Under the pieces are notes generated by a model. That model made no database searches. It was not told the origin of the DNA and saw nothing but the letters and a program-made list of their open reading frames with translations. A program made the translations under genes and the position numbers. From positions 2,666,001 to 2,730,000 of the forward strand of contig NZ_JAMZDZ010000001.1 in the NCBI RefSeq assembly GCF_024172085.1: DNA of 64,000 nucleotides. Direction: 5' to 3'. This document shows positions 1-64,000 of this stretch, one piece after another. The first letter of the stretch is position 1. Each line of letters begins with the position of its first letter. Source of the DNA: Hamadaea flava. GTDB lineage: Bacteria > Actinomycetota > Actinomycetes > Mycobacteriales > Micromonosporaceae.

Positions 1-185
1 CGCGGATCCAGGCGCCGACTCTGGTGATCGGTGGCAGCCGCGACACGCTGGTGCCCGTGGAACACTCCCGTGAGCTGGCCGCCGGCATCCCCGGAGCCGC
101 GTACGCGGAGCTGGACTGCGGGCACCTCATGGCGACCGAGCGGCCGGCCGAGTTCGTGAAACTGGTCCGCGACTTCATCCGCTGA
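1..185 (+). CDS. alpha/beta hydrolase, C-terminal fragment (cut by window edge)
   Basis: The window opens inside this gene; 60 codons in the frame starting at base 3 run to TGA at 183-185. The visible end reads as the last part of an alpha/beta-hydrolase fold: a strand followed by GGSRDTLVP, which carries the usual catalytic acid (Asp), then LDCGHLMATERPAEF, which carries the catalytic His, then the final amphipathic helix ending in FIR. The nucleophile elbow lies outside the window, so substrate and subfamily cannot be judged. It converges on the phospholipase-D-like gene, with a perfect hairpin between them. Confidence 0.8.
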   Translation, partial: RIQAPTLVIGGSRDTLVPVEHSRELAAGIPGAAYAELDCGHLMATERPAEFVKLVRDFIR

Positions 186-191
186 GGTGAT

Positions 192-224
192 CCGGGGGTG
201 TCTCCAGTGTGGAGACACCCCCGG
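192..224. terminator. bidirectional hairpin terminator
   Basis: A perfect 14-bp inverted repeat (arm CCGGGGGTGTCTCC at 192-205, its reverse complement at 211-224, 5-base loop) sits 6 bases after the hydrolase stop and 8 bases beyond the stop of the convergent gene ending at 232. There is no T-tract, as is common in actinomycetes. Position and symmetry suggest it serves both genes. Confidence 0.75.
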
Positions 225-231
225 CCGGCGA

Positions 232-1500
232 TCAGCAGCTGCCGCCCGGCTCCCGGGAGGTACGCCAGTCGTCGGAGGTGGTCGACGTGGCTTCCGGAGT
301 GTGGACGATGTCGGAGAAGTTGTCGAAGTACGCCTGGAAGGTCTTGGCTCCCGAGATGCGCAGCAGCGACTCGTCGTTGTCGTAGACCGCCGGACTGCTC
401 CAGTTCGTCGAACCGGTGTAGACGATCTCCTCGGTCGCCCCGGACTTGAGCTTGCCCGAGATCGCGAACCACTTCGAGTGCACGCTGCGGGGCAGGTCGG
501 TGCCCGTCGGCTTCCACCAGCGCTGCACACCCGAACAACGCAGCGCGTCGACGACGCCGGCGTTCAGCCCGTCCGTGCGTACGTGGTAGATCAGCTGCAC
601 GACGCAGCCTTCGGCATCCAGCGACGCCAGCAGTCGCGCGATGTCGGAGCGGGTGAAGCCGTTCATCGCCACCCGGATGAGGGTCCGCCCGTTGTGACCG
701 AGGCTGTCGGGCAGGTCCCGGGCCGAGCAGTCGGCACGCGACAACATGTCCAGCACGAAGTTGCCGTCGCCGTCGGCGATCGGGCTGAAGTAGTTGCGGA
801 ACGCGCCGTAGCCGCTGGCCGCCTCGGTGCCGTCGGCGTTGTAGGAGACCGGCTTGCCGTCGGCGGAGTTGTAGTAGTCGTTGTTCTTGTGCTTGAGGGC
901 GAGGTCGGAGAAGTACGCGTTGAACTTGCCGTACAGGCCGGCGTTGTCGACGACGACCATCGCGTTCTCCCAGTAGGGGCTGCTGCCCCACCAGTTCTGC
1001 GAGCTGATGAGCACCACGTTGCGTACGCCGCCGACGGAGGTGATCGTCATGAACTTGTTGTGCATGATCCCGGTGCCCACGCACGCCGACCCGGGCGCGT
1101 TGCCGCAGGCGACATGCCAGGACCCGGCCGCGTTGGCCTCGGTACGCGCGGGCAGGAAGTCGTAGGTCCAGTCATCGGATCCGCCTTCGGGACCGGTGTT
1201 GGAGCCGTGCACGATCCGGACGTCCACGCCCCGGGCGATCGCCCGCTGCAGGGCCGCCCCGATGGCCGCGCTGCGGGCCTCGAAGATGGCCACCCGCACG
1301 ATCGACCCCGCGTCCGCCCCGTCGACGAGCCGGACCACCTCGTCGTAGACGGCGGTCGAGGTCGAGTTGTACGGGTTGTTGAACACGGGATGTGTGACGG
1401 GTGCGTACGCGGCCGCCGCCGGTTGGGCCGCCGCCATCGGCGCGAGCACGAAGGCCAGGCCGGACATCGCCAGCCAGGCCGAGAATCGCCGTAGTCTCAT
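232..1500 (-). CDS. secreted phospholipase-D-like protein (PLDc_2 type)
   Basis: A 422-residue protein with an N-terminal signal peptide (MRLRRFSAWL, hydrophobic stretch, AAAQPAAAAYA cleavage region). Two phospholipase-D half-sites are visible: HNK at residues 147-149, followed by an ISSQNWW turn, and HSK at 341-343, followed by YTGSTNWSS. The Asp of the canonical HxKx4D motif is missing in both, as in some nuclease-like or divergent PLD proteins, so phosphodiesterase activity is likely but the substrate is unknown. The ATG at 1500 was chosen because GGGGAGGA lies 5 bases upstream and because it overlaps the SARP stop as ATGA, implying translational coupling to that regulator. It should act outside the cell. 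Confidence 0.8.
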   Translation of the reverse strand: MRLRRFSAWLAMSGLAFVLAPMAAAQPAAAAYAPVTHPVFNNPYNSTSTAVYDEVVRLVDGADAGSIVRVAIFEARSAAIGAALQRAIARGVDVRIVHGSNTGPEGGSDDWTYDFLPARTEANAAGSWHVACGNAPGSACVGTGIMHNKFMTITSVGGVRNVVLISSQNWWGSSPYWENAMVVVDNAGLYGKFNAYFSDLALKHKNNDYYNSADGKPVSYNADGTEAASGYGAFRNYFSPIADGDGNFVLDMLSRADCSARDLPDSLGHNGRTLIRVAMNGFTRSDIARLLASLDAEGCVVQLIYHVRTDGLNAGVVDALRCSGVQRWWKPTGTDLPRSVHSKWFAISGKLKSGATEEIVYTGSTNWSSPAVYDNDESLLRISGAKTFQAYFDNFSDIVHTPEATSTTSDDWRTSREPGGSC

Positions 1501-4500
1501 ACGTTCCTCCCCAGGATGAATCGACTGTGCCGAGCAGGTAGCAGGCCGCATTTCGCCATCCGGTCGGCGGCCTGCTCGGCGAGATCACATGCGTGGTCGT
1601 GGTGTCCTTCCGCGCGGGCGAGCACCGCCAGCACGTCCAGCGCCTCGGCCTCGACCAGCTCGTACTGCCATTGCTGGGCCAGCTGTACGGCCTGGCGCAA
1701 CTTCTCGGCGGCATCCGCGTACCGGCCGTCGCGCAGATGCGTACGCCCGAGTCCGATCAACGCCACGGCGGCCGTGTGCGCGTTGCCGGCCGCGGTGGCT
1801 TCGCGGTGCAGCCGGTCCAACTCGGCCGCGGCGTCGTCGGACCGCTCGCCGAGGTCGATGCGCAGCACGGCGGCTTCGACCGCGCAGCGCACGAGGTGAC
1901 CGGTGTCCCCGGCGAGGCGGGCGTGCTCGATCGCCGCGTCGGCGTGACGCACCGCCGCGACGGCCTGACCCTCCTGCGCCGCCACCTGGGCCAGTCCCTG
2001 CTCGCCCAGGGCCTGACTGAGCGGGTCCTGGAGGTCGACGGCGATCCGCATCCCCTCGACGAGATGGACGCGGGCGGCCTCGGTCTCGCCGAGCAGGGCG
2101 AGGTTGATCCCGAGGTTGCACAGGGCGGTCGCCCTGCCGCTGGGATTGTCGGTCTGCCGATACAGATCCAGGGCCCGCTGTCCGAAGACGACCGACTGCC
2201 GGATGTCGCCCAGCAGGTAGTGCAGCGTGCCGAGGTTGGTCAGCACCACCGCCTCGCTGGATCGCCGCCCGGTGCGGCCGTAGATCTCCAGAGCCTGGCC
2301 CAGCAGGCGTTCGGCGTCCCGGCTGGCCCCGCTGCCGGCGTACGCCACGGCCAGTTGGGTCAGCGCCGAGGCCCGCACATCGTCCCAGCCGGACCGCCCG
2401 GCGGCGTCGATGGCGTGGCGCAGATGCTCGTCGGCCTCGCTGAGCTGGCCGACCGCCCGGCAGGCCTGGCCCAGGCCCAGGTGCATCGCCGCGACCGCCG
2501 CGTGCTGCCCGTGCGCTTCGGCCGTGGCCAGACCGAGGGTGGCGGCGTGCAGCCATTCGGCGACCGGCCGGCGGATCCACAGGTAGCCCCGCAGCGCGTC
2601 GGTGAGCAGCCAGGTCATCGGGGCCGGCCCGGCCTGGGCGCAGTGTCCGATCAGGGCGGTGACGCTGGGCAGTTCCTCGTCGAGCCAGCGCCGGGCGGCC
2701 CCGGCGTCGGCCAGGTCCAACGCGTCGTCACTGCGATGGGCGGCGCCCTCCGGCAGGCGGATCGTGTGCGCGTACAACTTGGCGGCGGCGTTGTTGATCG
2801 TCGCGAGGTAGAAGTCGCACAGCCGAGCCACGGCGTCGGGCCGCTCGCTCGCGGCGTCGGCTAGTTCGCGCGCGTACTCGCGCAGGAGGTCGTGCAGGCC
2901 GTAGCGGTCACGGCCGCGCGGCTCGGCCAGGTGGGCGTTGACGAGCACGCCGAGCAGGCGGGACGCTTCGGCCGCGTCGATCCCGGCCATCGCCGCCGTC
3001 GAGTACGCCGTGACGTCGCCGCCCGGCGTCGTACCCAGCAGCCGGAAGATGCGCTGGGCTGCCCCGGTCAGCGCCCGGTAGGACGCCTCGAACGCCGCCG
3101 CCATCGATGCCTGCCCGTCGTCGTCGACGGCCAGCTGACGCAGCGGACCCTGGCTGGTCAGCTGGTCCAGATAGCCGGTGAGGTCCTCGTCGGGATGGTC
3201 GGCCAGTTTCGCCGCGGCGATGCGCAGCGCCAGCGGCAGGTGGCCGCAAGCCTCGGCCAACCGGGACAGCTCCGCCGAAGCGTGGCGGCCCGGATCGTCG
3301 AGCACCGACCGGAGCAGGCCGACCGCCTCGACCGGGCTGAACGGGCGCAGGCTGACGCGCTGGGCGTTGTCCCGCGCGACGAGCCCGGTGAGCCGATCCC
3401 GGCTGGTGATCAGCACCCGGCAGCCGGATCCGCCGGGCAGCAGGGAGCGCACCTGGTCGGCGGTACGCGCGTTGTCGAGCAGGATCAGCAGCCGCCGGTG
3501 TGCGAGCATCGTGCGGAACAGGGCGGCCGCCTCGTCGGTGTCCATCGGCACCTGCGTCGACGGCACACCCAGCGCCCGCAGGAATTGCGTGAGCGCGTCG
3601 AGCGGCGTACGCGGCGGCTCGGCGGCGTACCCCCGCAGGTCGATGTAGAGCTGGCCGTCGGGGAACTGCTCCTTGACCTGGTGCGCCCAGTGGACGGCCA
3701 GGGCGGTCTTGCCGACGCCGGACATGCCGGTGATGACGCAGGCCGACGGCGCGGACGGCTTGCACAGCTCGCCCAGCTGGTCGAGTTCCCGTAGCCGGCC
3801 GGCGAACGCGGCGACGTCGGCGGGCAGCTGAGCCGGTTCGACGCCCGGACCGGACTCGCCTGGCCGGGGATCGGCCTTCGCCAGCTCCGGATTGTGATGC
3901 AGGATGTCCTGGTAGAGCGCTTGCAGACGCGGATGAGGATCGAGTCCCGTGCGGTCGGCGAGGGTCTGCCGGGCCGCGAGGTACGCCGTCACCGCGCCGA
4001 CGGCGTCGCCGGATTGGTAGAGCGCGCTCATCAGCTGCCGCCAGCTGCCTTCCCGCAGCGGGTGCTGTTCCACCCGTTGCCGGAGCCGGCCGATCATCTC
4101 CGTGGCGGCACCCCGGTCGAGGTGCGCCTGGACGTAGTCATCCTCGACGAGCAGCCGCTGCTCCTCCAGGTACGCCACCCGCCGGGCCAGCTCACGGGGC
4201 AGGACGAGGCCGGCCAGCAGCCGGTTCTGCCAGACCTCCAGCGCCCGGCCCAGCCACAGCTCGGCGGCGGCCGAATCACCGGCGAGCGGCGCCTGCCGCC
4301 CTCGCTGGGCGGCCTGGTCGAAGCCGTCGAGGTCGCGCTCGCCCGGCTCGACCCGCAGCAGGTAGCCGCCGCCCCGGCTGACCAGCCGGCTCGGGCCGCC
4401 GGACTCGTCGTGCAGCGTCTGCCGGAGCCGATGCGCGTACGTGCGCAGGTTGGCCGGCGCCGAGGCGGGCTTGTCGTCGTCCCAGACGAGGTCGGCGAGG

Positions 4501-4631
4501 TCGCCCGTCCGGTGCACTTCATTGGGGGCAAGTAGCAGCGCGGTCAGCAGCAGCCGTTGCTTGGCCGAGCCCAATGGCACCGACAAGCCGCCGACCTGGA
4601 CGTCCAGCGCCCCCAGCATCAGGAACCGCAT
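1497..4631 (-). CDS. SARP-family transcriptional regulator (AfsR-like, NB-ARC plus TPR)
   Basis: A 1044-residue regulator. It starts at MRFLMLGALDV, the usual SARP opening: a winged-helix OmpR-type DNA-binding domain (about 1-75), a bacterial transcriptional activation domain (about 95-240), an NB-ARC ATPase with Walker A GMSGVGKT at 302-309 and a Walker-B-like LLILLDNA near 385, then C-terminal TPR repeats (about 700-1030). This is the AfsR/large-SARP layout. The longer reading frame to 4736 would run through the upstream inverted repeat and lacks SARP homology, so the ATG at 4631 is preferred although its ribosome site is weak. The stop overlaps the start of the secreted PLD gene by four bases. 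SARPs normally activate nearby genes; here the neighbours are envelope enzymes, not an antibiotic cluster. Confidence 0.9.
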   Translation of the reverse strand: MRFLMLGALDVQVGGLSVPLGSAKQRLLLTALLLAPNEVHRTGDLADLVWDDDKPASAPANLRTYAHRLRQTLHDESGGPSRLVSRGGGYLLRVEPGERDLDGFDQAAQRGRQAPLAGDSAAAELWLGRALEVWQNRLLAGLVLPRELARRVAYLEEQRLLVEDDYVQAHLDRGAATEMIGRLRQRVEQHPLREGSWRQLMSALYQSGDAVGAVTAYLAARQTLADRTGLDPHPRLQALYQDILHHNPELAKADPRPGESGPGVEPAQLPADVAAFAGRLRELDQLGELCKPSAPSACVITGMSGVGKTALAVHWAHQVKEQFPDGQLYIDLRGYAAEPPRTPLDALTQFLRALGVPSTQVPMDTDEAAALFRTMLAHRRLLILLDNARTADQVRSLLPGGSGCRVLITSRDRLTGLVARDNAQRVSLRPFSPVEAVGLLRSVLDDPGRHASAELSRLAEACGHLPLALRIAAAKLADHPDEDLTGYLDQLTSQGPLRQLAVDDDGQASMAAAFEASYRALTGAAQRIFRLLGTTPGGDVTAYSTAAMAGIDAAEASRLLGVLVNAHLAEPRGRDRYGLHDLLREYARELADAASERPDAVARLCDFYLATINNAAAKLYAHTIRLPEGAAHRSDDALDLADAGAARRWLDEELPSVTALIGHCAQAGPAPMTWLLTDALRGYLWIRRPVAEWLHAATLGLATAEAHGQHAAVAAMHLGLGQACRAVGQLSEADEHLRHAIDAAGRSGWDDVRASALTQLAVAYAGSGASRDAERLLGQALEIYGRTGRRSSEAVVLTNLGTLHYLLGDIRQSVVFGQRALDLYRQTDNPSGRATALCNLGINLALLGETEAARVHLVEGMRIAVDLQDPLSQALGEQGLAQVAAQEGQAVAAVRHADAAIEHARLAGDTGHLVRCAVEAAVLRIDLGERSDDAAAELDRLHREATAAGNAHTAAVALIGLGRTHLRDGRYADAAEKLRQAVQLAQQWQYELVEAEALDVLAVLARAEGHHDHACDLAEQAADRMAKCGLLPARHSRFILGRNV

Positions 4632-4668
4632 GGGCAACGGTTCTACCACGCCACTGCGACGCCGGCGT

Positions 4669-4703
4669 GTCAGCTGCCGCACACGCACCGTGCGGCAGCT
4701 GAC
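4669..4703. promoter_or_regulatory. 14-bp perfect inverted repeat upstream of the SARP gene
   Basis: Arm GTCAGCTGCCGCAC (4669-4682) and its reverse complement (4690-4703) flank a 7-base loop. It lies 38 bases upstream of the SARP start and 23 bases past the stop of the preceding murein gene. It could terminate that gene, act as an operator for the SARP, or both. No T-run follows on the minus strand. Confidence 0.6.
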
Positions 4704-4725
4704 CCACGAACGGACGCGCAGCGCG

Positions 4726-5373
4726 TCACGCGTCACGGCACGACCAGGGTTGCCAGCCGCGCGCCTGGTACAGACGCAGGGCTGCCCGGATGTTGTCGTC
4801 GGCGGTCAGCGCGGCGTCGACCTTCGCGGCCCGGGTGGAGCCAGGCAGGTATTCCTGCAGGGTTCCGCCGTCGTTGAACTGGAACACCCCGAAGTCGAGG
4901 GTCCCGTTCGTGTTCGGCCCGCCGACCGCGATCGGGTTCAACCCCGACTCGCAGCGGGCGACCCGGATCGCCTTCTCCTGCGATCCGTCCGGCCAGATGG
5001 CCCGGATGTGGTCGGCGACGGTGGAGTCGCAGATCACACCCATGCCGTCGGTCGCCGAGGCGAGGGCGGACCGGGTGTTCGGGCCGACGACGCCGTCGAC
5101 GGCCAGCCGGAAGCGCCCTTGGAAGGCGTACACGCGCATGCGGGTCAACCGGCCGAAGCTGCCGTCGACCGTGAGCTTGTTACCGCAGTCCAGGCCGAGT
5201 TCGTTGAGCCTGGTCTGCAACTTGCTGACGCAGCTTCCGCTGTCGCCGTACCGCAGGGTCGTCGTGCACAGCGTCGTCGCGGCGTACGCGGGACTGGGCA
5301 GGAAACCCACCGCGCCGCCGCCGACGGCCACCGCGGCGACGAGCGCCGCGAGGACGCGCCGGATTCCGATCAT
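4726..5373 (-). CDS. secreted peptidoglycan-binding, transglycosylase-like protein
   Basis: A 215-residue exported protein: signal peptide 1-31 (ending PSPAYA), a PG_binding_1 module (about 40-108; LRYGDSGSCVSKLQTRL ... VDGVVGPNTRSAL), then a lysozyme-like fold around ARCESGLNP (Glu142 as candidate catalytic acid) with DFGVFQFN downstream. This resembles the SLT/resuscitation-factor class that cleaves glycan strands. The ATG at 5373 is preceded by GAGAGGAG. It is followed 94 bases later by the SARP gene and preceded by an amidase 29 bases away, so the three murein genes probably form one transcription unit. Confidence 0.8.
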   Translation of the reverse strand: MIGIRRVLAALVAAVAVGGGAVGFLPSPAYAATTLCTTTLRYGDSGSCVSKLQTRLNELGLDCGNKLTVDGSFGRLTRMRVYAFQGRFRLAVDGVVGPNTRSALASATDGMGVICDSTVADHIRAIWPDGSQEKAIRVARCESGLNPIAVGGPNTNGTLDFGVFQFNDGGTLQEYLPGSTRAAKVDAALTADDNIRAALRLYQARGWQPWSCRDA

Positions 5374-5402
5374 CGTCAGCTCCTCTCAGAACGGGGGGAC
5401 GG

Positions 5403-6047
5403 TCAGGCGATCAGGCCGAGGAAACGGGCGATGCCACGGGCGTGACCGCGGGCGGCCGCCTGCCGGAAGTCGTCACGGGCGAGCAATGCCGCGTCGTGAC
5501 TGGTGTCGATGAACATGTTCTCGGTGAGCACCGCCGACATCGCGGTCTCCCGGAGCACGTGGAAGTTCGCCTGCTTCTGGCCGCGGTCGGTGACCGAGCC
5601 GATGTCGCGGACGTTGTTCAGGACCGCGGCGTGGACGTCGTCCTGCAGGTTCAGCGTCCGGGAGCCGACGCCGGGGTAGACGTAGCTCTCGAAGCCGGTG
5701 CCGCCGCCGGAGTTGATGTGGATGCTGACGAACAGGTTCGCGCCCCAGGCGTTGGCGTCGTCGGTGCGGTAGGTGAGGCTGCGGGTGATGTCGGTGGTAC
5801 GTGACATCCGCACCGACACGCTCCAGTTGTTCAGCAGGATCGTGCGCGTACGCAGCGCGATGTCGAGGGTGATGTTCTTCTCCACCAGCCCGTTCGCCGC
5901 GGCTCCGCCGTCGGTGCCGCCGTGCCCGGGGTCGAGGTAGATCTTCGGCGCGGCGGCGAAGGCCGGGTTCGCGAGGAACGGCGCGGCCGCGAGGCCGGCC
6001 ACCGCGCCGAGAACTGCGCGCCGGCGTACGCCAGGGGTGCTGAGCAC
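5403..6047 (-). CDS. N-acetylmuramoyl-L-alanine amidase (Amidase_3), Tat-exported
   Basis: A 214-residue zinc amidase that should cut the amide bond between muramic acid and L-alanine in peptidoglycan. Family zinc ligands are present: His42 in DPGHGG, Glu56 in GLVEKN and His110 in SIHINS; the catalytic Glu176 is in LTENMF. A twin-arginine type leader (GVRRRAVLG, hydrophobic stretch, NPAFAA) precedes the domain. The reading frame opens at TTG 6059, but GGAGGA lies 4 bases before GTG 6047, so GTG is taken as the start. It sits between two other secreted murein enzymes on the same strand. Confidence 0.88.
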   Translation of the reverse strand: MLSTPGVRRRAVLGAVAGLAAAPFLANPAFAAAPKIYLDPGHGGTDGGAAANGLVEKNITLDIALRTRTILLNNWSVSVRMSRTTDITRSLTYRTDDANAWGANLFVSIHINSGGGTGFESYVYPGVGSRTLNLQDDVHAAVLNNVRDIGSVTDRGQKQANFHVLRETAMSAVLTENMFIDTSHDAALLARDDFRQAAARGHARGIARFLGLIA

Positions 6048-6072
6048 AGCGTCCTCCAAGGATCGATGGGGG

Positions 6073-6870
6073 TCAGCTGCGGACGACGCCGCAGGTCGGG
6101 GCGTTCCAGTTCCAGGCGTTCCAGCCTTCCCAGCTCGGGTAGGGCGCGGCCTTCGACCGGAACCAGGCGAGGTGGACGTGCGTCTCGTGGTCGCCGCTGG
6201 GCTTGCCGGGTCCGAGGATCTCGTTGAAGCCGTGGTACCGGGCGGCCTTCGCGATGGTGCAGAGCTGGCTGGTGTTCGCGCCCTTGGTGCCTTGGATGTC
6301 GATGCCCAGCCCGTAGTTGTGGTTGCTCTCGCGGAAGCTCCAGCACGACGAGCTGCCGCGCCAGCCGCTGGTGACGATCAGGGGCACGTCGCCGAGGTCG
6401 CGGCGGAGCGCTTCGAGCTTCCAGAACAGCACCCGGACGTTGGCCTTGGCCTCGGCCGCGTCGTTCAGCGGCGCCGAGTCCCAGGGCGCGCTGCACCCGT
6501 CCTTGTACTCGGCCCAGTCGAAGTGGTCGGTGCTGCAGTCGCTGGACTGCAACGAGTCGAGCTTGGCGAGGACGGCCGGCCCGGCGATCCGGTCGTTCGG
6601 CAGGCCGTACTCCTTCTTGAAGCGGTTCACCGCGTCGCCGAGTTCGGAGCCGAAGATGTCGTCCAGGTAGTAGGTGTTGGCGTAGCCGGTCCAGCCGGAG
6701 AGCCGGATCTTCAGCTCCCGGACGTCCGGACCGGTGTCGCCCTCCGAAAGGGACGAGTTCTTCCACTGGTACGCACACGCCGCTTGAGCGGGTGCGGCGA
6801 TGAGGGCGACGGCTGTCGTCGTCATCGCCACACACAGCGCGACGAGCGCGCCGAGAGAGCGTCGAGACAA
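6073..6870 (-). CDS. secreted M15-family D-Ala-D-Ala carboxypeptidase-like protein
   Basis: A 265-residue exported protein. After the signal peptide (ending AAPAQAACA) comes a peptidoglycan-binding-like module (about 40-105; EGDTGPDVRELKIRL), then an M15 zinc peptidase domain with SNHNYGLGID (His184, Asp191) and HVH (231-233), the classical ligand set of zinc DD-carboxypeptidases. The start is TTG 6870 because GCGGAGG lies five bases before it; the upstream TTG at 6921 lacks a ribosome site and lies at the promoter. A promoter is readable 35-64 bases upstream. It heads the run of three murein hydrolase genes. Confidence 0.85.
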   Translation of the reverse strand: MSRRSLGALVALCVAMTTTAVALIAAPAQAACAYQWKNSSLSEGDTGPDVRELKIRLSGWTGYANTYYLDDIFGSELGDAVNRFKKEYGLPNDRIAGPAVLAKLDSLQSSDCSTDHFDWAEYKDGCSAPWDSAPLNDAAEAKANVRVLFWKLEALRRDLGDVPLIVTSGWRGSSSCWSFRESNHNYGLGIDIQGTKGANTSQLCTIAKAARYHGFNEILGPGKPSGDHETHVHLAWFRSKAAPYPSWEGWNAWNWNAPTCGVVRS

Positions 6871-6904
6871 GGGAACCTCCGCAGGGACGGGGATGTGTGC
6901 GAGC

Positions 6905-6934
6905 ACAGTAGGGATGGCCAATCACGCATGGCAA
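6905..6934 (-). promoter_or_regulatory. promoter for the M15 peptidase gene
   Basis: On the minus strand a -35 TTGCCA (6929-6934) and a -10 TACTGT (6905-6910) are separated by 18 bases. The predicted start near 6898 leaves a short leader that carries GCGGAGG before TTG 6870. A GTGTAC half-site and its inverse (6942-6947 and 6955-6960) lie just upstream. Confidence 0.6.
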
Positions 6935-7028
6935 TGAATAGGTGTACATGCGGCGTACACACACGGTGACAAGGCAGCGACGACGGCGAATTCCGCAGGT
7001 CCAGCCGCTCGCGGAGATCATGGGGCGA

Positions 7029-7034
7029 TATCGT
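7029..7034 (+). promoter_or_regulatory. -10 element, probable leaderless promoter
   Basis: TATCGT ends 6 bases before the ATG at 7041, so transcription would begin at or next to the start codon. No Shine-Dalgarno sequence is present. This supports 7041 over the upstream starts. Confidence 0.55.
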
Positions 7035-7040
7035 GCCGCC

Positions 7041-8018
7041 ATGACTCACGAGCCCGAGCTGACCGCCCCCGTGGAGCTGTGCCTGCCGGACGGGCGGCTC
7101 AACCGCGCGGCGGTGGGCTGGACGCGCCGCCCGCTGCACACGGCCAACCTGCGGGGCTGGGGCCGGGCCAAGCGCTGGGAGTACTGGGGCATCGTGACGC
7201 CGGAGCACATCATCGGCCTCGTCGCCTCGTCGATCGACTACGCCGGCGTACACGGGGTCTATGTGCTGGACCGGGCGACCGGCCGCGAGACCAGCACGGA
7301 CGCGGTCGTCCCGCTGGCTCGGGGCGTGGTGATGCCGCCGCGCAGCGGCGAGGGCGCGGCGTCGGCGCGGGGCGGCGGGTTGTCGATCGACATCACGCAG
7401 CGGCCGGACGGCACCACGATCCACGCGACCGCCCGTGACGTGCGGCTGGACGTCGAGATCCCGCTGCCGCCGGGCCACGAGTCGCTGGGCGTGGTGGTGC
7501 CGTGGGGCGACCAGCGGTTCCAATACACCGTGAAGGATCTCGGCCGGCCGGTCACCGGCACGCTGGTGCTGCACGGGCGTACGCACGAGATCGGCCCGGG
7601 GGCGTTCGCGGTCCTGGACCATGGGCGCGGCAAGTGGCCCTACTCGATCACCTGGAACTGGGCGGCCGGCGCAGGAGGGGGCCGCGCGATCCAGCTAGGT
7701 GGAAAGTGGACCGACGGCACCGGGGTGACCGAGAACGGCCTGTTCGTCGACGGCCGCCTGCACAAGATCGGCGAGGAGCTGCGCTGGGACTACGACCGGT
7801 CGGACTGGCTGCGCCCGTGGCGGATCAGCGGCGAGCGTGTGCAGGCGCAGTTCCACCCGTTTCACGAGAAGGTCGCGAAGACGAATCTGGCGGTCGTGGC
7901 GAACGAGACGCACCAGTGCTTCGGGACCTTCGACGGCTGGGCGCTGACCGACGACGGCGACCGGGTCAGCCTGGACGGGCTGGTCGGCTGGGCCGAGGAG
8001 GCCCGCAACCGCTGGTAG
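7041..8018 (+). CDS. DUF2804 family protein
   Basis: A 325-residue cytoplasmic protein with no signal peptide or membrane helix. The N-terminus (LTAPVELCLPDGRLNRAAVG, then WTRRPLH and NLRGWGRAKRWEYW) matches what is known of DUF2804 proteins, a family of unknown function with a lipocalin-like or glycan-associated beta-rich fold. The reading frame is open further upstream, but only the ATG at 7041 has a leaderless -10 box and family-like sequence begins there. It converges on the GH2 gene with only 7 bases between the stops. Confidence 0.75.
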   Translation: MTHEPELTAPVELCLPDGRLNRAAVGWTRRPLHTANLRGWGRAKRWEYWGIVTPEHIIGLVASSIDYAGVHGVYVLDRATGRETSTDAVVPLARGVVMPPRSGEGAASARGGGLSIDITQRPDGTTIHATARDVRLDVEIPLPPGHESLGVVVPWGDQRFQYTVKDLGRPVTGTLVLHGRTHEIGPGAFAVLDHGRGKWPYSITWNWAAGAGGGRAIQLGGKWTDGTGVTENGLFVDGRLHKIGEELRWDYDRSDWLRPWRISGERVQAQFHPFHEKVAKTNLAVVANETHQCFGTFDGWALTDDGDRVSLDGLVGWAEEARNRW

Positions 8019-8025
8019 CCGGTGC

Positions 8026-9783
8026 TCAGAGCCGGAGCTGCCCGTTAACCTCCCGGACGAGGTCTTCGGGGACCTTGAGGACGCGGCGATCGTAGGTCAG
8101 CAGCCCGTTGACCTCATCCTCCACATCCGAGAGTTGGGTGTAGACGGTCGCACTGAGCCCCCGCGCCATCGCCGGCGCGATCTGCTCGGCGTGCAGCCGC
8201 CGGAAGGCCGCGCCGAACGCTTCGGCATCGGCGAACCGCTTGTAGCCGAACTCGCGCTCGGTCGTGGTGTGCCCGGCGACCGGCAGGCTGTAGCCGCCGT
8301 ACTCCGACAGGACCAGCACCCGCCGATCCCGCCCGCGCCGGGGCACGCGGAACGGCCGGAAGTAGACGTGCAGGCTGCGCAGATCGCCGGCGCCCTGGTC
8401 GTGCCAGCCGCTGGCGTGGTCGACGGACCGCGTCGGGTCGAGCGCGGCCACCTCGGCGGCGATCCGTGCGGCGTCGAACTGGCCCCAACCCTCGTTGAAC
8501 GGCACCCAGACCGCGATGCTGACCACGTTGCGCAGGTGCTCGATCGTCTCGCGCAGCTCGACGCGGAACTGCTCGCGTCCCTCGGCGTCGGCGCGGCCGA
8601 ACCAGCCGTGATGCCGGTCGGACAGCCGCAACGGCGTCACCGCGGGCGCCGTCACCACCAGGGGCCGGTATCGGCCGCCGCCGTTGACCATGTCCTGCCA
8701 GACGAGGATGCCGAGCCGGTCACAGTGGTAGTACCAGCGCGCCGGCTCGACCTTGATGTGCTTGCGCAGCATGGTGAAGCCGAGCCGCTTCATCGTCGCG
8801 ATGTCGTGGATCATCGCCTCGTCGGACGGCGCGGTGTACCACCCGTCCGACCAGTAGCCCTGGTCCAGGATGCCCGCGTGGAAATACGGTTCGCCGTTGA
8901 GCAGCAGACGCGGCGTCCCGTCGGGGCCCGGGCCCACGCCGAACGACCGCATGCCGACATAGCTTCGGACCGCGTCGTCGCCGAGGGTCACGGTCACGTC
9001 GTACAGCTGCGGATCGTCGGGACTCCATCGCCGCGCATCAGGCACTGGTACGCACACCGGGCGGTTCGGGGCGGCCGTCGCGGTGCCGAGCACCGTGTCC
9101 CCGTCGAGGACGCGTACCGTCGCGTGTGGAGCGTCCGGGTCGGCGTGCACGGTGATCTCGACGCAGTCGGAATCCAGTCGCGGCGTCAGGGTCAGCCGCC
9201 GCACATGCGTCTGGGGTACGCATTCCGCCCAGACGGTCTGCCAGATCCCGGATTGCGGGGAGTACCAGATCCCGCCTCGCCGCGTGCGTTGCTTGCCTCG
9301 CGAGTGGTGGCCGGTGTCGGTGCCGTCGCGTACCGCCACGACCAGGGTGTTGTCGCCGTCGGTGAGCGCGTCGGTGACGTCGCAGTGGAAGGGCAGATAG
9401 CCGCCGACGTGCGCGCCGACGGCGACGCCGTTGACGAACACCTCACAGGTCTGATCGACCGCGCCGAAGTGCAGCAGGACTCGGGCCGCCGGGCCGGTCC
9501 GGAAGCCGTCGGGCAGCCGCAGCGTACGCCGGTACCACAGGGTCTGATCCGGTCCCAGTTGCCGGCCGACGCCCGACAACGGCGTCTCCGGGGAGAACGG
9601 CACCAGGATCACCCCGTCGTACGCCGTGGGCTCGCCGTCGGCGATGCCGCCGTCGGTGATGGCGTAATCCCAGTGCCCGTTGAGGTTCAGGTAGCTGTCG
9701 CGGACCAGTTGCGGGCGCGGATACTCGGTCAGCACGTGGTCGGGGTCGAGATCCGCACCCCACGGCGTCAGCAGCTCGGTCAT
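8026..9783 (-). CDS. intracellular glycoside hydrolase family 2 enzyme
   Basis: A 585-residue GH2 protein without signal peptide, so probably cytoplasmic. It shows the GH2 order: an N-terminal jelly-roll sugar-binding domain (LNGHWDYAI ... VFVNGVAVGAHVGGYLPF), an immunoglobulin-like middle domain, then a TIM barrel with KHIKVEPARWYY, the acid/base Glu near residue 430 in PFNEGWGQ and the nucleophile Glu near 493 in LSEYGGYS. The beta-glycosidase specificity (galactosidase, glucuronidase, mannosidase or other) cannot be set. Its ATG overlaps the stop of the MFS gene as ATGA, so it likely hydrolyses what that transporter imports. A secreted paralogue lies at 37651-40398. Confidence 0.88.
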   Translation of the reverse strand: MTELLTPWGADLDPDHVLTEYPRPQLVRDSYLNLNGHWDYAITDGGIADGEPTAYDGVILVPFSPETPLSGVGRQLGPDQTLWYRRTLRLPDGFRTGPAARVLLHFGAVDQTCEVFVNGVAVGAHVGGYLPFHCDVTDALTDGDNTLVVAVRDGTDTGHHSRGKQRTRRGGIWYSPQSGIWQTVWAECVPQTHVRRLTLTPRLDSDCVEITVHADPDAPHATVRVLDGDTVLGTATAAPNRPVCVPVPDARRWSPDDPQLYDVTVTLGDDAVRSYVGMRSFGVGPGPDGTPRLLLNGEPYFHAGILDQGYWSDGWYTAPSDEAMIHDIATMKRLGFTMLRKHIKVEPARWYYHCDRLGILVWQDMVNGGGRYRPLVVTAPAVTPLRLSDRHHGWFGRADAEGREQFRVELRETIEHLRNVVSIAVWVPFNEGWGQFDAARIAAEVAALDPTRSVDHASGWHDQGAGDLRSLHVYFRPFRVPRRGRDRRVLVLSEYGGYSLPVAGHTTTEREFGYKRFADAEAFGAAFRRLHAEQIAPAMARGLSATVYTQLSDVEDEVNGLLTYDRRVLKVPEDLVREVNGQLRL

Positions 9784-11123
9784 GCCGTGGCCTGCGGAGG
9801 CTGGTGGCGGCGGCGCAGCGCCACGATGGGCACGGCGATGAGGACCAGCACCGCGAGCGCCGCCAGGAAGATCGCCGGGGTCGGGACCTGCTTGACCACG
9901 CCGAGGTCGGTGTAGGTCTCCCCCGCGTTGCTGATGACGGCCGCGCCGAGGAACGGGCCGGCGATCATCGGCACCATGATCGCGAAGATCATGCGCAGGC
10001 CCTGCACGTGCCCGGCCCGATCCGGCGGCGAGTAGTCGCGGACGAGGGCTCCGATGGGCGCCAGCACGAGCATGAAGCCCGACATCATGACCAGCCCGGC
10101 CAGGATCACCGGTACGGTGCCGCGCGCGAAGTACATGGCCAGCAGCCCGGCGCCGTAGACGCCGACGGCGGGCACCAGGAAGCGGATGCGGCCGATCCGG
10201 TCGATGAACCGGCCTGCCACGATGCTCACCACGGACGACCCGATCAGCACCACGGCCAGCACCAGGGCGTACCCGTCGATGTCGAGGTATCGCTGGATGT
10301 AGATGATCAGGTAGGGCAGGATGACCTGGGTCGAGACGCCCCAGAGGCACCAGGCCGACAGCGCGAGATAGAGCCCCGGGTTGGCGCGGACGGCTGACGG
10401 GCGCAGTCCATGCAGCAGCGAGCCGAGCAGGCCGGACTCCCGTCGCACCGGGGTCGGCTCGTCGCGGACCAGGAACCAGGCGACCACGCCGATCACCGTG
10501 ATCAGCCCGCCGACGATCAGGAAGAACGTACGCCAGTGCCCGGCCCGGGTCAGGCCGTCGAAGCCGCCGAACACGACCAGCATCGCGACCAGCGGCATCA
10601 CCGCGAGGACGGACTCCACCCGGCCTCGGTTCGCCGGCCGGGTCACGTCGGTGACCCAAGCCTGGAACGCGGCGTCGTTGGCTCCGGAGCCGATGAACGA
10701 CATCACGCAGTCCAGCGCGATCACGGCGACCACGGCCAGCAGCACCGCGTCCGCGCCGGGCAGGACGTCGCCGATCCCGCCGACGGTGATCAGTCCGAAC
10801 CCGGCGGTGGTGACGCCCCAGGCGAGGTAGCCCACGGAGATGAACACCCGGCGGCGGCCCCGGCGGTCGGAGATCGCCCCGATCAGCAGGGTGGCGACGG
10901 TGGCGGCCACCGCGCTGGCCGCGACCATGGTCGCGATGGCGTTGGGGTCGCCGGACACGGTGTCGTGGACGAACAGGTTGAGGTACATGTTCTCGACGGT
11001 CCAGGCGAGCTGCCCGACGAAGCCGAGCAGGACCAGGGAGGTCCAGACGCGTACGCCGAGGCGGTCCGGCGAACCGGCGACGGCCGGCGCGGCGGCGGCT
11101 TCGGTGGCCGTGGGAACAGTCAC
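9780..11123 (-). CDS. MFS transporter, probable saccharide importer
   Basis: A 447-residue protein with about twelve hydrophobic segments and the MFS loop signature GAISDRRGRRRVF after helix 2. The start is GTG 11123 because GGAGG lies 6 bases upstream; the long upstream extension to 11216 is arginine- and proline-rich with no ribosome site. The last four bases overlap the GH2 start, giving a two-gene transport-plus-hydrolysis operon. Sugar import is inferred from that coupling, not from the sequence of the transporter. Confidence 0.82.
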   Translation of the reverse strand: MTVPTATEAAAAPAVAGSPDRLGVRVWTSLVLLGFVGQLAWTVENMYLNLFVHDTVSGDPNAIATMVAASAVAATVATLLIGAISDRRGRRRVFISVGYLAWGVTTAGFGLITVGGIGDVLPGADAVLLAVVAVIALDCVMSFIGSGANDAAFQAWVTDVTRPANRGRVESVLAVMPLVAMLVVFGGFDGLTRAGHWRTFFLIVGGLITVIGVVAWFLVRDEPTPVRRESGLLGSLLHGLRPSAVRANPGLYLALSAWCLWGVSTQVILPYLIIYIQRYLDIDGYALVLAVVLIGSSVVSIVAGRFIDRIGRIRFLVPAVGVYGAGLLAMYFARGTVPVILAGLVMMSGFMLVLAPIGALVRDYSPPDRAGHVQGLRMIFAIMVPMIAGPFLGAAVISNAGETYTDLGVVKQVPTPAIFLAALAVLVLIAVPIVALRRRHQPPQATA

Positions 11124-11443
11124 GACCTGCCTCCATCGGGGTGGAACCGGGCCGGGCGGCCCGAACGTGAAGCGGATTCTACATACGCGACCCCGGAGTC
11201 GATCGCCGCAACGCACCCTGAAGGACCGCCTGCCCCAAAGCCGATTCCAGCTGCTCCCAGCGAGTGACGAGATCCGCCGTCATGGTCATCGACGTGTCGG
11301 GAAGGCGTACCGGTTGCCGGAGGGAGCCGGGGCGCCGGTCTGCGACCCAGCCACGACGGCCCCCTCCGGAACCTCGGTCGCCACCCCGGCACCGGAGTCG
11401 TGTCGCGGACCGGCAGGCGCAGCCCGCACGCTAGCGAGCGCCA
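11124..11443. other. 320-bp gap with no supported gene
   Basis: Lies between the MFS start and the MarR stop. Open frames here are proline/arginine-rich and lack start signals. On the minus strand TAGAAT at about 11174-11179 could be the -10 of the MFS-GH2 operon, but no convincing -35 accompanies it. A GC-rich stretch near 11330-11430 could be decayed coding sequence; I could not assign it. Confidence 0.4.
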
Positions 11444-11905
11444 CTACAACTGATCTACAACTGCACCTGAGGCCCCGTCGACCTGGGCGAACACCTTGAG
11501 CAACAGCGCACGCAGTTGCTTGCGCTCTCCCGCGTCGAGCCCCGCCAGCAGTTCGCGATCCACGTCGGCCGCCTCCCGCTGAAGCTCGGCGAGCAGCTCC
11601 CGCCCCCGATCGGTCAGGCTGACCAGCACCCGCCGACGGTCCGCCTCGTCGCGGACGCGGTCGATCCGCGCGTCCACCGCGAGCTGGTCGATCACCTTGG
11701 CCATGTCGCTGACGTCGACGTTCAACCGGGCGCCCAGGTCGCGCTGCGAGTGCGGGCCGAAGTCGGCGAGGGCGGCCAGCACGGCGAAGTGCCACAACCG
11801 CAACCCGTACGCGGCCAGCCGGGCCGCCACCCGGTCGCGGCCGGCCTTGCCACTGCGTGACAGCAGGTACGCGTCGATGGCCAGCAGGGTCGGCGGCTTC
11901 TCCAT
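11444..11905 (-). CDS. MarR family transcriptional regulator
   Basis: A 153-residue regulator: amphipathic N-terminal helix, winged helix-turn-helix (HSQRDLGARLNVDVSDMAKV and the wing RDEADRRRVLVSLTDRG), C-terminal dimer helices. The DEADRRRVLVSLTDRG wing is typical for MarR proteins. The start at ATG 11905 is set by a TACAAT box 7 bases upstream, consistent with a leaderless mRNA. It is divergent from a small VOC protein, and a palindrome overlaps the shared control region, so local repression and autoregulation are likely. The ligand is unknown. Confidence 0.85.
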   Translation of the reverse strand: MEKPPTLLAIDAYLLSRSGKAGRDRVAARLAAYGLRLWHFAVLAALADFGPHSQRDLGARLNVDVSDMAKVIDQLAVDARIDRVRDEADRRRVLVSLTDRGRELLAELQREAADVDRELLAGLDAGERKQLRALLLKVFAQVDGASGAVVDQL

Positions 11906-11912
11906 GACGGCA

Positions 11913-11918
11913 ATTGTA
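11913..11918 (-). promoter_or_regulatory. -10 element of leaderless marR promoter
   Basis: TACAAT on the minus strand ends 7 bases before the ATG at 11905, a good match to the actinobacterial leaderless arrangement. The -35 region would lie inside the palindrome at 11931-11950. Confidence 0.6.
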
Positions 11919-11930
11919 GGCGATACCCTA

Positions 11931-11950
11931 TAGTGGGTTCGCACCCACTA
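11931..11950. promoter_or_regulatory. palindromic operator between marR and VOC genes
   Basis: Perfect inverted repeat TAGTGGGT (11931-11938) and ACCCACTA (11943-11950) with a 4-base spacer; a third, weaker half-site (ACCCTATA) precedes it. It covers the -35 region of marR and lies 15 bases before the VOC start, the expected place for a MarR dimer to silence both genes. Confidence 0.75.
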
Positions 11951-11964
11951 ATTTTGGAGAAGTG

Positions 11965-12360
11965 ATGGACGCGCTGCACCCCCGCCTTCTGGTCGCCGAC
12001 TTCGCCACGGCGTACGCCTTCTACGCCGCCGTGCTGCCCGAACTGGCCGGGGCGGACCTCGCCGCCGGCGGCCCGGCCGGGCCCTACGCCAGCTGGGACG
12101 TCGACGGGCAAGGACTGCTGTCCATGTTCGACGCGAAACTGATGGCAGCCGCGGTCGGCGTCGAGACCTCGGCCGATCCACAGAACTCTGTCATGCTGGT
12201 CTGCCGGGTCGCCGACGTGGACGCCGGAACCCGCACCTGCATGGAGCACGGTGCGTCCATGGTGGCTCCGCCGACTGATCGTCCACAGTGGGGATCGAAT
12301 CTGCGTACCGCTCATCTTCGGGCGCCCGGCGGCGTCCTGATCGAGCTTCAGTCCTACTGA
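11965..12360 (+). CDS. VOC (glyoxalase/bleomycin-resistance fold) protein
   Basis: A 131-residue protein with the two beta-alpha-beta-beta-beta halves of the vicinal-oxygen-chelate fold: LHPRLLVADFATAYAFYAAV at the start and HLRAPGGVLIELQSY at the end, including the Glu usually used as metal ligand. Possible roles are ring-cleavage, isomerisation or binding of a small toxic ligand. Start ATG 11965 follows GGAGA; GTG 11962 directly before it is an alternative. It is the presumed target of the divergent MarR regulator. Confidence 0.78.
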   Translation: MDALHPRLLVADFATAYAFYAAVLPELAGADLAAGGPAGPYASWDVDGQGLLSMFDAKLMAAAVGVETSADPQNSVMLVCRVADVDAGTRTCMEHGASMVAPPTDRPQWGSNLRTAHLRAPGGVLIELQSY

Positions 12361-12383
12361 GACAGTTTGTCGGCGGTCTCCGC

Positions 12384-12389
12384 TATCTT
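12384..12389 (+). promoter_or_regulatory. -10 element, probable leaderless promoter of the SWIM gene
   Basis: TATCTT ends 6 bases before ATG 12396, with no Shine-Dalgarno sequence. Supports 12396 rather than the upstream frame extension to 12288. Confidence 0.55.
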
Positions 12390-12395
12390 CCCCGC

Positions 12396-13724
12396 ATGTC
12401 CGTTGCGAGTTACGCGTACGCCCGGCCGTCGGAGCTGTCCGGCAGCGGCCTGGATCTGCAGACGTCCGGTGGTGACGCGGCGAATCCGCGGTTCTTCGAA
12501 GGCTTCGTGACCACCCCACAGCCGGTGGCGCTGGGTCTGCTCGCGGTGGCCGACGTGGCCCGCACCCGCTACTACCAACCGACCGCGCGGGCGAGCCTGG
12601 ACCCGGTCGTCACCGGCAGCCGGGACATGCTGCGGTTCGAGTCGTTCAGCGGCTGCTGCGGCGTGTACGCCCGGATGGACGTCCTGCCGGCCGGACTCGA
12701 CGGGCGTACGCCGGACCACGGCACGACCAATGTGGACGTGAACAATCCGCTGCGGCTGAGCCTGGCTCGGGTGGCCGGACTGGATCCGCTGCACCTCGCA
12801 GTCGGCCCGGACGACCTGACGGTCTCCACGATGGACGGTACGCGGGTCGAGCGGAAGGTGCCGCTGCCCGGACGATGGCTGCGGGGATTCGCCGAGGTGG
12901 CCGTCATCGCGTCCGGCATGGAGCCCCGGGCCTCGATCGGCGCGGCCGAGGCCGCCGACTTCCTGCGCCGGCTGCCCAACGACCGGAAGGTGATGTGGGT
13001 CGTCCCAGCGGGACGGTCGCTGCGGCTGACCTCCCGGCCGGTCGCCGGGGCGGTGTGCCTGTCCGGTGGCGCCCGGCTCGCCACCTTGCGCGGCCTGCTG
13101 CGGCACGCGAAGACGCTGACCGTCTTCGGCCCGCCTGCCGGCCCGGCCAGTCCTCCGGTGGCCAGCGCCTGGCTGCTCGAAACGCCGACGGTACGCCTGC
13201 TGCTGACGCTGTCGCCGGAGGTCTCCCGCGGGTTCTCCGGCGAGGGCGCGGTGCTGAACCAGCTGACCGGTGATCAGACCACCGACGACGCCGACCTGGT
13301 GAGCGCGCTGCTGGCCTGGGACCCGGTCATCGACGTCGACGGCCTGACCAGCGCGTGCGACCTGCCCGCCGACCGCGTACGCGCGGCGCTGACGCTGCTC
13401 GGGACGGCGGGACGGGTCGGCTTCGACGTGACCGAGGGCGCCTACTTCCACCGCGTGATGCCGTTCGGCACCGACGCCGCCGCCCGGCTCAACCCACGGC
13501 TGGCCGGTGCCCGTGCGCTGATCGACGCCGGCGCCGTCCGGCCGTTCGCCGATCGGGTCGAGGTCGACAGTGGTGAGACGACGTATCAGGTGCGGATGGC
13601 CGACGGGCGGCCCGCCGGCTGCACCTGCCAGTGGTGGGGCAAATACCGGGGCGGCCGGGGACCGTGCAAGCACCAGCTGGCCGCGCTCATCAGCGTCGGC
13701 GTGCTCGAGGAGGTCGCGGCATGA
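12396..13724 (+). CDS. SWIM zinc-finger family protein
   Basis: A 442-residue cytoplasmic protein. The C-terminus carries a SWIM finger (CTCQWW at about 409, then CKHQLAAL at about 424; CxC...CxH), a zinc module that can bind DNA or protein. The N-terminal part contains FESFSGCCGVYARMDVLP, a signature I recall from actinobacterial SWIM proteins of unknown function; the rest shows no catalytic motif. Its stop overlaps the next gene start (ATGA at 13721-13724), so the two products are made in a fixed ratio and probably interact. Confidence 0.8.
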   Translation: MSVASYAYARPSELSGSGLDLQTSGGDAANPRFFEGFVTTPQPVALGLLAVADVARTRYYQPTARASLDPVVTGSRDMLRFESFSGCCGVYARMDVLPAGLDGRTPDHGTTNVDVNNPLRLSLARVAGLDPLHLAVGPDDLTVSTMDGTRVERKVPLPGRWLRGFAEVAVIASGMEPRASIGAAEAADFLRRLPNDRKVMWVVPAGRSLRLTSRPVAGAVCLSGGARLATLRGLLRHAKTLTVFGPPAGPASPPVASAWLLETPTVRLLLTLSPEVSRGFSGEGAVLNQLTGDQTTDDADLVSALLAWDPVIDVDGLTSACDLPADRVRAALTLLGTAGRVGFDVTEGAYFHRVMPFGTDAAARLNPRLAGARALIDAGAVRPFADRVEVDSGETTYQVRMADGRPAGCTCQWWGKYRGGRGPCKHQLAALISVGVLEEVAA

Positions 13725-16180
13725 CCGCCTCGGAGTTGGCTCCCGAGCTGGCGCGGGCGATCGACAAACGGTCCACCGAACTCGTGTACGCCTATCTGCG
13801 TACCTTGTCGGAGAAGGAACGCAAGGCTGCGTTCCCCGCCGTGGTCGCGTACACGAAGGAGGAGTTGCGGGACTGGCGCGGCGGGTATGCGGCCGTCGCG
13901 GGCCTGGCGTTCCTGGGTTGCGCCCCGACCGCGAAGCGGGCGATGACGGCGCTGAACCGCGGCAGCCTGCGGTGGCAGCGCCGAACGATCCCCCGGCGGA
14001 TGGCCCTGGAGCTGCTCGCCGAGCGTGAGGTGCCGTGGCTGGCGGAGCTGGCCCAGCTGTGGGCGCAGACCTCGCGACTGTCGGACGTGGACGAGTGGAA
14101 GCTGGTCGACGCCCTCGCCGGTGCGGCGGGAGCTGAGCGGCCGCAGACGGCCGGGTTCGCCCGGGGCTGGATCGGCTGGGTCAACCAGCAGAACGACTCC
14201 TACGCGGCCCTGACCGCCGGCGACTATTCCGGCCACCTCCTTCCGCTACTGTTCGAGGACGACACGATGGGCCGCGAGTGGCAGTTCAGCTCTTCTGGCA
14301 CGAGCTTCAACACCGCGCTCCTGCGCCTCGCCGGGGACGACCCCTCGATCCGCACGATGCTCGTCGACGGGTGCCTGGCCCGGCTTCTGCGCGGCGGCCG
14401 GCCCGGTGACCTGCGCTCGTTCATCGCGCTGTATGACGAGCTGAACGTCACTCCACAAGAGATCGGCGCCCGGGTCGCCGACTACGCCGGCCTCGCCGAC
14501 GCCGACCTCGGCACCCTCGCCACACTCGCCCAACGCAGCCTGCGCCAGGCCGACGAAGCCGGCCTGCTGGAGGTCGACACCCTCCTCGACGTCACCGCGA
14601 TCATCCTGCGGCGCAAGGAGAAGGGACTGATCAAGACCCAGATCAGCTGGGTACGCAAGGCGGCCAAGCGGCATCCGGCGCGAAGCACCGAGCTGCTCGC
14701 GTCGCTCGACCTGCCGGAGACTCTCGATCTGCTGCCGTCGACGCCGCCGATCGCGCCGACAGTGCCGCAGATGCCGGCGCCGATCACGACTCCGGCCGAG
14801 GTCGCCGAGGAGATCGCCGCGACCATGAGCGGCGACCGCTCGATGGTGACCATGGAACGGGTCATGGCTGCGGTCGTGGAGCTGTACGGCCGCGACCGGG
14901 CCGGTTTGATCGCGGCGATCGCCCCGGTCGTCGAAGCGAACCGGCACAGCCTTCGGTACTGGACGAGCGCCTTCTGGGGAGCGTACGGGGAGATGCTGGT
15001 CGACCTCCTCGAACCGCCCGAGCGCCGGTCGACCTGGCTCATGGAGGCGTTCGCCGACTTGCGGGCCGACCACGCCCTGACGAGGCCGCTGTCCGACTCG
15101 GAACGCTCACCGTCCACATTGCTGGAGGTCCGGCTGGCGACCATCAAGCGTTACCTGCGGCGCACCCCGGTTCCCCGGCTCGTGGCCACCCCGACGCAGA
15201 CCAACGGCCACCTCGATCCCGAAGTTCTGCTTGGCCGCCTGGAACTGGCCGAACGGGACGGCTGGCAGCCGTGGCGCGCCGACCTCGTCCAGGCGCTGCT
15301 GCGACTGCCTCGGATGGACCCCGGCGACGGCGTACGCGCACGGGCGGGCCGTCTCACCAGCCCAGCCGGGCAGGCGCTCGCCCGCCACTTCCGCGACGGC
15401 CATCGCGATCCCGTCGTCACCGCGTACGCCCAAGACGGCCAGGACGGCCGCTACTCGTGGTACGGCAAGCTGCCGGAACGCCGGATGGCCGTCATGATGG
15501 AGCCTCCGGCGAACGCCGATCCCGTCGAGGCCGCGCTGTTCGCGTACCCGAGGCATCAGAAGCCGCAGAGTTCGCCGTGGATTCCGGGCTCCGGCGCACC
15601 ATTGTGGACCGGTGCGTTCCCGTCGCATCGTGAGGTGGTCGCCGCCTGGGCGCTGACGCAGCTGGCTATGTCGGCCGACAGCGCCAACGCCGGTGGCGAG
15701 GCGGCGCAGATCCTGCCGCTGCTCGCGGAGAATCACGGGCCGACCGGTCCGGCCACCCAGCTCGCCCTCGTCTACGGCATGACCGCCCCGGGGGCTGCCG
15801 ACCGGGTCGCCGCCGTCGACGCCCTGCTCGGGTTCGGCGCGGCGGTGGACTGGCGGGCCACCGGACAACACCTCGGCGACTGCGTGGCGGCCGGTTCGCT
15901 CGTCCTCACGCGCGCCGCGACCGTGCTCCGCGACACGGCCGAGGCCGGCGCGATCGAAACCGCGTGGCAGATCAGCGTCGGCGCGCTGCCGGCCCTGCTC
16001 GCCCTGCCCAAGCCCCGCGTCGGCACCGCCGACCTCCTCCAGCTCGCCGAACGGTGCACCCGTACGCTCGGCCGCCGGGATCAGGTCGAGGGCCTGGACA
16101 CGGTGGCCGATCGCGGCGGCAGCAGCCAGTTCGCCAAGGCGGCCAACGGCCTGCGCGACGCCCTGGCCGGGGTCCTCTGA
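13721..16180 (+). CDS. large helical-repeat protein coupled to the SWIM protein (possibly DUF6493-like)
   Basis: An 819-residue, mostly alpha-helical protein without signal peptide, membrane helix or enzymatic motif. Leu/Ala-rich helix pairs along its whole length suggest a HEAT/ARM-type solenoid scaffold. From memory, proteins like this (DUF6493 or similar) are found beside SWIM zinc-finger genes in actinobacteria; I could not check the family. ATG 13721 overlaps the SWIM stop by four bases. A solenoid plus a zinc-finger partner suggests a protein complex of unknown purpose. A strong hairpin terminator follows. Confidence 0.7.
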   Translation: MTASELAPELARAIDKRSTELVYAYLRTLSEKERKAAFPAVVAYTKEELRDWRGGYAAVAGLAFLGCAPTAKRAMTALNRGSLRWQRRTIPRRMALELLAEREVPWLAELAQLWAQTSRLSDVDEWKLVDALAGAAGAERPQTAGFARGWIGWVNQQNDSYAALTAGDYSGHLLPLLFEDDTMGREWQFSSSGTSFNTALLRLAGDDPSIRTMLVDGCLARLLRGGRPGDLRSFIALYDELNVTPQEIGARVADYAGLADADLGTLATLAQRSLRQADEAGLLEVDTLLDVTAIILRRKEKGLIKTQISWVRKAAKRHPARSTELLASLDLPETLDLLPSTPPIAPTVPQMPAPITTPAEVAEEIAATMSGDRSMVTMERVMAAVVELYGRDRAGLIAAIAPVVEANRHSLRYWTSAFWGAYGEMLVDLLEPPERRSTWLMEAFADLRADHALTRPLSDSERSPSTLLEVRLATIKRYLRRTPVPRLVATPTQTNGHLDPEVLLGRLELAERDGWQPWRADLVQALLRLPRMDPGDGVRARAGRLTSPAGQALARHFRDGHRDPVVTAYAQDGQDGRYSWYGKLPERRMAVMMEPPANADPVEAALFAYPRHQKPQSSPWIPGSGAPLWTGAFPSHREVVAAWALTQLAMSADSANAGGEAAQILPLLAENHGPTGPATQLALVYGMTAPGAADRVAAVDALLGFGAAVDWRATGQHLGDCVAAGSLVLTRAATVLRDTAEAGAIETAWQISVGALPALLALPKPRVGTADLLQLAERCTRTLGRRDQVEGLDTVADRGGSSQFAKAANGLRDALAGVL

Positions 16181-16195
16181 CGGACCCGTCAAGCA

Positions 16196-16235
16196 CTCGT
16201 CCCCTGCCTGGAGGGTCGGCCGGGCAGGGGACGAG
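16196..16235. terminator. bidirectional hairpin terminator
   Basis: Perfect 13-bp stem: CTCGTCCCCTGCC at 16196-16208 and its complement at 16223-16235, loop 14 bases. It lies between the convergent stops at 16180 and 16239. Confidence 0.75.
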
Positions 16236-16238
16236 GAA

Positions 16239-16625
16239 TCATCGCGTCCGGCGAGCGTCGACCTCGATCTCGATCCTCATCCGCGGATCGGCCAGCCCGC
16301 ACACCTGCATCGTCGCAGCCGGGCGTACCTCGCCGAAGCACTCGCGCAGGACCGGCCAGCACGGCTCGAAGTCCGCGGCGTCAGGCAGCAGATACCGAAC
16401 GCGGACCACGTCGGCGAACGAACTGCCCGCCTCGGCCAGCGCCGCCCCGATGTTGCGCAGACACTGCGCGGCCTGCTCGACCACGTCCTCGGAGATGGTC
16501 ATCGTGGCATAGTCGAAGCCGGTGGTGCCGGAGACGTAGACCGCGTCCCCGAGGACCACGGCGCGGGCGTAGCCGATCTGCTCCTCGAAGGTCGAACCAC
16601 TGAGAATCGCGCGTCGCTCTGTCAC
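16239..16625 (-). CDS. RidA/YjgF-family protein
   Basis: A 128-residue protein of the RidA superfamily, whose members deaminate reactive enamine/imine intermediates or act as related small-molecule enzymes. Family features visible: GYARAVVLGDAVYVSGTTG near the N-terminus, EQAAQCLRNIGAALAEAG in the middle, and the C-terminal EIEVDA. The usual catalytic Arg appears in MRIEIEVDA. The start is GTG 16625; a TAGCGT box 7 bases upstream indicates a leaderless mRNA, and the upstream extension is poly-Gly/Arg. Confidence 0.82.
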   Translation of the reverse strand: MTERRAILSGSTFEEQIGYARAVVLGDAVYVSGTTGFDYATMTISEDVVEQAAQCLRNIGAALAEAGSSFADVVRVRYLLPDAADFEPCWPVLRECFGEVRPAATMQVCGLADPRMRIEIEVDARRTR

Positions 16626-16632
16626 CCCGCCC

Positions 16633-16638
16633 ACGCTA
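16633..16638 (-). promoter_or_regulatory. -10 element of leaderless ridA-like gene
   Basis: TAGCGT on the minus strand, 7 bases before GTG 16625. The region upstream is a C-rich homopolymer-like stretch (16640-16695). Confidence 0.55.
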
Positions 16639-16695
16639 CCGCCCCTCCCCACCCCGCCCCCTCCCCGCTTCCGCCCCGCCCCCACCCCGCCCTTT

Positions 16696-16779
16696 CCGCG
16701 CGATCATGAACTATTGGTCGTGATCGACCGGCGTGTCGTGTCCGCAGCACCCTGATCAATTCCTTACGGGACTGATCAA
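16696..16779 (+). repeat. 84-bp dispersed intergenic repeat, copy A
   Basis: Matches the reverse complement of 56830-56913 at 72 of 84 positions by my hand alignment, without gaps. Conserved blocks include CGCGCGATCATGAAC, CGTGATCGACCGG, GTGTCGTGTCC and GGGACTGATCAA. The last block pairs with an upstream TGATCA to form a short hairpin with a 4-base loop. This copy abuts the 3' end of the DUF1152 gene. Confidence 0.8.
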
Positions 16780-17738
16780 TGCGGGAAGGCGCGCGGGGTC
16801 CGGGTCGGCGCTTCCGCCCGATATGCCGCGATCCGGGATGCGACCTGGTTCATCCCGATGGTGTGCTCCAGCCGGTCCAAGTACAGGTTCCGCCGGGCCA
16901 GCCCGATCAGGTCGAACGTGAAGTACAGCGCCATCAGCGGATTGACGAACAGCACACTGTCTCGCGTACGCCGGGTGAAGCGCACGTCGCCGTGCCGTCC
17001 CGCCAGCGCCGCAGCGATCTGGCCGTTGACGATGCTGGGGCGCGACGGTGTCGTCGCCTGGGCATGCTCGACCGCGCTCCGATACAGCTCAGCTTCACGG
17101 GACCCACTCGGAACCGAGAACGCCCCGAGGTACGCGCCGTCCTGATCGAGGTCGGCGATGTTCTCCAGCACCTGCACATGGTTCACGCCGTGGTACGCGT
17201 CGATGCCGAACCCGATGCACGCCACGACCCGCACCGGTACGCCGTCGAGCCCGGCGACGGCGGCCAGGCTGGTCATGTCCTCGACGGGGGTGCCCAGCGC
17301 CGCTTCGTCACCCCGCAGCAGGATGTCCGTCCCACCGTCGATCAACACGATCGCGTCGATGCCGAGCAACTCGACGAGCGCCGCGTACGCCTCTCGCAAA
17401 GGCTCCACGCCCACCTTCGGGAAGGCGTACACGGTGGTGGGCAGCTCGGCGGCCGCTTCATTGCTCGCCAGCCATACCGCCAGGGACCGCTCCGGGAAGT
17501 AGTCGTCGAGCCCGGCCGTGGCCGGAGTCACCGCGGCCACGTTCGGGGCAGCCCAGACGCCGAGGTCCAGCACGTGCAGCTCGGAGAACGACAGGTTCGC
17601 CAGGAACACCTGCTTGCCACTGTCCCGCAGAGCCGATGCCAGCGGCAGTCCCGCGTACACGTCGAAACCGCCGCCGGCCCCAGCGATCAGGACGCGCTGA
17701 GCCGGATCGAGCGAGGCGAAGATCGCGGGCCGCTGCAC
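16776..17738 (-). CDS. DUF1152 family protein
   Basis: A 320-residue soluble protein. It begins MQRPAIFASLDPAQRVLIAG, followed by a glycine-rich loop AGGGFDVYAG and later IVLIDGGTDILLRGDE, which match what I know of DUF1152 proteins, a family of unknown function with a Rossmann-like start. The start is GTG 17738 because a TATCGT box ends 7 bases upstream, consistent with a leaderless transcript. The frame is open to 17876, but that extension runs into the neighbouring divergent gene. Confidence 0.72.
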   Translation of the reverse strand: MQRPAIFASLDPAQRVLIAGAGGGFDVYAGLPLASALRDSGKQVFLANLSFSELHVLDLGVWAAPNVAAVTPATAGLDDYFPERSLAVWLASNEAAAELPTTVYAFPKVGVEPLREAYAALVELLGIDAIVLIDGGTDILLRGDEAALGTPVEDMTSLAAVAGLDGVPVRVVACIGFGIDAYHGVNHVQVLENIADLDQDGAYLGAFSVPSGSREAELYRSAVEHAQATTPSRPSIVNGQIAAALAGRHGDVRFTRRTRDSVLFVNPLMALYFTFDLIGLARRNLYLDRLEHTIGMNQVASRIAAYRAEAPTRTPRAFPH

Positions 17739-17745
17739 CGCGCCG

Positions 17746-17751
17746 ACGATA
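17746..17751 (-). promoter_or_regulatory. -10 element of leaderless DUF1152 gene
   Basis: TATCGT on the minus strand, 7 bases before GTG 17738; no ribosome-binding sequence intervenes. Confidence 0.5.
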
Positions 17752-17795
17752 CCGCGCCTACGCTCCGAGACGAACGATGAGAGAGCGGGGGCGGC

Positions 17796-18380
17796 GTGGG
17801 CTTCGGGTACAAGACCTCCTGGCTGGCAGTCCGCGACCGGACCGCGGCGGACATCGCCGACGCCCTCGGACTTCACGACCGGCAGTCGATGGACTGGGCC
17901 ACCGGCGTGGACCTCGCCTACGGCCAGGGTGTCTATATGGCCTCACCGATACCAGGATGGACGGTCGCCCATAGCCGAAGGGATCTGCCCTTCGAGGCGT
18001 ACGACCTGGGCTTCGCTGAATGGCTGGGGGACTTGAGTCGCAGCCTGGGCGAGGTCCAGTTCTTCGCCAACGAGCGGGTCGTCGGGTATCACGCGTGGGC
18101 GATCGCCCGCGCGGGCGAGGTCCTGCGGGCTTACTGCTTCATCGGCGAACAGGGCGAGATTCCGCTGTTCGTCGGCGATCCCACCGCGGACGAGATCCGC
18201 ATCGGTAAGGGAGTGCTCGGCCCGGTCGCGGATTACGCGGACTGGTCGGACGACGAGGCGGAGGCTTGGTTCCGCACGACGCCGTCGGAGGAGGACGTGC
18301 TGCTGATGGCCGCGGCCTGGAGCTTCGATCCGAGCACCATCGACGACGCGGCCGTCACCACACTCGGTCTCTACGCCTGA
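17796..18380 (+). CDS. hypothetical protein, 194 residues
   Basis: A soluble protein beginning MGFGYKTSWLAVRDRTAADI from a GTG codon. It has no signal peptide, membrane helix or catalytic motif I recognise. Features include GVYMASPIPGWTVAH, EVQFFANERVVGYHAWA and a C-terminal PSEEDVLLMAAAWSFDPS. Similar proteins of unknown role occur in actinobacteria to my recollection. The 3' end overlaps the convergent DJ-1-like gene by 10 bases, so no terminator separates them. The start is uncertain because the upstream sequence has only a weak purine stretch. Confidence 0.65.
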   Translation: MGFGYKTSWLAVRDRTAADIADALGLHDRQSMDWATGVDLAYGQGVYMASPIPGWTVAHSRRDLPFEAYDLGFAEWLGDLSRSLGEVQFFANERVVGYHAWAIARAGEVLRAYCFIGEQGEIPLFVGDPTADEIRIGKGVLGPVADYADWSDDEAEAWFRTTPSEEDVLLMAAAWSFDPSTIDDAAVTTLGLYA

Positions 18381-18973
18381 ACCGGTACGCGGACAGCGCG
18401 CAGGGCTCGGTCGACCGTTTCCTCGTTCTCACCCACCGGAGCCACGTATCCGACGACCTCCCGGACGGCGTCCTCGCCGAGCACCCGGTCGATGACCCAG
18501 GCGGCGAGGTATTGGGAGGCGAGGCAGCCGCCGGCGGTCGCGATGTTGCCCTCGGCGTGGAACGGCTTGTCGAGGACGGTGACGCCGCGGGCCTCGACGT
18601 ACGGGCGGCTGACCATGTCGGTGCAGGCGGGCATGTCGCCCAGCAGCCCGAGGCGGGCCAGTACCAGCGCGCCCGAGCATTGGGAGCCGATGAGCTGCCG
18701 GGCCGGGTCGAGCGGCAGCCGGGAGACCAGCTGGTCGTCCGCGATGACGTCGCGGGTCTTGATCCCGCTGCCGATCAGCACGACCTCGGCTTCGGTCACG
18801 AACTCCAGCGGCCGCTGGCCGGTGACCTCGACGCCGTTCATCGACGTGACGACCGGTGTCGGCGTGGTGATGAACGCTTCCAGGCCGCGCTTGCGACAGC
18901 GGTTGATCAGCGCGGACGCAATAAAGCTGTCGAGTTCGTTGAATCCGTCGAAGGTGACCACGGCTACCTGCAT
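18371..18973 (-). CDS. DJ-1/PfpI family protein
   Basis: A 200-residue protein of the glutamine-amidotransferase-like DJ-1/PfpI fold. MQVAVVTFDGFNELDSF contains the conserved acidic residue after the first strand, and Cys99 in IGSQCSGALVLA sits in the nucleophile elbow. Such proteins act as chaperone/glyoxalase-type or hydratase enzymes, or as the sensor half of GlxA regulators; no DNA-binding domain is present here. The ATG at 18973 was chosen because the fold starts there; CATCGT six bases upstream could be a leaderless -10. It converges with and overlaps the hypothetical gene. Confidence 0.78.
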   Translation of the reverse strand: MQVAVVTFDGFNELDSFIASALINRCRKRGLEAFITTPTPVVTSMNGVEVTGQRPLEFVTEAEVVLIGSGIKTRDVIADDQLVSRLPLDPARQLIGSQCSGALVLARLGLLGDMPACTDMVSRPYVEARGVTVLDKPFHAEGNIATAGGCLASQYLAAWVIDRVLGEDAVREVVGYVAPVGENEETVDRALRAVRVPVQA

Positions 18974-19066
18974 GAGCTGACGATGGCCGACCCGGCGCAG
19001 TCGAGTCGAGGGCCAATCCGGCGACAGCGGCCTGCCAGGAGCCGGGCCGCGTGTGACCATGGCGGG

Positions 19067-19708
19067 ATGACCGACGATGTAGTGGCAGAGCAGGTCGACT
19101 ACTACCGGCGGCGGGCGGCCGAATACGACGCGACGGCGTACGGGGATCTCGCGGTCGCACGGCCACGCATCGCACGGCTGGTCGAACAGATGCGGCCGGC
19201 CGGGCGGGTGCTGGAGATCGCGTGCGGCACTGGAGTGTGGACGGAGCCGCTGGCCGCGTACGCCGACTCGCTGACGGCCGTGGACTTCGCGCCGGAGGCG
19301 CTGGCCATCGCGCGGGAGCGGGTGACCTCGCCGAACGTGACGTTCGTGGTGGCCGACGTCTTCGACTGGACGTCGGACGCGCAGTTCGACGTCATCTTCT
19401 TCTCGGCGTGGCTGTCACACGTCCCGCCGGAGCGGTTCGGCGCGTTCTGGGACTCGCTGCGGCCGATGCTGGCCGACGGCGGCCGGGTGCTGTTCCTCGA
19501 CGAGCACGTGGACGAACGCGGGAAGGAGTCCTACCTCCGGGAAGGGGTCGTCGAGCGGCGGCTGTCCGACGGGAGCACGTTCCGCGTGGTCAAGCACTTC
19601 GTGGAGCCGGACGCCATGACCGCTCGGCTTCGCGAACTGGGCTGGGAGTGCGACATCCAGCGCGACGGCGACGACTGGGTCCTCGGCGAAGCACGCCCCC
19701 GCTTCTAA
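19067..19708 (+). CDS. class I SAM-dependent methyltransferase
   Basis: A 213-residue protein with the Rossmann-type methyltransferase core: motif I VLEIACGTGVWT (about 47-58), acidic end of beta2 in LTAVDFAPEAL, motif VVADVFDW and the FDVIFFSAWLSHVP segment. The N-terminal QVDYYRRRAAEYD is typical for this group. The substrate is unknown. ATG 19067 opens the conserved region; a GACCAT box 6 bases upstream makes a leaderless start plausible. It lies divergent to the DJ-1-like gene. Confidence 0.82.
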   Translation: MTDDVVAEQVDYYRRRAAEYDATAYGDLAVARPRIARLVEQMRPAGRVLEIACGTGVWTEPLAAYADSLTAVDFAPEALAIARERVTSPNVTFVVADVFDWTSDAQFDVIFFSAWLSHVPPERFGAFWDSLRPMLADGGRVLFLDEHVDERGKESYLREGVVERRLSDGSTFRVVKHFVEPDAMTARLRELGWECDIQRDGDDWVLGEARPRF

Positions 19709-19796
19709 GACCGACCGGGTCCTCGGTGAAGCACGGCGCCCCTGAGACCGACCGGCTCCGGGCCCAGCACGCCCCACGAGTTGAGTCTGCGCCACG

Positions 19797-19802
19797 TACC
19801 GT
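19797..19802 (+). promoter_or_regulatory. -10 element of leaderless serine-hydrolase gene
   Basis: TACCGT ends 7 bases before ATG 19810. Confidence 0.5.
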
Positions 19803-19809
19803 ACTGCGG

Positions 19810-20700
19810 ATGGGGACGAGCACGAGCGCCTTCCGGGGCGCGGCCGCGGTGACGGTCGACGGCGAAGTGGTCTTCGAGTCGGCGGAGACGAAGACGACCT
19901 GGTATCGGCTGGCGTCGGTCGGCAAGCACATCTGCGCGACCGGGATCCTCCAAGCGGGACTCGACCTTCACACGCCGGTCGCCACTTGGCTGCCCACAAT
20001 GGACGATCGGGTCACGCTGCACCATCTGCTCACGCATACGGCCGGGGTCGCGCACTGGCAGCCGGGCGTACCGGGGTTCGACATCGACGTCCCGATGCCG
20101 GTCGATGAGCGGTTGCTGCTCATGGAGCGGGCTCCGTTGATCGCCGAGCCCGGCGCCGCCTGGCACTACAGCAGTCCCGGGTACGCCCTCGCCGGCCGCG
20201 TCCTCGAAGTCGCCAGCGGGCGGCCGTATGCCGAGTGCCTCAACGCGTACGTCTTCGCAGCTTTGGGGGCGACGGCGATCACCGCCGGCGATCCCCCCGC
20301 CGACCGGACGATCGCCCAGGGCCACCGGGACGGGCAGCCGGTCCCGACGAACGATCTCACGAGCCTGCCCGGGACCAGGGACGTCTGGGCGACCGCAGCC
20401 GGGCTGGCCGACTTCACCACCCGGCTGCACACCTCCACCCTGCGCGGGGTACGCGACCTGACGGGGCACGTCGCGATGGTCACCGACGAGGACGGGATCA
20501 CCACCGAGTCCTACGGCTACGGGCTCTACGCGGGGACCGTCGACGGGAAGGCGGCGTACCTGCACCCGGGCGACAATCCCGGCTTCCAGACGCTGTCGGT
20601 GTGGTTCCCCGAGCAGCGGGCGAGCATCGCCATCCTCGCCAACGAGGAGACCACCGACCCGCTGCCGATCCTCCACGATCTGGTCCGGCTCGTCCCGTGA
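19810..20700 (+). CDS. serine hydrolase, beta-lactamase/penicillin-binding fold
   Basis: A 296-residue protein of the class-C beta-lactamase-like superfamily. The SxxK motif is SVGK (Ser36, Lys39), followed by LHTPVATWLP and the typical LLTHTAGV; the Tyr motif is in WHYSSPGYALAG near residue 117. These proteins are esterases, D-peptidases or beta-lactamase-like enzymes. No signal peptide is seen, and the SxxK lies unusually close to the start, so a cytoplasmic enzyme or an N-terminally short form is possible. ATG 19810 is supported by a leaderless -10 box. Confidence 0.78.
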   Translation: MGTSTSAFRGAAAVTVDGEVVFESAETKTTWYRLASVGKHICATGILQAGLDLHTPVATWLPTMDDRVTLHHLLTHTAGVAHWQPGVPGFDIDVPMPVDERLLLMERAPLIAEPGAAWHYSSPGYALAGRVLEVASGRPYAECLNAYVFAALGATAITAGDPPADRTIAQGHRDGQPVPTNDLTSLPGTRDVWATAAGLADFTTRLHTSTLRGVRDLTGHVAMVTDEDGITTESYGYGLYAGTVDGKAAYLHPGDNPGFQTLSVWFPEQRASIAILANEETTDPLPILHDLVRLVP

Positions 20701-20703
20701 CTC

Positions 20704-20738
20704 CGGTGCCCGTCCCGGCTCAGCCGAGGCGGGCACCG
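20704..20738 (+). terminator. hairpin terminator of the serine-hydrolase gene
   Basis: Outer stem CGGTGCCCG (20704-20712) and its complement (20730-20738) enclose a second short stem, CGGCT/AGCCG. It starts 4 bases after the stop. Confidence 0.6.
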
Positions 20739-20747
20739 ACTGAACCA

Positions 20748-20865
20748 GGCCGGACGCCGGACCCCGACCGCCGGAACCGACCGCCGGAGCCGACCGCTGG
20801 AGCCGACCGCCGGACGCCGCCGGAACCGACCGCCGGAGCCGATCGCCGGTCGTCGCCGGAACCGG
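20748..20865. repeat. degenerate 12-bp tandem repeats
   Basis: About seven imperfect head-to-tail copies of CCGACCGCCGGA lie between the convergent serine-hydrolase and M23-like genes. They have no start codon or ribosome site, so they look like a non-coding microsatellite-type expansion. Confidence 0.65.
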
Positions 20866-20883
20866 TCGCCCACGGAGCCGGAG

Positions 20884-22005
20884 TCAGATGAGCCGCGCCA
20901 GGCCGGCCCACGTGTTCGGGCCTGGTACGCCGTCGATCGGGCCGGCGTAACCGCCGAGGCGGGCCATGCGCTGCAATCCGGCGTAGGTGTTGACGCCCGC
21001 TACGCCGTCGACCGGACCGGTGTAACCGAACCCGCGCAGGACGGTCTGGACGCCCTTCCACGTGTTGGGCCCGAGCGCGCCGTCGATCGGCCCGGTGTAG
21101 CCGCCGAGCTTGGCCAGCCGTTGCAGGGCCGCATAGGTGTTCGCCCCAGGTACGCCATCGATCGGGCCGCTGTAACCGAACCCGCGCAGGACCGTCTGAA
21201 TGCCCTTCCACGAGTTGGGCCCGAGTGCGCCGTCGACGGGACCGGCGTAGCCGCCCTTCTGCGCCAGCCGCTGCAGGGCCGCATAGGTGTTCGTCCCAGG
21301 TACGCCATCGATCGGGCCGGTGTAGCCGTATCCACGCACGACGGTCTGCACCCCCTTCCACGTGTTGACACCGGGTACGCCGTCGACGGGCCCGGTGTAG
21401 CCGCCGGCTTGGGCGATCTCCTGGAGGATCCGGCCTTCCGACGAGGTGCTCGGGCCGGGTGCGTAAGTGAGCGGGTTGATCCGCACTCCGTTCGGATCGA
21501 TCATGTGCCAGTGCACGTGCGGACCGGTGGAGTTGCCCGCCCCGTCGGCTCCGGCGGCTCCGCCCGACCAGCCGACCACGGTCCCAGCCGCGACCGCGGT
21601 GCCGTTGGCCAGCCGGAACTGTGACAGATGCAGGTACTGGCTGCGGTATCCCTCGGAGTGGTAGATCGTGACGGTGTGGCCGCCGGTGCCGTTGTAGGGA
21701 GTGTTCTGAATGGTTCCGGCTCCACAGGCGGGCAAGGGGGTGCCGACGGCCATCGCGAAGTCGATGCCGCCGAGCGAGCCCCGGTTGAGATGGTCCTGCC
21801 AGGTGCCGGTGATCGGGTACGCGCTGAACGGGTTGTAGATCGACGGCGCAGCGAGGGCCGTCCCCGGCACGAGCAGCCCGCCCGCGAGCACGCCGCCGCC
21901 GACGATGGCGCTGCGCCGCAACAGATCACGGCGGCTGACCGGAGCGGGCGCCGATCCGTCGCCGGTGCCGCCACAGCAGGGTTGCGTTCGGTTGTCCTCG
22001 TTCAT
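20884..22005 (-). CDS. Tat-exported M23-like protein with seven peptidoglycan-binding repeats
   Basis: A 373-residue protein. SRRDLLRRSAIVGGGVLAGG is a twin-arginine signal. A LytM/M23-type domain follows: GGIDFAM, GTPLPACGAGT and HVHWH (His-x-His). The first zinc His of the HxGxD motif is replaced, since the residue four before the Asp is Leu, so enzymatic activity is doubtful. The C-terminal half holds seven 25-residue repeats of the type GGYTGPIDGVPGPNTW, which look like PG_binding_1 half-modules. ATG 22005 follows GGGGAGGA. At DNA level the repeats form 150-bp higher-order units. Confidence 0.82.
   Translation of the reverse strand: MNEDNRTQPCCGGTGDGSAPAPVSRRDLLRRSAIVGGGVLAGGLLVPGTALAAPSIYNPFSAYPITGTWQDHLNRGSLGGIDFAMAVGTPLPACGAGTIQNTPYNGTGGHTVTIYHSEGYRSQYLHLSQFRLANGTAVAAGTVVGWSGGAAGADGAGNSTGPHVHWHMIDPNGVRINPLTYAPGPSTSSEGRILQEIAQAGGYTGPVDGVPGVNTWKGVQTVVRGYGYTGPIDGVPGTNTYAALQRLAQKGGYAGPVDGALGPNSWKGIQTVLRGFGYSGPIDGVPGANTYAALQRLAKLGGYTGPIDGALGPNTWKGVQTVLRGFGYTGPVDGVAGVNTYAGLQRMARLGGYAGPIDGVPGPNTWAGLARLI
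20887..21415. repeat. 150-bp higher-order coding repeats (2 x 75 bp)
   Basis: The seven peptidoglycan-binding repeats alternate between two 75-bp types, so the DNA repeats with a 150-bp period. Shared blocks include CGCAGGACGGTCTGGACGC, GTTGGGCCCGAG and AGGTACGCCATCGATCGG. The copies are similar enough to allow unequal crossing-over, so copy number may vary between strains. Confidence 0.75.
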
Positions 22006-22037
22006 CGGTCCTCCCCAGCTGGAATCAATGCTCGATA

Positions 22038-22057
22038 AAATCAAGCACGCTCGATTT
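22038..22057. promoter_or_regulatory. AT-rich near-palindrome upstream of the M23-like gene
   Basis: AAATCAAGC (22038-22046) and GCTCGATTT (22049-22057) are inverted copies with one mismatch and a 2-base spacer, 33 bases upstream of ATG 22005. This is the most AT-rich stretch locally and may be the promoter or operator. Confidence 0.4.
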
Positions 22058-22090
22058 ACTGGGGACAACCCAACGAAACCGCGGAATCGG

Positions 22091-24259
22091 CTAACCGCCG
22101 ACGGACTGGGCGACCTCGCCGCTGCGGCCGATCTTCTGCCAGCCGAGGCGACGTCCGGCGAGGGCGGTCACCACCGATTGGACCAGCACGAGATACATGA
22201 TCTGCCGGTACGCCACCTGCTGGAGCGGCAGTGCCCACAAAGGTCGTAACGGTTCCCGGTCGAGCCGGAACGCCAGCACAGCGGTGATCGCCTGCACGAT
22301 CAGCACCGCGATCCACCCGGCCAAGGTGGCCTTCCGGTCGAGGAACAGCACCCCGTAGACGGCCAGGATGTCCAGCAGCGGGCCGAACACCGGCAGGATC
22401 ACACTGAACAGCGCGATCAAGGGCAGCCCGACGCGGCCGAACCGGCCGGACGCGCCGCGCTCGACGACCGCGTGGCGGTGCTTCCACATCGCCTGCATGG
22501 TGCCGTAACTCCAGCGGTACCGCTGCCGCCACAGTTGCCGGAGGGTGGCCGGGGCTTCGGTGACCGCCTGCGCGCTCTCCTCGTAGACGACTCGCCAGCC
22601 CGCCCGCAGGACGGCCATCGTGAGGTCGGTGTCCTCGGCCAGGGTGTCGGTCGGCGGTCCGCCGGCGTCGGCGAGCGCCTGGCGGCGGAAGGCGCCCAGC
22701 GCACCCGGCACGGTCGGGATGCAGCCGAGCGAGTCGTAGAGCCGCCGATCCAGGTTGAATCCGATCACGTACTCCAGATGCTGCCAGCGGCCGATCAGGC
22801 TCGCCCGGTTGCCGACCTTCACGTTCCCGGCCACCGCTCCGACGGCGGGATCGGCGAACGGCTGGATCAGGCGCCGGATCGTCTCCGGGCGTACCACTGT
22901 GTCCGCGTCGATCATGACGATCAGAGCGTGACCGGCCATCGCGACCCCGGCCTTCAGGGCGGTGGCCTTGCCACCGCCCGGCACCCGCACGAGCCGCACG
23001 TTGTCGAGTTCCAGCTCGCGGACCCGGTCGCTGGTGGCATCGTCAGACCCGTCGTCGACCACGACGATCTCCACCGGGTGGGCGGAGGCGACGAGGGTAC
23101 GCACAGTGGCGACGATCGTGTCCTGCTCGTCGTGGGCCGGGACGATCACCGAGACCGGCTCGGTCACCGGTACGCCCCACGTGAAGCCCGCCGCGCGACG
23201 CGATCGGCTGTGCCGGACGGCGACGGTGAACATGAGCAGCGTGCGGGCGAGCGTGAGGACGCCGACGGTGAGCAGCAGCACCCACAGCAGGCGCAGCGTC
23301 AGATCGGCGAGCCCGACGGTGTGCACGACCACCGCGCCCCGCCACCGGTCGTTCGCGGACGACGGCTGGTTCACCGGAGTCGCCAGCGAACCACGCAGCG
23401 CCTGCGAGACGGTGGCGAACTGGTAGCCACGGGCCTGCATCTGCGGGATGAATCGGTCCAGCGCCGCCACGGTCTGGGCACGGTCGCCGCCCGCGTCGTG
23501 CATCAGGACGATCGCGCCGTCGCCGCTGGGCGTCGCGTTCGCCACGATCCGGTCGACCCCCGGACGCGCCCAGTCCTGGCTGTCGGTGTCGTCGAGCACG
23601 GTCAGATATCCGGATCGGCCCGTGGCGGCCAGCACCGGCCAGTCCCGGTCGGTGACTGCGTCCGGAGTGGACGAATACGGCGGCCGGAGGATCGAGGTCT
23701 TCACCCCCGTCGCGTACGCGATCGCCAGCTGGGTGTGGGCGTATTCCAGGCGCTGCCGCCAGCCGCCGATCGCGCCCAGGTCGGGATGGGTGAAGGTGTG
23801 CACGCCGATCTCGTGCCCCTCGGCGACCTCCCGCCGGGCCAGGTCCGGATGACGGGCCACCTCGGAGCCGATGACGAAGAAGGTCGCGGGCACGTGGTGC
23901 CGGGCCAGCACGTCCAAGATCTGGGGCGTCCAGCGCGGATCGGGGCCGTCGTCGAAGGTCAGCACGATCTGGTTCCGCGGCACCCGCAGCGTACGCGGCT
24001 GGTCGCCGGTCGCGTCGATCACCGGCCCCCCGTCGTCCTTCACCGCTGCGGGAACCTGCCCGCTCGTCTGGCCCGACGGCGGACGGGCGTCGGGGGCGAA
24101 CGCGGCATCGGTGTACGCCTCGATCGCCAGCAGCACGGCGACGACGCCGAGGACCGTGGCGGTCAGCGCCACCCGGACGAAGCGCGAGGCCACTCGGCGT
24201 ACGCCCGGCCCGGGTGATGGCGGGGTCTGCGCCTTGCTTCGGCTCACGTAGAGGCTCAT
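22091..24259 (-). CDS. polysaccharide deacetylase fused to family-2 processive glycosyltransferase
   Basis: A 722-residue membrane protein with two enzymes in one chain. After a signal-anchor helix (about 28-48) comes a NodB deacetylase domain (about 95-295) with TFDDGPDP and HTFTHP metal motifs. A membrane helix then leads to a GT2 domain (about 370-610) with VVVDDGSDD, DAD, EDTD and the QRYRW motif of processive hyaluronan/chitin/cellulose-type synthases, then about four more helices. This suggests synthesis and export of a beta-linked amino-sugar polymer with de-N-acetylation outside. ATG 24259 overlaps the stop of a small membrane protein gene. Confidence 0.9.
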   Translation of the reverse strand: MSLYVSRSKAQTPPSPGPGVRRVASRFVRVALTATVLGVVAVLLAIEAYTDAAFAPDARPPSGQTSGQVPAAVKDDGGPVIDATGDQPRTLRVPRNQIVLTFDDGPDPRWTPQILDVLARHHVPATFFVIGSEVARHPDLARREVAEGHEIGVHTFTHPDLGAIGGWRQRLEYAHTQLAIAYATGVKTSILRPPYSSTPDAVTDRDWPVLAATGRSGYLTVLDDTDSQDWARPGVDRIVANATPSGDGAIVLMHDAGGDRAQTVAALDRFIPQMQARGYQFATVSQALRGSLATPVNQPSSANDRWRGAVVVHTVGLADLTLRLLWVLLLTVGVLTLARTLLMFTVAVRHSRSRRAAGFTWGVPVTEPVSVIVPAHDEQDTIVATVRTLVASAHPVEIVVVDDGSDDATSDRVRELELDNVRLVRVPGGGKATALKAGVAMAGHALIVMIDADTVVRPETIRRLIQPFADPAVGAVAGNVKVGNRASLIGRWQHLEYVIGFNLDRRLYDSLGCIPTVPGALGAFRRQALADAGGPPTDTLAEDTDLTMAVLRAGWRVVYEESAQAVTEAPATLRQLWRQRYRWSYGTMQAMWKHRHAVVERGASGRFGRVGLPLIALFSVILPVFGPLLDILAVYGVLFLDRKATLAGWIAVLIVQAITAVLAFRLDREPLRPLWALPLQQVAYRQIMYLVLVQSVVTALAGRRLGWQKIGRSGEVAQSVGG

Positions 24260-24645
24260 CGGCGCTCACACGACCCTCCGCCGACCGGGACCGTCGCCCC
24301 GGCCCGCTTCACCGACACCGTCGGGTTCGAGGCGGCGGCCGGGTTCGTGCGAGCGGCCGGGTGCGTGGGGGCAGCCGGGCAGACTTCGAGCGGGGCCGGG
24401 TCCACCGGCCGGGCGTACACCCCGATGAGCAGCACGATCGCCCCCGCCACGGTCGCCAGCACGACCAGCAGCGCGGCCACGTGCAGCACGCGGCGACGGC
24501 GACCGCTGACGTCCACGAACACCGGCGGCGGCTGCGGCGCTACCGGCAGGGCCCGGGTCCCGAGCGGTTCCCGTCGACCCGGCGGTTTGGTTGGTCGCAG
24601 CTTCGGCTGGGCACGTCCGATGTGCCGTTTCGCTTGGCTGCCCAT
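24256..24645 (-). CDS. small single-helix membrane protein coupled to the deacetylase/synthase
   Basis: A 129-residue protein: a basic cytoplasmic N-terminus, one transmembrane helix (HVAALLVVLATVAGAIVLLI, about 56-76), then a short Pro/Ala/Thr-rich outer tail. No family was recognised. ATG 24645 follows GGCGGGAG. The stop overlaps the start of the deacetylase-glycosyltransferase as ATGA, so it is likely an accessory or stoichiometric partner of that polymer synthase. The longer frame to 24765 lacks a ribosome site. Confidence 0.7.
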   Translation of the reverse strand: MGSQAKRHIGRAQPKLRPTKPPGRREPLGTRALPVAPQPPPVFVDVSGRRRRVLHVAALLVVLATVAGAIVLLIGVYARPVDPAPLEVCPAAPTHPAARTNPAAASNPTVSVKRAGATVPVGGGSCERR

Positions 24646-25070
24646 CCGCTCCCGCCTCCGCCGCTCGCGATCACCGTCAGGCTTTGATCCCGCGTCGAGG
24701 CGGTCGGCAAACCGGACGTGATGCGCGGCACGGAATCCGATGAGGTCGGTGACATGCCGCCTCACCAGGCCCTACAGGGCCGGGGCACGAACCCTCACCA
24801 TCTTCCGGTTCAACCCGATCAGCCGATCCCCTGTCACACCCCCTCGTCATCCCTCGACACACCGTCGAGACCACAGTTAACTCCATGCTCAACGCGAAAA
24901 AGGGGTGGGCGGCGAGGCGAGGGCGGGGCCTTAGAAACGCCAATGGCAAGGAGAAATATCTCCCTGCCACTTTTAACGTATACCGCAGGTGGGGGCTTGC
25001 GGCAAGACCCGGGTCGTCACGCACAATGGTCGACCGAAGCCATTACCTGCCGAATTGGGGGATTCGCGAA
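24646..25070. other. 425-bp divergent intergenic region
   Basis: Separates the polymer-synthase operon from the glycosyltransferase gene. It holds an unusually AT-rich patch (24860-24985) and one hairpin followed by T bases (listed separately). Frames that cross it have no start signals and I found no gene. Confidence 0.5.
24944..24974 (+). terminator. hairpin with T-tract in the leader of the glycosyltransferase gene
   Basis: TGGCA and GGAGA pair with TCTCC and TGCCA (24944-24969), followed by CTTTT. It looks like an intrinsic terminator, but no gene ends before it. It may be an attenuator in the long leader of the gene starting at 25071, or the end of a short RNA. Confidence 0.5.
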
Positions 25071-26276
25071 ATGCGCGTGGTATTGACGACGTGGGGATCG
25101 CGCGGGGACATCGAGCCGCTGGCCGGGCTCGCGGTGCGGCTGAAAGAACTCGGCGCGGAGGTGCGCTTCTGCGCCGCCCCGGACGAGGAGTTCGTCGAGC
25201 TGCTGGCCCGGGAGGGCATCGAGCTGATCCCGCTCGGCCCGACGGTGAAGTCGGTCGTCGCCCGGGAACGCCCGCCGACGGCCGACGACGCCTTCCGGCT
25301 CGCGGCCGACCTGGTCGCCGCCCGGTTCGAGACACTGGGCCAGGCGGCGCAGGGAAGCGACGTCATGGTGGCGACCGGCCTGATGCCGTCCGGCGCCCGA
25401 TCCGTGGCCGACAAGCTGGGGCTGCGCTACTGGCTGGCCGCCTTCCATGTGTACGGGCTGCCGTCCCAGCACTACAAGCCGGGCCGCCGCCCGGGTACGC
25501 CGTCCACGGCGGACGAGAACGACCTGAAGGCGCTGTGGCGGCAGGACGCCGAGGCGGTGTACCGGCTGTACGGGGAGGCGGAGAACAGTCATCGGGCGGC
25601 GATCGGCCTGCCGCCGGTGGAGAACATCCGCGACTACGTCTTCGGCGAGCCGGTGTTGCTGGCGTCCGATCCGGTGCTGTGCCCGTGGGCGGAGCTGACC
25701 GATCTGGACCTGATCCAGACGGGCGCGTGGATCCTGCCCGACCGGCGTCCCCTTCCGGCCGAGGTCACGGAGTTCCTGGCAGCCGGGGAGCCGCCCGTCT
25801 ACGTCGGCTTCGGCAGCATGGCGATGCACTCCACCCCGGGGCTCGCCCGCATCGTCGTCGACGCCGTACGCGCCCAGGGCCGTCGCGTACTGCTGGCGAA
25901 GGGCTGGGCGCAGCTGGCCGCGATCGATGCTCAGAACGACTGCCTGGCCGTCGGCGACATCAGTCACCAGGCACTGTTTCCGCAGGTCGCGGCGGTCGTC
26001 CACCATGGCGGGGCGGGCACGACGACGGCCGCCGCGATGGCGGGCGTACCGCAGGTGGTGGTGCCGCAGTTCGCCGACCAGCCGCTGTGGGCCGGGCGCG
26101 TCGCCGAACTCGGCATCGGCGTGGCTCACGACGGTCCCACCCCGACCTTCGACTCGCTGTCCGCCGCACTCAAGACCGTCCTCACAACCGAGACGCGGGA
26201 CCGGGCCAAGGAGGTCGGCAGCACGCTCCGGACCGACGGGACGACGGTGGCCGCCAAACTCATACTCGAAAGTTAG
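25071..26276 (+). CDS. GT1-family glycosyltransferase (glycopeptide Gtf-like)
   Basis: A 401-residue GT-B enzyme. The N-terminus MRVVLTTWGSRGDIEPLAGL resembles vancomycin-type GtfA/GtfB and sterol glucosyltransferases, and the donor-site block HHGGAGTTTAAAMAGVPQVV followed by PQFADQPLWA is intact. It should move a sugar from a nucleotide donor to a lipophilic acceptor. No antibiotic scaffold genes are nearby, so the acceptor is unknown; resistance by glycosylation is possible. ATG 25071 follows GGGGGA; the longer frame from 24885 is untypical for the family. Confidence 0.85.
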   Translation: MRVVLTTWGSRGDIEPLAGLAVRLKELGAEVRFCAAPDEEFVELLAREGIELIPLGPTVKSVVARERPPTADDAFRLAADLVAARFETLGQAAQGSDVMVATGLMPSGARSVADKLGLRYWLAAFHVYGLPSQHYKPGRRPGTPSTADENDLKALWRQDAEAVYRLYGEAENSHRAAIGLPPVENIRDYVFGEPVLLASDPVLCPWAELTDLDLIQTGAWILPDRRPLPAEVTEFLAAGEPPVYVGFGSMAMHSTPGLARIVVDAVRAQGRRVLLAKGWAQLAAIDAQNDCLAVGDISHQALFPQVAAVVHHGGAGTTTAAAMAGVPQVVVPQFADQPLWAGRVAELGIGVAHDGPTPTFDSLSAALKTVLTTETRDRAKEVGSTLRTDGTTVAAKLILES

Positions 26277-26410
26277 GACGACAGCCCGGCCACCCAGTCC
26301 GCCACGGAGGTGACCTCGGCCTGCCGCGGGAACACCTTGCCCGCGAACGCGCGGCCGACGATGCCGGCGTGGACGTCCATCACGAGCAACGCGGTTCGGT
26401 CATCGGCCAC
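26273..26410 (-). pseudogene. isochorismatase-family relic with large internal deletion
   Basis: On the minus strand RTALLVMDVHAGIVGR, the first strand of isochorismatase-like cysteine hydrolases, is followed within about three residues by GKVFPRQAEVTSVADWV, which resembles the extreme C-terminus of the same family. Roughly 110-150 residues, including the catalytic Lys and Cys, are missing in frame. It overlaps the 3' end of the MFS gene. Recognition is from memory of the family ends. Confidence 0.6.
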
Positions 26411-27821
26411 CTCTCGAATCCGTGGTCGCCATGTCGCGTACCACTTGGCCTTGATCATCTGGAGCCCGGCCGATCGCGGAGAGCGAGCGGTCGACGAGCG
26501 TGACCACGAGGTAGGCCGCCGCGATCGCGATCAGGAACCAGCCGAGTTCCCGCAGGCCCGGCGTGTCCGCCCGGGTCGGGAAGAACGCGCCGGTGGCCGC
26601 TGACGCGAGCATCGCGCCCAGATACATCGCGGTCCGCAGCAGGCCCGCCGACGAGCCGATCCGCGCCGGGTCGGCCTGGTAGTAGACGCTGTTCTGCAGG
26701 GCGAGGCTGTTGAGGCCCTGCGGGATGCCGAAGACCACCATCACCCCGAGCAGCGCGACGACCGGCCTCGCGGGGGTCAGGACCAGCAACAACGTGGCGG
26801 CGACGAGCTGGCTGGCGCTGGCGACGACGAGCTTGCCGCGGATCTGGGGATTGCGGCCGGTCAGCGAGGAGACGATCAGGCCCGTCCCGAACACCGGCAG
26901 CTGGACGAGGCCGGCGGCCGCCGCCGACAGCCCGCGACCGTCCTGGAGCCACTGCGTGACGCCGTAGAGGAAGCCGTAGCTGACCGTCGCGGCCAGCACC
27001 GCCCGGATGTAGGTGAGGATGAGCGGCCGGTTCCCGGCGAGTACGCGCACGTCGACGAACGGGTTCGCGGCATGGAGTTCCCGCCGGACGAACAGCCCGC
27101 CGAGGACGGCCGCGAGCACCGGCAGATACCAGCGGTCGGCCCGCGGTGCCAGCAGGAAGACCAGCAGCGCGATCAGGGTCGGGGCGAACAACACGATACC
27201 GGGGAGGTCGACCAGATCGCGTACGCGTCCCTCGCTCTTGGCCGTTCGGGGCAGATACCGGGCGCCGAGGGCCAGGCCGGCGATCGCCAGCGGCACGTTG
27301 ATCGCCAGGGTCGCCCGCCAGCCGCCGACCGAGATGAGCAGCCCGCCGAGCGCGGGACCGATGACGGTGATCGTCTGCGTGGCGACGGCCAGCGCGGTGA
27401 GCACCCCGGCTGGACTGCGCATCCCCGTACGCCGTGCTTCGCTGCCGATCAGATACATCGCGGCGGGATAACCCGCGCAGGTGCCGAAGCCGAGCAGCAC
27501 CCGGGCAAGGATCAGCGTGCCCAGGTTCGGGGCGAGGAAGCCGATCACGCCCGCCAGGCCGACCAGCACGGTGGCGGTCAGGAAAAGCCGTCGTGGCCCG
27601 TAGAGGTCGATGAGCCGGCCCACCACCGGCTGTCCGATGGCGGTCGCCAGGTAGAGGCTGCCGACCAGCCAGGCCGTCTGCGCCGGCGGGGCGCCGAACG
27701 CGATGCCGATGGGCACCAGCGACACGGCGAGGATCGACGAGTTGATCGGGTTGAGGATCGCCCCCAGCATCATCGACGCCAACAGCCGCCGATCGAACGA
27801 GCCCTTCGTCGCCGAGGTCAC
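26400..27821 (-). CDS. MFS drug/metabolite exporter (DHA2-like)
   Basis: A 473-residue protein with about 13-14 hydrophobic segments and the MFS loop motif GRLIDLYGPRRLFL. Its length and helix number resemble DHA2-type multidrug exporters. GTG 27821 overlaps the stop of the upstream marR gene, so both form one operon and the exporter is probably induced when MarR binds a ligand. The last ~20 residues (from APDDQGQ) run into the isochorismatase relic and may be an aberrant tail created by the deletion. Confidence 0.82.
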   Translation of the reverse strand: MTSATKGSFDRRLLASMMLGAILNPINSSILAVSLVPIGIAFGAPPAQTAWLVGSLYLATAIGQPVVGRLIDLYGPRRLFLTATVLVGLAGVIGFLAPNLGTLILARVLLGFGTCAGYPAAMYLIGSEARRTGMRSPAGVLTALAVATQTITVIGPALGGLLISVGGWRATLAINVPLAIAGLALGARYLPRTAKSEGRVRDLVDLPGIVLFAPTLIALLVFLLAPRADRWYLPVLAAVLGGLFVRRELHAANPFVDVRVLAGNRPLILTYIRAVLAATVSYGFLYGVTQWLQDGRGLSAAAAGLVQLPVFGTGLIVSSLTGRNPQIRGKLVVASASQLVAATLLLVLTPARPVVALLGVMVVFGIPQGLNSLALQNSVYYQADPARIGSSAGLLRTAMYLGAMLASAATGAFFPTRADTPGLRELGWFLIAIAAAYLVVTLVDRSLSAIGRAPDDQGQVVRDMATTDSRGGR

Positions 27822-28243
27822 ACCCCGACCAACCGGTCGAGCACCGCCAACGCGGCCAGCACGGTCTGGCGCTCCTCCTCGGTGCAGCGCTCCTGCAACG
27901 CCCTGGCCAACCACTCCTCACTGGCCCGGCGGCGGTCAGCGAACAGTTCCTGGCCTGGTTCGCTCAACGCGATCTGGATCCGCCGCCCGTCGGTGGGGTC
28001 GGCGGTACGCGTCAGCAACCCTCGCCCGTCCATCGCCGACAGCGTCGTGGCCATCGACTGCGGGCGTACGCGTTCGGCCGCGGCCAGCTCACTCAGCGTG
28101 GCCGGGCCGTCCTTCGCCAGCCGGATCAGCACCGCCGTCTGGGACGGAGTGATCCCGTCGGCCGAATAGCTCTCCCGGAGCCGCCGCCGGAGCCGACTGA
28201 AGACCGCCCGCAGTTCGCTGGCCGCCTGGTTTGCGCTGCTCAC
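27818..28243 (-). CDS. MarR family regulator of the adjacent exporter
   Basis: A 141-residue winged-helix regulator: ITPSQTAVLIRLAKDGPATL leads into the recognition region RVRPQSMATTLSAMDGRGLL and the wing TADPTDGRRIQIALSEPG. GTG 28243 is preferred over TTG 28258 because a TTGTCA/TACGGT promoter places the transcription start at that GTG. The stop overlaps the MFS start. An imperfect 15-bp inverted repeat over the promoter is a likely autoregulatory operator. Confidence 0.85.
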   Translation of the reverse strand: MSSANQAASELRAVFSRLRRRLRESYSADGITPSQTAVLIRLAKDGPATLSELAAAERVRPQSMATTLSAMDGRGLLTRTADPTDGRRIQIALSEPGQELFADRRRASEEWLARALQERCTEEERQTVLAALAVLDRLVGV

Positions 28244-28249
28244 AAGCCC

Positions 28250-28279
28250 ACCGTACAACTCTTCAGTTCAACCTGACAA
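28250..28279 (-). promoter_or_regulatory. marR-MFS promoter (leaderless)
   Basis: On the minus strand TTGTCA (28274-28279) and TACGGT (28250-28255) are separated by 18 bases; the -10 ends 6 bases before GTG 28243. Confidence 0.7.
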
Positions 28280-28297
28280 GTCTGAGCTGAAGGGTTG
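28256..28297. promoter_or_regulatory. inverted-repeat operator over the marR-MFS promoter
   Basis: CAACTCTTCAGTTCA (28256-28270) and TGAGCTGAAGGGTTG (28283-28297) are inverted copies with 13 of 15 matches, enclosing the -35 box and abutting the -10. Binding there would block RNA polymerase. Confidence 0.65.
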
Positions 28298-28309
28298 TCC
28301 GGTGGGCTG

Positions 28310-28376
28310 CAGATCACGGTCACGCAGGCATCCCGGGGCGGTTTCAGGCTGCCCAACCGTGATCCGCAGGTATCCC
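28310..28376 (+). repeat. 67-bp dispersed palindromic element, copy 1
   Basis: Shares length and ends with 31875-31941: both start CAGATCACGGT and end TGATCCGCAGG-ATCCC, while the centre differs. GATCACGGT (28311-28319) and ACCGTGATC are perfect inverted copies inside it. It lies between the marR start and the response-regulator stop. Confidence 0.6.
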
Positions 28377-28382
28377 GGCGGG

Positions 28383-29003
28383 CTACAGCCAGCCGTTGGA
28401 GTCGGCGATTCGGGCCGCCTCGGCCGAGGTACGCGCCCCGGTCTTGCCGATCGCGGCGGACAGGTGATTGCGTACCGTGCCGGCGGACAGGTGCAGCTGG
28501 CGAGCGATGTCGCCGACCGTCGCCCCGGTCGCGGCCGCGCTGAGCACGTCGCGCTCGCGGGGCGTGAGCGTACTGGCGCCGGCGGCCAGCGACTCGGCTG
28601 CCAGGCCGGGGTCGACGACGCGGAGTCCGGCGTGAACTCGGCGGATCGTGTCGACCAGGTACGCCGGTGGCGCGTCCTTGACGACGAACGCCGACGCTCC
28701 GGCGGCCATGGCGCGGGCGAGGTAGCCGGGGCGGCCGAAGGTGGTGCAGATGACGATGCGGATGGCCGGGAGCAGCCGATGCAGTTCGGCCGCCGCGGTC
28801 AGCCCGTCGACGCCGGGCATCTGCACGTCGATCAGGGCGACGTCGGGCGTCGCCGTACGCGCGGCCGCCATGATCTCGTCGGCCCGGCTGACCTGGGCGA
28901 CCACCGTCAGGTCGGCTTCGAGGTCGAGCATCGCGGCCAGCGCGCCCCGGACGAGCGCCTGATCGTCGGCGAGCAATATCTTGATCATGCCGCGCGGATT
29001 CAT
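28383..29003 (-). CDS. LuxR/NarL-type response regulator
   Basis: A 206-residue two-component regulator: receiver domain (7-120) with the acidic pair LLADDQ, phosphoacceptor in VALIDVQMPG and the Lys of VVKDAPP; C-terminal LuxR helix-turn-helix (about 145-205; LTPRERDVLSAAATGATVGD and LSAGTVRNHLSAAIGKTGA). ATG 29003 overlaps the kinase stop as ATGA and has GGAG upstream. It is the last gene of the ABC-exporter/two-component operon and probably controls that exporter. Confidence 0.92.
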   Translation of the reverse strand: MNPRGMIKILLADDQALVRGALAAMLDLEADLTVVAQVSRADEIMAAARTATPDVALIDVQMPGVDGLTAAAELHRLLPAIRIVICTTFGRPGYLARAMAAGASAFVVKDAPPAYLVDTIRRVHAGLRVVDPGLAAESLAAGASTLTPRERDVLSAAATGATVGDIARQLHLSAGTVRNHLSAAIGKTGARTSAEAARIADSNGWL

Positions 29004-30076
29004 GCCGCTCCGAACTGTGCCCGCAGCCGGAAGCCGCCGCCGTCGGCCGGTCCGGCGGCCAGCGCACCGCCGCTGCCGGCCAGCCGTTGCCGCAGTCCGG
29101 TCAGCCCGTTGCCGGGTTCGGCCGCGCCGCCCCGGCCGTCGTCGGTGACCTCGACCGAATCGGGGGCGATGACGATCTCGCAGATGGTGGCGCCGCTGTG
29201 GCGCAGGACGTTGGTGACGCCCTCGCGGACCACGTAGGCCAACGGCTCCCGCAGGTGCGCCGGGACGACCGCCGGATCCCCGATGACGCGTACGCCGATC
29301 TGCCCGGCCTCCAAGGCGATCCGAGCACCGGCGAGTTCGGCGTCGAGGGAAACCTGCCGGTGGCCGGAGACGGTGGCGCGCAGCTCGACCAGGGCTTGCC
29401 GGGACAGGTGCTCGATGTCGGCGAGCTCCTGCCCGGCCCGGTCCGGCTGACCGGTGCCGAGCAGGCGTTGCGCCAGGGCCGACTTGACCGTGAGCGTCGT
29501 CAGCGTATGCCCGAGGACGTCGTGCAGATCGCGGGCGACCCGGGTGCGCTCGTCGGAGACCGCTCGCGCCGCCAGCTCGTGACGCGCCTGGAACAACGCC
29601 TTGTTCGAGGTCATCAGCATCCCCACGAGCAGCAGGTCCACCACGATGATGAGCAGCGTCGTCCATGGCTCCCACGACGAACTCGACCAGATCACGGTCG
29701 CGACCGCCGCGGCGGACAGCACGACCGCGGCCACCCCGGCCGCCCACCGGATCGGCAAGAGCACCGCTGCCACGGCGAAGGCGTACCCGATGAGCGGCAG
29801 CCAGGGCAGGCCACGGACCGTGACGTAGCCCGCGACCAGGGCGAGCAGGATCGTGACGCCGGTGAGCTTGGCCGCCACGCCGCGCCGCCACAACGCCGAC
29901 GGCGTGACCAGATAGACCGCGGCGTAGGCGAGGAGCAGGACCATCGCGATGATCCGGCGCGGACCCGCCGGCTCGTGCCAGGTGTCGAGGCCGACGGGGA
30001 TCAGCATCACGGTGAAGAACACCCCGATGGCGATCCCCCACTTGCGGCCCACGCCTAACCCCATGTCGCCACGCAC
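29000..30076 (-). CDS. DesK-type sensor histidine kinase
   Basis: A 358-residue membrane kinase: about five N-terminal helices (10-150) with almost no external loop, then a HisKA_3 dimerisation domain with the phospho-His in DERTRVARDLHDVLGH, and a HATPase_c domain (VREGVTNVLRHSGA and VEVTDDGRGG). Such kinases sense membrane state or drugs within the bilayer. GTG 30076 is chosen because TAGCGT ends 6 bases upstream; ATG 30064 is an alternative. Overlap with the response-regulator gene shows co-translation. Confidence 0.9.
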   Translation of the reverse strand: MRGDMGLGVGRKWGIAIGVFFTVMLIPVGLDTWHEPAGPRRIIAMVLLLAYAAVYLVTPSALWRRGVAAKLTGVTILLALVAGYVTVRGLPWLPLIGYAFAVAAVLLPIRWAAGVAAVVLSAAAVATVIWSSSSWEPWTTLLIIVVDLLLVGMLMTSNKALFQARHELAARAVSDERTRVARDLHDVLGHTLTTLTVKSALAQRLLGTGQPDRAGQELADIEHLSRQALVELRATVSGHRQVSLDAELAGARIALEAGQIGVRVIGDPAVVPAHLREPLAYVVREGVTNVLRHSGATICEIVIAPDSVEVTDDGRGGAAEPGNGLTGLRQRLAGSGGALAAGPADGGGFRLRAQFGAA

Positions 30077-30082
30077 GCGCTC

Positions 30083-30088
30083 ACGCTA
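30083..30088 (-). promoter_or_regulatory. possible internal leaderless promoter for the kinase gene
   Basis: TAGCGT on the minus strand, 6 bases before GTG 30076, within the 16-base gap after the permease gene. It could give kinase/regulator expression independent of the ABC genes. Confidence 0.4.
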
Positions 30089-30092
30089 ATGC

Positions 30093-30827
30093 TCAGGCTC
30101 GTGCGACGTCGGCCCGGAACCGGGTGATCGCGACCACCCCGGCCGCGAGGGTCCAGCCCGCGAGGACCAGCAATCCAGTGGTACGCGAAGCGACCGGACT
30201 GAACGCGGACAGTCCGAACTCCCGCAACCAGTAACTCGGCGTGGCCTGCATGACGTGGCGCATCCACCCGGGCACGATCTCGGCCGGAATCCACATGCCG
30301 CCCGTCAACCCCAGTACGCTCATCAGCGCGCCGCCCATCGCCTGCGCGTTGGTCGATGTGGACAGCTGACCGAGCGCCACCCCGAGTACGCCGAACGGCA
30401 GCACGGCGAGCCACAGCCCGACCGTCACCCCGAGCCACTGCGGGCCGGTGAGGTCGACGTCGCCGACCACCGCGCCGAGCACCGAGACCAGCAGCACCGG
30501 CGGCATCGCGACCAGCATCGACAGCATGGTCTTGGCGGCCAGGTATCCCGAGCCGCTCAGCGGGGTCAGGCGCAGCTGCCGCAACCAGCCGCTGCCCCGC
30601 TCGGCGGCGATGGTGAGCCCGGTCGACAGCGCCGCGCCCATCGCCCCGTACCCGGCCATGCTGACCATGAGCGCCGGGGAGGCCCGCGTGCCGTTGTCGA
30701 ACGCCTGGCCGCCGAACAGCCCGTCGAAGACGAGGAACAGCACGGCCGGCATCGCGACGGTGAAGACCAGGAACCGGATGTCGCGCAGCACCGTGCGCGC
30801 TTCCAGGAGCAGGTAACGCACGTTCAT
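30093..30827 (-). CDS. ABC-2 type transporter permease
   Basis: A 244-residue integral membrane protein with six hydrophobic segments and the ABC-2 permease pattern (SGWLRQLRLTPLSGSGYLAAK before the third helix; late conserved loop GGMWIPAEIVPGWMRHV). It should form the exporter channel with the ATPase encoded upstream, whose stop overlaps this ATG by four bases. Substrate unknown; such DesKR-linked exporters often handle lipophilic peptides or antibiotics. Confidence 0.88.
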   Translation of the reverse strand: MNVRYLLLEARTVLRDIRFLVFTVAMPAVLFLVFDGLFGGQAFDNGTRASPALMVSMAGYGAMGAALSTGLTIAAERGSGWLRQLRLTPLSGSGYLAAKTMLSMLVAMPPVLLVSVLGAVVGDVDLTGPQWLGVTVGLWLAVLPFGVLGVALGQLSTSTNAQAMGGALMSVLGLTGGMWIPAEIVPGWMRHVMQATPSYWLREFGLSAFSPVASRTTGLLVLAGWTLAAGVVAITRFRADVARA

Positions 30828-31777
30828 CGGGTCTCCTCCGTCGGCTTCTCAGCGAGTGTCGTCGGCTGCTCAGTGAGTGCTAGGAACGCGTCTTCGAGAC
30901 CAGCCGCGGTCACTTCCACGTCGTACGCGTCCCGGTGGCGGTCGAGCAGCGTACGCAGGGCCGCGTCGGAGTCGCCGCAGCGCAGGGTCACCCGGTCGTC
31001 GCGTACCTCGACGTGGTCGACGCCGGGCAGCCGTCGCAGTTCGTCCAGGTCGGCGCCCGGGACGACGGCCTGAATGGTCCGGCCGCTGGCCGCCGCCCGG
31101 ATCTGCGCCACGGTCCCGTCCGCGACGACCCGGCCCTGTCGCAGCAGCACCACCCGGTCGGCGAACGACTGCGCCTCCTCCAGATAGTGCGTGGCGAAGA
31201 CGACCGTGCGACCGGTGTCGCTGTACGCCCGCATCGCCGCCCAGAACTCGCGGCGTGCCTCGACGTCCATTCCGGCGGTCGGCTCGTCGAGCACGATCAG
31301 CTCGGGTCGGGAGATGAGTGCGATCGCGAAGCGTACGCGTTGCTTCTCGCCGCCCGACAACTTCGCGCAGCGCCGGCCGGCCAGCTCGGTCAGCCCAGCC
31401 TCGGCCAGCACCTCCGGTACGCGTCCCGGCCGCCGATGCAGCGCGGCGATCTCGGCGACGGTCTCGCCGACGGTCAGCCCGTCCCGCAGCGCCCCGGTCT
31501 GCAGCATGGCCCCGACCTGCCCGGCTACCACCGCCTCCCGGGGGCTGCGGCCGAACAACCGGGCCTGCCCGGCGTCGGGCGCGATCAGCCCCAGCATCAT
31601 GTCGATGGTCGTGGACTTGCCCGCGCCGTTCGGGCCCAGCAGCGCCAGCACCTCCCCCGTCGCGATCTCCAGGTCCACCCCGGCGACCGCGACCGTGCTG
31701 CCGTACCGCTTCTCGAGGCCGGTCAGCCGGACCGCCGGGGCGGTCACGACGGGCTCGGCCGTCACGGTGTTCGTCAT
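30824..31777 (-). CDS. ABC transporter ATP-binding protein
   Basis: A 317-residue ATPase of the drug-exporter (DrrA/CcmA-like) class: Walker A GPNGAGKST, signature LSGGEKQRV, Walker B LIVLDEPTAGMD, switch His in FATHYLEEA, then a C-terminal extension (about 235-317). It powers the adjacent ABC-2 permease. ATG 31777 has TACCGT 7 bases upstream and no ribosome site, so the operon mRNA is probably leaderless. It is the first gene of the four-gene exporter/two-component unit. Confidence 0.92.
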   Translation of the reverse strand: MTNTVTAEPVVTAPAVRLTGLEKRYGSTVAVAGVDLEIATGEVLALLGPNGAGKSTTIDMMLGLIAPDAGQARLFGRSPREAVVAGQVGAMLQTGALRDGLTVGETVAEIAALHRRPGRVPEVLAEAGLTELAGRRCAKLSGGEKQRVRFAIALISRPELIVLDEPTAGMDVEARREFWAAMRAYSDTGRTVVFATHYLEEAQSFADRVVLLRQGRVVADGTVAQIRAAASGRTIQAVVPGADLDELRRLPGVDHVEVRDDRVTLRCGDSDAALRTLLDRHRDAYDVEVTAAGLEDAFLALTEQPTTLAEKPTEETR

Positions 31778-31784
31778 GCCCCGC

Positions 31785-31790
31785 ACGGTA
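31785..31790 (-). promoter_or_regulatory. -10 element of the ABC/two-component operon
   Basis: TACCGT on the minus strand, 7 bases before ATG 31777; leaderless arrangement. Confidence 0.55.
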
Positions 31791-31874
31791 TGCAGCCGTC
31801 GGCCTCTCCTCCTCTGCTTGCTGTCACCCCTTCCCCATGACATCTGTCATGCCCCACTGCTCCTGCTTGGGCGG

Positions 31875-31941
31875 CAGATCACGGTTATGCATGCTTTGAC
31901 GGCGTCGGGAAGCCTGCATAGCCCTGATCCGCAGGCATCCC
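31875..31941 (+). repeat. 67-bp dispersed palindromic element, copy 2
   Basis: Same length and termini as 28310-28376. ATCACGGTTATGC near the left end pairs with GCATAGCCCTGAT in inverted orientation at 11 of 13 positions, so the transcript could fold. It lies between the ABC operon promoter and the VOC gene. Confidence 0.6.
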
Positions 31942-32038
31942 ACCGCCCATTCGGCTACTCATCCGCCGAGGGGACCCACAAGCTGGGGCGGATGCCACAC
32001 GTTGTAGGTAACGGCACATCACACGGAGGGAATCAACC

Positions 32039-32434
32039 ATGTCGACAAGCGCAAGGCTGCACCAGATCAACATCGTCGTGTCCGACCTCGACGTGTCGAT
32101 CGCGTTCTACCGTCGGCTCGGGCTCGAATTCGTCGTCGACGCGGCGCACACCAGCCACGCTCAGTGCGAGCTTGCCGACGGCATCGTCGTCGCACTCGAC
32201 ACCGAGGCGGCGGTCGCCCAGTTCACGCCGACGTGGACCGCCCCTACCGGCGGCCCGCGCGTGGCGTTCGCGTTCGGCCTGGCGTCCGCCGAGGCGGTGG
32301 ACAAGCTGTACGCCGAACTGGTGGCGGCCGGGTTCGCCGGGCTGCGCGAACCGTGGAGCGCCGAATGGGGCGTACGCTACGCGACCGTGCTGGACCCGGA
32401 CGCCGTTCCGGCTGACCTGCAAGCACGCCTGTAA
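32039..32434 (+). CDS. VOC family protein
   Basis: A 131-residue protein with the paired VOC modules: INIVVSDLDVSIAFYRRLGL at the N-terminus and WGVRYATVLDPDAVPADLQ at the C-terminus. The metal-site Glu expected near the C-terminus is not obvious, so it may bind ligand rather than catalyse. ATG 32039 follows GGAGGGA. A hairpin terminator follows, so it seems to be monocistronic. Confidence 0.78.
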   Translation: MSTSARLHQINIVVSDLDVSIAFYRRLGLEFVVDAAHTSHAQCELADGIVVALDTEAAVAQFTPTWTAPTGGPRVAFAFGLASAEAVDKLYAELVAAGFAGLREPWSAEWGVRYATVLDPDAVPADLQARL

Positions 32435-32454
32435 CGCCGGTAAACGCCGATAAA

Positions 32455-32476
32455 CCGGGCGAGGAATGTCGCCCGG
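32455..32476 (+). terminator. hairpin terminator after the VOC gene
   Basis: Stem CCGGGCGA (32455-32462) with TCGCCCGG (32469-32476) around a 6-base loop, 20 bases after the stop. Confidence 0.55.
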
Positions 32477-32605
32477 CGCCGGTACCATCGGCGGGCCGGG
32501 GCGGCTCCCAGACGCGCTTCCTTCTCAATCTCTCTGATGAATCAGCGTGTCGACTCTCCGCCCCGGCTCAACCGACGGCACCGGCACAGGCATGGGGGTC
32601 AGCAG

Positions 32606-35350
32606 GTGGACGCGCTCGCGACGGTCCTGGTACGCCGCCTGAGCCGGGTCAGCCTGCCGGCCGGGAGTGCCGCGCCCGAGGACGCCGAGCCCTGGGTGTC
32701 CACTCTGGAAGCCGATCTGGCCGAGCGCGGCTGGCTCCTCGACGCCCGGCTGCGGGCGCGGTTCACCGAGCTGACCGCGCATACGCGGATGCTGTGGGCC
32801 GACTGGCTGCTCGCGCTGGCCGACGAATGGTCCGGCGCCGATCGGCGGCATCTTCCGCTGTACCGGCAGTTCCCGGACACTCCGGCCGAGCCGGCGGCGG
32901 TGTTCGTGAACCGGCTGCTGGCCGAGCTGTTCCAGGCCCCGGACGCGCCATGCGTCCTGTGTGGAGACTACGGTGACGTCAACCCGGTAAGCCCGTGTGG
33001 GCACCTCGTCTGCGCGACCTGTTTCGACCCGGCGGACTACACCGCCTGCGCGATCTGCGGCCGTCGCGGTGACGGCAGCTTCCTGAAGGTCGCCAAGCCG
33101 CGCCGGGCCGGACGGCCGAAGTCGGACCCGGTCCGGTGGAAGCGGCTCACGCTGGACGAGACGCCGAAGGCAACCGCCGTCCGCCTGCGCGACGACCTCG
33201 TCGTACGCCCAACCGCGCTCAGCGAGGCGGACGCGGCCGATCTGCGTACGCTCATCGAGGCGACGGCGCTGCGCAAGCTCGACTGGCTGCCCGACACGGT
33301 GCCGGCCCGGGAGACGCTCGCCCTCGTACTCGCCTGGGCGCTGCCGCCGGCCGCCCGCCTCTCGGCGTACCCGGAGATCCTGCGGCAGGCCGTGGCGCGG
33401 TGGACGACTGCCACCGATGCCGCGCGCTGCCTGTGGGCGTACTCGGGCGGCGACGCGGGCCTGATCGTCCCGCGACCGGAGCCGTCCGACGGCCCGGACG
33501 AGGGCTGGCGGCCGTGGCACGAGCCGAAGGTGACGGTCGCGGTTCCGCGCGTCAGTCCGCTGCCGCGCGCGATGCGCCGCGCGGTGCTCGCCTTCCTCGA
33601 CGGTCTCGACCTGCCCACGCTGGCCGAGGATCTGGCGCGGCACCGCACGGTCTGGAAGCGCCTCGCCGAGCGCCTGCACCCGTTCGAGCAGGCGGGTGCG
33701 CATCCCCGGGCAGCGGTGGCGTTCGCGGCACTGCGGCAGACCCGCACGCCGATCGACGGGCTGCTCGGCTTCGCCATCGCCGAGGCGGCCGCCGAGCATC
33801 CGGATCGCGTCGTGCCCACGTACCATCCGGGCGGCCTGGTCTCGGTGCGCGTGCGCACGTTCGCGTCGCTGGTCGAGGCGGCCGTCGCCGCCGACGACGT
33901 GGTGACGGCGACCGCGTTGCTCGCCGGGCGACCCGGCGACCTGTGGCGGCGGCTCGATCACCTGCTCCGGCTCGCGGCCGACGATCCGGACGCGACCGAA
34001 CTGGTCCTCGACACCGCGGTCCAGACGGCCGCGCGGGTGTCGCCCACCGTCCTGGCGGGAGCGTTCGCCGAGCTGCACGGTCGCGACGCGACGGTCGCGG
34101 TCCGGCTGGCCCAGGCTCAAGTCGCGGCGCGCGGCGAGGCTCGGCAGGTCGTCGTGCGCTACGAGCACGCGACGCCCGAGCTGCGTGGTCCGCTGCCGGG
34201 CACGCCGCGCCGGACCTTCTTTCCCAAGGGCGATGTGGTACGCACCTGGACCGAGCCGGAATACCGCAAGCGGCTGGCCGCGACCACGGTGACGCAGGTG
34301 CGTACCGCGGTGGACGTCGAGCTGACCCGCCGGGCAGCCGCCCAGGGACGCTTCGACGTCGCCGTGATCGACGCCGCGCTCGGTAGCGTACCGGCGCCGT
34401 CACGGGAACGGGCCGGCTCGGAGCAGCTCGCCGGCTGGCCGCGCGGCAGCTTCCGCGCCCTCGGCGACGCGGATGTGCTGCGGCTGTTCCTGCATTGGAT
34501 GGACGGCCCGACGTTCCGGGTCGACCTCGACCTCTCCTGCGCGTTCTACGACGCCGACTGGGAAGAGGTCGGCCACTGTGACTACACGCGACTGCGGTTC
34601 GGCAAGCGGGCCGCGATCCACTCGGGCGACCTCACGTCCGCCCCGCCGCCGGGCGGTGCGACGGAGTACCTCGATCTCGATCGCCCGGCGCTGCGCGCTG
34701 CCGGGGTGACCTGGGCGGTGCCCGTCGTGTTCAGCTACAACGACGTGCCGTTCGAGGCGTTGACCTCCGCGTTCGCCGGGTTCTCGCTGCCGCTGGACCG
34801 TAAGACGCAGTTCGACCCGGCCCGGGTGTTGCAGCGGTTCACCCTGCGCGGCAACGCCAAGGCGCTGCTGCCGATGATCCTGCAGGTGGAGACCGGCACG
34901 GTGATGTGGGCCGACGCCAGCCTCACCAGCCCTGGGTACGCCCACCGCATCGGCAACCGGGGTCCGCGCCTGGGCCGGGTGGCCGCCGATCTGTGGGAGC
35001 ACTTCGACAACGGCAAGCGTGCCAGTCTGCTGGATCTCGTCGCGTGGCACGCCGCTGCCCGGGCCGACCGGGTCCTGGTGGCGTACGCCGACGGCACGGC
35101 GGCCGAGGTGCCGACCGGCTCTGCCGAGGCGATCCGCGCCGCGGCCCTTCTCCCCGCCGGCTCGATGCGACCCGGGCCGCTGAGCGGCTGCCGGATCCTT
35201 GCCGCCGCCACCGGCCCCGACCGGCTGACGGCGTACGCCGGCCCGGACGCTGCGCCCGGTTCGGTCGCCGTGCTCGTCGACGGCATCGCCGGTCCACCAT
35301 GGACGGCGCTGGCCGCGGCCGACCTCGCCGCTCCCCTGGGTGCTCAGTAA
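32606..35350 (+). CDS. large RING-finger protein (MXAN_6230/SCO0854-type)
   Basis: A 914-residue soluble protein. A C3HC4 RING-like finger lies at about 116-154: CVLC, then CGH, then CATC and CAIC, with spacing compatible with a cross-brace. It is followed by a ~760-residue region without recognised catalytic motifs, ending in a beta-rich part. From memory this matches a bacterial family named after MXAN_6230/SCO0854 with unknown role. The start is placed at GTG 32606 (MDALATVL) after a GGGGGT stretch; ATG 32537 would add a 23-residue basic tail. A eukaryote-like RING in a bacterium suggests protein-protein assembly. Confidence 0.75.
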   Translation: MDALATVLVRRLSRVSLPAGSAAPEDAEPWVSTLEADLAERGWLLDARLRARFTELTAHTRMLWADWLLALADEWSGADRRHLPLYRQFPDTPAEPAAVFVNRLLAELFQAPDAPCVLCGDYGDVNPVSPCGHLVCATCFDPADYTACAICGRRGDGSFLKVAKPRRAGRPKSDPVRWKRLTLDETPKATAVRLRDDLVVRPTALSEADAADLRTLIEATALRKLDWLPDTVPARETLALVLAWALPPAARLSAYPEILRQAVARWTTATDAARCLWAYSGGDAGLIVPRPEPSDGPDEGWRPWHEPKVTVAVPRVSPLPRAMRRAVLAFLDGLDLPTLAEDLARHRTVWKRLAERLHPFEQAGAHPRAAVAFAALRQTRTPIDGLLGFAIAEAAAEHPDRVVPTYHPGGLVSVRVRTFASLVEAAVAADDVVTATALLAGRPGDLWRRLDHLLRLAADDPDATELVLDTAVQTAARVSPTVLAGAFAELHGRDATVAVRLAQAQVAARGEARQVVVRYEHATPELRGPLPGTPRRTFFPKGDVVRTWTEPEYRKRLAATTVTQVRTAVDVELTRRAAAQGRFDVAVIDAALGSVPAPSRERAGSEQLAGWPRGSFRALGDADVLRLFLHWMDGPTFRVDLDLSCAFYDADWEEVGHCDYTRLRFGKRAAIHSGDLTSAPPPGGATEYLDLDRPALRAAGVTWAVPVVFSYNDVPFEALTSAFAGFSLPLDRKTQFDPARVLQRFTLRGNAKALLPMILQVETGTVMWADASLTSPGYAHRIGNRGPRLGRVAADLWEHFDNGKRASLLDLVAWHAAARADRVLVAYADGTAAEVPTGSAEAIRAAALLPAGSMRPGPLSGCRILAAATGPDRLTAYAGPDAAPGSVAVLVDGIAGPPWTALAAADLAAPLGAQ

Positions 35351-35367
35351 GGATCGCTAACAGTCTA

Positions 35368-35396
35368 TTGACGCGCGTGTCACCGCATCGTAGCCT
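35368..35396 (+). promoter_or_regulatory. promoter of the GH64 glucanase gene
   Basis: TTGACG (35368-35373) and TAGCCT (35391-35396) separated by 17 bases. The first palindromic operator starts directly at the end of the -10 box. Confidence 0.75.
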
Positions 35397-35408
35397 GAGA
35401 GCGCTCTC
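35397..35408. promoter_or_regulatory. LacI-type operator 1 of the glucanase gene
   Basis: Perfect 12-bp palindrome GAGAGCGCTCTC, overlapping the predicted transcription start. It resembles the CebR/LacI-type sites with a central GAGCGCTC found before actinomycete glycoside hydrolase genes. Confidence 0.75.
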
Positions 35409-35438
35409 CCTCAGCGTCAGCCCTGGTACGCAGGAAGG

Positions 35439-35452
35439 TGAGAGCGCTCTCA
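35439..35452. promoter_or_regulatory. LacI-type operator 2 of the glucanase gene
   Basis: Perfect 14-bp palindrome TGAGAGCGCTCTCA in the leader, centred 43 bp (about four helical turns) after operator 1. Two in-phase sites suggest looping or tight repression. Confidence 0.75.
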
Positions 35453-35480
35453 GTCAATCGTCATGGATGGAGAGGGCTTC

Positions 35481-37472
35481 ATGCGTACCTGGACAAGGGT
35501 CGCCGGCGCACTCGCGGCGACCGCCCTGGCCGTTCCCCTGGCGCTGGCCGACGTGGCCACGCCCGCCCAGGCCATCGGACCCGACCTGCTCCCGGTCACG
35601 GTCACCAACAGCACCGGTCGCGGCGACGCCACCTACCTCTACGTCATCGGCGTGCAGCTGTCCTCCGGGCGGCTCGGCTACGTCAACTCCGGCGGCACGT
35701 TCACGGCGTGGAGTGGTGGGCAGATCCCGCCGAGCCCCGCCCCCGACGTGTCGATCGGCGGGCCGGGCAACGGCGGCAGCACCACGATCCGGTTTCCGCG
35801 CGGCTTCTCCGGCCGGGTGTACTTCTCCTTCGGGCAGAAGCTGCAGTTCTTCCTGACCCCGGACGGGCTCGTCCAGCCCGCACCATGGGCGGCCGGCGAC
35901 GCGAACCAGAACATCCTGTTCGACTGGAGCGAGTTCACCTACAACGACGCCGGGCTGTGGCTCAACAGCTCGCAGGTCGACATGTTCGCGGTGCCGCACG
36001 CGGTCACCGTGACGGGCGGCTCCGGCGTCACGAAGCGTACGGGTGACCTGGTCGCGAACGGGCGGGACGCGGTCATCAACGGCGTCCGCGGCCAGTCCGG
36101 CTGGGCCAACACCGTCTACACCCGTTCGGACGGGACCGTGCTGCGCGTCCTGTCCCCCGGCAAGGCCGCCGGGGCGGGCCTGTTCAGCGCGACCTATCTG
36201 GACGGCTACATCGCCTCCGCCTGGGGGGCGTACGCCTCGAAGACGCTGACCGTCGTCCCGTTCGCCGATCAGCCGAATACCAAGTACTTCGGGCGTACGA
36301 GCGGAACGGTGATGGCCTTCACCAACTCGTCGGGCGCTCAGGTGGCGTCGTTCAACCGCCCGTCCAGCGCCGACGTGTGGGGCTGCGCCGGGAACCTCAA
36401 CGCTCCCAACGATCTGGTCGTCGGCCCCATCGCGCGTACGCTGTGCGCCGCGCTCAACCGGGGCACGCTCGGCACGATCGACACCCAGCCGAGCACCAAC
36501 GCGGCGCAGTTCTACCAGAACAGCCCGACCAACCAGTACGCCAAGATCATTCACGCGAACATGACCGACGGCAAGGCGTACGCGTTCCCGTTCGACGACG
36601 TCGGCAACTTCGAGTCCCTGGTCAACGACGGCGATCCCCGGTCGGCGAGCATCATCCTGAGCCCGTTCACCGGTGGCGGCGGCGGCGGAACGATTCCGGC
36701 GGGGTCGGGGACGATCTCTGGTCCGGGTGGCAAGTGTGTGGACGTGGCCGGTGACGACGTCGGGGTGAACGCGGCGGCGGTGCAGCTGTGGGATTGTCAG
36801 GCGGCGGCGGTGGATCAGCATTGGCGGCATAACGCGGATCTGTCGTTGTCGACGTTGGGCCGGTGTCTGGACATCGTGGGCAACGGCACGGGGCAGGGTA
36901 CGCAGGTGCAGTTGTGGGATTGCAACGGTGTGGGCGGGCAGAAGTGGGTGCAGCAGGCTGACGGGTCGTTGCGCAATCCGCAGTCGGGCCGGTGTTTGGA
37001 CTCGCCCAGTGGTGCCACGGCGAACGGGACTCGGTTGCAGATCTGGGACTGCAACGGCAGCGGCGCGCAGAAGTTCACGGCTAATGGTGGTGGTCCGATT
37101 GTGGGGCCGGGTGGCAAGTGTGTGGATGTGGCCGGTGACGACGTCGGGGTGAACAACACGGCGGTGCAGTTGTGGGACTGTCAGGCGTACGCGGTGGATC
37201 AGCATTGGCTGCGGTTGTCGAGTGGTTCGTTGCGGACGTTGGGCCGGTGTCTGGATGTGGTGGCCGGTGGCACGGGCAACGGGGCACTAATCCAGTTGTA
37301 TGACTGCAACGGGACGGGGGCGCAGATCTGGCAGCAGCAGGCCGACGGGTCGCTGAAGAACCCGCAGTCGGGCCGCTGTCTCGACTCGCCCAGCGGTAAC
37401 ACCGCCGACGGGACCCGGTTGCAGATCTGGGACTGCAACGGCAGCGGCGCACAGAAATTCGCCCTGTCCTAA
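35481..37472 (+). CDS. secreted GH64 beta-1,3-glucanase with two ricin-type lectin domains
   Basis: A 663-residue exported protein: signal peptide (to about 31), GH64 domain (about 35-390), Gly-rich linker, then two ricin-B/CBM13 beta-trefoil domains (about 412-535 and 537-663) with repeated QLWDC and QIWDC motifs. In the GH64 part Glu151 (WSEFTYND) and Asp167 (SQVDMF) are 16 residues apart, as are the catalytic pair in laminaripentaose-producing glucanases. It should cut beta-1,3-glucan such as fungal wall polymer. ATG 35481 follows GGAGAGGG. Two LacI-type operators predict sugar induction. The lectin region uses far more T-ending codons than the rest of the gene. Confidence 0.9.
   Translation: MRTWTRVAGALAATALAVPLALADVATPAQAIGPDLLPVTVTNSTGRGDATYLYVIGVQLSSGRLGYVNSGGTFTAWSGGQIPPSPAPDVSIGGPGNGGSTTIRFPRGFSGRVYFSFGQKLQFFLTPDGLVQPAPWAAGDANQNILFDWSEFTYNDAGLWLNSSQVDMFAVPHAVTVTGGSGVTKRTGDLVANGRDAVINGVRGQSGWANTVYTRSDGTVLRVLSPGKAAGAGLFSATYLDGYIASAWGAYASKTLTVVPFADQPNTKYFGRTSGTVMAFTNSSGAQVASFNRPSSADVWGCAGNLNAPNDLVVGPIARTLCAALNRGTLGTIDTQPSTNAAQFYQNSPTNQYAKIIHANMTDGKAYAFPFDDVGNFESLVNDGDPRSASIILSPFTGGGGGGTIPAGSGTISGPGGKCVDVAGDDVGVNAAAVQLWDCQAAAVDQHWRHNADLSLSTLGRCLDIVGNGTGQGTQVQLWDCNGVGGQKWVQQADGSLRNPQSGRCLDSPSGATANGTRLQIWDCNGSGAQKFTANGGGPIVGPGGKCVDVAGDDVGVNNTAVQLWDCQAYAVDQHWLRLSSGSLRTLGRCLDVVAGGTGNGALIQLYDCNGTGAQIWQQQADGSLKNPQSGRCLDSPSGNTADGTRLQIWDCNGSGAQKFALS
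36712..37470. repeat. duplicated lectin-domain coding segment
   Basis: Two copies of about 375 bp encode near-identical trefoils; both begin with GGTGGCAAGTGTGTGGA and contain GTGACGACGTCGGGGTGAAC. High nucleotide identity and codon use unlike the flanks indicate recent duplication of an acquired module. Confidence 0.7.
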
Positions 37473-37516
37473 GGCTTTCTCCTCCACCTACGCCGACCCC
37501 GCCCACGCGGACCGCA

Positions 37517-37575
37517 CTGGATCAGGGATCTCGGTCGAATCATGGGTCAAGATTCGACACGGATCCCTGATCCAG
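37517..37575. terminator. long intergenic palindrome, probable terminator of the glucanase gene
   Basis: CTGGATCAGGGATC (37517-37530) and its perfect reverse complement (37562-37575), with further partial pairing of TCGAATC and GATTCGA inside. It lies 44 bases after the glucanase stop. Confidence 0.6.
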
Positions 37576-37615
37576 CGCTAAACAGCCAGCGCTAAACAGC
37601 CAGCGCCAAAACAGC
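37573..37615. repeat. three 14-15-bp tandem repeats
   Basis: CAGCGCTAAACAGC occurs twice exactly (37573-37586, 37587-37600), then once as CAGCGCCAAAACAGC (37601-37615), directly following the palindrome and just before the ribosome site of the next gene. Confidence 0.75.
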
Positions 37616-37650
37616 TGGCGCGATCTTCGATCTCCCCCGGGAGGGTCACC

Positions 37651-40398
37651 ATGACCAGACTCCTTCGCATGGGCTCGGCCCTGATCCTCGCCGCAGCCAC
37701 CGTCCTCATCGGAGCGACGCCGGCGCACAGCGCGTACGTGCCCAAGACCCCGCCGCTCAGCACGCCCTGGACCAGCCAGGTGTCGCTGACCAACCCGCTG
37801 CCGGAGTACCCGCGGCCCCAGCTCACCCGGTCCGACTGGCAGAGCCTCAACGGTCAGTGGCAGTTCGCCCACGCGACCGGGCTGACCAACCCGCCCGTCG
37901 GGCAGACCCTGGGCGAGACGATCCTCGTGCCGTATCCGGTGGAGTCGGCGCTGTCGGGGATCATGCGGCACGAGAACCACATGTGGTACCGGCGTACCTT
38001 CACCGTGCCGTCGGGCTGGTCGGGCCGCCGCGTCCAGCTCAACTTCGGTGCGGTCACCTGGCAGGCCGCGATCTGGGTGAACGGCCAGTCGGTCGGCGGC
38101 CACACCGGCGGATACGAGTCCTTCAGCGTCGACGTCACCACCGCCCTCAACGGCGGGACCAATGAGATCATCGTCGGGGTCTACTCCCCCGTCGACGCGG
38201 CCGGCATACCGCTGGGCAAGCAGCGGCTGAGCCCGAGCGGGATCTTCTACACCGCCGCCTCCGGCATCTGGCAGAGCGTCTGGCTGGAGCCGACCGTCGC
38301 CGCCCACGTCACCAGGCTCGACACCACGCCTGACATCGTCGCCGGGCAGCTGGATCTGGTGGTGCAGACGGGCGGCGGGACGGCGCAGGGCGTACTGGCC
38401 GAGGTGCTCAGCGGCGGCGCATTCGTCGGCAGCGCCACCGGTTCGCCCGGCGCGCACCTGCGGGTCACCATCCCGAACGCCCGGCTGTGGAGTCCGGACG
38501 ATCCGTTCCTCTACGACCTGCGCGTCACCCTCACCGGCACGGGTGGCGGTGACGTCGTCGGCGGCTACTTCGGGATGCGCTCGATCGCGAAGGCCGTCGT
38601 CAACGGCTTCCTGCGGCCGGTGCTCAACGGGCGGTTCGTGTTCCAGATCGGCACCCTCGACCAGGGCTACTGGCCCGACGGGAGCTACACCGCCCCGACG
38701 GACGCCGCGCTGGCCTTCGACCTTCAGCAGCAGAAGAACCTCGGGTTCAACACCGTCCGCAAACACATCAAGGTCGAACCCGCGCGGTGGTACTACTGGG
38801 CCGACCGCCTCGGGCTGATGGTGTGGCAGGACATGCCGTCGATGCGTACCGGGGTGACGCCGTCCACGTCGGACCGCACGAACTTCGAGAGCGAACTGCA
38901 CCGCATGGTGGACCAGCTGCGCGGGATCACCTCGATCGTCCAGTGGCAGCCGTTCAACGAGGGCTGGGGCGAGTACGACCCGGCGCGCATCGCCGACCTG
39001 GTCAAGAGCTGGGATCCGACGCGGCTGGTGGACAACAACTCCGGCTCCAACTGTTGCGGCTTCGACGGCGGCAACGGCGACGCGATCGACGACCACATCT
39101 ACGTCGGGCCGGGCCAGACCCAGCTGCCCAGCGTCACCCGGGTCGCCGAACTCGGCGAGTTCGGCGGCCTCGGGCTGATCGTGCCGGGCCACGAGTGGCA
39201 GGCCGGCGCCGGGTTCAGCTACGAGATGGAGCCCGACTCGGCCACGCTCACCAAGCGGTACGCCGAGGTCACCGACACGCTCCAGGGACTGATCTTCGCC
39301 CGGGGCCTGTCGGCGTCGATCTACACCGAGCCGACCGACGTGGAGAACGAGCGCAACGGGTTCTACACCTACGACCGGCAGGTCCTGAAGATGGACGCCG
39401 CCCAGGTACGCGCGGCGAACCTGGCGGTGCAGGCGGCGGCCGGCGGGCTACGGCTCAACACGCTGGTGTCCCTCGGCGCGACGACGTCCTGCTGCACGAC
39501 CCGCTATCTGCGGCAGAACCCGCTCGGCGTGACGGTTCCGGTGACCAGCGGCAGTGGCGACGTCACCAAGCAGGACACCACATTCCGGCTGCGAGCCGGG
39601 CTGGCCGACGCCGCGTGCTACTCCTTCGAGTCCCGTAACTACCCGGGGCAGTACCTGCGGCACTCGGCGTACCGGGTGCAGCGGGCGGTCAACGACGGCT
39701 CGTCGCTGTTCGCGCAGGACGCCACGTTCTGCGTGCGTACCGGGCACACGGCTCAGGGGGTGTCGTTCGAGTCGAAGAACTTCCCCGGCCGGTTCCTGCG
39801 GCACATCGACTCCGAGGTCTACATCGCCGCGAACGGCGGCCCGAACAGCTTCGACAACGCGGCGTCGTGGGCGGCCGACACCACCTGGCAGGTCGCCGCG
39901 CCCTGGTGGCGCAGCGGCGCATCGCTCGCCACCGACCAGGCCGTCTCGCTGCAGGTCGTCACGGCCTGCTGCACCAACCGCTATCTGCGGCACTACAACG
40001 GTCTCGGCTACACCGAGGTGGTGACGTCGGCCGGCGACGCGACGCTCAAGGCGGACGCGACCTTCGTCGTACGCCACGGCCTTGCCGATTCGAGCTGCTA
40101 CTCGTTCGAGTCGCGTAACTTCCCGGGCCAATACCTGCGGCACGCGCAGTTCCGCGTACGCAAGGACGCCAACGACGGCACGGCGACGTTCGCCCAGGAC
40201 GCCACCTTCTGTGCCCAGCCGGGCCGGCTCGCCGGCTCCGACGTGACGCTGACCTCCTACAACATCGCCACCCGGGCGATCCGGCACTACGCCTCGGAGG
40301 TGTGGATCGCCGCCGAGGGCGGACCCAATTCGCCGTACGACGCCGCGGGCAGCTATGCCGCCGACGTCACCTGGCATCCGGCGGCGGCCTGGGGCTGA
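37651..40398 (+). CDS. secreted GH2 glycosidase with two AbfB (CBM42-like) domains
   Basis: A 915-residue exported enzyme: signal peptide (to about 28), GH2 sugar-binding, sandwich and TIM-barrel domains (about 45-590) with KHIKVEPARWYY, acid/base Glu in QPFNEGWGEYD and candidate nucleophile in LGEFGG. Then two AbfB arabinose-binding domains (about 605-750 and 770-915), each with CC(T)xRYLR, FESRNxPGQYLRH and a ..IAAxGGPNS ending. It likely trims arabinose-bearing plant polymers. ATG 37651 follows GGGAGGG. Its catalytic part is clearly related to the cytoplasmic GH2 at 8026-9783. Confidence 0.9.
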   Translation: MTRLLRMGSALILAAATVLIGATPAHSAYVPKTPPLSTPWTSQVSLTNPLPEYPRPQLTRSDWQSLNGQWQFAHATGLTNPPVGQTLGETILVPYPVESALSGIMRHENHMWYRRTFTVPSGWSGRRVQLNFGAVTWQAAIWVNGQSVGGHTGGYESFSVDVTTALNGGTNEIIVGVYSPVDAAGIPLGKQRLSPSGIFYTAASGIWQSVWLEPTVAAHVTRLDTTPDIVAGQLDLVVQTGGGTAQGVLAEVLSGGAFVGSATGSPGAHLRVTIPNARLWSPDDPFLYDLRVTLTGTGGGDVVGGYFGMRSIAKAVVNGFLRPVLNGRFVFQIGTLDQGYWPDGSYTAPTDAALAFDLQQQKNLGFNTVRKHIKVEPARWYYWADRLGLMVWQDMPSMRTGVTPSTSDRTNFESELHRMVDQLRGITSIVQWQPFNEGWGEYDPARIADLVKSWDPTRLVDNNSGSNCCGFDGGNGDAIDDHIYVGPGQTQLPSVTRVAELGEFGGLGLIVPGHEWQAGAGFSYEMEPDSATLTKRYAEVTDTLQGLIFARGLSASIYTEPTDVENERNGFYTYDRQVLKMDAAQVRAANLAVQAAAGGLRLNTLVSLGATTSCCTTRYLRQNPLGVTVPVTSGSGDVTKQDTTFRLRAGLADAACYSFESRNYPGQYLRHSAYRVQRAVNDGSSLFAQDATFCVRTGHTAQGVSFESKNFPGRFLRHIDSEVYIAANGGPNSFDNAASWAADTTWQVAAPWWRSGASLATDQAVSLQVVTACCTNRYLRHYNGLGYTEVVTSAGDATLKADATFVVRHGLADSSCYSFESRNFPGQYLRHAQFRVRKDANDGTATFAQDATFCAQPGRLAGSDVTLTSYNIATRAIRHYASEVWIAAEGGPNSPYDAAGSYAADVTWHPAAAWG

Positions 40399-40422
40399 CC
40401 TTCTCCCCCGACAGACGGTCTC

Positions 40423-40795
40423 CTACTGACGCGGCCGGGCGACAGCGACGTCGTCCGGCCGCCGTCCGGCGAACTCGGCCCGGTATCGCGTCGGCGTGGT
40501 CCCCAGCGCGGCGGCGAAGTGCTCGCGCAGGCGGGTCGGCGTACCGAAGCCGGATCGGGCCGCCACCACGTCCACCCCCAGGCCGGTCGATTCCAGCAGG
40601 TGCCGGGCACGGTCGAGGCGCTGGGTGACCAGCCATCGGTGCACGGTCGTGCCGGTACGCGCCCGGAACATCCGGGTGAAGGTGCTGCGACTCATGTGCG
40701 CCTGCGCGGCCAGCTGATCGATGCCGAGCGGACCGTCCAGATGGGACTGCGCCCAGGTCAGCGCGGCGGTCAGCGGGTCCTCGCCGGGATGCGGC
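40423..40795 (-). pseudogene. truncated GlxA-type AraC regulator (C-terminal DNA-binding domain only)
   Basis: Minus-strand sequence from HPGEDPLTAALTWAQSHLDG to the stop encodes an AraC double helix-turn-helix (AHMSRSTFTRMFRARTGTTV, ARSGFGTPTRLREHF). The ~200-residue DJ-1-like sensor domain expected upstream is absent; instead the reading frame runs antisense through an isochorismatase fragment. Both genes lose homology at about 40795, which marks a deletion joint. Confidence 0.75.
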
Positions 40796-41047
40796 GAACT
40801 CGTCGACGCGGCCGGGCATCGGGACGTGGTGATCGCCGGGTTCATGACCCACATGTGCGTCACGTTCACCGCGGAAGGCGCGTTTCTGCGCGGCAACGCA
40901 CCCACCGTCGTCGCCGACGCCTGCGCCACCCGGCCGCTGCCCTCGGCCACCGGTCCGACGACCGCCGCCGAGCAGCATCGCGTCGCGCTGGCGACCATCG
41001 GCGACCTGTACGCCGTCGTCGTCCCCACCGCGGCCGACCTGCGCTGA
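40796..41047 (+). pseudogene. truncated isochorismatase-family hydrolase (C-terminal half)
   Basis: 83 codons from ELVDAAGHRDVVIAGFMTHM to TGA at 41045-41047 match the C-terminal half of isochorismatase-like cysteine hydrolases, including the catalytic Cys of THMCVTFTA and ADACATRPLP. The N-terminal half with the Asp and Lys is missing, and no start signal precedes it. It lies head-to-head with the truncated AraC gene. Confidence 0.75.
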
Positions 41048-41081
41048 CGGCCGTGGGCAAATATTTCTGCGATCCCGGCGG

Positions 41082-41106
41082 CAATAGGAACGAACTGTTC
41101 CTAATG
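41082..41106. promoter_or_regulatory. inverted-repeat operator before the NmrA-like gene
   Basis: CAATAGGAAC (41082-41091) and GTTCCTAATG (41097-41106) are inverted copies with 9 of 10 matches around GAACT. It ends 7 bases before the -10 box, so a repressor there would block transcription. Confidence 0.65.
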
Positions 41107-41112
41107 GCCTTC

Positions 41113-41118
41113 TAGCTT
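41113..41118 (+). promoter_or_regulatory. -10 element of leaderless NmrA-like gene
   Basis: TAGCTT ends 7 bases before ATG 41126. Confidence 0.5.
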
Positions 41119-41125
41119 TATCGGC

Positions 41126-41935
41126 ATGAGAATCCTGATCGCCGGATCCACCGGCACCGTCGGCCGCCAGATCGTCGCCCAGCTCGTCGCCCAGGGGCAC
41201 TCGGTCCGGGCGCTGACCCGCAACCCGGAGGCCGCCCTGCCCGGCGCGGAGATGGTCGTGGGCAACCTGACCGACCCCAGCACCCTTGTCGAGGCGCTCG
41301 ACGGCGTCGACGCCATGCACCTGATCAGCTTCGACGGCGGCGGTTACCAGCCGCTGGCGACCGGGCCGGAGATCGTCGAGCTGGCGAGCCGGGCCGGCGT
41401 CAAGCGGGTGACCGTGCTCGGCGGCAAGGACGAGTCCGGTGTGGAGAAGGCGCTGCGCGACAGTGACCTTGCCTGGACGATCGTGCAGCCCGTGGAGTTC
41501 ATGGGCAACGCGCTGGCCTGGATTCCCGCCGTCCACGCGGGTGAGGTCAAGGAGCCGTTCATCGACCGGCGCAGCGCGATGGTGCACGAGGCGGACATCG
41601 CGGCCATCGCCGTCGTGGGACTGACCGAGGACGGCCACGGCGGGCAGACCTACACGGTGACCGGTCCGCAGGTGCTGACCGTGCCGGAGAAGGTCGAGAT
41701 CCTGAGCCGGGCGCTCGGCAAGGAGATCGGGCTCGTCGAGCTGACCGAGGCCCAGGCGCGGGAGAAGTGGGCCGGCGAAGGACTGGCCGCCGACATCATC
41801 GACTTCCTGATCTGGGCGTACGGGAACACTCCGGAGATCGGCTACACCGTCGTGTCGACGGTGGAGGATCTGACCGGCAAGCCCGCTCGCACCTTCGCAC
41901 AATGGTGCGCGGAGAACGCTCCGGCCTTCGCCTGA
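41126..41935 (+). CDS. NmrA/SDR-like NAD(P)-binding protein
   Basis: A 269-residue atypical short-chain dehydrogenase fold: MRILIAGSTGTVGRQIVAQL carries the GxxGxxG dinucleotide loop, followed by ALTRNPE and VVGNLTDPSTLVEAL, typical of the NmrA/quinone-reductase-like (QOR2, AzoB) group. The Tyr-x3-Lys pair of classical SDRs is absent, so it may be a redox sensor or quinone reductase. A palindrome over its promoter suggests a repressor encoded elsewhere, since the adjacent AraC gene is broken. Confidence 0.8.
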   Translation: MRILIAGSTGTVGRQIVAQLVAQGHSVRALTRNPEAALPGAEMVVGNLTDPSTLVEALDGVDAMHLISFDGGGYQPLATGPEIVELASRAGVKRVTVLGGKDESGVEKALRDSDLAWTIVQPVEFMGNALAWIPAVHAGEVKEPFIDRRSAMVHEADIAAIAVVGLTEDGHGGQTYTVTGPQVLTVPEKVEILSRALGKEIGLVELTEAQAREKWAGEGLAADIIDFLIWAYGNTPEIGYTVVSTVEDLTGKPARTFAQWCAENAPAFA

Positions 41936-41946
41936 TCACTGTCGAG

Positions 41947-41982
41947 GAAGCCGGGACGCGGCGGTCGCCGTGTCCCGGCTTC
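41947..41982. terminator. bidirectional hairpin terminator
   Basis: Perfect 11-bp stem GAAGCCGGGAC (41947-41957) with its complement (41972-41982), plus inner GCGGC/GCCG pairing. Lies between convergent stops at 41935 and 42010. Confidence 0.7.
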
Positions 41983-42009
41983 GTGCGCTGCGCTGTGCGT
42001 ATCAGCTGA

Positions 42010-43599
42010 TCATGCTGGATTGTCGCCGTGCGTGAGGGTCTCCCACGCGACGAACAGGTTGTTGGTCCCGGCCGGGCGTTGCGCGAGGGTGAGCGCCTCG
42101 GTGTTGGTCATGCCGTAGCCGAGGCGGTTGTGCATGGCGTTGTAGCCGACCTCGGTGATCGGCCCGAGGCCGAGGGTGAGCGAGCCGCCGCACAGCCAGG
42201 ACGGCACAGCGGCGCCGCGCTGGTAGGTCGACTGGAAGCCCAGCGCCTGCCGCAGCCGCTCCCCCACCTGTGGGTAGAGGTCCTGGCCCTGGATGCGCGA
42301 GGTCTCCGCGACGTGCGAGATGGCCGAGATGCCGTAGCCGGTGTGGGTGAAGTCGCGGCAGGTCTCCTGGGTCAGCCCGGTGACGAAGGTCGACTGGCCC
42401 TGCCAGTACCCGATGATCTCGCTGCTGGTGTCGAGGCCGCTGCCGGGGACGGTGTAGGGCAGCGAGCCGTCGCTCGTGAGATAGACGTACGCATGCACGC
42501 GGTTGAGGTAGCGCGTGACCGCGGAGTTGTAGCTCGCCCGGTCGTCGAGGAAGACCGAGACGCCGATCGCGGCCTCCATCATGGACAGCTCCCAGTTGCC
42601 GTTGCTGTTGGAGCCGTTGCGCACCTTGGGCAGGTACACGTTGCGCAGCATGGTGGCGAACCGGCCGGAGTTGGGCCACGACGAGTAGGTGTACTTGATG
42701 ATCTCGGCCGCCCGGGGCCACACCGAACCGGCCCAGCCGGTCTGCAGCGGGGCGTTGGAGTTCGTGTGATCGGTGATCACCGCCGACCAGGCGTCCATGA
42801 GCTGGATCGCCTTCTGCGCGTATGCGGTGTTGCCGGAGATGTACCAGGCCAGCGCGTCCGTGTACGCCGCGATCGCGTCCTCGCGTTCGTCGGTGCACCC
42901 GTAGTTCGGGTTCGAGTAGGGGCCGCATTCGACGACCGATCTCGGCGCGGGCGTACGCGACAACGACGCGTACCGGCTCGCGAGCATCGCGTTGTACGCG
43001 CTGGTCCACGGCTGCGCCCCGGCCTGCACCCTGCCCTTGACGAAGTCGAGCTGCGCCCGGCTCACGAGTACGCCCGGGTGGACGAAGCCGGCCGACGCGC
43101 CGGGGAGCGTCCACTGCTGGTTGGCGTTGCCGCTGCACGACCAGATCTGCAAAGCCGTCCCGTCGGCCGAACTCTGCCCGGTCGCGTCGAGACACGTGCC
43201 CGACCCGGCGTTCACCAGCGCGGTGCCGGTCTGGTTCCACTTCTGGGCGTTGGTGCCGTCGCAGTCGTAGATCTGGGCCTTGGTGCCGTTCGCCGTCCCG
43301 GCCGCCGCGACGGTGAGGCATTTGCCGAGAGCCTTGATCGTGCCGTCCGCACCGACCACCCATTGCTGGGCGCTGGTGCCATTGCAGGTGTAGAGCTGGA
43401 CCTGGGTTCCGTTGGCGGAGTTGGCCGCCGCGACGTCGACGCACTTGCCGCCGATCCCGGTGATCGGCCCGGTGCCGGTGACCGCGGCGGCGGCCGTCGG
43501 GGACAACTGGCTGCCGGTGACGGTCAGCGCTGCCGTTACGGCGAGCGCGGCGAGCAGCCGAACGAGGCGGATTCGCCGCGGGTGGGCGCGGGTGGGCAT
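42010..43599 (-). CDS. secreted lectin/alginate-lyase-family protein
   Basis: A 529-residue exported protein: signal peptide (to about 40), one ricin-B beta-trefoil (about 45-168; repeats of QLYTCNGTSAQQW, QIYDCDGTNAQKW, QIWSCSGNANQQW), then an alpha-toroid alginate-lyase-family domain (about 175-520) with SRAQLDFVKGRVQAGAQPW and NGNWELSMMEAAIGVSVFLD. It probably eliminates a uronic-acid polysaccharide; the polymer is unknown. ATG 43599 follows GGGAG. A promoter and palindrome lie upstream. Confidence 0.82.
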   Translation of the reverse strand: MPTRAHPRRIRLVRLLAALAVTAALTVTGSQLSPTAAAAVTGTGPITGIGGKCVDVAAANSANGTQVQLYTCNGTSAQQWVVGADGTIKALGKCLTVAAAGTANGTKAQIYDCDGTNAQKWNQTGTALVNAGSGTCLDATGQSSADGTALQIWSCSGNANQQWTLPGASAGFVHPGVLVSRAQLDFVKGRVQAGAQPWTSAYNAMLASRYASLSRTPAPRSVVECGPYSNPNYGCTDEREDAIAAYTDALAWYISGNTAYAQKAIQLMDAWSAVITDHTNSNAPLQTGWAGSVWPRAAEIIKYTYSSWPNSGRFATMLRNVYLPKVRNGSNSNGNWELSMMEAAIGVSVFLDDRASYNSAVTRYLNRVHAYVYLTSDGSLPYTVPGSGLDTSSEIIGYWQGQSTFVTGLTQETCRDFTHTGYGISAISHVAETSRIQGQDLYPQVGERLRQALGFQSTYQRGAAVPSWLCGGSLTLGLGPITEVGYNAMHNRLGYGMTNTEALTLAQRPAGTNNLFVAWETLTHGDNPA

Positions 43600-43667
43600 G
43601 GCGTGCTCCCTTCACAGGAGATAGCGCCTCATCAATTAGGAAGGCGTCTGAACAGATAGGCCGACCT

Positions 43668-43696
43668 AGATTGCCACCCATCGCGCCGTTCGTCAA
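43668..43696 (-). promoter_or_regulatory. promoter of the lectin/lyase gene
   Basis: Minus-strand TTGACG (43691-43696) and CAATCT (43668-43673), 17-base spacer, about 70 bases upstream of the start. Confidence 0.5.
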
Positions 43697-43701
43697 CGCA
43701 T

Positions 43702-43725
43702 GGACACATGTCCACATATGTGGAC
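43702..43725. promoter_or_regulatory. overlapping palindromes upstream of the lectin/lyase promoter
   Basis: GTCCACATATGTGGAC (43710-43725) is a perfect 16-bp palindrome and GGACACATGTCC (43702-43713) overlaps it. They lie upstream of the -35 box, where an activator would bind. Confidence 0.6.
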
Positions 43726-43750
43726 GGGATCTTGGCGCGGCTTCCGTTTC

Positions 43751-43895
43751 ATGATCGGCGGCTGCCGACGATCGAGGCCGTAGCACGTCCATGATCGGCG
43801 GCTGCCGACAACCAATGGCAGCGGCGCCACCAAGATCGTCGGCAGCCGACAACAAGTGGGCTAATTCGCCCTTGATCGTCGGCTGCCGACGATCA
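43751..43895. repeat. four copies of a GTCGGCTGCCGAC palindromic repeat
   Basis: Units at about 43751-43773, 43791-43813, 43832-43852 and 43873-43895. The last is a perfect palindrome with 11-base arms (TGATCGTCGGC) around one T. The others share GATCGGCGGCTGCCGAC or GATCGTCGGCAGCCGAC. The same unit recurs at 61881-61992. The stretch 43600-43923 contains no gene. Confidence 0.75.
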
Positions 43896-43923
43896 CCATG
43901 CGGGCCGGGCCACGGCCGAAGCG

Positions 43924-44967
43924 TCAGGCGGGGACGACGTCCGCGACCACGCAGGCGACGTTGTCGGGAGCGCCGGCGGCGTACGCCCGGGCGATGAGGT
44001 CGTCGACGACCTCGTTCGCGCCCACGGATCGGGCGAGCGACGTCCGGATGGCGTCCCTGTCCACCACCGCGAACAACCCGTCGGTGCACAGCAGATAGCG
44101 GTCGCCCGCCCGCGCCTCGCGTACGCTCAGGTCCGGTTCGGCCGCGCCTTCGTTGGTCAGCGCACGGATGAGCTGAGCCCGTTGCGGGTGCGCCATCGCC
44201 TCGTCGTCGGTCAACCGGCCGCTGTCGACCAGCGACTGGACGTAGCTGTGGTCGTGGGTGAGCTGGAACAGCTGCCCGTCGCGCAGCAGGTAGACCCGGG
44301 TGTCGCCGATGTGCGCCAGGCCCAGCTGGGAACCGGACCAGACCAGGGCGGTCAGCGTGGTCACCGCTTGCCCCGACGGGTCGTCGGCGGCGATCTCGGT
44401 CAGCCGCGCCTGGGCCCGATCCACCGCAGCGGCCAGCGCCGGGATCAGGTCGCCGGTCGGCAGGTCGCGCAGTGCCTCGATCGCGGCGGCGCTCGCCCGG
44501 TCACCGGCCGCGCCGCGCATGCCGTCGGCGACGGCGAGCAGCCGGTCGTCGGCGTACGCCGTGTCCTCGTTGGTGTCGCGGCCGACGCCGGGCTCCGTGC
44601 GCGCGGCGTACTGGATGGTCAGTGGGGTCGGCATGGGTTCGGCCCTTCCGGAGAAGTGGTCGACGAGAAAGGTGGCGACCCGGTCGCGGGTGGCCGCCTC
44701 GGACGCGATCACGGCGCGATACCGCTCGATCTCCTTCGCGGCCGCGTCAGGGGTCGCGTCGCAGACCACGCGGATCACGTCCAGGGGCATGCCGAGCCGG
44801 CGCAGCCACGCGATCAACCGGCCGCGGCCGAGCTGTTCGGGGTGGTAGTACCGGTACCCCGTCTCCGCGTCGACCACTTCCGGCGGCAGCAGCCCGAGCT
44901 TGTCGTAGAGCCGCAGCGCCCGGGGTGACAGCCGGGCGGCGCGAGAGAACTCGCCGATCGTCAGCAC
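43924..44967 (-). CDS. MerR-type regulator fused to a PP2C phosphatase
   Basis: A 347-residue fusion. Residues 1-70 are a MerR winged helix (LTIGEFSRAARLSPRALRLY DKLGLL, then TGYRYYHPEQL), followed by a short helical linker, then a PP2C-type phosphatase domain (about 115-345) with VGRDTNEDTAYADD, LAVADGMRG, GDTRVYLLRDG and APDNVACVVADV, which keep the metal-binding acids. It may link protein dephosphorylation to transcription. GTG 44967 is preferred because MerR homology starts there; GTG 45030 falls inside an upstream dyad. Confidence 0.85.
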   Translation of the reverse strand: MLTIGEFSRAARLSPRALRLYDKLGLLPPEVVDAETGYRYYHPEQLGRGRLIAWLRRLGMPLDVIRVVCDATPDAAAKEIERYRAVIASEAATRDRVATFLVDHFSGRAEPMPTPLTIQYAARTEPGVGRDTNEDTAYADDRLLAVADGMRGAAGDRASAAAIEALRDLPTGDLIPALAAAVDRAQARLTEIAADDPSGQAVTTLTALVWSGSQLGLAHIGDTRVYLLRDGQLFQLTHDHSYVQSLVDSGRLTDDEAMAHPQRAQLIRALTNEGAAEPDLSVREARAGDRYLLCTDGLFAVVDRDAIRTSLARSVGANEVVDDLIARAYAAGAPDNVACVVADVVPA

Positions 44968-45020
44968 CCGTTCCGCCTTCCTCGTCGTGGCCGGACCGGC
45001 GGCCCGGCGAGTCCCATGGT

Positions 45021-45045
45021 GGGCCTTCACCCAAGGTGAAGGTCC
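45021..45045. promoter_or_regulatory. MerR-type dyad between the MerR-PP2C and FAD-oxidoreductase genes
   Basis: GGGCCTTCACC (45021-45031) and GGTGAAGGTCC (45035-45045) are inverted copies with 10 of 11 matches and a 3-base centre. Such dyads sit between the -35 and -10 boxes of MerR-controlled promoters. The site lies between two divergent genes, 54 bases before the fusion start and 85 before the oxidoreductase. Confidence 0.7.
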
Positions 45046-45129
45046 AGCGTAATGGGCTGACGACTGTGACGGAGACGCGCGTCACAGCCGCCGATGTCAC
45101 ATCTCGCCGCGTCTTCTCGTCGAAGAGGT

Positions 45130-46464
45130 ATGAGCAATGAGCTGGACATCCTGCGCCGCGACTTCCGCGGCGACATCATCGAGCCCGGCGGCGCGGACTA
45201 CGAGACCGCCAGCCGTTCCGTTCTGGTCGTCGGCAGCCCCGCGTACGTGCTGCGCCCCAAGTCCGTCGCCGACGTGCAGGCCGCCGTGACGTTCGCGAAC
45301 TCCGCCGTCCTCCCGCTGGCCGTGCGCGGCGGCGGGCATGCCTTCGCCGGTTTCGGCACGAACGAGGGCGGCGTCGTGATCGACCTGAGCCCGCTGGCCG
45401 ACGTCGAGGTCCTCGACGACTCCCTCGTGCGGATCGGCGGCGGCGCCACCTGGGGCCAGGTCGCGACGGCGCTCGCCCCACACCGCCTGGCGATCTCCTC
45501 CGGCGACACCCGCAGCGTCGGCGTCGGCGGGCTGACGCTGTCCGGCGGGATGGGCTGGAAGGTCCGCAAGCACGGCCTCGCCCTCGACGCCCTGGTCTCG
45601 GCCGAGGTGGTCACCGCCGACGGCCAACTGGTACGCGCCAGCGAGGCCGACAATCCGGACCTGTTCTGGGCGATCCGGGGTGGCGGCGGCAACTTCGGCA
45701 TCGTGACGGCCTTCGAGTTCCGGGCCCACCCGACGACGGACGTGTTCTTCGGCCGGATCTCCTTCCCGGCGGCGGAGGCAGCGACCGTGCTGCACGGCTG
45801 GGCGGAGTGTCTGCGTACCGCGCCGGCCGAGCTGACCTCGATCGTCGAGCTGGCCAACCCGTTCGCGGGCGGCAACGCCGCACCCGTCGAGGTCCGCGTC
45901 GCCTACGATGGCGACGACCCCGACCTGGCCGCGCGGGCGATCGACCCGATCCGGCGGCTCGGGACCGTCCTCGACGACACCGTGGTGCTCACGGCGTACC
46001 CGGACGTCCTCGTGGACGGCGTCGTCCCGCCGCCTGGCATCGCGCTGTTCACCCGCAGCGGGTTCGTCGAGCAGGCTTCCGTGCCGGAGGTGCTGCGCAT
46101 GCTGGCCGAGGTGGGCGCTTCCGAGCGACCGCCGTTCCTGGCCGTACGCAGTCTCGGCGGCGCGGTGTCCGAGGTACCGGCGGACGCGACGGCGTACGCC
46201 CACCGCTCGGCGGAACTGATGGTGCTGACCACGATCGCGGGACCGAAGCCGGTCGTGGACGGCGCGCGAGCCGGGATCGACGCGATCTGGGGACGGCTCG
46301 CGCCCCACGTCAGCGGGGCGTACGCCAACTTCCTCGCCACCGCCACCGAGGCGGACGTCGCGGCGGTCTACCCGGCGGCGACCTATGACCGGCTGGCGGC
46401 GGTGAAGCGACGGTTCGACCCGGGCAACCTGTTCAGCGCCAACCACAACGTCCGGCCCGCGTAG
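45130..46464 (+). CDS. FAD-linked oxidoreductase (berberine-bridge-enzyme-like)
   Basis: A 444-residue flavoprotein: PCMH-type FAD domain (about 35-205) with LAVRGGGHAFAGFG, whose His is the usual site of covalent FAD attachment, and VGGLTLSGGMGWKVRKHGLA; substrate domain in the middle; C-terminal BBE motif FDPGNLFSANHNV. The Cys used for a second FAD bond in bi-covalent enzymes is absent. It should oxidise an alcohol or amine with O2. The start at ATG 45130 leaves only one base after AGAGG, so initiation is uncertain. It is divergent from the MerR-PP2C gene and may be its target. Confidence 0.83.
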   Translation: MSNELDILRRDFRGDIIEPGGADYETASRSVLVVGSPAYVLRPKSVADVQAAVTFANSAVLPLAVRGGGHAFAGFGTNEGGVVIDLSPLADVEVLDDSLVRIGGGATWGQVATALAPHRLAISSGDTRSVGVGGLTLSGGMGWKVRKHGLALDALVSAEVVTADGQLVRASEADNPDLFWAIRGGGGNFGIVTAFEFRAHPTTDVFFGRISFPAAEAATVLHGWAECLRTAPAELTSIVELANPFAGGNAAPVEVRVAYDGDDPDLAARAIDPIRRLGTVLDDTVVLTAYPDVLVDGVVPPPGIALFTRSGFVEQASVPEVLRMLAEVGASERPPFLAVRSLGGAVSEVPADATAYAHRSAELMVLTTIAGPKPVVDGARAGIDAIWGRLAPHVSGAYANFLATATEADVAAVYPAATYDRLAAVKRRFDPGNLFSANHNVRPA

Positions 46465-46479
46465 TCCGGCGTCGTCGCA

Positions 46480-46514
46480 CGGTGTGGCCCCACGGTGCGT
46501 GTGGGGCCACACCG
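46480..46514 (+). terminator. hairpin terminator after the FAD-oxidoreductase gene
   Basis: Perfect 14-bp stem CGGTGTGGCCCCAC (46480-46493) with its complement (46501-46514), 7-base loop, 15 bases after the stop. Confidence 0.75.
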
Positions 46515-46518
46515 CCCA

Positions 46519-46547
46519 TTGACTTCCACAATGGACGAAGTTACGGT
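46519..46547 (+). promoter_or_regulatory. katG promoter P1
   Basis: TTGACT (46519-46524) and TACGGT (46542-46547), 17-base spacer, directly behind the terminator. Predicted leader about 120 bases. Confidence 0.65.
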
Positions 46548-46605
46548 ACGCGCCGCCGGGACGGCGCTGACCAGCGAGCGGAATGGGTGACCTGACGCCC
46601 ATTTT

Positions 46606-46635
46606 CTTGACTGATTCCAGAAAACGGGCAAGACT
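46606..46635 (+). promoter_or_regulatory. katG promoter P2 with FurA-like box
   Basis: TTGACT (46607-46612) and the weaker AAGACT (46630-46635), 17-base spacer. The stretch CTTGACTGATTCCAGAAAA (46606-46624) resembles, from memory, the AT-rich FurA/FurS operator upstream of actinobacterial furA-katG operons. No fur gene is adjacent. Confidence 0.55.
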
Positions 46636-46643
46636 GCGGGTGA

Positions 46644-48887
<2,244 letters not shown>

Positions 48888-48897
48888 TTTCCGCTGA

Positions 48898-48935
48898 GTC
48901 CAGGCCGGCCCGCGTGGGTCGGCCTGGACTTTTTT
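48898..48935 (+). terminator. intrinsic terminator of katG
   Basis: GTCCAGGCCGGCCC pairs with GGTCGGCCTGGAC, followed by six T (48930-48935). This is the only classical stem-plus-T-run terminator after a gene in the window. Confidence 0.9.
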
Positions 48936-48963
48936 GTACGCCGAAAGCAGCGCCCGGGACCGG

Positions 48964-49497
48964 TCAGAAGGTCAGCGCACTGATCAGCGAGACATAGGCC
49001 GCCACGAGGAACACCGAGCCGGTGAGCAGGCCCGTCATCGCGCTGGGGTAGACGCCCCGGCGGCGCGCCAGCGGCACCGAGACGATCGCCGCGACGCTGA
49101 CCAGAACCGCGACGAGGTGGAAGAACGCATAGTCCACCAGGATCGCCAGCGGGATGAAATGCAGGCCGACCACCAGGGCGACCCAGGCGGCCATCAGCTC
49201 CTTCTTCCCGCGGCGCGCCAGAAGGACGCAGCCGATTCCGGCCAGGACGAACTCGATCGCCACGACGATGCCGAACCTCGGGCTGGTGTCGGCGTCGAAG
49301 GCGGTGCCGTCGTTCCAGTGACGCCACACGAGGATTCCGCCGGCCACGGTGCAGGCGAGCCCCACGATCGATCCCGTGGTCAGCCAGGCACGCCACCGCT
49401 GTGGCGGCGACTCCTGCGCCCAGCCGAACCAGACGGAGGTCACGAAGCCGAAAAGTGCGGCGCTGGCCGCGATGTCACGCAGAAAGCCGGAGGTCAC
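48964..49497 (-). CDS. multi-pass membrane protein of unknown function
   Basis: A 177-residue protein with five or six hydrophobic segments (for example SAALFGFVTSVWFGW, GIVVAIEFVLAGIGCVLLA, AAWVALVVGLHFIPLAILV, LLTGSVFLVAAYVSLISAL) and short loops. No family signature was recognised. GTG 49497 has TACCGT six bases upstream and no ribosome site, so it is probably leaderless; the longer frame to 49914 runs antisense through the acetyltransferase gene. It converges on katG, whose terminator separates them. Confidence 0.7.
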   Translation of the reverse strand: MTSGFLRDIAASAALFGFVTSVWFGWAQESPPQRWRAWLTTGSIVGLACTVAGGILVWRHWNDGTAFDADTSPRFGIVVAIEFVLAGIGCVLLARRGKKELMAAWVALVVGLHFIPLAILVDYAFFHLVAVLVSVAAIVSVPLARRRGVYPSAMTGLLTGSVFLVAAYVSLISALTF

Positions 49498-49503
49498 GGC
49501 AAG

Positions 49504-49509
49504 ACGGTA
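49504..49509 (-). promoter_or_regulatory. -10 element of leaderless membrane-protein gene
   Basis: TACCGT on the minus strand, 6 bases before GTG 49497, in the 23-base gap after the acetyltransferase stop. Confidence 0.5.
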
Positions 49510-49520
49510 GCGTGCAGTCG

Positions 49521-49976
49521 CTACGGGTTTCGCAGCACATACCGCAGGAATCCGCTGTGCGGGGTGTAGTTGTCGTAGAGCATCCGGGCGCGGTAATTGG
49601 TCTCCCGGGTCTGCCAGGACAGCGACGACCAGCCGCGTACGCGCGTCTCGTTCCACAGCCAGTCGATCAGGGTGCGGCCGACGCCGCCGCCGCGCACGTC
49701 CGGGTCGACGTAGAGGTCCTGGAGGTAGCAGCCCGGCGCCAGCGCCGAGGTGCTGTCCTGGAGCAGGTAGTGGGCGATGCCGACGACGCCCTCGCCGGGC
49801 CGCTCGGCGACGATCGCGTGCACCGAGCCGGCCGGATCGAGGATACGGGACCAGGTCTGCCGGGTGATCGCCTCGACCGGTTCGCGCTCGTAGAACCGGG
49901 TGTACGCGTCCCACAGCTCGCGCCAGCGGGGCTCGTCGTCGGCGTGGGCGGGACGAATGGCGACGGCAGGCGACAT
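49521..49976 (-). CDS. GNAT family N-acetyltransferase
   Basis: A 151-residue acetyl-CoA-dependent transferase: IRPAHADDEPRWRELWDAYT at the start, the LQDLYVDPDVRGGGVGRTLI acetyl-CoA loop (RGGGVGR), and WQTRETNYRARMLYDNY for motif B. The acceptor is unknown. ATG 49976 is preferred over the starts at 49994 and 49985 because a TATCAT box ends 7 bases before it. Confidence 0.87.
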   Translation of the reverse strand: MSPAVAIRPAHADDEPRWRELWDAYTRFYEREPVEAITRQTWSRILDPAGSVHAIVAERPGEGVVGIAHYLLQDSTSALAPGCYLQDLYVDPDVRGGGVGRTLIDWLWNETRVRGWSSLSWQTRETNYRARMLYDNYTPHSGFLRYVLRNP

Positions 49977-49983
49977 GTCGATC

Positions 49984-49989
49984 ATGATA
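49984..49989 (-). promoter_or_regulatory. -10 element of leaderless GNAT gene
   Basis: TATCAT on the minus strand, 7 bases before ATG 49976, directly next to the terminator of the LPXTG gene. Confidence 0.5.
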
Positions 49990-49991
49990 GA

Positions 49992-50028
49992 CACCAGGCG
50001 CCGGACGTATGCCGTCCGGCGCCTGGTG
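49992..50028 (-). terminator. hairpin terminator of the LPXTG protein gene
   Basis: Perfect 16-bp stem CACCAGGCGCCGGACG (49992-50007) with its complement (50013-50028), 5-base loop, 18 bases beyond the stop at 50046. Confidence 0.8.
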
Positions 50029-50045
50029 GATTCAGCGGGGCTTAC

Positions 50046-51053
50046 TTACTCGATCTCGACCAGCCGGCGGCGCGTCGCGACCATCATCAGACCGCCGCCC
50101 AGCAGGAGCAGCGAACCGGCGACGATGAGGATCGAGCTGAACGAGCTACCCGTGGTGGGCAGCATCTCGATCGTGGTCGGCGACGGCGTCGGCGACGTGA
50201 CCGGGCTGGTGCTCTCCGAAGCCTTCGGAGACGGGCTGGTGCTCTCCGACACCGTGACGGACGGGCTCGGCGACTCCGACACCTCCGGCGACGGGGAGGT
50301 CGAAGCACTCGGGCTCTCCGACACCTCGGCCGAGGGGCTGGTGCTCGGCGACTCCGACACCTCCGGTGACGGAGACGTCGACGTGCTGGGGCTCTCCGAC
50401 ACCTCGGGCGACGGGCTCGTGGAGACGCTCGGGCTCTCCGACGGGCTCGGGCTCTCCGTCACACTCGCGGACGGGCTCGCGCTCGGCGACTCCGACACCT
50501 CCGGCGACGGGCTGGTCGAGCGGCTCGGCGAGGTCGACGGCGACGCGCTCGGCGACGGCTTGACCGGCGTACCGGGGCAGGTGTGGCTCAGGTTGAACGT
50601 CGCGTCCTTCGCCTCGTTGGCGAGGTCGGCGGTGGCGGCGGTGAGCTGCCAGCCCGCCGTCGTGATCACGTACGCGTGCTTGTACTGCTGCTTCTTGCCG
50701 GCGGCGTCGAGCCAGCCCTTCCAGCCCGTGCCGGTGTTCGGCGCGGCGGGGTCGGTGCTCGTGATCGGCCCGGCCGTGACGGTGCCGCCCGAGGTCGAGA
50801 AGGTCAGCGTGAGGCTGGTGAAGCCGTCACCCTGCTTGTCCGGGACGACGAAGTGCCAGCCGTCCTGCGAATCGGACAAAGTACCGAAGCCGTCGCACTG
50901 GTGGGTCTTGAACGCCTTGGCCGTGGTGGGGATCTGGCTGTCCTTCACGGACGCGGCGAACACGCCGACACCGAGGGTGACCGTCCCGACCACCGCGAGG
51001 ACGAGCGGAACGCCCACTCGGCGGATATAGGGGCTGAAACGTCCTGCTGACAC
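50046..51053 (-). CDS. LPXTG-anchored surface protein with Ser/Pro repeat stalk
   Basis: A 335-residue exported protein: N-terminal signal (PLVLAVVGTVTLGVGVFAASV), a globular domain of about 125 residues with two Cys (HQCDGFG and SHTCPG) that could pair, a ~125-residue low-complexity stalk of repeats like TSPSPEVSESPS, then a sorting signal LPTTG, hydrophobic helix and RRR tail. Sortase should link it to the cell wall, with the globular domain displayed outward. Binding partner unknown. GTG 51053 follows GGAGAG. Confidence 0.85.
   Translation of the reverse strand: MSAGRFSPYIRRVGVPLVLAVVGTVTLGVGVFAASVKDSQIPTTAKAFKTHQCDGFGTLSDSQDGWHFVVPDKQGDGFTSLTLTFSTSGGTVTAGPITSTDPAAPNTGTGWKGWLDAAGKKQQYKHAYVITTAGWQLTAATADLANEAKDATFNLSHTCPGTPVKPSPSASPSTSPSRSTSPSPEVSESPSASPSASVTESPSPSESPSVSTSPSPEVSESPSTSTSPSPEVSESPSTSPSAEVSESPSASTSPSPEVSESPSPSVTVSESTSPSPKASESTSPVTSPTPSPTTIEMLPTTGSSFSSILIVAGSLLLLGGGLMMVATRRRLVEIE
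50230..50560. repeat. coding repeats of the Ser/Pro stalk
   Basis: Imperfect repeats of about 36-57 bp built from CTCGGGCTCTCCGACACCTC and related words encode the SPSPEVSESPS stalk. Length changes by slippage or recombination are expected. Confidence 0.7.
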
Positions 51054-51295
51054 GAAGCTCTCCGAGGGTGATCGACAATGCCAGCGCACGGTAACCAGGT
51101 TGACCAGGATTCGGCATCGGCTGCCGCCACTAGATCTTGCTGACGAACGTTTTCGCAGGTCAGCCGTTAGGTGGAGAGATCTTGGCCGAATCGCGATCTT
51201 GGTACGCCCACCGGCTGACGCCTGTCACGGCCCCGTGTCGCGCCGGAGTTGCCGAACTCCGCCTCTGGGCAGACCAACCACGGTAGAAAGAGGTC

Positions 51296-51883
51296 ATGGC
51301 CACGTACAAGGTTGGATATTTCGTCGGCAGCCTCTCGTCGACCTCGATCAACCGGGAACTGTCCAAGGCACTGATCCGGCTCGCGCCGGAGGACCTCGAG
51401 TTCGCCGAGATCCCGATCGGGGACCTGCCGCTGTACAACCGCGACCTCGACACGGCGTACCCGCCGGAGGCGATGGCATTGAAGGAGGCCATCCACCAAT
51501 CCCAGGCGATCCTGTTCGTGACGCCCGAATACAACCGGTCGATCCCCGGAGCGCTCAAGAACGCCATCGACTGGGCGTCGCGGCCGTGGGGTCAGAACGC
51601 CTTCGACCACATCCCGGCCGCCGTCATCGGAGCCAGCATCGGGCAGATCGGCACGGCCCTGGCTCAGCAGACCCTGCGGAATGTGCTCTCGTTCTGCAAC
51701 GCCCGGCAGATGACCGCGCCGGAGGCGTACATCCAGTACACGCCGGAACTGTTCCCGGGCGACGGCGCGGTCACCGATCCGGCCACCGCGAGCTTCCTTT
51801 CGGCGTACATGTCGGAATTCCGCGAGCACATCATCCGCGTGCTTCAGGTGCTGCCCCGCGAGGCCCGAGTGCCCACGGCCTGA
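51296..51883 (+). CDS. NADPH-dependent FMN reductase
   Basis: A 195-residue flavodoxin-like reductase: VGYFVGSLSSTSINRELSKA is the FMN phosphate loop, FVTPEYNRSIPGALKNAIDW the flavin-ring loop shared by SsuE, ChrR and azoreductase-type enzymes. It likely reduces FMN, quinones or azo compounds. ATG 51296 follows AAAGAGG. Its stop and that of the convergent VOC gene share one TGATCA palindrome. Confidence 0.88.
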   Translation: MATYKVGYFVGSLSSTSINRELSKALIRLAPEDLEFAEIPIGDLPLYNRDLDTAYPPEAMALKEAIHQSQAILFVTPEYNRSIPGALKNAIDWASRPWGQNAFDHIPAAVIGASIGQIGTALAQQTLRNVLSFCNARQMTAPEAYIQYTPELFPGDGAVTDPATASFLSAYMSEFREHIIRVLQVLPREARVPTA

Positions 51884-52285
51884 TCAGCCGTTGGCGTAGA
51901 GGCAGAACGGGTGACCGTCCGGGTCGAGCATGACCCGGACCTCGGTCTGGGGCTGGAACTCCGCGGGGGTCGCGCCCAGCTCCATGGCGTGAGCCACCGC
52001 GGCGGCCAGGTCTTCCACCTCGAAATCCAGGTGCAGCATCTGCTGCTGGCGGCCCTCGGCCGGTGGCCACACCGGCCGAACGTATTCCGGGGAGTCCTGG
52101 AAGGCGAGGTAGCCGACGCTGTCGGGCGGGATGATCGTCCGGCCCTCGGGACCCAGCTCCCAGCCGAGCAACTCGGCGTAGAACCGGGCCAGCGCCCGGG
52201 CGTCGGGACTGTCGAGCACCGCACCCCAGTAGTCGTGCCGCTGGTCACGAGGGGTGGAACCGTCGTTCTGAGTACGACCGCGCAT
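51884..52285 (-). CDS. VOC family (glyoxalase-like) protein
   Basis: A 133-residue VOC protein: SPDARALARFYAELLGWELG at the N-terminus, HLDFEVEDLAAAVAHAMELG and VMLDPDGHPFCLY at the C-terminus, as in Glyoxalase_6-type proteins. Metal ligands look incomplete. The ATG at 52285 is used; CACCAT six bases upstream could serve as leaderless -10. It abuts the FMN-reductase gene tail-to-tail with no spacer. Confidence 0.8.
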   Translation of the reverse strand: MRGRTQNDGSTPRDQRHDYWGAVLDSPDARALARFYAELLGWELGPEGRTIIPPDSVGYLAFQDSPEYVRPVWPPAEGRQQQMLHLDFEVEDLAAAVAHAMELGATPAEFQPQTEVRVMLDPDGHPFCLYANG

Positions 52286-52304
52286 GAGCCCATGGTGCCG
52301 GAGA

Positions 52305-52334
52305 ACGGCCCGGGTCGCAGCCGACCCGGGCCGT
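52305..52334 (-). terminator. hairpin terminator of the CBM2 protein gene
   Basis: Perfect 13-bp stem ACGGCCCGGGTCG (52305-52317) with its complement (52322-52334), 4-base loop, 8 bases beyond the stop at 52342. Confidence 0.75.
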
Positions 52335-52341
52335 CGCCTGC

Positions 52342-53625
52342 TCAGTAGCCGTAGCGGCTCTTCAGATGCCGCCACCAGTCGCGGAACATCCACTTGTCGA
52401 ACTCGGTGATGGAGGTGGCGCTGCCCGCGTTCATGATGAAGCAGCACTGACCGGTCGGCGTCCAGTCGTAGAAGTCGTCCAGCCCGAAGGTATGCCCCAT
52501 CTCGTGCAGCAGGATGTGGATGTTGTCGGTGTTGAGGTTGCCGGTGAAGTACTCGCTGCCGATCCGCTGACCCCAGTCGCCGCCGGCGCCGCCGGTCATC
52601 CCGGCGGTCAGCCACAACGACATGTCGTAGTGGTGCGACGCGCCGCCGGTGCAGCCGGAGTAGTTGCCGTCCTGGTGGAAGAAGCGGCCGCACGGCTCAG
52701 AGCACTGCGGCGCGTCTTCGCGGATGTTGTTGACGTAGATGTCGACCGAGGTGTCGGTCCACTCCAGTTGGGCCCGGTCGCGGACGGCCCAGCCGACGAC
52801 CTTCACCGGCACGGTGGCGTACGGCCAGCCGTTGTGGCCGACCATGACGTCCATCCACTTCTTGAACTGCCGGGCCAGGGCGGCGTGGATCTGGTCGCGC
52901 AGCGCCGCGGTCACATGCGCCGTCGAATCCCAGCGTACGCAGTAGTTGATCTGCCCACCGCCGGCGAAGACCTGGTCCCAGCCGTAATTGCGGAAGGTGT
53001 AGAGCGAGTTGTAGGTCGACTCGTAGTGCGCCCAGACCTCGTTGAGCGGTTGCACCAGGTTCGACGGCGGATTCCAGCCCGTCGGGCTGACCGTCGTGCT
53101 GGGACTCGGGCTGGTGCTGGCACTCGGGCTCGCCGACGGCGACACCGTACGCGTCGGCGACGGTGAAGCGGTCGCCGTGGCCGTGGGCGAGGCGGTCGTG
53201 GTGCTGCCCGTGCAGGCCACACCGTTGAGCGTGAAGCGGGTCGGGATCGGGTTGGTCGAGGTCCACGCCCCGTTGAAGCCGATCGAGGTGACTCCGTTGG
53301 TGGCGATGGCGCCGTTGTAGCTGAGGTTCGTCGCGGTGACCTGGAGGCCGGTCTGCGCGTACGTCGCGTTCCAGCCTTGAGCGACGGCCTGGCCGGTGGC
53401 CGGGAAAGTCCACTTGAGATTCCAGGAGGCGACGGCGTCGCCGAGGTTCTTGATCTCGACGTTGGCGGTGAACCCGCCCGACCACTGCGACGGGACGGTG
53501 TAGGTGACCTGGCAGCCGGTGGCGGCGGCCTGGGCGACCGGTGCGGTCATACCCCACGCGATCAGGGTGACGCCGGCCGTGAGGACGAGAGCGGGCGCGA
53601 TGAAGCGCCTTCGAGTGATGGACAC
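52342..53625 (-). CDS. secreted CBM2 protein with metallopeptidase-like domain
   Basis: A 427-residue exported protein: signal peptide (to about 34), a family-2 cellulose/chitin-binding module (about 36-135; CQVTYTVPSQWSGGF ... SWNLKWTFPATGQ), a Ser/Thr/Pro linker (135-185), then a ~240-residue domain with HEMGHTFGLDD, the HExxHxxGxxD zinc site of metzincin-like peptidases, and several Cys. It may act on proteins embedded in plant or fungal wall. GTG 53625 follows GGGAG. A LacI-type site 117-130 bases upstream suggests control by cello-oligosaccharides. Confidence 0.85.
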   Translation of the reverse strand: MSITRRRFIAPALVLTAGVTLIAWGMTAPVAQAAATGCQVTYTVPSQWSGGFTANVEIKNLGDAVASWNLKWTFPATGQAVAQGWNATYAQTGLQVTATNLSYNGAIATNGVTSIGFNGAWTSTNPIPTRFTLNGVACTGSTTTASPTATATASPSPTRTVSPSASPSASTSPSPSTTVSPTGWNPPSNLVQPLNEVWAHYESTYNSLYTFRNYGWDQVFAGGGQINYCVRWDSTAHVTAALRDQIHAALARQFKKWMDVMVGHNGWPYATVPVKVVGWAVRDRAQLEWTDTSVDIYVNNIREDAPQCSEPCGRFFHQDGNYSGCTGGASHHYDMSLWLTAGMTGGAGGDWGQRIGSEYFTGNLNTDNIHILLHEMGHTFGLDDFYDWTPTGQCCFIMNAGSATSITEFDKWMFRDWWRHLKSRYGY

Positions 53626-53741
53626 GTGTGACTCCCGGGGCGGAATCTGGCGCAGAAGCTGCGCGCGAACGGGTGATACACGTGGGCGAGATACCCGGCG
53701 TCTCGACGACACGCAATGAGCACTGTGGATGCTAGACGCTC

Positions 53742-53755
53742 TGGGAGCGTTCCCA
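53742..53755. promoter_or_regulatory. CebR/LacI-like operator upstream of the CBM2 gene
   Basis: TGGGAGCGTTCCCA, a 14-bp site with one mismatch from the perfect palindrome TGGGAGCGCTCCCA known for CebR in streptomycetes. It lies just beyond the dgoD stop and upstream of the CBM2 gene. Confidence 0.6.
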
Positions 53756-53766
53756 CAAGGGCGCTG

Positions 53767-54912
53767 TCACCACTCCGCGTGCGTGCCGTCGGCGTGCCGC
53801 CACACCGGCGACTGCCAGTCGTGCCCGATCTCGTCGGCCCGGCGTACGGCGTCCTCGTCGACGGTGATGCCCAGGCCCGGCCCGGTCGGCGGCAGCAGAT
53901 GGCCGTCGCGGAACGTGAAGACGGCCGGGTCGACGAGGTAGTCGAGCAGGTCGTGCCCGACGTTGTAGTGGATTCCCAGGCTCTGCTCCTGGATGAGGAA
54001 GTTCGGCGTGGCCAGGTCCACCTGGAGGCAGGCGGCCAACGCGATCGGCCCGAGCGGGCAATGCGGAGCCAGCAGTACGCCGAACGTCTCGGCCAGCACG
54101 GCGATGCGACGCGACTCCGAGATGCCCCCGGCGTGCGACAGATCCGGCTGCGCCACGGCGATTCCGGCCTGCAACACCGGCAGGAAGTCGGTCCGGGAGT
54201 ACAGCCGCTCGCCGGTCGCGATCGGGACCGTCGCGGACCGGCACAGCTCGCCGAGCAGATGACCGTGCTCGGGGACGAGCGGCTCCTCCACGAACATCGG
54301 CGACACCGGTTCCAGCGCCCGGATCAGGCGACGCGCGGTGGCCTTGGTGGCCCGGCCGTGGAAATCGATCGCGAGGTCGCGGTCCGGTCCCAGCACCGCC
54401 CGCGCGGCCTCGGCTCGGGCGACGGCGTCGGCGATTTCCCGCGCGGACGCGAGCGGCGGCAACTGTCCGGCGACGTTCATCTTGATCGCGGTCAGCCCGG
54501 CGTCGACCTGCCGCTGGACGGCGTCGGTCACCTCGGACGGCGAATCGCCACCCACCCAGCCGTACATGCGGATCCGATCGCGCACCGGACCGCCCAGCAG
54601 CTCGTGCACGGGCGCGCCCCGGTACTTGCCCGCGATGTCCCACAACGCCTGATCGATGCCGGCCACCGCGCTCGACAGCACCGGCCCGCCCCGATAGAAC
54701 GTTCCCTTGGTCATCACCTGCCACAGATCCTCGATCCGCAGCGGATCGCGGCCGATCAGCAGCGACTCGAACTCGTGCACGGCCGCGCGGACGGTGGCGG
54801 CCCGGCCCTCGACGACCGGCTCACCCCAGCCGACGATGCCGGTGTCGGTCTCGATCCGGCAGAACAGCCAGCGCGGGGCGACGAGAAACGTCTCCAGCGA
54901 AATGATCTTCAC
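53767..54912 (-). CDS. dgoD: D-galactonate dehydratase (mandelate racemase/enolase superfamily)
   Basis: A 381-residue enolase-superfamily enzyme that should remove water from D-galactonate to give 2-keto-3-deoxygalactonate. The DgoD-type pattern is present along the chain: TDTGIVGWGEPVVEGRAATV, YGWVGGDSPSEV, metal-ligand region AIDFHGR, FVEEPL, ATGERLYSR, PDLSHAGGISE and APHCPLGPIALAA with the general-base His. GTG 54912 follows GGAG. It lies downstream of an SDR gene on the same strand, with a GntR regulator divergent, forming a sugar-acid catabolic unit. Other aldonate specificities cannot be excluded. Confidence 0.87.
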   Translation of the reverse strand: MKIISLETFLVAPRWLFCRIETDTGIVGWGEPVVEGRAATVRAAVHEFESLLIGRDPLRIEDLWQVMTKGTFYRGGPVLSSAVAGIDQALWDIAGKYRGAPVHELLGGPVRDRIRMYGWVGGDSPSEVTDAVQRQVDAGLTAIKMNVAGQLPPLASAREIADAVARAEAARAVLGPDRDLAIDFHGRATKATARRLIRALEPVSPMFVEEPLVPEHGHLLGELCRSATVPIATGERLYSRTDFLPVLQAGIAVAQPDLSHAGGISESRRIAVLAETFGVLLAPHCPLGPIALAACLQVDLATPNFLIQEQSLGIHYNVGHDLLDYLVDPAVFTFRDGHLLPPTGPGLGITVDEDAVRRADEIGHDWQSPVWRHADGTHAEW

Positions 54913-54993
54913 GGTTTACTCCGGGTGTCACGGCTCGGGCTCGCGGCTCGGCGGCTGGCTTCGGCTCGGGCTCGCGGCCCGGCTCGGTAGGGG

Positions 54994-55716
54994 TCAGGCG
55001 AAGCGGGCGCCGAGGCCGCCGTCGACGGCCCAGTTCGCTCCGGTCACATAGGACGCGTACGGGGAGGCGAGGAAGCAGACGACGTTCGCCACCTCCTCGG
55101 GGGTGCCGATCCGGCCCAGGGGCTGCGCGTCCAGGACGGTGCGCTCCAGCCCCGGATCGGGCGAGCGGTCGAAGAAGTCCTGCACCAGTCGCGTACGCAC
55201 ATAGCCCGGGCTGACCGCGTTGACGCGTACGCCGTGTTCGGCGACCTCCAGCGCGAGGCTGCGCGTCAAACCGACCAGGCCGGACTTGGCCGCGGCGTAC
55301 GGGAACATGCCCCGGCTGGTCAGCGAGGAGTGCAGCGAGGAGATGTTGACGATCGACCCCTGGCGGGCCGCGATCATCGGCGGCAGCACGGCTTTGGCGC
55401 ACAACCACGCCGACTTGAGATCGACGGCGAAGACGGTCTCCCAGTCGTCCTCGGTCATGGCGACCGGATCGAAGTACGCGTTGCGCCCGGCGTTGTTGAC
55501 CAGCACCGTCACCGGCCCCAGCTCGGCCGTCAGGACGCGGAAGGCCACGTCGACCGCGGCGGCGTCGCTGACGTCCGCCTGGACGGCGTACCCGATGGGC
55601 GCGGGATGCAGGTCGATCACCCCGACCCGAGCCCCTTGCTGCTCAGCGGCGGTGGCGATGGCGGCGCCGATGCCCTGTGCGCCGCCGGTGACGACGACGA
55701 CCTCCCCGGCGAGCAT
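54994..55716 (-). CDS. short-chain dehydrogenase/reductase, probable sugar dehydrogenase
   Basis: A 240-residue classical SDR: cofactor loop VTGGAQGIGAAIA, NNAG, catalytic Ser in VNISSLHSS, YAAAK with Tyr and Lys, and PGYVRT. The acidic residue at the end of beta2 (VIDLHP) suggests NAD preference. Next to dgoD it probably oxidises an aldose such as galactose to the lactone. ATG 55716 follows GGAGG. The 81-base gap before dgoD contains short GGCTCGGGCTCG repeats but no clear terminator. Confidence 0.82.
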   Translation of the reverse strand: MLAGEVVVVTGGAQGIGAAIATAAEQQGARVGVIDLHPAPIGYAVQADVSDAAAVDVAFRVLTAELGPVTVLVNNAGRNAYFDPVAMTEDDWETVFAVDLKSAWLCAKAVLPPMIAARQGSIVNISSLHSSLTSRGMFPYAAAKSGLVGLTRSLALEVAEHGVRVNAVSPGYVRTRLVQDFFDRSPDPGLERTVLDAQPLGRIGTPEEVANVVCFLASPYASYVTGANWAVDGGLGARFA

Positions 55717-55725
55717 GGCGGACCT

Positions 55726-55752
55726 CCAATAGTCATACTGTATGGCAATTGG
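55726..55752. promoter_or_regulatory. FadR/GntR-type operator between SDR and gntR genes
   Basis: CCAATAGTCATAC (55726-55738) and GTATGGCAATTGG (55740-55752) are inverted copies with 11 of 13 matches around one T. It lies 10 bases upstream of the SDR start and 41 before the regulator, so one site can control both directions. Confidence 0.75.
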
Positions 55753-55792
55753 AGAACCTACGAGCCGACCGCCATCACGTCAAGGAGGAGCA

Positions 55793-56497
55793 GTGACCTC
55801 GGACGCCACCCGCGGACTGCACGGGTACCTCGTCGACCGGCTGGGCCGCATGATCGCCTCCGGCGAGCTGACCACCGGTGCCCGGATCGTGCCGGAGGAG
55901 CTGACCGAGCAGTTCGGCGCGTCCCGCCCGGTCGTCCGCGAGGCGCTGCGGGTCCTGGAAGCCAAAGGCATGGTCCGGCCCCGCCCGAAGATCGGTACGC
56001 GCGTCCTGCCCATGCGGCAGTGGAACCTGCTCGATCGCGACGTCATCCGGTGGCGCGTCGCCGGCCCGGACGGCCCCCGCCAGCTCGACGAACTCAGCGA
56101 TCTACGGACAGCGGTGGAGGTGCACGCCGCCCGCCGCTGCGCCGCGTACGCCGCCCCGGAGCAGGTGGCCGAGCTGCGAGCGGCCTGCGACGCGATGGCA
56201 GCCGCAGCGACCGCCCGGGATCACACCGCGTTCACCACGGCCGACGTCGAGTTCCACACGACCCTGCTGGCGGCGTCGGGCAACGCCATGTTCCGCCACT
56301 TCACCGAACCGTTCGCCGCCTTCCTCACCGCCCGGGAAGACCTGCGTACGCTGCCCGACCAAGTCGACCCCGGGGTCGTCGAGAGCCACCGAAGGCTGGT
56401 CGCCGCGATCGAGTCCCACGACGGCGACGGTGCGGCCGCGATCGCGCACTCCCTCATCGAGGCGGCTCGGGCCGAGGTGGCCGCCCGCCTCCCCTAG
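55793..56497 (+). CDS. GntR/FadR-family regulator of the dgoD unit
   Basis: A 234-residue regulator: winged helix (about 8-75; TEQFGASRPVVREALRVLEA, then GMVRPRPKIGTRV) and an FCD ligand domain (about 90-230) with ADVEFHTTLL and later ESHRRLV, the acids and His that bind metal in this family. Similarity of layout to DgoR and position next to dgoD suggest an aldonate as effector. GTG 55793 follows AAGGAGGAG. Confidence 0.87.
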   Translation: MTSDATRGLHGYLVDRLGRMIASGELTTGARIVPEELTEQFGASRPVVREALRVLEAKGMVRPRPKIGTRVLPMRQWNLLDRDVIRWRVAGPDGPRQLDELSDLRTAVEVHAARRCAAYAAPEQVAELRAACDAMAAAATARDHTAFTTADVEFHTTLLAASGNAMFRHFTEPFAAFLTAREDLRTLPDQVDPGVVESHRRLVAAIESHDGDGAAAIAHSLIEAARAEVAARLP

Positions 56498-56566
56498 AGC
56501 CGCCCGCCCGCGTGCCCGCCACTCCGCTGAGCCCAACCGAACCGAGCCGCTGGACCACCCGGGCCC

Positions 56567-56833
56567 ATGTCGCAAAGCCGCCAGCCGAGCCGTCACTCCG
56601 CCCAGGCGACCGCCTCGCACCAGAACCGGGCGACGAAGGCGCTCGATCCTGCGGAGACGACCAGAATCCTGCCAGTTTGCCTCCTCGACTGCGAGCCAGG
56701 CGTACGCCGGATCGCCGCCCAGCACGCGCCACTCACCGACGACGCGGTGAAGTGGCTGACCGAACTGGCCGGCGATCCGATCGAGGAGCCAGGCGTACGC
56801 GATGTCGCCGCGGCCCGCCTCGCCACCCGTTGA
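56567..56833 (+). CDS. small protein, possible HEAT/leucine-rich-variant fragment
   Basis: An 88-codon frame whose second half (LLDCEPGVRRIAAQHAPLTD ... GDPIEEPGVRDVAAARLATR) contains two helical motifs like those of HEAT or leucine-rich-repeat-variant proteins; the first half looks non-coding. No ribosome site was found. It may be the remnant of a longer repeat protein. The stop lies inside the 84-bp dispersed repeat. Confidence 0.35.
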   Translation: MSQSRQPSRHSAQATASHQNRATKALDPAETTRILPVCLLDCEPGVRRIAAQHAPLTDDAVKWLTELAGDPIEEPGVRDVAAARLATR

Positions 56834-56913
56834 TCAGTCCCTTACGGAGTTGATCAGGGCGCCGTGGACACGACACACCGGTCGATCACGCACATAGGTT
56901 CATGATCGCGCGG
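56830..56913 (-). repeat. 84-bp dispersed intergenic repeat, copy B
   Basis: Inverted relative to copy A at 16696-16779, about 86% identical by hand count. It overlaps the stop of the small frame and the last 14 bases of the MMPL gene, and keeps the hairpin-forming TGATCA pair. Confidence 0.8.
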
Positions 56914-59125
56914 AAACAGAGGGGGTGGTGGTGGACGGGGAGGCGGGGGAAGTGGCGGTGAGGGCGGCGAGTTTTTCGCCTTCGACGTCCACGTTGGGCA
57001 GGATCTTGTTCAGCCAGCGCGGCAGCCACCACGCGGCCTTGCCCAGCAGCGACATCAGCGCCGGGATGATGGTCATCCGGACCACGAACGCGTCGACCAG
57101 CACGCCGAACGCCAGCGCGAAGCCGATGGACTGGATGAGCGTCTCGCTGGAGAAGACGAACCCGCCGAAGACGCTGATCATGATGATCGCGGCCGCGGTG
57201 ACGACCCGGGCGCCGTGCCGGAAGCCGGTCACGATCGCCCCGCGGGCCGACGCCCCGTGGACGTAGTCCTCTCGCATCCGGGTCACGAGGAACACCTGAT
57301 AGTCCATCGCGAGTCCGAACAGGATGCCGATCAGCAGCACCGGCAGCATGCTCATGATCGGTCCGGTCTCCTCGACGCCGAAGACCGAGCTGAGCCAGCC
57401 CCACTGGTAGACGGCCACGACCGCGCCGAAGGTCGCCGCGACGCTGAGCAGGAAGCCCAGGGTGGCGGTCAACGGCACCAGGATGGATCGGAAGACGAGC
57501 AGGAGCAGCAGGAACGCCAGTCCGACGACGACGCACAGGTACGGCACGAGCGCTTCGCCGAGGCGAGCCGAGACGTCGATGGCCAGCGCCGTCTGGCCGG
57601 TCACCGACACGGTGGCGCCGGTGGCGGCCTTCAGGTCGCCGGCTTGGTCGCGGATCGCGGTCACCAGGTCGGCCGTCTTCTCGTCGTTCGGTCCGGTCTT
57701 CGGGATCACGGCCAGCAGCGCCGTGTGGCCGTCCGGGCTCACGCCGGTCGGTGAGGCGTACAGGACGTTGTCGACCTTCATCAACGCGCCGGCCAGGGTC
57801 GCCGAGGTGGTCTGCGGGTCGCTGCCCGTGGGCAGCTCGGCCACGATCACCAGCGGCCCGTTGAAGCCAGGGCCGAAGCCTTCGGACATCAAGTCGTACG
57901 CCTTACGCTGCGTGGTCGACGAGGCCTGCATGCCGTCGTCGGGCAGCCCGAGCCGCAGGCTCGCCGCCGGAACCGCGAGCGCGGCGAGCCCGGCGACCGC
58001 GAGGATGAGCGCGGGTACCCGGAAGCGGACGATGAACTTCGCCCAGCGCTCGCCCATCGGCGTCGAACCAGCCTCGTCCGACTCTGGGTCCGGCGTACGC
58101 CGGCCGAACAGCCGCCCACGCACGAGCCGGGTGCCGGTGAACCCGAGCAGCGCCGGGAGCAGCGTGATCGCGACCAGCACCGAGACTGCGACGGTCGCGG
58201 CGGCGGCCAGACCCATGCTGCGCAGCAGCGGGATGCCGACGACCGAGAGCGCGGCCAGCGCGATGATCACGGTCAGGCCGGCGAAGACGACGGCGGATCC
58301 GGCGGTGCCGACCGCACGGCCGGCGGCTTCCGGGCCGTTCTTGCGTACCAGCAGCTCATGCCGGAAGCGGGAGACGATGAACAGGGAGTAGTCGATGCCG
58401 ACCGCGAGGCCCAGCATGAGCGCGAGGATCAGGCTGTTGGAGTTGATGTCGAACCAGCGGGCGGCCAGCGCGATGCCCGAGATGCCGACGCCGATGCCGG
58501 TGAGGGCGGTGAGCAGTGGCAACCCGGCCGCGATCAGCGAGCCCAGGGTGACGACGAGCACGACGGCGGCGATGACGATGCCGAGCACTTCGACGATGCC
58601 GGTCTCCGGGTTGGCGCGCAGGGCGTCACCGCCCACCTCGACGGTCAACCCTTGATCCCGGCCGAGCTGGGCGGCGTCGAACAGCGCCTCCCGGTCGGAG
58701 TCGGTCAGGGCCATGCCCTGTACGCCGTAGGTGACCTGGGCGAAGGCGTACCGCGGGTTGTCCGGCGAGATCGTCTTCGCGGTGTACGGGTCGGCCACAT
58801 TGGCGACCTGGGGCGCCTTGTTCAGGGCGGCGACCACGGCTCCCACCGCGCTCTGCACGGACGGGTCGGCGACCGTCTTGCCCTCCGGCGCGACGAAGAC
58901 GACCCGGGCGCTCGCCCCGCCGGCGTGCGCCTCGGGGAACCGTTCGCTCAACTGGTCGATCGCCTGCTGCGATTCGGTGCCCGGAATACTGAAGTCGTTA
59001 CTGGTCTTGCCGGCGAAGAGGGCGGCCCCGGCGCCCGCGAGGGCGAGGAACACCACCCAGACCGCCAACACGAGCCACCGTCGGGCGTACGCGAACCGGC
59101 CGATTCGATAGAGGAACGTTGCCAT
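56900..59125 (-). CDS. MMPL/RND-family membrane transporter
   Basis: A 741-residue protein with two MMPL domains: helix 1 near the N-terminus, an external domain (about 45-185), five helices with GLAVGIDYSLFIVSRFRHE, a cytoplasmic stretch, then a second external domain and helices with GLAMDYQVFLVTRMREDYVHG. The paired GxxxDY motifs are the proton-relay signature of this family. It probably exports a lipid or drug. ATG 59125 follows GGAG. Four palindromic operators and a divergent TetR gene lie upstream. Confidence 0.9.
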   Translation of the reverse strand: MATFLYRIGRFAYARRWLVLAVWVVFLALAGAGAALFAGKTSNDFSIPGTESQQAIDQLSERFPEAHAGGASARVVFVAPEGKTVADPSVQSAVGAVVAALNKAPQVANVADPYTAKTISPDNPRYAFAQVTYGVQGMALTDSDREALFDAAQLGRDQGLTVEVGGDALRANPETGIVEVLGIVIAAVVLVVTLGSLIAAGLPLLTALTGIGVGISGIALAARWFDINSNSLILALMLGLAVGIDYSLFIVSRFRHELLVRKNGPEAAGRAVGTAGSAVVFAGLTVIIALAALSVVGIPLLRSMGLAAAATVAVSVLVAITLLPALLGFTGTRLVRGRLFGRRTPDPESDEAGSTPMGERWAKFIVRFRVPALILAVAGLAALAVPAASLRLGLPDDGMQASSTTQRKAYDLMSEGFGPGFNGPLVIVAELPTGSDPQTTSATLAGALMKVDNVLYASPTGVSPDGHTALLAVIPKTGPNDEKTADLVTAIRDQAGDLKAATGATVSVTGQTALAIDVSARLGEALVPYLCVVVGLAFLLLLLVFRSILVPLTATLGFLLSVAATFGAVVAVYQWGWLSSVFGVEETGPIMSMLPVLLIGILFGLAMDYQVFLVTRMREDYVHGASARGAIVTGFRHGARVVTAAAIIMISVFGGFVFSSETLIQSIGFALAFGVLVDAFVVRMTIIPALMSLLGKAAWWLPRWLNKILPNVDVEGEKLAALTATSPASPSTTTPSVSARS

Positions 59126-59217
59126 CGGAGCACTCCAATATAAGAGGTAGGCAGCCGTCATCACGACGAAACACGCAGTTCACGGTGGGTGAAAAGCGCT
59201 CGCCTCTGCTCCTCAAA

Positions 59218-59303
59218 CTAGCCGATCGGCAAGGCGGCGACAAGCCGATCGGCAAGGTCACACCTTGCCGATCGGCTAGCTGGCACACTTGCCGATCAGC
59301 TAG
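59218..59303. promoter_or_regulatory. array of four TetR-type operators
   Basis: The palindrome GCCGATCGGC occurs at 59221, 59244 and 59267, and as GCCGATCAGC at 59291, a 23-24-base period. Copies 2 and 3 with their flanks form a perfect inverted repeat with 16-base arms (59243-59258 and 59262-59277). The outer copies carry CTAG on their outer sides. Confidence 0.8.
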
Positions 59304-59305
59304 CT

Positions 59306-59335
59306 TTGACGGAAGGCATTCAGCGTCCCTAGAGT
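59306..59335 (+). promoter_or_regulatory. promoter of the tetR gene
   Basis: TTGACG (59306-59311) and TAGAGT (59330-59335), 18-base spacer, starting two bases after the last operator copy. Confidence 0.65.
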
Positions 59336-59359
59336 GAATGAGCTGGTAGGGAGGACGCC

Positions 59360-59941
59360 GTGACGGGATTGGCGGAGGCCGGACCGCGGGGTCAGGAGCG
59401 CACCCGGCAACGCCTGCTGGACGAGGCGTGTCGGCTGTTCGCCCTGTACAGCTTCGCCGGGACGTCGCTGCAGATGATCGCCGACCACCTCGGTGTGACG
59501 AAGGCCGCTATCTACCACCACTTCAAGACGCGCGACGACATCCTCACCGCGGTGATCCAGCCCGCCATGGAGAACCTGCGCACCATCATCGAGACGGCCA
59601 AGGCGCAGCGTACGCCGTCGAGCCGGGCGGACACGATGCTGCGAGGATTCGTCGACCTGACCGTCAAACACCGCCGTCTCATCGGGATGATCGGCACCGA
59701 CCCGGGCATCACCAGCGCCCTGCAGAGCCATCCGGACATCGCCGAGCTGCTCCAGCAGCCAGGCGAGCTGCTGATGTCCGACGACTCCCCCGGCTCGGAG
59801 GTCGCCGCGACGGTGGCTCTCGCCGGGATCGCCGCCGCCGCGTCCTCCCCTGTCCTGCAACGGTTCGACGACGACGCCATGCGTGAGCAGCTGCTCGCCA
59901 CCGGTCGCCGGATCCTGGGGCTGCGCGCCCGGCGTTCCTGA
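59360..59941 (+). CDS. TetR family regulator
   Basis: A 193-residue regulator with the TetR N-terminal helix-turn-helix (QERTRQRLLDEACRLFALYS, MIADHLGVTKAAIYHHFKTR) and an alpha-helical ligand domain. GTG 59360 follows GGGAGGA. It is divergent from the MMPL exporter; the four-site array between them is the likely target for repression of both genes. Confidence 0.92.
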   Translation: MTGLAEAGPRGQERTRQRLLDEACRLFALYSFAGTSLQMIADHLGVTKAAIYHHFKTRDDILTAVIQPAMENLRTIIETAKAQRTPSSRADTMLRGFVDLTVKHRRLIGMIGTDPGITSALQSHPDIAELLQQPGELLMSDDSPGSEVAATVALAGIAAAASSPVLQRFDDDAMREQLLATGRRILGLRARRS

Positions 59942-59949
59942 CCGCAGAC

Positions 59950-59979
59950 TGCAACCCGTGACGGGGGCCTGGCCGTGTC
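59950..59979 (+). promoter_or_regulatory. candidate ECF-type promoter before the sigma-factor fusion
   Basis: TGCAACC (59950-59956), 17 bases, then CGTGTC (59974-59979). This is close to ECF promoter logic with an AAC in the -35 and CGT in the -10, so the sigma factor may drive its own gene. The -10 lies in the loop of a GCCTGG/CCAGGC hairpin, so a terminator for tetR is an alternative reading. Confidence 0.4.
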
Positions 59980-60015
59980 CCAGGCGACCCATCCCCACGA
60001 TCACGGGCGGTAGCA

Positions 60016-61860
60016 GTGGATTTCGCGGAGTTCTACCAGGCGACCTCACCCCGGACGCTGCGGTACGCGTACGGGCTGACGGGTGACCTCGCCCAGGCTC
60101 AGGACGTCGTCCAGGAGGCTTACATCCGCGCCTGGCAACGCTGGCGGCGGCTCAGCGGGTACGACGACGCCGAGGCATGGCTGCGGCTCGTGGTCTCCCG
60201 GCTCGTCTTCGACTGGTGGCGGCATCTGCGCGTACGCCGTAACGCGCCGGTCGAGTCGCCGGCCCCGGTGCCGCCGCCCTCGGAGGACACGATGCTGGTC
60301 GTGGCGGCTCTGAAGAAGCTGCCCGAACGGCAACGGCAGGCGCTCGCGCTGCACTATCTGCTCGACGTCTCCGTGGCCTCGATCGCGGCCGAGTTGCGCG
60401 TCAGCGAGGGAACCGTCAAGTCGTGGCTGTCGCGTGGCCGGGACAACCTCGCGACGGTGCTCACCGCGGAGATGTCGCAGGCCCGCATGGGCTCCGCTGC
60501 CGACGTCGCGGAACTCGGCCGCCGCCGACGGCGTACCCGGGTAGCGGCGACGGTGACCGCCGCGGGGCTGGTGGTGATCGCGGTGATCGTGCTGACGACG
60601 GCCGTGCTGGGCCGGAACCGCACGATGCCGCCGCCGCCGACGATCAATCCCACCGGCAGCCCGATGGTCTTCTCGCCCTTGCGTCGCGTGGGCTCGATGC
60701 CGCTGGACGGGCTGGCGTATCCGGAGGTCGCGGTCCAGAACGGGCGCGCCTACGTGATCGACACCGCCGCGCCGGGAGTGCGGGTGCTGGCCATGAATCT
60801 GGCCGACGGCAGCCAGGCCTGGCCGCGCGTGGATCTGCCACCCGCCGGGCCGGCGGACTCCGTTCTGGTCGGCCGGATCCTGATCACGCCACAGGTGGTC
60901 ATGGTCCTCACGGGCACCTCGACCCAAGGCGTCACGACGACCACCGCCTCCGCGATCGACCCTGCCACCGGGCAGAAACGCTGGTCCCGCACCAGTTCCG
61001 CGGAGCCTGACGACGTCCAGGTCTTTCCTGGCGTCGCTGTCTTCGCCGACCGCGCGGCCGGCACGATCGTCGGCGTCGACCTGCAGACCGGTGATACGCG
61101 CTGGCAAGTGGCCACACCGGCGCACCGGGTCTTCGGCATGACGGTCCCGGGCGACCTCGCCCGCTCGGACCTCGACACCGGCACACCCACGATGGGCAAC
61201 AGCGAGGACCAGCTGTATGTGTCAGACGGCAAGGAGACGATCACCGAGTACGCGGCGTCGACGGGCAATCCGACCGGACGCGCCTGGCACGGCATCCCGC
61301 CCAACGACGGCTTCCTGGCGTACAACGGGGACATCTACATCCGCAGCGCACGCGAGCTGTATCGGCTGCACGTCGACGACGGCAAGCTCAGCCGGGAGTA
61401 CGCCGGCGGCGGGGTGACGGCGATGTCGCCCTGCGGCCTGGCGGACATCTGCCTGATCGACGTGGCCGAATCCGGCGGCCACAACGTCGTCGCCGTCCAC
61501 GACGGCCAGGTCAAGTGGACGGTCTCGGTTCCCCGCGCGACGCGGCTGGCCCCGGTCGGGCTCGCGCTTCGGGTCGCCGGCAACGCCGCCAACGACGGCG
61601 CTGTCGTGCTCGCCACGGACGGCCGGGAGGTCCTGCGTACCAGGGAGGACAGTCGCGTGCTGCGGCTCGACGCCGGCAACCTCCTCGTCTGCGAGTGGAC
61701 CAACGAACGGTCGGTCCGGTTGTCCGGCGTACCGGCGGGGGCGCCGCAACTTGAGTCACTCGGCGGGCTCGACACTGCTCAAGGGCAGCTGGCCGCCGAG
61801 GGGACGGCGTTGGTCGCCGTCGTCGGCGGAGAGCTGGTGCTCTACTCGATGGTGGGCTGA
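60016..61860 (+). CDS. ECF sigma factor fused to membrane helix and PQQ-like beta-propeller
   Basis: A 614-residue fusion. Residues 8-75 are sigma region 2 (DLAQAQDVVQEAYIRAWQRW) and 100-150 region 4 (LPERQRQALALHYLLDVSVA then SEGTVKSWLSRGRDNL). After a basic stretch (RRRRRTR) comes a transmembrane helix (176-198), then about 400 residues of PQQ/WD-like strands (DPATGQKRWSR, DLQTGDTRWQV) that would lie outside the membrane. No zinc-finger anti-sigma gene is adjacent. The propeller may sense a signal and release sigma by proteolysis. GTG 60016 has only a weak GGGCGG upstream. Confidence 0.85.
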   Translation: MDFAEFYQATSPRTLRYAYGLTGDLAQAQDVVQEAYIRAWQRWRRLSGYDDAEAWLRLVVSRLVFDWWRHLRVRRNAPVESPAPVPPPSEDTMLVVAALKKLPERQRQALALHYLLDVSVASIAAELRVSEGTVKSWLSRGRDNLATVLTAEMSQARMGSAADVAELGRRRRRTRVAATVTAAGLVVIAVIVLTTAVLGRNRTMPPPPTINPTGSPMVFSPLRRVGSMPLDGLAYPEVAVQNGRAYVIDTAAPGVRVLAMNLADGSQAWPRVDLPPAGPADSVLVGRILITPQVVMVLTGTSTQGVTTTTASAIDPATGQKRWSRTSSAEPDDVQVFPGVAVFADRAAGTIVGVDLQTGDTRWQVATPAHRVFGMTVPGDLARSDLDTGTPTMGNSEDQLYVSDGKETITEYAASTGNPTGRAWHGIPPNDGFLAYNGDIYIRSARELYRLHVDDGKLSREYAGGGVTAMSPCGLADICLIDVAESGGHNVVAVHDGQVKWTVSVPRATRLAPVGLALRVAGNAANDGAVVLATDGREVLRTREDSRVLRLDAGNLLVCEWTNERSVRLSGVPAGAPQLESLGGLDTAQGQLAAEGTALVAVVGGELVLYSMVG

Positions 61861-61880
61861 TAGCTGATCCGATTCCGGTG

Positions 61881-61992
61881 CAAGATCGTCGGCTGCCGCG
61901 AATCTTGGGGGTGATAGCGCCAAGAATGGCGGCAGCCGACGATCTTCGAGGTGCGGATCGCGATGAATGGCGGCAGCCGACGATCTTCGAGG
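61881..61992. repeat. three copies of the GTCGGCTGCCG palindromic repeat
   Basis: Copy 1 (61881-61907) is a hairpin from CAAGATCGTCGGC to ATCTTG. Copies 2 and 3 (61925-61951 and 61966-61992) are identical over 27 bases with a 41-base period and include GGCAGCCGACGATCTTCGAG. The unit is shared with 43751-43895. The gap 61861-62118 holds no gene. Confidence 0.75.
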
Positions 61993-62118
61993 GTGCGAAC
62001 TCCATGATCAACGCGGCGGAGGCTTCCGATAAGCGCGTCCATGGCGCGATCTGCGGTTTTGCCGATCAAATGGGTGGGTAGCAGGCAGTATGGGAAGGAG
62101 ACGACAGAAAGGGCGACC

Positions 62119-63168
62119 ATGCTCGCGTTGACCGTCCGTCCCGGACAAGCCGATTCGCTGGAACTCAGTGACATGCCCGAGCCGCAGCCCGGCCCGGGTG
62201 AGCTGCTCGTCGACGCGGTCGCCGTGGGCGTCTGCGGCACCGACCGGGAGATCGCCGACGCCGAGTACGGCTGGGCGCCGGCCGGCGAGGATCGGCTCAT
62301 CCTCGGCCATGAGTCGCTGGGCCGCGTACGCACCGCGCCCGCCGGATCTGGTTTCGCCGAAGGCGATCTGATCGTCGGAGTGGTGCGGCGGCCCGACCCG
62401 AAGCCGTGCGGCGCCTGCGCCCGGGGCCAGTTCGACATGTGCCGCAACGGCGAGTACACCGAGCGCGGCATCAAGGAGATCCACGGCTACGCCAGCCAAC
62501 GCTGGACCGTCGAGCCGGAGTACGCCGTGAAGCTGCCCACCGAGCTGGGCGAGGCCGGTGTGCTCATGGAACCGACCTCGGTCGTGGCCAAGGCGTGGGA
62601 ACAGATCGACCGGATCGGCGGCCGAGCCTGGTACGAGCCGCACACCGTGCTGATCACCGGGGCCGGCCCGATCGGGTTGCTCGCCGCGTTGCTCGGTGTG
62701 CAGCGCGGGCTCGACGTCCACGTGCTGGACATCGTCACCGACGGCCCGAAACCGGCGGCGGTGGCCGCGCTGGGCGCGACCTATCACAGCGAGCCGATGG
62801 ACCGGCTGACCGAGCGGCTCAACCCCGACGTCATCGTCGAGGCGACCGGAGTGTCCTCCCTGGTCATCGAGGCCATCAGCGGCACCGCCGAGTACGGCAT
62901 CGTCTGCCTGACCGGAGTGTCCGTGGCCGGCCGGAAGATCAGCGTCGACATCGGCGGCGCCAACCGGTCCATGGTGCTGGAGAACGACGTGGTCGTCGGC
63001 TCGGTCAACGCCAACCTCAGCCACTTCCAGCAGGCGGCCGACGCTCTCACCCGGGCTGACCGGACGTGGCTGGAATCGCTCATCACCTCGCGCAGCTCGC
63101 TGCAGAACTACGCCCACGCCTTCGAACCCGATCCGAACGGGATCAAGCATGTGATCGACATTTCCTGA
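62119..63168 (+). CDS. glucose-1-dehydrogenase-like medium-chain dehydrogenase
   Basis: A 349-residue zinc-type MDR enzyme: CGTDREI and GHESLGRV carry the catalytic zinc ligands, CGACARGQFDMC part of the structural zinc loop, and ITGAGPIGLLAALLGV the NAD(P) loop. The segment GIKEIHGYASQRWTVEPEYA and the C-terminal NANLSHFQQA resemble archaeal-type glucose dehydrogenases, which make gluconolactone. ATG 62119 follows AAAGGG. A debranching-type gene follows 21 bases after the stop, suggesting a glucan-use operon. Confidence 0.83.
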   Translation: MLALTVRPGQADSLELSDMPEPQPGPGELLVDAVAVGVCGTDREIADAEYGWAPAGEDRLILGHESLGRVRTAPAGSGFAEGDLIVGVVRRPDPKPCGACARGQFDMCRNGEYTERGIKEIHGYASQRWTVEPEYAVKLPTELGEAGVLMEPTSVVAKAWEQIDRIGGRAWYEPHTVLITGAGPIGLLAALLGVQRGLDVHVLDIVTDGPKPAAVAALGATYHSEPMDRLTERLNPDVIVEATGVSSLVIEAISGTAEYGIVCLTGVSVAGRKISVDIGGANRSMVLENDVVVGSVNANLSHFQQAADALTRADRTWLESLITSRSSLQNYAHAFEPDPNGIKHVIDIS

Positions 63169-63189
63169 CACACCCCCGGGGAGGCGCCC

Positions 63190-64000
63190 ATGCCCGACCG
63201 TCAGATCAACATCCTCCAAGGCCGCACGTTCATGGTCAGCGACGAGCGCGGCGACGTGGCCCCCAACTACGACCTCCCGGGCGGCTTGTTCTTCCGGGAC
63301 ATGCGCCACCTGTCGCGCTGGGAGCTGCGGCTCAACGGCCGCCCGCTCGCCGCGCTGTCGGGCCAGCCCGTCGAGTACGACGAGGCGGTCTTCTACCTCC
63401 AGCAACCGACCGGCACCGTGTACCTGAACCCGTCGCTGTCCGTGCTGCGCCGCCGGCATGTCGGCGAAGGCGTACAGGAGCAGCTCACGGTCACCAACCA
63501 TGGGGCGCGGCCCGCGGTCCTCGAACTCTCGCTGCTGTTCGAGGCCGACTTCGCCGACATCTTCGAGGTCAAGGACAAGCAGGGCAAGACCGGCCGGCAC
63601 TACCGGCGCATCGAGAAGGGCGCGGTCGTGCTCGGCTACGAGCGCGGCGAGTTCCGGCGCGAGACCCGCATCAAGGCGCCGGGTGCGCGCTTCACCGAGC
63701 AATCCATGTCGTACGCCTTGGAGCTGGCCGCGACGGAGACGTGGAGTACGGAGATCGAGATCTCGGTGGCGACCGCCGCGATCCGGCCCGTCCCGCACCT
63801 GGACCATCGGCCGCAGATGCCGGTGAGTCTGGAGGACTGGCTGGCGCAGGCCCCGGAGCTGGACACCGACTGGGACGATCTGGTGCACACCTATCGGCGC
63901 AGTCTCATCGACCTGGCGGCGTTGCGGTTCTATCCGGACACCGTGCCGGACGCTTCGCTGCCGGCCGCCGGGTTGCCCTGGTTCATGGCGCTGTTCGGGC
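63190..64000 (+). CDS. glycogen-debranching-type enzyme, N-terminal part (cut by window edge)
   Basis: 270 codons are visible without a stop. The sequence MPDRQINILQGRTFMVSDER, then DLPGGLFFRDMRHLSRWELR and the beta-rich region to VATAAIRP, match the N-terminal bis domain of amylo-alpha-1,6-glucosidase/GDE-type proteins; AAGLPWFMALFG at the edge is the start of the alpha/alpha-barrel catalytic domain. ATG 63190 follows GGGGAGG, 21 bases after the dehydrogenase stop, so both are probably co-transcribed. Confidence 0.83.
   Translation, partial: MPDRQINILQGRTFMVSDERGDVAPNYDLPGGLFFRDMRHLSRWELRLNGRPLAALSGQPVEYDEAVFYLQQPTGTVYLNPSLSVLRRRHVGEGVQEQLTVTNHGARPAVLELSLLFEADFADIFEVKDKQGKTGRHYRRIEKGAVVLGYERGEFRRETRIKAPGARFTEQSMSYALELAATETWSTEIEISVATAAIRPVPHLDHRPQMPVSLEDWLAQAPELDTDWDDLVHTYRRSLIDLAALRFYPDTVPDASLPAAGLPWFMALFG

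Follow-up and report, generated by a model that had tools for sequence, protein, structure and literature searches.

A 2022 review describes the groups ECF48, ECF52 and ECF53 and the protein IutY as fusions of a sigma factor with an anti-sigma-like membrane part; activation by proteolysis is expected for the three groups and has been shown for IutY (PMC8999054). Here we compare these systems with a 614-aa protein of the soil actinobacterium Hamadaea flava in which ECF sigma domains, one membrane helix and a BamB-like beta-propeller occur in a single chain. The gene lies in a 64-kb stretch of DNA that was analysed as a whole and that we call the window. SCO4117 of Streptomyces coelicolor, a member of ECF52, is like the fused protein an actinobacterial ECF sigma factor that is anchored in the membrane through its C-terminal part and carries a binding domain outside the cell, and the sections that describe it propose proteolytic release and autoregulation (PMC5826349). 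The same sections give ECF52 a zinc-finger domain, a Pro-rich stretch and a carbohydrate-binding module (PMC5826349), whereas the fused protein has no cysteine before the membrane and carries a BamB-like propeller. ECF53 and ECF48 are likewise actinobacterial C-terminal fusions to membrane anti-sigma-like parts, but they have a zinc-finger domain and one or two helices, and the review's passages on them mention no propeller (PMC8999054). We rejected membership in ECF52, ECF53 or ECF48, as the zinc finger is absent, with no cytoplasmic cysteine in any of 17 fused proteins and no zinc-finger match in Pfam. A carbohydrate-binding module of the ECF52 kind was rejected as well, as only PQQ_2/BamB-type hits lie above cutoff beyond the helix.

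The sensor part of IutY is FecR-type. This Pseudomonas putida protein (ECF243) resembles ours in holding sigma factor and membrane anti-sigma in one chain, and is released by Prc and RseP (PMC8999054), but it acts in iron-starvation cell-surface signalling in a Gram-negative envelope. ECF57 shares C-terminal beta-propeller-type repeats, some of its members being WD40-extended (e.g. in Singulisphaera), and the review's account of this group proposes a protein-interaction mechanism and has two cysteines linking sigma 2 and 4 (PMC8999054). In contrast, the fused protein has no cysteine in its sigma part, and its repeat is of the PQQ_2/BamB type. Sigma-K of Bacillus subtilis is not an ECF sigma factor; it has a short N-terminal pro-sequence and no sensor domain. 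The passage describing it reports activation by intramembrane proteolysis (PMC6242693), which would be the feature shared with the sigma factor studied here. The direct two-gene homologue is a SigE-like sigma gene with a separate, overlapping membrane-propeller gene, found in genus g46 and others of the family under the same promoter motif. A search of the open-licence literature turned up no account of a membrane ECF with a propeller in Actinobacteria. The relevant parts of two Actinoplanes sigma-factor papers (PMC10733313, PMC11205660) do not describe the architecture, and those of a further review (PMC8103513) describe no sigma-membrane-propeller arrangement. The group may already be named in the main ECF classification. 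In outline, the fused protein resembles ECF52, ECF53, ECF48 and IutY but lacks the zinc finger; new relative to known fusions are (i) the propeller sensor, (ii) the absence of a zinc domain, and (iii) a natural series of fused and split forms.

Architecture and topology of the fused protein

The fused gene occupies positions 60016-61860 of the window (+ strand) and has a GTG start. Its SigE-like ECF sigma domains 2 and 4 take up residues 1-150 (60016-60465, +). Pfam places Sigma70_r2 at residues 7-71 (E 2e-11) and Sigma70_r4_2 at residues 94-144 (E 1.4e-16), with no match to region 1 or 3, the pattern that defines an ECF sigma factor, and the generic sigma70-ECF model of NCBIfam scores 76.7 bits, above its cutoff of 42.9. 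The best NCBIfam match is SigE-fam_strep (TIGR02983) at 138.2 bits, slightly below the cutoff of 141.55, and three fused relatives reach 131.1-133.5 bits against the same model; we therefore call the protein SigE-like and do not class it as a member of TIGR02983. A cytoplasmic juxtamembrane segment (about residues 147-179; 60454-60552, +), which aligns with the N-terminal segment of the separate partner described below, ends in the basic run RRRRRTR directly before the single hydrophobic helix at residues 180-198 (60553-60609, +). Membrane helices were called throughout by Kyte-Doolittle hydropathy only. The predicted extracytoplasmic BamB-like propeller extends over about residues 219-614 (60670-61857, +) and is delimited by Pfam, the structure model, the PDB fold match and cysteines; PQQ_2/BamB matches cover two stretches of it, the best being residues 341-459 (5.3e-15).

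An AlphaFold2 model built from a 40-row alignment (mean pLDDT 82.7, pTM 0.66) contains the sigma helices, a single helix at 161-199 and a strand-rich domain from 219 onward; its membrane region is of low confidence, with pLDDT <50 at 174-185 and 198-211. BamB propellers were the best PDB matches of this model in a loose superposition (TM-score by target about 0.5, rmsd 8-12), and the roughly 32-33 strands of the modelled propeller would fit eight blades. Pfam, hydropathy and the model together confirm the initial annotation, which had read one chain of sigma regions 2 and 4 followed by a basic stop, a single membrane helix and a PQQ-like propeller. The term PQQ-like is correct for the fold of the ectodomain and should not be taken to indicate PQQ binding. 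A PQQ enzyme such as a PQQ-dependent dehydrogenase was rejected, as PF01011 scores 13.4 bits against a cutoff of 26.7 and the best folds are BamB.

Charge and cysteine distribution support, without proving, the placement of the propeller outside the membrane that the same annotation had proposed. Charge is more positive before the helix than after it in 48 of 49 rows and equal in one. The cytoplasmic part is free of cysteine in 17 of 17 fused proteins, and all 17 have at least two cysteines past the helix; the first cysteine of the 614-aa protein is residue 473, in a conserved pair Cys473/Cys479. Among 32 split pairs (outgroup included), every partner has 2, 4 or 6 cysteines beyond its helix, even numbers as expected for disulphides, and 28 of the sigma proteins have no cysteine at all. 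Five of the 17 fused ectodomains, the H. flava protein among them, have three cysteines, an odd count that does not fit a simple all-disulphide picture.

Fused and split relatives

A family search gave matches at E 1e-62 or better in 76 of 250 genomes, mostly to the sigma part alone. Class-wide, one genome of 345 matched at E 1e-62, that of H. flava itself, a threshold at which more distant homologues could be missed. Hamadaea accounted for seven of the eight loci in a search for relatives of the fused protein, and three full paralogues of the fused gene are present in the H. flava genome. After duplicate removal, we examined 51 family loci (17 fused, 34 split) and three outgroup loci, leaving out rows <95 bits and rows identical over the first 150 residues; the split rows are loci returned or fetched, a subset of all family-search matches.

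The sigma part is about 58-70% identical between the 614-aa protein and the 34 unfused family loci. In all 34, a gene for a partner with an N-terminal membrane helix overlaps or adjoins the sigma gene (30 at the first hydropathy threshold; L060, L080, L084 and L087 after relaxing it), and in 25 of 30 split loci the chosen start codon of the partner lies within the sigma gene, beginning 11 nt from its end. A Hamadaea ectodomain profile, built from six fused proteins, was compared with 30 partners and 17 fused chains: it matches 25 partners (E 8.9e-20 or better) and 16 fused chains (9.6e-16 or better), six of these chains by construction. It missed the partners L058, L063 and L072, of which L058 and L063 nevertheless align. 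L077 and L079 are split partners with a different, small ectodomain (no significant profile match), and fused L045 also has a small ectodomain (0.0024); from these three loci, at least two kinds of ectodomain occur with this sigma subfamily, among split as well as fused forms.

We built a junction profile from the first 39 residues of 29 split partners. Nine of 17 fused chains match it at E 0.0053 or below, the 614-aa protein itself weakly at 0.0053; the other eight are weaker (above 0.01, two without any match), and unfused sigma controls gave nothing under 0.37. The best match (1.7e-10) is L042, with profile positions 10-39 on residues 147-176, and in the seven fused chains with alignments the profile falls between residues 143 and 176. 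Relative to the fused chains, split sigma proteins have a C-terminal tail of their own and the partners about nine extra N-terminal residues. These alignments indicate that, in the clear cases, fusion removes the tail of the sigma factor together with about nine residues of the partner, whose cytoplasmic segment is otherwise retained.

Sequence comparison thus documents the two-gene form of sigma factor and partner, the homology of fused and split ectodomains and, for several relatives, that of the juxtamembrane segment. We conclude that the 614-aa protein is almost certainly an ECF sigma factor joined to a membrane sensor partner that its relatives encode separately. The initial annotation had found no anti-sigma gene behind the fused gene, and this is borne out: the next gene is a glucose/alcohol dehydrogenase by Pfam, which extends to 63168 and whose start lies some 180-260 bp downstream, according to which start codon is chosen. 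Since homologous sigma genes have a separate membrane gene and the fused chains keep its juxtamembrane segment, an anti-sigma-like partner is probably built into the chain. An anti-sigma role of the partner is suggested by gene order, overlap and co-variation. By Pfam, no zinc finger or other known anti-sigma domain was found in the fused protein, and no recognisable anti-sigma domain in the partners L044, L068 and L079.

Every part of the fused protein is under purifying selection. Over six pairs, dN/dS was 0.06-0.12 for the sigma part (0.12 in the comparison with the orthologue L031 and 0.10 in that with L032), 0.27-0.55 for the juxtamembrane segment with the helix, and 0.22-0.44 for the ectodomain. 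Sigma and ectodomain distances are correlated (r 0.73 in 44 rows, r 0.64 in 28 split pairs, with 0 of 5000 permutations in both cases), which fits co-inheritance, though common ancestry would by itself give the same result.

The fused loci are spread over eight genomes (four from the genus of H. flava, plus G140, G020, G060 and G022), and 13 of the 17 fall in one clade spanning five genomes. In a sigma-domain tree of 54 rows, the starred branches force three changes of fused/split state. The AU test rejects a single clade of all 17 fused rows (p-AU 1.8e-8), so that we discarded this grouping and the change between split and fused state occurred more than once; a single clade of the 16 propeller fusions was not rejected (p 0.09). 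Because the three outgroup loci are split, we read the tree as at least two fusions from a presumably split ancestor. The three changes could instead be one fusion and two fissions.

We note that a similar general layout recurs elsewhere in the H. flava genome. A survey of its own sigma factors returned 30 loci among 49 matches: 20 adjoin a gene with a near-N-terminal membrane helix, six are fused and four are neither. L026 is a doubtful case among these 20, its short partner lying at a distance of 37 bp, and two or more hydrophobic stretches occur in a few of the partners. At L004, L005, L007-L017, L019-L022, L025 and L030, the ECF locus overlaps or adjoins the gene of a membrane-helix protein. 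The helix of such partners follows a short, mostly basic N-terminal tail of about 35-55 residues, and 13 overlap by 4 nt. Three more ECF sigma-membrane fusions, L006, L018 and L028 (479, 522 and 349 aa from the match start onward), have ectodomains to which no Pfam model matches. Outside sigma genes, a homologous propeller is joined to an Hsp70-like domain through a linker, a basic stretch and a membrane helix in L090-L098, from genus g4 of the same family (nine of nine loci by eye; Pfam for L097: HSP70 2.7e-23, PQQ_2 5.9e-7). Genus-g4 genomes with a match to the homologous propeller ectodomain make up 21 of 249 order-level genomes.

Promoter motif and probable autoregulation

The sequence TGCAACC-N17-CGTGTC at positions 59950-59979 (+) resembles the -35 and -10 elements of an ECF promoter and is putatively autoregulatory. 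It is the single exact match in the window, where the number of matches with two mismatches is that expected by chance (12 found, 13.5 expected). What lifts the motif beyond chance is its conservation upstream of family loci and at paralogues. The core GCAACC-N15-19-CGTGT lies within 200 bp upstream of 44 of the 51 family loci (13 of 17 fused, 31 of 34 split), with a spacer of 16 in 40 loci and of 17 in four, and is absent upstream of the three outgroup loci. The same pattern occurred in 6 of 10,200 shuffled stretches, which are single-base shuffles, many of the real upstream stretches being related to each other. Near-variants are visible by eye at some of the seven missed loci (L076, L082 and L045). 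Fused and split loci share a single conserved promoter motif.

The initial annotation had proposed autoregulation through this motif, and a promoter search of the 8.86-Mb genome lends support to the proposal. The exact form GCAACC-N16-18-CGTGTC occurs at 8 sites, against 3 for a reversed control, and three of the eight precede the three fused paralogues. With ORFs judged by composition, four of the remaining five lie inside long ORFs; the fifth, L105, coincides in part with the predicted start of a divergent ORF, and a short gene begins about 90 bp beyond its end. None of the five has a convincing target gene. In 12 further genomes we found 57 exact sites (control, 40), 13 of them at sigma loci examined and the remaining 44 about at control level. 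We rejected a large regulon using the exact motif on these grounds. With counts elsewhere at about control level, the exact motif points to the sigma genes themselves, and autoregulation of the fused sigma gene is very probable.

Proposed mechanism and rival explanations

We consider it reasonably likely, taking all parts together, that sigma factor and sensor work as one chain that is inactive while tethered, released on an outside cue and autoregulated. The sigma domains would lie at the cytoplasmic face and be kept inactive through masking by the juxtamembrane segment, exclusion from RNA polymerase, or both. A cue on the outside propeller, for which a peptide, a wall fragment or envelope damage are candidates, would bring about cleavage at the membrane helix or close to it. 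Once free, the sigma fragment could transcribe from GCAACC-N16/17-CGTGTC promoters, its own first, and newly made tethered protein would also shut the response down. The architecture suggests that an outside sensor directly controls the sigma switch; that release occurs by proteolysis rather than by a conformational change seems somewhat the likelier course. A further reading, which we offer tentatively, treats the propeller as a plug-in sensor for several outputs in this family (a sigma factor, split or fused, and, in a sister genus, an Hsp70-like ATPase), with the short tether of the fused form alone sufficient for silencing and a very small regulon centred on the sigma gene itself.

Transcription regulators of the ToxR/CadC type work while membrane-anchored. 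The sigma factor could likewise be active at the membrane, the propeller changing conformation or oligomerising and RNA polymerase being recruited without cleavage; the cytoplasmic linker from region 4 to the helix, at only about 30 residues, and the lack of a known cleavage site speak for this option. We nevertheless think it unlikely, as in the split form the sigma factor could be anchored solely through its partner, and the fused relatives treated in the review act by release, shown for IutY and proposed for ECF52 (PMC8999054). Quite improbable, to our reading, is a membrane-propeller that serves as a positive factor or as a folding or localisation module, with the sigma factor controlled mainly by its own transcription level. 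Such a role would agree with the lack of a recognisable anti-sigma domain in the fused protein and in L044, L068 and L079, and with an exact motif that is above chance only at the sigma genes' own promoters, but it sits poorly with the recurrence of the joined form and with the membrane-helix genes that adjoin 20 of 30 own-genome sigma loci in the usual position of an anti-sigma gene. An assembly artefact or a decaying gene pair can be dismissed, given 17 distinct fused loci in eight genomes and dN/dS <1 in every part over six pairs.

Fused and split sigma-sensor pairs under one promoter provide a natural series on the question whether co-encoded membrane proteins that lack a known anti-sigma domain have anti-sigma activity. 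As 20 of the 30 sigma loci examined in this genome share the general layout, the answer could give a working principle for much of ECF signalling in these actinobacteria, and the fused form provides an envelope sensor in a single gene, together with a defined reporter promoter.

Beside the sigma gene lie a gene for an MMPL-family transporter (56900-59164, -) and one for a divergent TetR regulator (59360-59941, +). The MMPL gene also adjoins the Hamadaea orthologues L031 and L032, a TetR gene is listed for L032, and the paralogues seen are flanked by other genes. We rejected an operon that would join the sigma gene to TetR/MMPL upstream or to the dehydrogenase downstream, as the neighbours differ at those paralogues; for the TetR gene, the promoter motif moreover sits between it and the sigma gene. 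Right after the stop codon, at positions 61882-61999, GCGGCAGCCGACGATCTT occurs three times, in both inverted and direct orientation. This sequence has only five exact copies in the whole genome, and the repeats are possibly a terminator or a small local repeat.
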